The notes below the pieces were generated by a model that was given only the letters and a program-made list of their open reading frames with translations, had not been told where the DNA came from and ran no database searches. A stretch of DNA of 21,073 nucleotides from a virus. Below are positions 1 through 21,073 of the stretch, piece after piece (position 1 is the first letter of the stretch; every line of letters starts with the position of its first letter). Location: positions 1-21,073 of the IMG/VR virus record IMGVR_UViG_3300021959_000498; one strand, given 5' to 3'. The position numbers were made by a program, and so were the translations under genes.

Positions 1-2480
1 GCTTCCACTGCTTCGACAGCTTCAACAATCACATCTCCGTCTTCGTTTAGCTCCTCAGCTACAGCTTCAACACCTTCAACTGCTGGAGTGATGATATTAG
101 TCTCATACACAGCAGGCTCTACAGTGACAGTCTTAAACTCGTCTTCCCATTCGTCGTAACACAGAACTCCATAGGCAAAACCATCAAGGCCCACAGATTC
201 AAATGCTGCTTTAACTTCTTGAGCGATGACACCGAAGTGTAGGCGAGCGTCAGAACCTTTTGACTCAACTGCGTCCTTGAACTTGAACTGCTTCACGCTG
301 ATGAGGTCGCCAGCATCCATTGCCAGAGTCTCGACATCAACAACCTCTGTCTTGGTTCTCTCGTCAGAAGTGTTGATCGACCCTGTCCCTGCATACACAG
401 TTGACCAACGGAAAGATGCCTTGCCTAGAGATTGAGTGTTGTCAGTGCCAGGGCGGGTGATTCCAGTTGATTCAACCTGAACTTTCTCGCTGCCATTTAT
501 CGAGAAAGCAAGTGATCCTCCTCCATTTATATCCAGTTTTGTGCCTTCAGTTCCGATTGAGCCGACCAGAACTCCTGCCTGTTGAATTTGAATTACGGCC
601 CCGTCAGTAGTCAGTCGATTAAACCGAGCGCAGTAATCACCGTCTTTTGTAGCAAACAACTGACCACCGGATTTTATCTCACATCCAGCAACTGCAGAGC
701 TGATTGACGTCTTCCCCACAAGCAGATTTTGAGATCCATCGACACGAAATGCTTCAACTCCACTGGTGTGAAATGCCATATTTGCCTGAGAAACAATGTC
801 CAGCCTAGCTCCTGATGTTGCTATGCTGCCGACTTGAATCGTATCCTGATAAACCCTAATAACATCGCCATCGTCAGTTTGACGGTTGACCTCTAAACAA
901 TGCGCTGCATTTCTGGTCACTCTCGCCAAACCACTCTCTTGCAACTCCGCGCCTTTTGTCCCTAGTCCAGCAGCAGTCTTACCAACAAGCAGATTCTGAG
1001 ACGAGTCGAGCCTCATGGCTTCAGTGTTATTTGTAGAAAACCGCATATGTCCAGCTTCACGGTTAATCATAAAGGTGTCCAAACCTTCTTGACCCAACTG
1101 AAAACCGTCAGCAGTCGTCTGCCCACTGGTATTGTTGGAGAGCATGAGGTATGCTGTGCTTGCGTCATGGACGTGAAGATCTCTAGCTGGCGAATCCGTC
1201 CCAATCCCAGCCTTAGCCGCAAACAAACCAGCACCAGTCAAGCTGCCAACAACCTCGCTGGAATCCTCAATCGTGATGCCAGTATAATCAACATCAGTCT
1301 TGCTGGAAATACTTGAAATCGATACACCACCACTAGCCAAAACTGTTGCTGTTCCAATCGGCTGAATCTCCAAATGGAAAATCGCTGTAGATATTGGTGC
1401 TAGTGCCTTGAATGTTGCTGCGGAAACCAGCGATGTGAAAGACGATCCATTCACAGAGTAGGCCACGTTGTACTCACTGTCACCAAGAGGGGCACTGTCT
1501 TTGTTGAGCACCTCGAGTGTGGATGGAGAGATTGCAGCAACCTCAAACATTGGCACCTCTGACTTCACAGTGTTGTTTGAGCTAGACTGAGATGTGACGG
1601 CACCCCAAAGCTCATACATGATCGCAGAGTTACCAATCGTGTTCGCCTGAAATGTCATGCGAACGTATCTGGTATTGTAAGACCCCAGTAGATCGATAGA
1701 AACGGTCGAGCCAGTCTGAGGCACTGATGCTTCAGTCAGAATAGTGGAATACGAAACGTCATCATCGCTCACTTCAACGGTGATCAGCTTCGGATAGTAT
1801 GCTGATCCACTACCTGTATACCTTGCAATTTTTATCGTATCGATGTCAGTCTGAACACCGAAGTCAAACACGTTGTCTCCAGTGAAGTTAGATCCCGGCC
1901 ACCAAAACGTGCTCGTAGCATTCCCATCCACTGCATGAGCAATCGGATGCCCACCGTTCGGAGTAATATCAGTAGTAGCTGAGGCGAATGTTTCTGGAGA
2001 CTCAAAAGATGAGTTCTCGAAATACGTTCCATTGTCAACTAGATTGACTCCAGCATCACTGTAATCATCACCGAAAAATGCCTCACCTACAACTCCTCCA
2101 CTCAAAGAATTTGCAGTCAATTCATCAGAGTTGAGCGCAAGGATCTTACCAGTGACCTCATCGCGCAAGAAATACTCCTTAAAGCCATCCGTGATAACCC
2201 AAGACCCACCAATGTAGGTTACTTCACGAGAGCCCAGTGATGAGTTGATTTCGGTGATTCCAGCCACATCAACTCCATTCGTGGCGCATGATCCAGAGAC
2301 ATCGATGACGCGGATAGAATCGCCATCGTTTGGGCTGCCATGCATCGTGATGGCAAATGCGCCACCAGATGAGTCAACTGGGATAATAAACGATCCTGCG
2401 CTGGTTACAGTGAACGCAGAGGTCTGAGCCCCAAGAAGTATTGCTGCAGGAGTTCCACCTGACCACGAAATGCCACTCAT
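1..2480 (-). CDS. Tail fibre / receptor-binding protein with S74 chaperone, C-terminus cut by window edge
   Basis: This frame is open from the ATG at 2480 to position 1, giving at least 826 residues with no stop reached. A GGAG seven bases upstream supports the start, and the ATG overlaps the previous stop (ATGA). Residues about 148-293 resemble a discoidin/F5-8 type C sugar-binding domain (HAVDGNATSTFWW, KLITVEVSDD, RYVRMTF). Residues about 494-672 hold two tandem 89-residue units beginning SQNLLVGKT. From about residue 700 comes an intramolecular chaperone of the endosialidase/S74 family: INTSDERTK with putative nucleophile Ser705, then the hallmark HFGVIAQEV near residue 747. In that family the chaperone folds the trimeric fibre and cuts itself off just before the serine, which would leave residues 1-704 as the mature fibre. 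The visible end is rich in VEAV repeats. The role is host recognition at the tail tip. The fibre call is firm; the receptor is unknown. Confidence 0.9.
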   Translation of the reverse strand, partial: MSGISWSGGTPAAILLGAQTSAFTVTSAGSFIIPVDSSGGAFAITMHGSPNDGDSIRVIDVSGSCATNGVDVAGITEINSSLGSREVTYIGGSWVITDGFKEYFLRDEVTGKILALNSDELTANSLSGGVVGEAFFGDDYSDAGVNLVDNGTYFENSSFESPETFASATTDITPNGGHPIAHAVDGNATSTFWWPGSNFTGDNVFDFGVQTDIDTIKIARYTGSGSAYYPKLITVEVSDDDVSYSTILTEASVPQTGSTVSIDLLGSYNTRYVRMTFQANTIGNSAIMYELWGAVTSQSSSNNTVKSEVPMFEVAAISPSTLEVLNKDSAPLGDSEYNVAYSVNGSSFTSLVSAATFKALAPISTAIFHLEIQPIGTATVLASGGVSISSISSKTDVDYTGITIEDSSEVVGSLTGAGLFAAKAGIGTDSPARDLHVHDASTAYLMLSNNTSGQTTADGFQLGQEGLDTFMINREAGHMRFSTNNTEAMRLDSSQNLLVGKTAAGLGTKGAELQESGLARVTRNAAHCLEVNRQTDDGDVIRVYQDTIQVGSIATSGARLDIVSQANMAFHTSGVEAFRVDGSQNLLVGKTSISSAVAGCEIKSGGQLFATKDGDYCARFNRLTTDGAVIQIQQAGVLVGSIGTEGTKLDINGGGSLAFSINGSEKVQVESTGITRPGTDNTQSLGKASFRWSTVYAGTGSINTSDERTKTEVVDVETLAMDAGDLISVKQFKFKDAVESKGSDARLHFGVIAQEVKAAFESVGLDGFAYGVLCYDEWEDEFKTVTVEPAVYETNIITPAVEGVEAVAEELNEDGDVIVEAVEAVE
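467..1000 (-). repeat. Two tandem 89-residue repeats inside the fibre gene
   Basis: Two in-frame units 267 bases apart (734-1000 and 467-733) each begin with SQNLLVGKT. Each then has a short linker, a stretch ending in NR with TDDG or TTDG, and VGSI plus a LDI segment. Such units are common in trimeric phage fibre shafts. The copies have diverged clearly at the DNA level, so this is an old duplication. Confidence 0.75.
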
Positions 2481-2770
2481 ATACTGACTCCGAAAAAGCG
2501 AATGATTGAGCCTGCCGTTTGTACGCGAATCGAGGATACGCTGACAGAATCAAAATTTAGTTTGTCGGTTGCCGCAAACTGGTGATAACCAGTGTCGCCA
2601 TTGAAATTTATATTGCAATCAGTCACGAACTCAATCGCTATCGAGCCAGAAATCACAGGATCACCTGCCCCGTTTACAATATTAATCACCTCGTCAGGTC
2701 CAACCGTAGTGTAGTTGCCCCCAGATGAAAAGAGTTCAGCGTATTTGATCTTCGGTCGATTTAGGCTCAT
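2477..2770 (-). CDS. Small structural protein of the fibre module, unknown function
   Basis: This encodes 97 residues with no recognised domain, no signal peptide and no membrane segment. The sequence is rich in beta-prone and small residues (GSIAIEFVTDCNINFNG, SVSVSSIRVQTAGSIIRFFG), which fits a compact beta domain such as a fibre-associated or tip-attached protein. Its stop overlaps the start of the long fibre gene (ATGA), so the two are probably translationally coupled. No Shine-Dalgarno sequence is visible before the ATG. The 63-base gap upstream (2771-2833) is the longest inside the tail module and shows no gene or clear hairpin. The role is inferred only from position. Confidence 0.6.
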   Translation of the reverse strand: MSLNRPKIKYAELFSSGGNYTTVGPDEVINIVNGAGDPVISGSIAIEFVTDCNINFNGDTGYHQFAATDKLNFDSVSVSSIRVQTAGSIIRFFGVSI

Positions 2771-2833
2771 GGACTTATGTTATTTTGAAAAGGTTGGTGT
2801 TAAGGGAGTTGATTACAATTTTTAAGCAGTCAT

Positions 2834-3688
2834 TTAGTAAAGAGTGCCATTAGAGGATGATACAGTCGCACCCGTATATTTTTTAGTTCCTGAGAGTGAG
2901 ATGTGAGCAGACAAATCATCGTTCGTTCCAAGAAAAACACAGGAAAACCTAAAGCATAACTCATTAGAAGAATCGACTCGCTCAACCTTCACCTCTGTGA
3001 CAACTGAATCTGGCAACGATGTTTTTTCGTAGTTCGATCCAGTCGAAGAGAGCAGGCCCTTTAAGACACCTGCCCTATTTCTTAGGGAACCAGTGTCGTC
3101 TCCGTCCCATATGAGATAAACGTAAGGTTCTGCTCCAGACACCTTTTTTATTCTACCTGATAGGGTCAAATAGTGCCCCATCTCGTCACCAGATGCGCCT
3201 GCGGTGACCCCATCCCCCTTTTTCATAAGAATGCCTTCAATGGCAAGATTGAAAGACGATGCTGAATAATCACCGTCTGTTACATCTATTCTAGTGCCTA
3301 TTAGATCAGACAAGATCGCCGTGTTGGTTGTTACGCTATTATCAACATGTACTCCATAATCTTCAGATGCGGCGTCAGCAATCGCAGTGGTAGCATCGAC
3401 CTGTGCAGCATCAGCAGTATCCTGTGCCGCATCAGCAGCAACCTGAGCAGCAGCAGCAACGGCACCAGCATCAGCGGTATCACTAACAAATCCAAGAGAA
3501 TCCCAAGTCGCCCCATTATACTCAAAGATTTCCTTGGTTGTGCTATCTATCCTTTTCGCGCCTGTGGGCACATTGGTGTCACTGGTCCCATCAAACATTT
3601 GAGCGACTGAAGAGATAGCATTCTTGATCTCAGTGAACGTATCAAGCCAACCAGAAGTGGCGTTTGCGGGTTTGTTAAAATCTGCCAT
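2834..3688 (-). CDS. Fibre-type protein with alanine-rich coiled coil
   Basis: This encodes 284 residues. The ATG overlaps the stop of the J gene (TAATG), with AGG six bases upstream. The N-terminal 75 residues contain a short motif common in tail-fibre N-termini (KRIDSTTKEIFEYNGATWDS). An alanine-rich heptad stretch at about residues 78-108 (AAQVAADAAQDTADAAQ) looks like a trimeric coiled coil. A beta-rich C-terminal domain of about 170 residues follows (YLTLSGRIKKVSGAEPYVYL). This order suits a side or central fibre attached to the tail tip. No catalytic motif was seen. It could instead be an adaptor for the downstream S74 fibre. The structural role is likely; the exact part is inferred. 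Confidence 0.65.
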   Translation of the reverse strand: MADFNKPANATSGWLDTFTEIKNAISSVAQMFDGTSDTNVPTGAKRIDSTTKEIFEYNGATWDSLGFVSDTADAGAVAAAAQVAADAAQDTADAAQVDATTAIADAASEDYGVHVDNSVTTNTAILSDLIGTRIDVTDGDYSASSFNLAIEGILMKKGDGVTAGASGDEMGHYLTLSGRIKKVSGAEPYVYLIWDGDDTGSLRNRAGVLKGLLSSTGSNYEKTSLPDSVVTEVKVERVDSSNELCFRFSCVFLGTNDDLSAHISLSGTKKYTGATVSSSNGTLY

Positions 3689-6600
3689 TAGATACCTGTA
3701 ATCTCATAAGAAAAGTCACCGGTCACCGAAGTCCCAGCTTGATTGTACAACCAAACCGTGAAGTCAGTGGGATTGGGCACATCATCAAAGTCCACCACAG
3801 GACTCAATATCTCAGTGCCCTTTGGAGTCACGTTGATTGAAAAAACGTCACCAAAGTTTTTGCGGAATGGAATAGTTGTGCCCAAAACAGTGTCATCAAT
3901 ATCTTCCTTGCCCGACTCAATCATCAGCTTGGCATCGATTGCAATAACCGGAGTCAGGGAAACCGAACTCTCACCATCGCTGGTCAGATCAAACTTGACT
4001 CGCACATATCTGAATCCAGTCGCGTTTTGATAGAGAGCATTGATGTCACCATAAAAAGTCACGTTGTCTGCACTGTACTCAATGGAGGTCTGCACTGTAG
4101 TGGCTCCCTCATTTCCAGATACAGTTTTCATTTGCGGATCAACACGAACCAATCCGTTCTGGTATTGGATGCCAAAATCAAAAGTCTGCTCGTAACTGGC
4201 AGCAGTAATCCCACTCTCAGCAAAAACATCCATCATGCTATCGAATCCAAAATCACTGGCCATGTCCTGCCAAGTCTTTGTCGCATAATCCACGGGGTAA
4301 AGTCGCTGCCAAACTTCATCCCATGTCTCAGTCGTGTCACCAACCGGACCAATCAGAGAAGTTCCGTCCCACACCATATCCACCAGAGTGCCTGAACCAT
4401 CAACTCCAGCATCACCAACTGACTCGAAATTGGGGTCGCTTGTAATGGTCGCATCCACATAGACTGGATCACTGACACCTCCAAGCACATTGACCGCGAC
4501 AACAGAGTATGTGTTCGTGCCAGTTCCAACCTCCAAGAATGAAGCAAATGTGCCGCTAATTGTGGTCATCTTCTGCTCACCCTTCCACACTTCATATCGA
4601 TCAATCCGAACAACCGATGCTGGAGTATCCCAGTCCAGTTGAACGTACTGGTCAATGGTCTTGCTGGTTAAATTCAAGACAGGATCAGGCACATCAATAT
4701 CGAACTCAATCTTGGTGGCTGCCGATGTCCCGTCCAGACCGCGAACCAAAATTCTGTACACCATTGACTCCTGTGGTGCTAATCCAGATATTTCAAAGCT
4801 GGACCTGCTGACCATCGTGTTCCAGCCTGATTCTGTGTATCCATCACTGCGAGAAATATTGACCTTCCACTCTGTAGAAAATCCATCCCAGTTGATCTCG
4901 AGTGTGCCAACAGCAGTCCCGTCCTCGCGAACCTTGAAGGTCTTGTATGCCTGCAGGTTGAACACAGAAGGCAAACCAGACTCAAGTTCATAGTCGGGCA
5001 AGGTCGGCTCATTGGCATATATCTCTTCCCTGTACTCCAACGCTGCAATCTCGACCTGCATGTCCTGAGTCTTGCGAATCGAGAGCACCCTAAACTCCTT
5101 GATCTCAGAGTTGTTCACTCCAAACGTGTAGACATCCATGTAGCTGGGCTGAGTCGTCCAGCCCGATACAGTCAGAGTCGAATACTCCCCACTCGACACT
5201 GGGTTGGTTATTTGGACCGTCTCAATTTCATCCTGATTGTTTTTGATGATGATATTCTGAGCATTGAACGATGTGACATAGACAGGCTTGTCGAGAGTGA
5301 TCGTGGTTGCTGTAGCTGACATCACACGACCAGATTGCCCGTACTGAGGCACGTCATGCGACACTCCGATAACATCGCCCACCTGACAGTGAACTGCTTC
5401 AATATCGGCCTGAAATGTCACAGAACGGATCAGGTGCTCATTAGACCTCAGCATGAACTGAGCGTAACTGGTCGCCATTGCACGATTCGAGCATCCAATC
5501 AAATTGATTGAGGTTTTCTTCTCGATTGGGGCATCCTCTTCAGTGTCCTGACGAACGGTGACAATCTTCTTTTCCCAGTCCAGATTCTCGTCATAATAAG
5601 TCACCTCGACCACATTGGCGCGACTCTCTTTCTCGATGTACGACATATTGAACGTGCCTTCCAGAATCGAGCCCATCCCGAACACATAAACCATTGGCGA
5701 GGTGCTATCAAACACAGCACCATAATTCGTGCCACGCTGAAGTATTGAACCGCGACCCAGCAAAGATAAGGTTTTGAGCGCATCGAACATCGTTGATCCG
5801 GTGTCGAGATAGATGTTGCAAGTCAGGCTCTCAGCATCGCAAAAGTCTGCCCATGCTTGAAATTCCGACAGCACAATCATTGTCGGATCAACGCCTGCCC
5901 CGTACAGTGGATTCGTGAGCATATCATAGCAGGCCCATGCAGGATTGCTTGAAGCTCGCAGTGTCGGAGAGCCCACGCCATAATCACCTGCGTAGTGGTT
6001 CAGATTGCCCCTATCCACAACCAGCGAGATGACAGGCGAGCCACCATAGATTTTCTCTTGGGCGATTGCTTCTAGGCCGATAATTGACCTGTATGGATAT
6101 GTAAAGTTGCTCTCGATGATTTCGTGCAGGAAGCTAACAAATGGACGGTTAGAGTAACTTGTACTGCCACTGGCGACCTCTTTCTTCTCAAGCAAAGTCA
6201 CCTTCAACTCATACTCGTCTGGAGTAAGAGCGCTAGAGTGAGTATGCTGAATTCTGAGCGTGTCAGGTGAATTGCCGACTGACCAGAAAGCTTCGACTGC
6301 ACGAGTGTGAGTCTTGGTAGTAATGACTCGATCATCCTCGATGCTGTCAAATGCGTTGCCTTTCCATTTCAAGGGAACTGCTTCAGAGTTGGTCAGCAGA
6401 ACACCATGCTGAAGTTGGTATGTCCCAATGAACTGATCCAAGTCAGACTTCTTGCGATTGAATGACTCCACGACAGTATCGCTCATGCCGCTAAAGGGCA
6501 GCCAAGTCACATCACCAACTGCTCTGTAATGAATCGTGTATCCGCTAATGAAAGACCGATAACTTCCATCTCGATAGGCATAAAGACCATTGGCCCATGT

Positions 6601-7449
6601 GACGCCAACCGATAATTTCTCCACTTGGTTTCCGTCAGTCGAGAACTCGAACTCCTCATCTTTTTCCAGAAGCTCTTTGTTTAGAGACTTCTCATAAATA
6701 GCATCATCGAATCCCGCAATCGTAGCTTGGTTGATCGCACCATTTCTATAAACATACGAAGCAGTCTCGTCTGTGGTGAGGTCAGCAAAATCAATATCAT
6801 TAATCTTGACCTCCTCTACAGTTGCAGATTCCCCTTCAGTGAGATGCATCAGAACATTGAGCGTGTCTTTCCCGTCTTCGTAATTACGGTAATTAGCAAT
6901 AACCTGTGGCACGATACGATGCTTGCCATATAGCACTGAAGCAGACAGACCTTCGTTGAGCTGGTTGGTTGATTCTCCCCAGCCATAAGTATTGCCGTCT
7001 GACCTGAGAGAACCAGCACCATCCAGTTGAGGTTGCGCCGGAGGAAGGATTGCGTTGACGAGCATCATGCCGCCCATAGCGAAGGCAGCACCAGCAGCAG
7101 ACGCAGCAAACCCACCTGCCCCAATAGTGCTCCCAAGCATACCAGCAGCACCGCCAGTGATAAAGGTCGCAGCAGCAACAACCACAATCATCGCAACCAT
7201 CCTTAACACACCCTTCGCGCCATCATCTCCACCACCGCGAACCTTCGCCATGACAGCAACGGCATCTCCAGCTTCAACGATATAGCGATGGTCGTGCATG
7301 ACCTTGCCATTGACGGCAATGACTAGATCAAAAGCATCTGTCTCATAACTCTTAGCTAATTCAAGCAGAGAACACCCAGCTTCAACTTGACCAAGTATCC
7401 TTCCGTCCGATGGGTTGAATGGATTCTGGACGACTGTTAATTTGCCCAA
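3688..7449 (-). CDS. J: Tail tip host-specificity protein J with N-terminal ubiquitin-like (gpI-type) domain
   Basis: I place the start at TTG 7449, because AGAGGAG lies seven bases upstream; the GTG at 7479 would add ten residues but has no such site. The product is about 1253 residues (lambda J has 1132). Residues about 1-73 look ubiquitin-like and end in RGGG. Residues 80-136 are a strongly hydrophobic, glycine/alanine-rich stretch. In lambda these two parts make up the separate protein I. The J body then begins (YGWGESTNQLNEG, VLYGKHRIVPQVI). Two fibronectin-III-like domains lie at about 827-1000, and a beta domain resembling a galactose-binding fold at about 1085-1185 (VQTSIEYSADN, RYVRVKFDL). 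J proteins close the tail tip as a trimer and contact the host receptor. The coding sequence overlaps the K gene by 13 bases. J identity is firm; the domain limits are estimates. Confidence 0.9.
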   Translation of the reverse strand: MGKLTVVQNPFNPSDGRILGQVEAGCSLLELAKSYETDAFDLVIAVNGKVMHDHRYIVEAGDAVAVMAKVRGGGDDGAKGVLRMVAMIVVVAAATFITGGAAGMLGSTIGAGGFAASAAGAAFAMGGMMLVNAILPPAQPQLDGAGSLRSDGNTYGWGESTNQLNEGLSASVLYGKHRIVPQVIANYRNYEDGKDTLNVLMHLTEGESATVEEVKINDIDFADLTTDETASYVYRNGAINQATIAGFDDAIYEKSLNKELLEKDEEFEFSTDGNQVEKLSVGVTWANGLYAYRDGSYRSFISGYTIHYRAVGDVTWLPFSGMSDTVVESFNRKKSDLDQFIGTYQLQHGVLLTNSEAVPLKWKGNAFDSIEDDRVITTKTHTRAVEAFWSVGNSPDTLRIQHTHSSALTPDEYELKVTLLEKKEVASGSTSYSNRPFVSFLHEIIESNFTYPYRSIIGLEAIAQEKIYGGSPVISLVVDRGNLNHYAGDYGVGSPTLRASSNPAWACYDMLTNPLYGAGVDPTMIVLSEFQAWADFCDAESLTCNIYLDTGSTMFDALKTLSLLGRGSILQRGTNYGAVFDSTSPMVYVFGMGSILEGTFNMSYIEKESRANVVEVTYYDENLDWEKKIVTVRQDTEEDAPIEKKTSINLIGCSNRAMATSYAQFMLRSNEHLIRSVTFQADIEAVHCQVGDVIGVSHDVPQYGQSGRVMSATATTITLDKPVYVTSFNAQNIIIKNNQDEIETVQITNPVSSGEYSTLTVSGWTTQPSYMDVYTFGVNNSEIKEFRVLSIRKTQDMQVEIAALEYREEIYANEPTLPDYELESGLPSVFNLQAYKTFKVREDGTAVGTLEINWDGFSTEWKVNISRSDGYTESGWNTMVSRSSFEISGLAPQESMVYRILVRGLDGTSAATKIEFDIDVPDPVLNLTSKTIDQYVQLDWDTPASVVRIDRYEVWKGEQKMTTISGTFASFLEVGTGTNTYSVVAVNVLGGVSDPVYVDATITSDPNFESVGDAGVDGSGTLVDMVWDGTSLIGPVGDTTETWDEVWQRLYPVDYATKTWQDMASDFGFDSMMDVFAESGITAASYEQTFDFGIQYQNGLVRVDPQMKTVSGNEGATTVQTSIEYSADNVTFYGDINALYQNATGFRYVRVKFDLTSDGESSVSLTPVIAIDAKLMIESGKEDIDDTVLGTTIPFRKNFGDVFSINVTPKGTEILSPVVDFDDVPNPTDFTVWLYNQAGTSVTGDFSYEITGI

Positions 7450-7829
7450 GCGTATGCTCCTCTGATTCTTGAAGACCACATGGGATCAGTCATGCTAGAG
7501 ATGATCGACTTCGACTTATCCATGATGTGCAAGAATTTGCCGTAACCGATATGATACCCAACATGAGTGATGAAATTCATGTGCTTCTGGGATAGAGACA
7601 TCGCCAAAACCTCGCCACCAATCAGCTCAGGTCGAGGTATGTACATCCAGTCTGCCTTGCCATCCTCCATCGCGCCATTGATCGCCCTTGGATCTTTCGC
7701 AGAAATATCAAAGTCAGGCAGCTCAATTCCATGCTTATCTTTAAAGATTAGCTTAACCAAACCCCAGCAATCAAGACCATCACGATCACGACCACCATCA
7801 ACAAAGGGAATGCCAATATAGTCATTCAC
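7437..7829 (-). CDS. K: NlpC/P60 tail peptidase (gpK-like, without JAB domain)
   Basis: This encodes 130 residues covering a single NlpC/P60 domain: the nucleophile motif GLDCWGLV with Cys21, and a histidine region THVGYHIGYGKFLHI with His88 as the likely catalytic histidine. Lambda gpK carries a JAB/MPN metalloprotease domain before NlpC/P60; here only the NlpC/P60 half is present. Family members cleave peptidoglycan peptides, and in the tail tip they act in tail assembly or local wall opening during infection. The GTG start overlaps the stop of the L gene (GTGA). The end of the gene overlaps the start of J, so L, K and J are tightly coupled. Confidence 0.88.
   Translation of the reverse strand: MNDYIGIPFVDGGRDRDGLDCWGLVKLIFKDKHGIELPDFDISAKDPRAINGAMEDGKADWMYIPRPELIGGEVLAMSLSQKHMNFITHVGYHIGYGKFLHIMDKSKSIISSMTDPMWSSRIRGAYAWAN
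7457..7463 (-). promoter_or_regulatory. Ribosome binding site that decides the J start
   Basis: AGAGGAG on the minus strand sits seven bases before TTG 7449. It is the best Shine-Dalgarno match near the N-terminus of J, and no comparable site precedes the GTG at 7479. Confidence 0.65.
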
Positions 7830-8437
7830 TCTTTGATCCCCCGAAATCCAATCGACGGGAATCCTCCAAAGCGGTTCTCATTAGCAAGTTCTCGACACCT
7901 AGACAAAGTATGGTCGCAAGTTGTTTCGACGCCACTATAAGCACAAAAAATATCCTTGAAGCGGTACGAGCAATGATTTTTGTGGCAGTTGTTTTTCGGA
8001 AAAGTCCTGCGCCACATATCCGCACTGGTGAGATTAAACGTGACCCAGTTCTCATCGCAGATAGTCCCAGCAACGCGAAACAGCAGAGTGATGTAAGTCT
8101 CAGTCTCAGCCAAATCCCCAGCATTAATGACATGAAGCGTAACGTCAGCATCCACTCCACCTGCTGCTTGGTCAACATAACCCTGCACTGCCCTAGTAAT
8201 ATTCGACACCCTCAGAACAACCTGCTGTGTCTCTCCACGGGCAGGCTCTCCAACATTATCAACTTCAAAGGGAAACGCTACCCAAGTCTCGCCACTCCAA
8301 GTCAGATCAACCTCATTCGCAGCAATACGAATAGGCTCATTCAAATCTGGCATATCAATCTGAACCAGCACGACTGCAGGCTCATCAGAATCAAGACTGT
8401 TCTTGACTGCGACTAATGATGATGGTAGATTTATCAA
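7826..8437 (-). CDS. L: Minor tail tip protein L, probable iron-sulfur cluster binder
   Basis: This encodes 203 residues (lambda L has 232). The N-terminal about 120 residues form a beta-rich tail-tip domain. The C-terminal part carries a cysteine cluster: Cys151, 156, 165, 174 and 181, with spacing C-x8-C and later C-x6-C, followed by NRFGGFPSI, a typical ending of this family and of the BR0599-like C-terminal domain. From the literature as I recall it, lambda gpL coordinates an iron-sulfur cluster through four C-terminal cysteines, with the same x8 and x6 spacings at the two ends. The start is TTG, overlapping the M stop (TTGA), and probably depends on coupling because no good ribosome site is seen. 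Position M-L-K-J supports the call. Confidence 0.82.
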   Translation of the reverse strand: MINLPSSLVAVKNSLDSDEPAVVLVQIDMPDLNEPIRIAANEVDLTWSGETWVAFPFEVDNVGEPARGETQQVVLRVSNITRAVQGYVDQAAGGVDADVTLHVINAGDLAETETYITLLFRVAGTICDENWVTFNLTSADMWRRTFPKNNCHKNHCSYRFKDIFCAYSGVETTCDHTLSRCRELANENRFGGFPSIGFRGIKE

Positions 8438-8769
8438 AGAACTTCGTGGAGCAGAACTGAGCCAGCACGATGCCCATAGAACGGGATTGTCCAGTCAAGC
8501 TCAGACTCAACAAATCTCACATTGATTGCTTCGTTCGTAGCAGGGTGATTCCAAGCAAAGGACTCAGCACCTTGGCTGTCAAAGAATGTCGCTAGTGTTT
8601 GGTAATCAGCTTCAGTCAGTTGCTTCCAAGACAGAGAGAACTCGCGTTTACTGACTGTTGCTGTGCTGCGTGTAAGTTCGTGACCTGACTCGAAGCGAGA
8701 CATGATCTTCCTACGCAGAAGTTTCTCACCAAAGGGATAGTCTGGATTTCTTATTGCAGGCCAAGCCAT
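8434..8769 (-). CDS. M: Minor tail protein M-like
   Basis: This encodes 111 residues, matching the lambda M length (109). The pattern MAWPAIRNPDYPFGEK, the TVSKREFSLSWKQLTEAD stretch and FFDSQGAESFAWNHP are typical of the phage minor tail family that sits between tape measure and L. In lambda, M joins the tail tip complex after H and helps to bind L. The ATG overlaps the tape measure stop (TAATG), so it is coupled to that gene. There are no catalytic residues; this is a structural role. Confidence 0.82.
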   Translation of the reverse strand: MAWPAIRNPDYPFGEKLLRRKIMSRFESGHELTRSTATVSKREFSLSWKQLTEADYQTLATFFDSQGAESFAWNHPATNEAINVRFVESELDWTIPFYGHRAGSVLLHEVL

Positions 8770-10841
8770 TATGCTAATGCTCCACGAAGCATATCTCTAC
8801 TGCCACCTTTGTTTCGATTGATTGAATCCATGACGATGGACATGATTGTCTCGCCATTGTCACGACGAACTGTGGCTTTTGAAGCTACCATTGATTCGCC
8901 TGTGTTGTTGATGATTTCGACTTTATTACGAAGGACTGAACCAGTTCCAACAGGACTAAGAACCGTTCCCTGCCCAACAGGTCCACCTCCACCAAGCGGA
9001 TTCATGAATCCAGAAATATCAGCACCACGGAATACCTCTGGACCACCAAACATAGACCCAGCCAACTTGCCAATACTCTCAGTAATCCCCATCGCCAACT
9101 TCTGACTCTGGATACGCAACATCGATTTAATGATGTCGTTTGCTAACCCATGAAATGCTGCTTTTAGGTCGGGTATCTTGTTGTTGAGCAAGTCGTCGAA
9201 GAAGGTGTCGAAGGTAGCTGTGAGTGACTGATTTAGGGTTGTGGCGAACTTCATGCTAATCTTATCCATGTCACCGTAGGTCTTTTCCCACTTGGTTTTT
9301 ATCTCATCGACTGCCTTCATGTATCCTGTGAGTTCTGGTGGAGTTTCGATTCTAGCATTCACATCTTCTATAGATTTCTTTAGATGCTCAAACCCTTCTG
9401 CGGCCTCCTCCTCTGGTGGCTTCCCTGACTTGGCAGTAAAACCTTTTGATAATTTTGAAAAAATCATTCGCCTTGAGTCAAGAACCTTGTCCATCATCTT
9501 CTTGTACTTATCAACGAAGGATTCTTTTTCGGGAGCTTTATCAAGTATCTTGGCCCTTTCTGCGTCAATAGCCTTTAGAAGCTCAGCTTCTCTCGCAAGC
9601 AAGTCTTTGTAATATTCTTTAGCTGCCTTTAGCGTTTCATCCTTGGACTTCTTAGAAAATAAATGATGAGCTAGCGGCGTTCTTCTTATGCTTTCGATAG
9701 CATCAATCGAATCTTTTATCTGTGTCCTGATTGGGCCAAGCGAGAGTGCCTCTTCTTTATCAAGCTCTGCCAATGACGCCTTCCCAAATGGATTCAACTC
9801 ACCATCCTTGCCGCGATACTTATTGCCCTGCTTCGCCTTCTTAAATTCGTTCATCATAGATCTCGCCTTGGTCAAAAGCAGGAGAACACTATTAATGGCG
9901 ATTCTTATTGAACTCATCATTTCATTTATCACAATCCCAACAACCTGCAATATGCCAGTATCGGCACCATAAAGCAACTTCGCAAACTCCTTGATGTCGT
10001 TGGAGATGTTATCGACATGCGTCCTCATACTCGTGAATATAGCGTCAATCTGAGGCTTGTTTGCCTTTATCAACTTAACCATTCCAGACACAGACGATGT
10101 GATTTTACCAAACGCATTCTTGGCAAATTCAAAAGCACCAGCATCACCTATCTCAGTCATCAACTTGAACCACTGAGTCTTCATTTGATTCACTCCAGCC
10201 GCCCATGTTCCGGCGTATTCCTTCATGGTTTCTTTGCCGCCTCTCCTCATGAATTTGAGCATGGCAGTGATAGCATCTTCAGAACTGAGCTGAACCTTCT
10301 TCATTTCGACCAAGACCTGTTTTGGAGTTTTCCCCATCTCCAGTGCCATCTTTTTAACCAACTGAGGGATGCGTTCTGCCAACTGATTAATCTCCTGCTT
10401 CTGAGCATGAGGCAGTGCTGTCATCTGACGAAACGCTCTGGTCACTCCAGAAATATCGTGAGCAGTTAATCCGTATTTGGTCTGAGCAGCGATCAGAGAT
10501 TCCATCGCGCCACTGGTCGGATCAATACCAGCATTAATCAAATCATTGAAAGAGTTCGTCATTTGCTGAATTGTAGATACGGGATTCTTTCTCTGAAAAT
10601 CCTCAATCCAAGCAAATGCTTGATCGGCAGCTTTGGCATCACCAAGAACTGCTTTCATCTTGATGTGCATTTGCTCAAGCTGGGAGTTAGACTCGATAAA
10701 ACTATCAGCTAACTTGAATCCACCAAAAGCTACAGCTAGACCCGACACGCCAGACATGAGCGACTTAATGCCCTTACTCACTTTCTGAAGCGGTTTGGTG
10801 GCAAAATCAACTGCCCTTATCGTTATCTTTACTGCGCTCAT
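8769..10841 (-). CDS. H: Tape measure protein (gpH-like)
   Basis: This encodes 690 residues, the longest helical protein of the tail module, placed directly after the chaperone pair as in lambda. A short hydrophobic segment lies at about 28-48 (SGLAVAFGGFKLADSF). The tape measure core region holds QKQEINQLAERIPQLVKKMA at about 160-180 and GTWAAGVNQMKTQW soon after. A second hydrophobic stretch near 305-335 contains SVLLLLTKA. Lysine-rich coiled-coil sequence fills the middle. The C-terminus (about 550-610, ATFDTFFDDLLNNKIPDLKAAFHG) resembles the lambda tape measure C-terminal domain. The protein sets tail length and enters the host envelope. At roughly 0.15 nm per residue the tail would be near 100 nm (an estimate). 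AAGG lies six bases before the ATG, and the gene overlaps the GT stop by 35 bases. Confidence 0.93.
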   Translation of the reverse strand: MSAVKITIRAVDFATKPLQKVSKGIKSLMSGVSGLAVAFGGFKLADSFIESNSQLEQMHIKMKAVLGDAKAADQAFAWIEDFQRKNPVSTIQQMTNSFNDLINAGIDPTSGAMESLIAAQTKYGLTAHDISGVTRAFRQMTALPHAQKQEINQLAERIPQLVKKMALEMGKTPKQVLVEMKKVQLSSEDAITAMLKFMRRGGKETMKEYAGTWAAGVNQMKTQWFKLMTEIGDAGAFEFAKNAFGKITSSVSGMVKLIKANKPQIDAIFTSMRTHVDNISNDIKEFAKLLYGADTGILQVVGIVINEMMSSIRIAINSVLLLLTKARSMMNEFKKAKQGNKYRGKDGELNPFGKASLAELDKEEALSLGPIRTQIKDSIDAIESIRRTPLAHHLFSKKSKDETLKAAKEYYKDLLAREAELLKAIDAERAKILDKAPEKESFVDKYKKMMDKVLDSRRMIFSKLSKGFTAKSGKPPEEEAAEGFEHLKKSIEDVNARIETPPELTGYMKAVDEIKTKWEKTYGDMDKISMKFATTLNQSLTATFDTFFDDLLNNKIPDLKAAFHGLANDIIKSMLRIQSQKLAMGITESIGKLAGSMFGGPEVFRGADISGFMNPLGGGGPVGQGTVLSPVGTGSVLRNKVEIINNTGESMVASKATVRRDNGETIMSIVMDSINRNKGGSRDMLRGALA

Positions 10842-11405
10842 TTAGAACCTTCTGCTCAAGTAGCTTGAGTCTGCGTAGCATAATGTCATCGAAGGTTTCC
10901 CCAAGCGATTCGATTACAATTTTACATGCGGTGTAGTCAAGACCTATCGGGCCATCCATGCCCATCCTCCACTGAGATGAGCAGTACGACCAGATTTCAA
11001 AAAACACATCCACCTCGTCATCAGACTCCGGTGGCTTAAAATCACAAGGCCCACATGGAGTGGGCTTTCCTAGACCTGAGAAAGCGACCCGACAAGCACT
11101 ACACTTGTCAGGTCCAGACTGATCAGCAGTATGCCAATCCCAAGTCTCTAGGATTTTTTTTCGACATCACCTCCGAACGTCTTGCCGATAATGTCCATAG
11201 CGAGCTTGAAAAACTCGATATAGGGCATCTTATCTAATTCAGCAGTGGCGTCAGGAAAAGTGTGAGCGCAAACCTTTTCAGCAACATCGTCGTCCAAATC
11301 GAATGAACTTTCGTTCGTTCCATTAAGGACGAGTTTGTGGAGGTTGATCCCGTTCTCTTTGAGAGCTTTGAGATCAACCCTTGTGAGTGCTTTAGCTTCA
11401 AGCAT
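10807..11405 (-). CDS. Tail assembly chaperone GT, -1 frameshift fusion (DUF1799-type C-terminus)
   Basis: Ribosomes that slip back one base on the A8 run at 11161-11154 leave the G frame just before its stop and read on to 10807, giving 199 residues. The join reads GAA AAA AAA then ATC CTA GAG, and the new frame has no stop until the TGA at 10809-10807. The extension contains CSAC and CGPC separated by 12 residues, a zinc-ribbon-like pattern. It then has SSQWRMGMDGPIGLDYTA, which I recognise as the DUF1799 signature found beside tape measure genes. In lambda, GT binds the tape measure and recruits tail tube subunits, then leaves before completion. The T frame has no usable upstream start except a weak GTG at 11013 that would cut off the cysteines. 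Confidence 0.85.
11148..11405 (-). CDS. G: Tail assembly chaperone G (unshifted product)
   Basis: This encodes 85 residues, ending at a TAG nine bases after the slippery site. It is acidic and helical with no catalytic motif (NLHKLVLNGTNESSFDLDDD). AAGG six bases upstream supports the ATG, which overlaps the tail tube gene by eight bases. Position between tail tube and tape measure, and the shift site at its 3' end, identify it as the G member of the G/GT pair. It coats the tape measure during tail assembly and is absent from mature virions in lambda. It is shorter than lambda G (140). Confidence 0.85.
   Translation of the reverse strand: MLEAKALTRVDLKALKENGINLHKLVLNGTNESSFDLDDDVAEKVCAHTFPDATAELDKMPYIEFFKLAMDIIGKTFGGDVEKKS
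11154..11174 (-). promoter_or_regulatory. Programmed -1 frameshift site with internal Shine-Dalgarno stimulator
   Basis: The zero frame reads GGA GGT GAT GTC GAA AAA AAA TCC TAG. The slippery heptamer A AAA AAA is at 11160-11154. GGAGGTGAT at 11174-11166 is complementary to nine bases near the 3' end of 16S rRNA (anti-Shine-Dalgarno region), with nine bases between GGAGG and the heptamer. This is the layout of the E. coli dnaX stimulator. A stop in the T frame (TGA at 11169-11167) immediately precedes the overlap, so shifting is the only obvious entry. Confidence 0.85.
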
Positions 11406-12351
11406 AGCTAGCCTTATCGTTCGTTAGTGTAACGACGATAGGATAACCCTCACTGGAATCTTGAAAGTAGGCTTTGAAGTTAATTGTGTGGTAAACTGGA
11501 CCATGACCACTGCGCTCCAACGGAGTACGAGGGAAACGAACCTCGGGCAATAGGAACGTCACAATGTTGGTGCCGCGAGTAGCAGTAATCTCGATGCTTG
11601 TTTCATCGCCAGAGATCGCCTGATTGTAGTAAGTCTGGTCTTCAAAGATCAGCTTGGCAGAACCACTAACCATCATCTTCTGCTCAGGCAGGTCAACGCG
11701 GAATCCGTTTGATGAGAGCGCATAAACGTCATCGGCCAAACCATTATCCACCTCGATGCTGACCTCAGTGGCAACAGCAACAGTGACGCCACCCTCTTTC
11801 ATCACGATGTCTTTCGCTTGGAATCGAGTCAGGACTTCTTCGACAGGCGTATTGTCCTGAGTTGAAACGCCAACAGTTTCAGAGCTACCAAGCAAGTCCA
11901 TGTCCACTGTAAGCTCAGTATCAACAGCGAAGTTGAATGACATGCGGTTGACTTTGATGCCGTCGAACAAGTGGTATGAGTTGATGTCAGAAAACCCACT
12001 CTCGAGAGTAGCCGATGGATTGGTGTTGCTTGGAGTAAACTCATGCTCATACGGACCAGCACCAGTTGTAGTGGGGGCACCAAACATCAGCTTGAACCAG
12101 TATCCCATGTTGGTTACATCGAAAGGAACCGACACTGGGCCTTCAACGGAGATGTTACCAAAGGAGGGCTCAGTCTCAAAGCGTTGAGCGTGGTTGATCG
12201 TTTCTGGATCAATCATATTCTCGCTTGAGCCAATACCGATACTGTTGAACGGCAACGATACCATATCCCCATCATTGATAGTGGGTGTGGTTCCGTAAGT
12301 GCTCTCAAAAACGAGATTCAGCTTTTCAAAAAATCCTCTAGCCTGTGGCAT
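11398..12351 (-). CDS. V: Major tail tube protein (gpV-like)
   Basis: This encodes 317 residues, beta-rich, with a start supported by AGGAG six bases upstream. The N-terminus (FEKLNLVFESTYGTTPT) and the segment ISVEGPVSVPFDVTNMGYWF are typical of phage tail tube proteins of the Phage_tube type. The C-terminus repeats the tube theme (FLLPEVRFPRTPLERSG, HTINFKAYFQDS). Hexamers of this protein stack around the tape measure to form the non-contractile tube. The position before G/GT matches lambda V (246 residues); the extra length suggests an added domain or a two-domain tube subunit. No Ig-like decoration is obvious. Confidence 0.85.
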   Translation of the reverse strand: MPQARGFFEKLNLVFESTYGTTPTINDGDMVSLPFNSIGIGSSENMIDPETINHAQRFETEPSFGNISVEGPVSVPFDVTNMGYWFKLMFGAPTTTGAGPYEHEFTPSNTNPSATLESGFSDINSYHLFDGIKVNRMSFNFAVDTELTVDMDLLGSSETVGVSTQDNTPVEEVLTRFQAKDIVMKEGGVTVAVATEVSIEVDNGLADDVYALSSNGFRVDLPEQKMMVSGSAKLIFEDQTYYNQAISGDETSIEITATRGTNIVTFLLPEVRFPRTPLERSGHGPVYHTINFKAYFQDSSEGYPIVVTLTNDKASYA

Positions 12352-12360
12352 CCTATACTC

Positions 12361-12852
12361 CTATCCTAATGTTTGTGTGGCCCCAAGAACATGGTCAACT
12401 TGAACTGTTACGCTCATATTAGCCACATGCAAAGGAAAAAATGTTGTGTCAAAATCTACAGTAATAAAGTCTGCCTTAGCATTATATAAGCCAGCATGCG
12501 TTTGAAGCAAGTCGATTACAAGATTTGCCATTGCGTCAATATCATAGACTCCTTCCATATCAATAATATCGTCACCATCATTGTCAGAGAAGGAAGAGTC
12601 AAGAATCCCAAGTTCAAATGAGAAGTCAAAAGACAGGTCGCCCTGAGACATCCCAGTGTTCATGCCCTCTGGCACGATAACGCAGAACGGAGCTTCGTTC
12701 TGCCCCCATTCCCTGCGCTCGTCAGCACCAACTGCAACGGATAGATCCTTGCTGTATTTGTCTGTGCAAAAATCAGATATTTCTGTGCTGTTGCGAATCG
12801 CATCACGAAACGTGATCAACAGATCAGACATGGTGAAGGAAAGACCGATCAT
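12361..12852 (-). CDS. U: Tail terminator / completion protein (gpU-like)
   Basis: This encodes 163 residues. The first ATG overlaps the previous stop (ATGA); a second ATG seven codons in (MSDLLITFRDAIRNS) could also serve, and neither has a strong ribosome site. The shape, an N-terminal helix then a mixed alpha/beta body ending in FFPLHVANMSVTVQVDHVLG, fits tail terminators of the gpU class, which form a hexameric ring that caps the tube and joins it to the head. An acidic loop DNDGDDIIDME lies near residue 90. Sequence similarity was not directly recognised; the call relies on size and on position between Z-like and tube genes. Confidence 0.55.
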   Translation of the reverse strand: MIGLSFTMSDLLITFRDAIRNSTEISDFCTDKYSKDLSVAVGADERREWGQNEAPFCVIVPEGMNTGMSQGDLSFDFSFELGILDSSFSDNDGDDIIDMEGVYDIDAMANLVIDLLQTHAGLYNAKADFITVDFDTTFFPLHVANMSVTVQVDHVLGATQTLG

Positions 12853-13511
12853 GCTACTTTGCTCGAGACTTTGAATTTATTGAACAGATCATTGAATCGA
12901 CGCTTGAAGTCATTCTGCATGCGCTTGATATTGGCATTGAAATACTGCTCAACAACGGGACGAGGTTTCATTTTTAAATGTCTCTTCACCGTATACAGTC
13001 CAACCTGCTCAAAGTAAGCGTACATGTCATCATCCATTGTGATTTTGTTGCTCTTGATGATACGCCCACTGGACGGATGCTTATACCACCCCTTCGCTAG
13101 CATTATTGCCCACTTCTCAGCTCCCTTGGCAGCATTGATATTGTCAGTGCCAGCAACCTTGTTGTCGCTGGTAAATCCGTAGGTATAAACTCCATGCTCA
13201 TTCTTCTGGTAACGAATGGTATTCCAGAATCGACTGCCAGTATTTCCGCTATATGGCTTATTGCTGCGATGAATATGTCTACCTTTTCTTTCGGCAGATG
13301 TATTGGAGTTATTGACTCTGAATTCCCCTGCCGAATCAAGCATTTTCTTGGGATCGCCAGCAGCATTGCGCTGAATATATCTTTTTAGCTTTTTACGATG
13401 AGATGCTACAACTCGACTCACGACAATATCTACAATGCGTGGATATTTTTTGACGAAAGTATTGTACTCTTTACTGGCCCGATTATCGACCTCTAGCCTA
13501 ATCTCAGCCAC
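12849..13511 (-). CDS. Z: Minor tail protein, Z-like / HK97 gp10-like
   Basis: This encodes 220 residues, strongly basic, with many Lys and Arg (RKKLKRYIQRN, NDFKRRFNDLFNKFK). GTG at 13511 shares its G with the preceding TAG, so translation is coupled. The aromatic middle (WAIMLAKGWYKHPSSGRII) and the helical ends fit the tail component placed between head joining and terminator genes (lambda Z, 192 residues). That protein acts at the head-proximal end of the tail and is needed for DNA ejection in lambda. I do not see a decisive motif, so the assignment is mainly synteny. No membrane segment or catalytic site was found. Confidence 0.55.
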   Translation of the reverse strand: MAEIRLEVDNRASKEYNTFVKKYPRIVDIVVSRVVASHRKKLKRYIQRNAAGDPKKMLDSAGEFRVNNSNTSAERKGRHIHRSNKPYSGNTGSRFWNTIRYQKNEHGVYTYGFTSDNKVAGTDNINAAKGAEKWAIMLAKGWYKHPSSGRIIKSNKITMDDDMYAYFEQVGLYTVKRHLKMKPRPVVEQYFNANIKRMQNDFKRRFNDLFNKFKVSSKVA

Positions 13512-13858
13512 TACCTAATGCGACCCCTGCGCCTAGTCTCATCAGCGGTGCAGGAGAATGACCACATGCCATGCTCGAGAACCAGTTGCTTGATAGACCA
13601 GTTGATGCCGTTGCCAACCTGAGCAATCACATCATAGATGGCGGGGTTCGTGATAAAAGCTGAGGCAGGTGCATAGATAGTACAAAGCTTCGAGATACTT
13701 CGATTCGCTTCGTTCTCTACACCTGCCCCAGTGTTAAATGATTCAATATCAACGGTTCCTTGGAAGGTTACACCTGCATGAACAAGATCTTCTTCGTGTA
13801 CTTTCGCACCGAAGAAGATCCTCTCCACATCATCATCAAGACGATCTTGGAACCCCAA
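13511..13858 (-). CDS. Head-tail joining protein (gpFII-like)
   Basis: This encodes 115 residues (lambda FII has 117), beta-rich, with VHAGVTFQGTVDIESFNTG and SIKQLVLEHGMWSFSCTAD. The stop is shared with the next gene. The start is uncertain: the frame begins with TTG 13858 only a few bases after the capsid stop and has no clear ribosome site, so coupling to the capsid gene is likely; a GTG ten codons in is a poorer choice. Position directly after the major capsid and before the Z/U genes fits the joining protein that forms the head-side interface for the tail. The family was not directly recognised. Confidence 0.55.
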   Translation of the reverse strand: MGFQDRLDDDVERIFFGAKVHEEDLVHAGVTFQGTVDIESFNTGAGVENEANRSISKLCTIYAPASAFITNPAIYDVIAQVGNGINWSIKQLVLEHGMWSFSCTADETRRRGRIR

Positions 13859-13863
13859 TATTT

Positions 13864-14793
13864 CTACAGACCCGTAAAGAGGTAGCCCGCTTCGCTCAAG
13901 ACGATCTTGTGATCCTCATGACTGCGAACACGGATGATGTTGCTGCGAGTCTGCTCTTCTTCGTAAGACTCAGTACCAACCAAACTGTCGTTCGACCAGT
14001 TCATAGTGAGTCCATACTTGGGGCCGCCTTGCAGAGAAGAACCACCGATCCACAAGAATCCTTTGGTGTCGTCCCAGATAGAACTACCAGAGAAGTCTTG
14101 CCCCTCATCAGCAGTGTTCTGGATACCAGAAGAGATCTTCAGGTCAACGCCCAAGAAGGCAGAAACCAGAGCGACCTGAGCTTCAAAAGCCATAGTCAAA
14201 GGGTTGGCAGTAAATTTGGCACTACCCAAGAACTCTTCACAAACCAAAATCTCTTGGAACTTGGCCCAAGTGATAGTGAGTCCGTTGGGAGCAACACCAG
14301 TGCGATCACGAACGGTAGCGATTGCATCCTTCACATCCTCGCGAGGAGTACAGGTAGCAGCAGTGGACCATGCAGTGCCAACAGCATTGCCAGACTCGGC
14401 ATATACGATGTCACGGATACGAATCTCGCGATTCTTGGCCTGATGACCGAGCAAGATGTTTTGCATCTCGATTTCGGCGTCAAGGTAAGAGTCGTAGTTC
14501 TCGGCCAATGTTTCGTCAACTGGACCTTCAAGACCGCGCTCAACACAAGAGAATGTATCTTGATCGAAACCAAAATCGATTCGGTTGTATCCACCACGAG
14601 GCGAACGAGAATCGTCTGCATTTTTCATCAGATCTTCTTTGTTCATCTTGGGGAATGCGCCAGATTGCAGCGATGTGCTGAACATGGGCATAATGCTCAA
14701 GCCAACATAACCAGCAGCATTTCCAGCTACGTCAAATTCTTTAGCGAGGTCGAATAAATCTCGACGCGCAATTACTGAGTTTGGACCAGACAT
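13864..14793 (-). CDS. Major capsid protein, HK97 fold
   Basis: This encodes 309 residues with a strong ribosome site (AGGAG, eight bases before ATG). It starts with a short N-terminal arm. The stretch DFGFDQDTFSCVERGLEGPVD suits the E-loop/P-domain start of HK97-fold capsids, followed by a long helix with RIRDIVYAES. The core (GVAPNGLTITWAKFQEIL, FLGVDLKISSG) and the C-terminal LTMNWSNDSLV region fit the family in which this helix-rich P-domain is followed by a beta/alpha A-domain. There is no N-terminal delta domain, in keeping with the separate nested scaffold upstream. Gene order (protease/scaffold, decoration, this) makes the identification secure. It forms the icosahedral shell. Confidence 0.9.
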   Translation of the reverse strand: MSGPNSVIARRDLFDLAKEFDVAGNAAGYVGLSIMPMFSTSLQSGAFPKMNKEDLMKNADDSRSPRGGYNRIDFGFDQDTFSCVERGLEGPVDETLAENYDSYLDAEIEMQNILLGHQAKNREIRIRDIVYAESGNAVGTAWSTAATCTPREDVKDAIATVRDRTGVAPNGLTITWAKFQEILVCEEFLGSAKFTANPLTMAFEAQVALVSAFLGVDLKISSGIQNTADEGQDFSGSSIWDDTKGFLWIGGSSLQGGPKYGLTMNWSNDSLVGTESYEEEQTRSNIIRVRSHEDHKIVLSEAGYLFTGL

Positions 14794-14804
14794 CTATTTG
14801 TCTC

Positions 14805-15161
14805 CTACGCTAAATTTTTCAAAAGAACTTCAATCACGGAACCGTCAGCAGACGCAGCATCGAGAGCAACGAAGCGAACAGTGGTTCCGGTGGTTTCTAC
14901 TTTGCCATCAGCGGCACCGTAAAGGTCATCGCCAGCAGTAATCGCTTCAGAGGCAATAGCCTTGAATGTACCAGCAGCAGTGAGGAGGCGAACAGTTACA
15001 GTCTCTCCAGCTTCGACGTTTTCATCACAGAAACCGATGGCGTAATCTTCGTCACCAGCAACTACGAGAAGACCAGCAACGAGTTTTACACGCTCGTAAC
15101 GAGACAGGGCAGACGCCCCAACAGTAAAGGACTTGAGTCCAGTGGTGTTAATTTGGGACAT
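14805..15161 (-). CDS. Capsid decoration (cement) protein, gpD position
   Basis: I use ATG 15161 (118 residues), because it overlaps the protease stop as TAATG and has GGAGG ahead of it; a longer frame from 15188 would add nine residues and lacks such support. The protein is small, beta-rich and glycine/alanine-rich (KLVAGLLVVAGDEDYAIGFCDE, ITAGDDLYGAADGKVETTG). This pattern fits DUF2190-like capsid cement proteins rather than lambda gpD by sequence. It sits between scaffold and major capsid exactly as D does (110 residues). Such proteins bind the outside of the expanded shell and stabilise it against DNA pressure. Confidence 0.75.
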   Translation of the reverse strand: MSQINTTGLKSFTVGASALSRYERVKLVAGLLVVAGDEDYAIGFCDENVEAGETVTVRLLTAAGTFKAIASEAITAGDDLYGAADGKVETTGTTVRFVALDAASADGSVIEVLLKNLA

Positions 15162-15580
15162 TATTTCTTCCTCCGAACAATTTCGCAACCATCCATGAAT
15201 GCAGAGTGCAGCTCAGGTTGATTTTTGGCAACTTTACTCATGGCAGCAGCGCGAGACAGGCCACCTTTGATTTCGTCTTCAACAGCAGACATGAAGGTCA
15301 CTTCCTTCTGCTCTACTTCGGCCATTTCAGCGGCAGCAGCAGGTGCAGGGGCAGGTGCTTCTTTCAAGCTGGTCACTTCAGCTTTGAGGCTGGCGATTTC
15401 AGCTTTCTGACTTTCGATGACTTTAGCTGAGAACTCAACTACAGACATGCCTTCAGAAAAGCACTGGTTGACGAGACTTGCATCATCAGAGATGGCAAGC
15501 ATTTCTTTGAAGCGGGATTGAATTTCAGACTTGGCAGATGCTTCGATAGCTGCCGTATCCACTTTCGGCTCATCGGCCAT
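15161..15580 (-). CDS. Nested in-frame scaffold protein (Nu3-like)
   Basis: ATG 15580 is codon 178 of the protease gene and has AAGGAG six bases upstream, the best ribosome site in that region. Starting there gives a 139-residue protein (MADEPKVDTAAIEASAKSE) holding only the helical, coiled-coil scaffold and its basic tail. Lambda makes Nu3 from inside C the same way, so capsid subunits meet an excess of free scaffold over protease-scaffold fusion. The start lies exactly at the protease-scaffold domain boundary. Expression is inferred. Confidence 0.75.
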   Translation of the reverse strand: MADEPKVDTAAIEASAKSEIQSRFKEMLAISDDASLVNQCFSEGMSVVEFSAKVIESQKAEIASLKAEVTSLKEAPAPAPAAAAEMAEVEQKEVTFMSAVEDEIKGGLSRAAAMSKVAKNQPELHSAFMDGCEIVRRKK

Positions 15581-16111
15581 AGGTGTCTCCTTAATAAAAG
15601 ACGGTTGGGAAAAACTGGTATCGGTGTCTTGAACTGCACCAAATAGAGTGAACGAGACTTCTTTGATCTCGGCATTTTTGAATAGGTAGAATGGGCCTTC
15701 TTGATCCTGACCATTTACCTCAACTGTTTCATTCTCTTCTATGAAGCGAATCTCAGTATTGTCTGGGTTAAACTGCAGCGAGCATTCCATACCGACATCG
15801 CGCATCGACTTCACATAGTCAGAAAACTGATTCTCGATAAATGTACCAGAGAACTCAGCAGACTCACCAAGCTTCATTTCAGTGATAACACCACACCCCT
15901 TTGAGGTGTCATGGTCAACCAGAGCTGCGATTTTGTCTTTACGCATGGTCATAGACGAAGTTTCAAACATGAACTCACCCCAATACCAGTGCTTAACACG
16001 CTGGCCAGAGTAAGGCGTCAATGTAAACTTATTATCGTCTACAGAGACAGCACCACCATTGACGCGAAAGCTCGCTGCGTCAGTCGGGATTTGTTTCTGA
16101 GTTTGACTCAT
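15161..16111 (-). CDS. Prohead protease with C-terminal scaffold (C/Nu3 arrangement)
   Basis: This encodes 316 residues. The N-terminal about 170 residues match the prohead serine protease family of HK97-type phages: His67 in ALVDHD, and Ser153 in KEVSFTLFG as the likely nucleophile; GMECSLQF near 110 is a further conserved strand. The C-terminal part is a scaffold: helix DTAAIEASAKSEIQSRFKEML, a coiled coil near 232-250 (SQKAEIASLKAEVTSLK), a proline-alanine linker, and a basic tail ending EIVRRKK. The protease removes scaffold from the prohead before packaging. The ATG lies inside the portal gene (32-base overlap). The next gene starts on its stop codon. Lambda C (439 residues) is an S49-type protease, so the fold here differs even though the nested arrangement is the same. 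Confidence 0.85.
   Translation of the reverse strand: MSQTQKQIPTDAASFRVNGGAVSVDDNKFTLTPYSGQRVKHWYWGEFMFETSSMTMRKDKIAALVDHDTSKGCGVITEMKLGESAEFSGTFIENQFSDYVKSMRDVGMECSLQFNPDNTEIRFIEENETVEVNGQDQEGPFYLFKNAEIKEVSFTLFGAVQDTDTSFSQPSFIKETPMADEPKVDTAAIEASAKSEIQSRFKEMLAISDDASLVNQCFSEGMSVVEFSAKVIESQKAEIASLKAEVTSLKEAPAPAPAAAAEMAEVEQKEVTFMSAVEDEIKGGLSRAAAMSKVAKNQPELHSAFMDGCEIVRRKK
15587..15592 (-). promoter_or_regulatory. Internal ribosome binding site for the nested scaffold
   Basis: AAGGAG on the minus strand is followed by six bases and ATG 15580. It lies inside the protease frame, in the linker after the protease domain. Confidence 0.75.
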
Positions 16112-17567
16112 CTACGAATATCTCTTTGTTAAAGTTCTTGGTCATGCCGAGTATATCTCGAGCACTGAAGTCCTCACCTGTCTTCTTTACAAGATTTTTG
16201 GCAATCTTCCCTGCCTCGATAATCTCATCCTCTCTATATCGCAATGTCTCTTTCCAGTCCTGACCATTCAAGTCAGATACTTCGCGGATACTGGTGAGCC
16301 CAGCAGCAATGCGCTCTACGTCAGCTTTGGTTTCCTTCAGCGGATCAACAGAGATCATCTTGGGAGGAGTCGCAGTCACCTTGAATCCATCAGGCATAGG
16401 TGGCAATTTGTTCTGAGACACTAACTGTTTCACCTTCCATGTCACAATGGGAGCCATGAACTCACGGATAAATCGAGTATGCTGCTTCTTAAACGCCTTG
16501 TGAGCAGTCTGGATCGATGCTCGCGAAGAAGAGAAGGTCGTATTAGAAAAGTCCAGAGAAGTGATTTCCAATGGCAACCCATACATGAGTCCAGCAAAGC
16601 GAAGCAACTGTGTGATAAACGGCCCAAATTGCTGACCAGTCTGACTCGCACCAAGCATCTTGGCATCCTCACCCATCTCGCCGTATAACACAGCTCCGGG
16701 GCTCATGATTTGCTCTTGCCTATCGTTTCCAGCACTATCAGTGACAGTTTCCATCCCATCAAGACCATCCAATCCACCTTTGCGAGTGATAAAGACACAA
16801 TGAGCTGCGGAAATCTTCTGCTGGATGATCGACGCTTCCATGAACGCATCTATGTCATCAAATAGATCCATGCTGCGAACTGTGCTTGGCAATCCACGAG
16901 TCATTGAGATTCGATGACGCTGAGCAAGGAATACACAGTCTTTAGCATCATAATATGTGTGCTTCTTTTGGCTGACCTCAACAAAATAGCCTAAGATTTT
17001 TCCGTTCTGGTCAGTCTTGACTCCATTGATAATGTTCTGGTCAGCATTCTTCGGACTTGAGATACGATGAGCTTCCAAAACCTGCAACTGATCTTCAAGC
17101 ATCACGATGAGAATGTCACCATCAATCTTCTCTGCTCGGAATACAAGCTTCTCAATCTCAGGACCACTCAAGTAGTCACGAATCTCAGGTCGTCCTTGCC
17201 AGAATTCCTTGAATGCTTTCTCTGCTGCCTTATTCCATCGCTTGTTGTTCGATTGGATTTGGATATTCACAGCTTCCCCAAGAACATGCTCCTCTAGCCT
17301 GTCCATGATCGATGCTACGAACAAGTTATCACGGTCCAGCTTGCGACTCTTCTCACGCATCACGATGAGGTCAGACTCATTCATATGCTCATCGCCACCA
17401 CCAGTCATACCAGTTATGTGTGAACGCAGTCGGGACTTCTCAGCCTGACGATAACGCATAGCATGCTCAGCAGCACTACGCTCCATCAATCGCTGCGTGT
17501 ATTTCTGAGGATTGGTTACTTTATAATAACCGTCAACAAAGGATGAGATTCTATCAACTAAGCTCAT
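16080..17567 (-). CDS. B: Portal protein, lambda gpB family
   Basis: This encodes 495 residues (lambda B has 533). It is recognised as the lambda-type portal family by the N-terminus with ERSAAEHAMRYRQAEKSRLR, then the RKLDRDNLFVASIMDRLEEHV segment (many phages have R..L.rNn..a...i...v..vVG here). Further matches are EKLVFRAEKIDGDILIVMLED, the LQVLEAHRISSP motif and the GLPSTVRSMDLFDDIDAFMEASI helix. FSNTTFSSSRASIQTAHKAFK is a classic portal motif. The dodecameric portal is the packaging channel and head-tail vertex. The ATG overlaps the preceding stop (TAATG). The gene ends inside the protease gene. Confidence 0.93.
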   Translation of the reverse strand: MSLVDRISSFVDGYYKVTNPQKYTQRLMERSAAEHAMRYRQAEKSRLRSHITGMTGGGDEHMNESDLIVMREKSRKLDRDNLFVASIMDRLEEHVLGEAVNIQIQSNNKRWNKAAEKAFKEFWQGRPEIRDYLSGPEIEKLVFRAEKIDGDILIVMLEDQLQVLEAHRISSPKNADQNIINGVKTDQNGKILGYFVEVSQKKHTYYDAKDCVFLAQRHRISMTRGLPSTVRSMDLFDDIDAFMEASIIQQKISAAHCVFITRKGGLDGLDGMETVTDSAGNDRQEQIMSPGAVLYGEMGEDAKMLGASQTGQQFGPFITQLLRFAGLMYGLPLEITSLDFSNTTFSSSRASIQTAHKAFKKQHTRFIREFMAPIVTWKVKQLVSQNKLPPMPDGFKVTATPPKMISVDPLKETKADVERIAAGLTSIREVSDLNGQDWKETLRYREDEIIEAGKIAKNLVKKTGEDFSARDILGMTKNFNKEIFVDESNSETNPD

Positions 17568-18010
17568 TATTCCCTTGTGTAACGCATGAATACCCGCTTG
17601 TTCTTGTTCGCATTTGTGTTCACGCGAGATTCAAGCTCATCCAAATTGGAAGTGATGAATCTGAGCCTGTCGCTGTACTCAACTTTGCGATTCCCTAACT
17701 GATAATTCGTCAAGGATGCCAAGGTCATCTCAGCAGCGGCAAGATACATCCTGCAGTCATTGAAATTTTTGGCTAATAAATACTGCTTGGCTTGAGCAAT
17801 CTCCTCTTCGAGTTGTTGTTGTGTTGACCGATTCTCTGCAAGCAGTATCTCTTCGTCGCTCGTCGATAAGCCCAGCCCATCGATAAACGTCTTTTGTGCG
17901 TCCGTAAACCCATTGGGCGAGGACATAAGATCAAGCCCTTCTTCGGCTGTGATAGTAGCATCAGCAACGAGGGAGTTGATTATGTCGAGTTGTGACTGTA
18001 AAAATGCCAT
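17567..18010 (-). CDS. gpW-like head completion protein with N-terminal extension
   Basis: This encodes 147 residues. The C-terminal half (about 85-131) has the gpW pattern: helix CRMYLAAAEMTLASL, a turn QLGNRKVEYS, then the helix DRLRFITSNLDELESRV. The gene lies between large terminase and portal, where lambda W (68 residues) lies. The N-terminal half is an extra helical segment with EEGLDLMSSPNGFTDAQKTF and a glutamine/glutamate-rich helix (TQQQLEEEIAQAKQ). gpW plugs the portal after packaging and prepares it for tail joining. AGGA ten bases upstream supports the ATG. The call depends on pattern plus synteny; the extension is unexplained. Confidence 0.6.
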   Translation of the reverse strand: MAFLQSQLDIINSLVADATITAEEGLDLMSSPNGFTDAQKTFIDGLGLSTSDEEILLAENRSTQQQLEEEIAQAKQYLLAKNFNDCRMYLAAAEMTLASLTNYQLGNRKVEYSDRLRFITSNLDELESRVNTNANKNKRVFMRYTRE

Positions 18011-18028
18011 CGCTCAAAATCCTAATGA

Positions 18029-18352
18029 CTACTTCTCCTCTAAAAGCTGATCGTTTACAACTTTAGCGATTTTGTACCTGTGACGACAAATCGGTGAACG
18101 ACAAACCCTGTACTGCCAGCAATCTTTCCCAGCGGTGACAGTGCTGGTCGCAACAGTATTACTCAGCAGACATCGAGGGCACTTGGAGCGCATAGCCTTG
18201 GCATAGAGACGCTTGGGCATCTTGCTCTCAACGTGCCGTGGCAGGGGAGGACTAGTTGAGCTTTGATCCACGGTCGCTGAACCATTTGCCTTGCTCTTTT
18301 GACTTTCTGGGGCCTTTGATTGCTTCGTGGTTTTTTTTGACTTGCTGCTCAT
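18029..18352 (-). CDS. Small zinc-finger protein, Ogr/Delta-like cysteine pattern
   Basis: From ATG 18352 the product has 107 residues: a low-complexity Ser/Lys-rich N-terminus overlapping the 3' end of the terminase gene by 101 bases, then a C-terminal finger. The four cysteines (58, 61, 84, 89) have spacing C-x2-C-x22-C-x4-C, starting CPRC and followed by an aromatic Tyr four residues after the last Cys. P2 Ogr, from memory, has exactly this spacing with CPLC and Phe at that place. Ogr/Delta proteins activate late phage promoters through RNA polymerase alpha. Other starts are possible: ATG 18220 (MPKRLYAK) lies after the terminase stop and keeps the finger; a frame to 18472 is unlikely. GGAG is eleven bases before ATG 18352. 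Function as an activator is inference; a DNA-packaging accessory role is also possible. Confidence 0.6.
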   Translation of the reverse strand: MSSKSKKTTKQSKAPESQKSKANGSATVDQSSTSPPLPRHVESKMPKRLYAKAMRSKCPRCLLSNTVATSTVTAGKDCWQYRVCRSPICRHRYKIAKVVNDQLLEEK

Positions 18353-20177
18353 TGCGTTTTTTGCTCCTGTTCGCCTTTTCCCGTAAAATATAAGACCCCG
18401 CCACGTTGTACGAAGCGATGTCCAGATAATCATTCCTGCGCCTTGTCTTCTTCCACTTGAAGGTTTCCCCAAGAGGATCGTACTCTCTTTCTTCTGCTGT
18501 TATATGCTTGAGCCAACCAATATCGACATCCCTCGGGACATATCGGTAGTAATCCAGCTCTTCACTCTGTAATAAGTAACGATCATGGACCAGTGCCTTG
18601 GTATTGTCTACCTCGATAAACCAAAGTTTCTGGCCATTGTCCTGCTGCCTCACCGTCACGATGCCATCAATCTTATAAACCTCTTTCTTGCCCGTCATCT
18701 TGCTGCGTAGACCTTTGCCGACACCCTTGATCCCGTACCAGCTAGGATTGGTCTGTAACCACAGAGCGATGACATCATAGCGATAACCACAGTCCACCAT
18801 CTTGCACTCAGGAACCATCGTTTCACCACTCTCAGTGGGCCATCCCTCCATTGCGATGTCATTCACTTCAGAAAGCATGTTCATGATCCCAACATCGGTA
18901 TCCTGACGCTGATCAACAGTGCCATACTCGACCACAACAGACTTCATCGTCGTGAGGTTGTATGCCTCGACTTTGAAATAACAATATCCTTTCTGAACAT
19001 CCGTACCAAAGGTCAGCACATCTGCCCAATCTGGAACAGTCCCAAGCTGACAATCACTGCCGTCTGCCTTGTTTCGGAGAGCCTGCATATTCAACTGATC
19101 CCTGACCGCATCCTCGTCTACATAAGGCAAAGACCACTTAGACTGAATCATCGCCTTCTTCTTTTCCTTGAGATCGGTGACATCAGCCTCCCATTGCTGA
19201 CCTGCTGTCTTTGCGAGTGATTGCATTGGAGAATGGAGAACATTGTACCGCATCCCAAATGCCTTGGTCGGAGGAAGGTCGCCTGTGACAACTCCGTTCT
19301 CGACCACCTGCCCCTTATGCACCAGCAGCGGGTCTTGGAGTGCTTCAAGTCGGTCATTATTGTCCCACTTCTCTTCACAGTGAGAGCATTGATACCTCGC
19401 TGTCTTTTCTGCCGTCACTTGATCTGCAGCATCGAAGACCAGCCCCTCACGCTCCAGTGTTTGGTGTTTTTTGCAGTAAGGACAGGCAACATAAATCTCT
19501 GAGCCTGAACCTTGCACCATAGCCTCCTGCCAAATACGACCCTGCTCATTTGTGACGGTGCACTCCATCACGATTTTACTATCTTCAAATGCATCAGCTC
19601 TCATTTGGATCAATGATACTGGATCAGCTTCAGAACCATCTCCTGCAGAGGTGTCGTACTTATCGATCTCCGTCATCAAAACAACCTTGGCTGAGTGAGA
19701 TGACATTTGCTCGGCAGAACCACCTGCTGCCATAAAACGTAGGTTTGCCCCATTCTTAAATTGCACTGCAGTGAACTTGCCACCTCGAGAGCCCGCGCCT
19801 TTGGTCGGGAGATACTGAGCGTACTGAGAATCCTCTATGACTGGGCGAAGTTTCTCGACCCACATACCAGAGGCTAGGTCCATGGTGGGTAGGCCGAAGA
19901 TTACGTCCTCCTCCTCCTCAAATAAATAATACAGCAATGGAATATTTGTTGCCAGCAAAGATTTGCCGTTCTGGGTTGGCCCGAGAATGGAAACCTTGCG
20001 CCAGTACGGGTCCATCATCGCGTCGAAGATGAATTTGTTGAATGGAGCGAAATCTAGGTCGAAATAAAGACCGCGCCTCGGACCCTTGGGCAGCTTAACC
20101 TCAGTCTCTGCAAATTCGTGCATCGTGCGTGAGATTTTTGGGACTAGGCGAGATGCGAATAACGCAAGACTACCCAT
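18252..20177 (-). CDS. A: Terminase large subunit, GpA family
   Basis: This encodes 641 residues, the same length as lambda A. The N-terminal ATPase has Walker A GPTQNGKS (66-73) and Walker B VVLMTEID (165-172), with a coupling motif near 203 (VMECTVTNEQGRIWQEA). A zinc-ribbon insert follows with CPYC (232-235) and CSHC (264-267), typical of GpA terminases. The C-terminal RNase H-like nuclease shows acidic positions Asp393 (GTDVQKGYCY) and Asp462 (MVDCGYRYDVIALWL). It cuts the concatemer and pumps DNA through the portal. The C-terminus is lysine-rich and overlaps the finger gene. No strong ribosome site precedes the ATG; in its place is the palindrome-bearing element shared with terS. The start overlaps the mini-gene upstream. 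Confidence 0.95.
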   Translation of the reverse strand: MGSLALFASRLVPKISRTMHEFAETEVKLPKGPRRGLYFDLDFAPFNKFIFDAMMDPYWRKVSILGPTQNGKSLLATNIPLLYYLFEEEEDVIFGLPTMDLASGMWVEKLRPVIEDSQYAQYLPTKGAGSRGGKFTAVQFKNGANLRFMAAGGSAEQMSSHSAKVVLMTEIDKYDTSAGDGSEADPVSLIQMRADAFEDSKIVMECTVTNEQGRIWQEAMVQGSGSEIYVACPYCKKHQTLEREGLVFDAADQVTAEKTARYQCSHCEEKWDNNDRLEALQDPLLVHKGQVVENGVVTGDLPPTKAFGMRYNVLHSPMQSLAKTAGQQWEADVTDLKEKKKAMIQSKWSLPYVDEDAVRDQLNMQALRNKADGSDCQLGTVPDWADVLTFGTDVQKGYCYFKVEAYNLTTMKSVVVEYGTVDQRQDTDVGIMNMLSEVNDIAMEGWPTESGETMVPECKMVDCGYRYDVIALWLQTNPSWYGIKGVGKGLRSKMTGKKEVYKIDGIVTVRQQDNGQKLWFIEVDNTKALVHDRYLLQSEELDYYRYVPRDVDIGWLKHITAEEREYDPLGETFKWKKTRRRNDYLDIASYNVAGSYILREKANRSKKRNEQQVKKNHEAIKGPRKSKEQGKWFSDRGSKLN

Positions 20178-20310
20178 ACTTTTCTACGAATTCGTCAAAC
20201 TTGGAACGAATCATCAAGCATCGGCCACAGGTTTCTCCAGTTGGCTGAGGTCTGTCTGTTCCACGAAAAAGCCTCTCCATCTCCCAGCACTTCGGGCAGT
20301 TATCGTCCAA
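20170..20310 (-). CDS. Mini-gene: 46-residue two-CxxC zinc-ribbon peptide
   Basis: From TTG 20310 the frame encodes 46 residues ending in EFVEKYG, with CPKC at 5-8 and CGRC at 28-31 (C-x2-C-x19-C-x2-C). The spacing suggests a small zinc ribbon. The stop overlaps the terL start codon region by eight bases, and the 5' end overlaps the membrane mini-gene by eleven, as in translational coupling. The start is weak: TTG with no clear Shine-Dalgarno; ATG 20280 would drop the first cysteine pair, and an earlier TTG upstream would add a hydrophobic leader. It fills most of the space between terS and terL. Function is unknown. Confidence 0.45.
   Translation of the reverse strand: MDDNCPKCWEMERLFRGTDRPQPTGETCGRCLMIRSKFDEFVEKYG
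20186..20195. promoter_or_regulatory. Palindrome upstream of terL start
   Basis: ACGAATTCGT is a perfect ten-base palindrome, nine bases before the terL ATG and inside the 3' end of the two-CxxC mini-gene. It is part of a 13-base string shared with the terS start region. It may be a binding site for a regulator or the small terminase, or an unusual translation-initiation element. The role is inferred. Confidence 0.4.
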
Positions 20311-20407
20311 AAAAGACCCAGCCCAGAAAAGCGTAATAACAAGCAACGAAAACAGATAGGCCGATGCAGAACAGCTTGCTAGATGCCTCTAATTCAGGGT
20401 CGCGCAT
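20300..20407 (-). CDS. Mini-gene: 35-residue single-pass membrane peptide
   Basis: ATG 20407 lies in the last codons of terS in another frame, preceded by AAGGAG with a five-base spacer, the strongest ribosome site in this area. The product has an acidic start (MRDPELEASSK), then about 23 hydrophobic residues (LFCIGLSVFVACYYAFLGW) and ends FFGR. This is a typical single transmembrane helix. No family is recognised. Small membrane peptides in phage late operons can be holin-like, envelope-modifying or superinfection factors, but nothing here tells which. The coupled position with terS argues for real translation. Confidence 0.55.
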   Translation of the reverse strand: MRDPELEASSKLFCIGLSVFVACYYAFLGWVFFGR

Positions 20408-20922
20408 GACATCTCCTTTAAGATAGCAACGATTTTGTCATTCAGCATGTCCTCAATCTCATTTGAGTCCTTCGACTTGGCCAATTTGATAGCAAGCTCC
20501 TTCGGCAAACCCTGCATTGAGTTGCGAACGAAATCACCAGCATCACGAACGAATTCCTCATGTGCCTCAAGCTCAATCAGCTTGCCCTGCTCCTTCTCTA
20601 GTGCTAATTTGGCCTGCTCTGCCTTGTAATGCCTGTACTTGTCCAAGTTATCATCGAACCCCTCGGACTCGTGCATGTCGGGATCGATCTCTTGAGGTCG
20701 AATCGGAGCCTTTTTCTTCAGCTCTTTCTTGAGCACATCCGTCTTCCACTTCAAAACCACGGCAGGGTCGTACCACTTCACTCCTGAGACATTTGCCACG
20801 GGCATGCCATCATCGACCCAGTTTGCCACGGTTCTGGGTGTAATATCGAAGCACCGAGCTAGATCAGCACAGGATATAGCGCGGAAATCGTACTTTGCGA
20901 AACCTGATGTTGCTCCCCTCAT
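20389..20922 (-). CDS. Terminase small subunit, Nu1-like
   Basis: This encodes 177 residues (lambda Nu1 has 181). Residues about 16-60 form a winged helix-turn-helix: ISCADLARCFDITPRTVANW, then a turn DDGMPVANVSGVKWYDPAVVLKW, as in Nu1/MerR-like DNA-binding domains. A charged helical region follows (about 90-125, DKYRHYKAEQAKLALEKEQG) and probably provides oligomerisation and large-subunit contact. It recognises the packaging start site and stimulates the large subunit. It is the first gene of the unit. There is no Shine-Dalgarno sequence at its ATG; a perfect palindrome occupies that place. The last codons overlap the membrane mini-gene. Confidence 0.9.
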   Translation of the reverse strand: MRGATSGFAKYDFRAISCADLARCFDITPRTVANWVDDGMPVANVSGVKWYDPAVVLKWKTDVLKKELKKKAPIRPQEIDPDMHESEGFDDNLDKYRHYKAEQAKLALEKEQGKLIELEAHEEFVRDAGDFVRNSMQGLPKELAIKLAKSKDSNEIEDMLNDKIVAILKEMSCATLN

Positions 20923-20926
20923 TTTC

Positions 20927-20939
20927 TACGAATTTCGTA
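20927..20939. promoter_or_regulatory. Perfect palindrome directly before terS
   Basis: TACGAATTTCGTA has six-base perfect arms around one central base, and lies five to seventeen bases upstream of the terS ATG. A related weaker dyad, TTTAC(G)AATATT(G)TAAA, lies at 20956-20972. Together they look like an operator or small-terminase binding region in the leader. No convincing -35/-10 pair could be fixed around them. Confidence 0.45.
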
Positions 20940-21073
20940 TTTTAAAGTGTCTCATTTTACGAATATTGTAAAGAACGTCTAAGGTGCACAAGGGGGCTCG
21001 AAGTAGGGGAGTTGAACGCGAATTTGGAGTTGAAAAAATTGTGGGGGCGAAAAAGATGGGCATTTGGCCGATC
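20940..21073. other. Non-coding leader of the late unit, candidate cos/packaging region
   Basis: No credible gene is seen on either strand. It holds two copies of GGAGTTGAA (21008-21016 and 21026-21034, 18 bases apart, plus strand) and two GGGGGC strings followed by CGA-like sequence (20992-20997 and 21043-21048). Position upstream of the small terminase is where lambda-type phages keep cos, whose cosB has short repeated Nu1 sites. That parallel is inference only; no cohesive-end sequence can be assigned. Confidence 0.35.

Follow-up and report, generated by a model that had tools for sequence, protein, structure and literature searches.

In phage lambda, the overlapping genes G and T lie between those for the tail tube and the tape measure protein, and T is entered by a -1 shift near the end of G, at the slippery site GGGAAAG. 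This G/GT frameshift is conserved in long-tailed phages (Xu, Hendrix and Duda 2004, reviewed in PMC5009743). Tail-chaperone frameshifting has long been known, and internal Shine-Dalgarno (SD) stimulators are known for E. coli dnaX and for IS elements (PMC5009743), an estimated 56% of which carry one (PMC5009743). The main heptamers of IS1 and IS3 are A_AAA_AAA and A_AAA_AAG (PMC4066793) and, as a precedent beside a phage frameshift site, 3 of 13 clusters of IS elements and prophages were reported to have a conserved SD (PMC4066793). Our literature search, with key subscription papers outside it, found no publication in which a tail chaperone site carries an SD stimulator.

The window, by which we mean the whole 21,073-base stretch of viral DNA that was analysed, combines components that are all known elsewhere in an unusually clean arrangement, which is kept by two relatives. 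Like lambda G/GT, it has an overlapping gene pair flanked by the tail tube and tape measure genes, with T in the -1 frame and a putative slip near the end of G; unlike lambda, it has the heptamer A_AAA_AAA, a strong internal SD-like sequence and a DUF1799-type T with four cysteines. The slip at dnaX leads to a shortened product, whereas that in the window is predicted to extend one. An A-run heptamer, an SD stimulator and an extended fusion are also features of IS3/IS911-type -1 frameshifts; these, however, concern transposition genes rather than tail genes, and no homology is implied.

The record carries a lambda-like structural operon on the minus strand, comprising terminase, portal, tail tube, G, T, tape measure and J. 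The G/T pair sits between the tail tube gene (11398..12351, minus; PF18906, E=6.5e-43) and the tape measure gene (8769..10841, minus; PF20155, E=1.8e-20), as in other G/GT pairs. G, the presumed tail assembly chaperone gene, is an 85-aa open reading frame in the 0 frame (11148..11405, minus); in a profile search it scored above cut-off against neither Pfam nor PHROG families. Its weak similarity to the Pfam family Ntox33 (23 bits, against a cut-off of 28.4) was rejected as an identity for G and judged to be chance. The -1 frame is open at 10807..11166 (minus), from directly after a TGA at 11169-11167. After the slip, T would cover 11154-10807 (minus, 115 aa), starting with ILETWDW and continuing through a four-cysteine segment into DUF1799 (PF08809), which matches T residues 52-105 (E=6.4e-10; 39.6 bits against a curated cut-off of 26); T is assigned to PHROG 680. 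The cysteine segment that opens T before DUF1799 has the form CxxC-12-CxxC (11103-11044, minus) and is probably a zinc ribbon.

The 3' end of G on the minus strand reads GGC AAG ACG TTC GGA GGT GAT GTC GAA AAA AAA TCC TAG. The A8 run, which the original prediction had described just ahead of the G stop, lies at 11161-11154, and its last seven A's form the heptamer A_AAA_AAA (11154..11160, minus), followed in the G frame by TCC and then the stop TAG. T thus overlaps G in the -1 frame with an X_XXY_YYZ heptamer inside the overlap. Its frame does not open exactly at the slip site, as had been claimed, but six bases earlier, at 11166. We found no ATG, GTG or TTG in the T frame between this opening and GTG 11013, its first potential start, which lies downstream of all four cysteines. 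The original prediction was therefore right that a start at GTG 11013 would lose the cysteine motif. It also held that the DUF1799 product seems to need the slip, and this view is supported: the T frame has no start ahead of the cysteines, and homology of T across the family runs from the slip point on. If the slip at A_AAA_AAA is tandem, the reading becomes ILETWDWHTADQSGPDKC... It is important to note that an A8 run is not rare by itself (2 observed in the window, 1.3 expected), so its weight rests on its position, frame and conservation.

Upstream of the heptamer lies GGAGGTGAT (11166..11174, minus), a putative internal SD-like stimulator. Its nine-base match to the anti-SD tail of 16S rRNA was verified at 11174-11166, and the element occurs as a single exact copy in the whole window. 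The predicted spacing of nine bases before the heptamer is correct when counted from GGAGG; counted from the full GGAGGTGAT, it is five. Stimulatory SDs for -1 shifts are placed 9-14 nt upstream (PMC5009743), a range that includes the GGAGG of the window, and the distance from GGAG to the heptamer is identical in the window and in E. coli dnaX. Duplex energies were calculated with AUCACCUCCUUA as the anti-SD, from which the 16S tail of the host may differ. At -16.4 kcal/mol, the pairing exceeds every other on the sense strand of the window, none of which reaches -16 kcal/mol, and is far stronger than that of dnaX (-7.4 kcal/mol). GGAGGTGAT precedes no usable start codon. A point against the SD reading is that the start-codon SDs of this phage are weak on average (-3.8, compared with -3.2 at random positions), and a clear start-site SD is found in few genes of the minus-strand operon, including those for the tail tube, the capsid and an NlpC-like product.

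J-anchored and T-alignment scans of viral contigs led to two closest relatives, L028 (IMGVR_UViG_3300028581_000354; tail tube 52% and T 38% identical to the window) and L096, also L191 (IMGVR_UViG_3300047358_000383; tail tube 51%, T 43%). Both conserve the gene order of the window, and G is homologous to the G of each. Single-protein scans of viral contigs with G, T or the tail tube protein gave no matches; no near copy of the window record was found, nor were relatives of G among phage records. When the three junctions were combined into a DNA pattern, it matched only the L028 and L096 contigs in IMG/VR. The junctions read TTC GGA GGT GAT GTC GAA AAA AAA in the window, TTC GGG GGT GTT GTC GAA AAA AAG in L028 and TTC GGG GGG AAG GCC GAA AAA AAG in L096. 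Thus, the A_AAA_AAA of the window is not the dnaX heptamer, A_AAA_AAG, which is present in both relatives; there, GGGGG replaces GGAGG at unchanged spacing and still pairs with the anti-SD (-12.5 kcal/mol in L028, -9.7 in L096). The comparison of related phages that had been proposed as a check therefore found the heptamer kept, with GGRGG nine bases upstream, in both. Neither L028 nor L096 shows the opposite pattern, in which relatives lack both elements and have a standalone T start with a ribosome site of its own, and such a start is missing from the window as well. All predictions made at the level of sequence held.

The original prediction made no mention of structure 3' of the heptamer. 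The 80 nt that follow it have a fold energy of -32.4 kcal/mol (z -2.76) and include a possible stem-loop (11116..11147, minus), in which AGACU...AGUCU brackets GAUUGGCA/UGCUGAUC. The stem starts 6-7 nt past the heptamer, and 3' stimulators are positioned 4-10 nt past it (PMC4066793). A second predicted hairpin, of 12 bp (11086..11114, minus), covers the first CxxC codons and is probably too distal to affect the slip alone. Neither was seen in L028 or L096. The stem of the window is consequently unconfirmed and, in a difference from dnaX, not conserved; it is possible, though not established, that it adds to slippage. Across the family, mean structure z 3' of the heptamer shows a mild excess (-1.32, compared with -0.54 and -0.20 in control stretches), and there was no trade-off between SD strength and 3' structure (Spearman -0.05).

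An A_AAA_AAN heptamer, mostly A_AAA_AAC, was present at the G/T junction in 74 of the 79 T-scan loci examined. The scan gave no heptamer site at the other five (L107, L109, L125, L126 and L144), which comprise one truncated contig and two pairs of near duplicates; L025 had no slip site of this kind either. In total, 92 loci, near-identical contigs included, contain an X_XXY_YYZ heptamer where G and T overlap, and it is nearly always A_AAA_AAN. Loci from the other scans and prophage contigs agree on the heptamer, with L007 and L009 using T_TTT_TTC. T is conserved at the protein level from the slip point onward, and across the family a start codon in the T frame is seldom found close to the slip. 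In a nine-sequence T alignment of one branch, C18, C21, C34 and C37 are invariant; the four-cysteine segment is missing in the L122-L175 branch. In Klebsiella phage Solomon, a distant member of the same T family whose G is Phage_TAC_4 (E=1.8e-24), the depositors annotate a frameshift product in the DUF1799-type G/T pair. Solomon shares the T type and the G/T layout with the window but has A_AAA_AAC, with only GGCGG as SD. Taken together with the conserved heptamers, the conservation of T from the slip point, the rarity of starts and the Solomon annotation make -1 recoding the best account of T expression.

Among tail chaperones of the DUF1799 type, A_AAA_AAC predominates as the heptamer (L098-L175 and other T-family loci). 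It is reported to be inefficient in E. coli (PMC4066793), and its dominance may be explained by a low set point or by host differences.

We evaluated SD statistics in 48 representatives (<80% identical) with the published SD criterion (PMC4066793). An SD was found at 24 of the 48 sites, whereas 17.7% of control positions within these genes qualified (binomial 3e-7, relatedness ignored), and SD-like sequences are ~2.8 times commoner at the site than elsewhere in the genes. In the same representatives, mean 10-base pairing energy peaks (~-5.0) for starts 13-17 nt before the heptamer, with a trough (~-0.7) for starts 26-35 nt before it. When sites were weighted by 28 T-identity clusters, 12.5 were observed against 9.0 +/- 1.6 under synonymous shuffling (16/1000). 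As a specificity control, shuffled anti-SDs of equal composition gave a mean z of -1.7, compared with -2.6 for the true anti-SD, whose rank out of 100 was 9 by z and 3 by energy. Because shuffled anti-SDs recover much of the synonymous signal, what the family displays is a G-rich, SD-like signal whose specificity for the SD is unproven.

These comparisons support SD use that is strong in the window phage and its two relatives and patchy, only partly specific, in the wider family, where they are no more than suggestive. A broader reading would be that SD-like stimulators have been recurrently selected at DUF1799-type chaperone frameshift sites and tune G:GT, the window clade being their most extreme example; we offer this tentatively, as an idea that has a reasonable chance of being correct but on balance may well not be. 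In that example, the strongest sense-strand match to the anti-SD in the sequenced region lies within a coding gene, not before a start codon.

For the window itself, we consider it quite likely that a -1 slip at A_AAA_AAA, stimulated by SD pairing, operates in a lambda-type chaperone pair. The slip by itself is strongly supported by the sequence comparisons, and we hold it with greater confidence than the reading as a whole. The majority of ribosomes would terminate at TAG and release G. In a minority, the Lys-tRNAs on AAA AAA would slip one base back, yielding a G-T fusion (...GGDVEKK-ILETWDW...). With the heptamer in the P and A sites, the upstream GGAGGTGAT would pair with the 3' tail of 16S rRNA, and this pairing would pause the ribosome and pull it back, raising the rate of slippage as at E. 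coli dnaX; the 3' stem-loop may contribute further. By analogy with lambda, the resulting G:GT ratio would be needed for assembly of the tail tube on the tape measure protein.

The slip could be real and GGAGGTGAT a mere by-product of Gly-Gly-Asp coding, with the heptamer, perhaps together with the 3' stem, being enough. FGG before the site is also an amino-acid motif that all three phages keep, and the SD may in part reflect a coding constraint. Moreover, about half of the family sites lack an SD by the published criterion, a generic G-rich preference accounts for part of the family signal, and L002 has A_AAA_AAA with a poor SD. We nevertheless regard this explanation as unlikely: when the window site was shuffled synonymously with amino acids fixed, only 2.1% of versions paired as well, the strongest sense-strand match of the window stands at dnaX spacing, and both relatives keep G-runs, not just any glycine codon. 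More improbable still is that the polymerase adds one A at the A8 run and that the A9 mRNA is then translated normally into the same fusion. In the close relatives a run of only seven A's is followed by G, and in most of the family six A's are followed by C, which preserves the heptamer and not the long run; these shorter runs favour ribosomal slippage. An SD would also be irrelevant to the polymerase, although transcriptional slippage could coexist with a ribosomal slip. The A8 run is nonetheless long enough to be a candidate, and AAAAAAA is avoided in E. coli genes, for which transcriptional slippage is a possible reason (PMC4066793). Since the peptide VEKKILETW would be identical to that of the tandem ribosomal slip, the mass-spectrometric search for a join peptide, proposed with the original prediction, cannot separate the two routes.

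Two further alternatives are very improbable. T could be made from its own start, served by the strong SD; however, the T frame has no start before GTG 11013, where all the conserved cysteines are lost, and the ATG behind the SD, read by eye, lies two bases from GGAGG in the third frame, which is open for ~14 codons. Given that the window is a contig from an uncultured virus and that homopolymers are prone to error, a sequencing or assembly indel in A8 that splits one true gene might be suspected, yet independent contigs and cultured phages show the same split with different heptamers.

If SD-stimulated slippage operates here, an SD stimulator of the dnaX/IS type would also set a structural-protein ratio in phage tail assembly, and the natural variation of heptamer, SD and 3' stem in the family would inform how bacterial ribosomes set -1 slip rates. 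On this reading, T is missed or truncated by gene callers in these phages. Synechococcus phage Sc-Yong805-1 (L002) shares A_AAA_AAA and a CxxC-containing T with the window, but it lacks a good SD and carries a two-gene annotation; in it and in cyanophage MACPNOA1 (L006), G and T are annotated without a frameshift. The tail tube proteins of both (L002 3501-4439; L006 3351-4340) are labelled XerD-like recombinases in GenBank, which, judged by homology and position, is a misannotation. Finally, a 339-codon open frame on the plus strand of the window (13738-14757), antisense to the gene at the major capsid position, is probably a by-product of codon usage.
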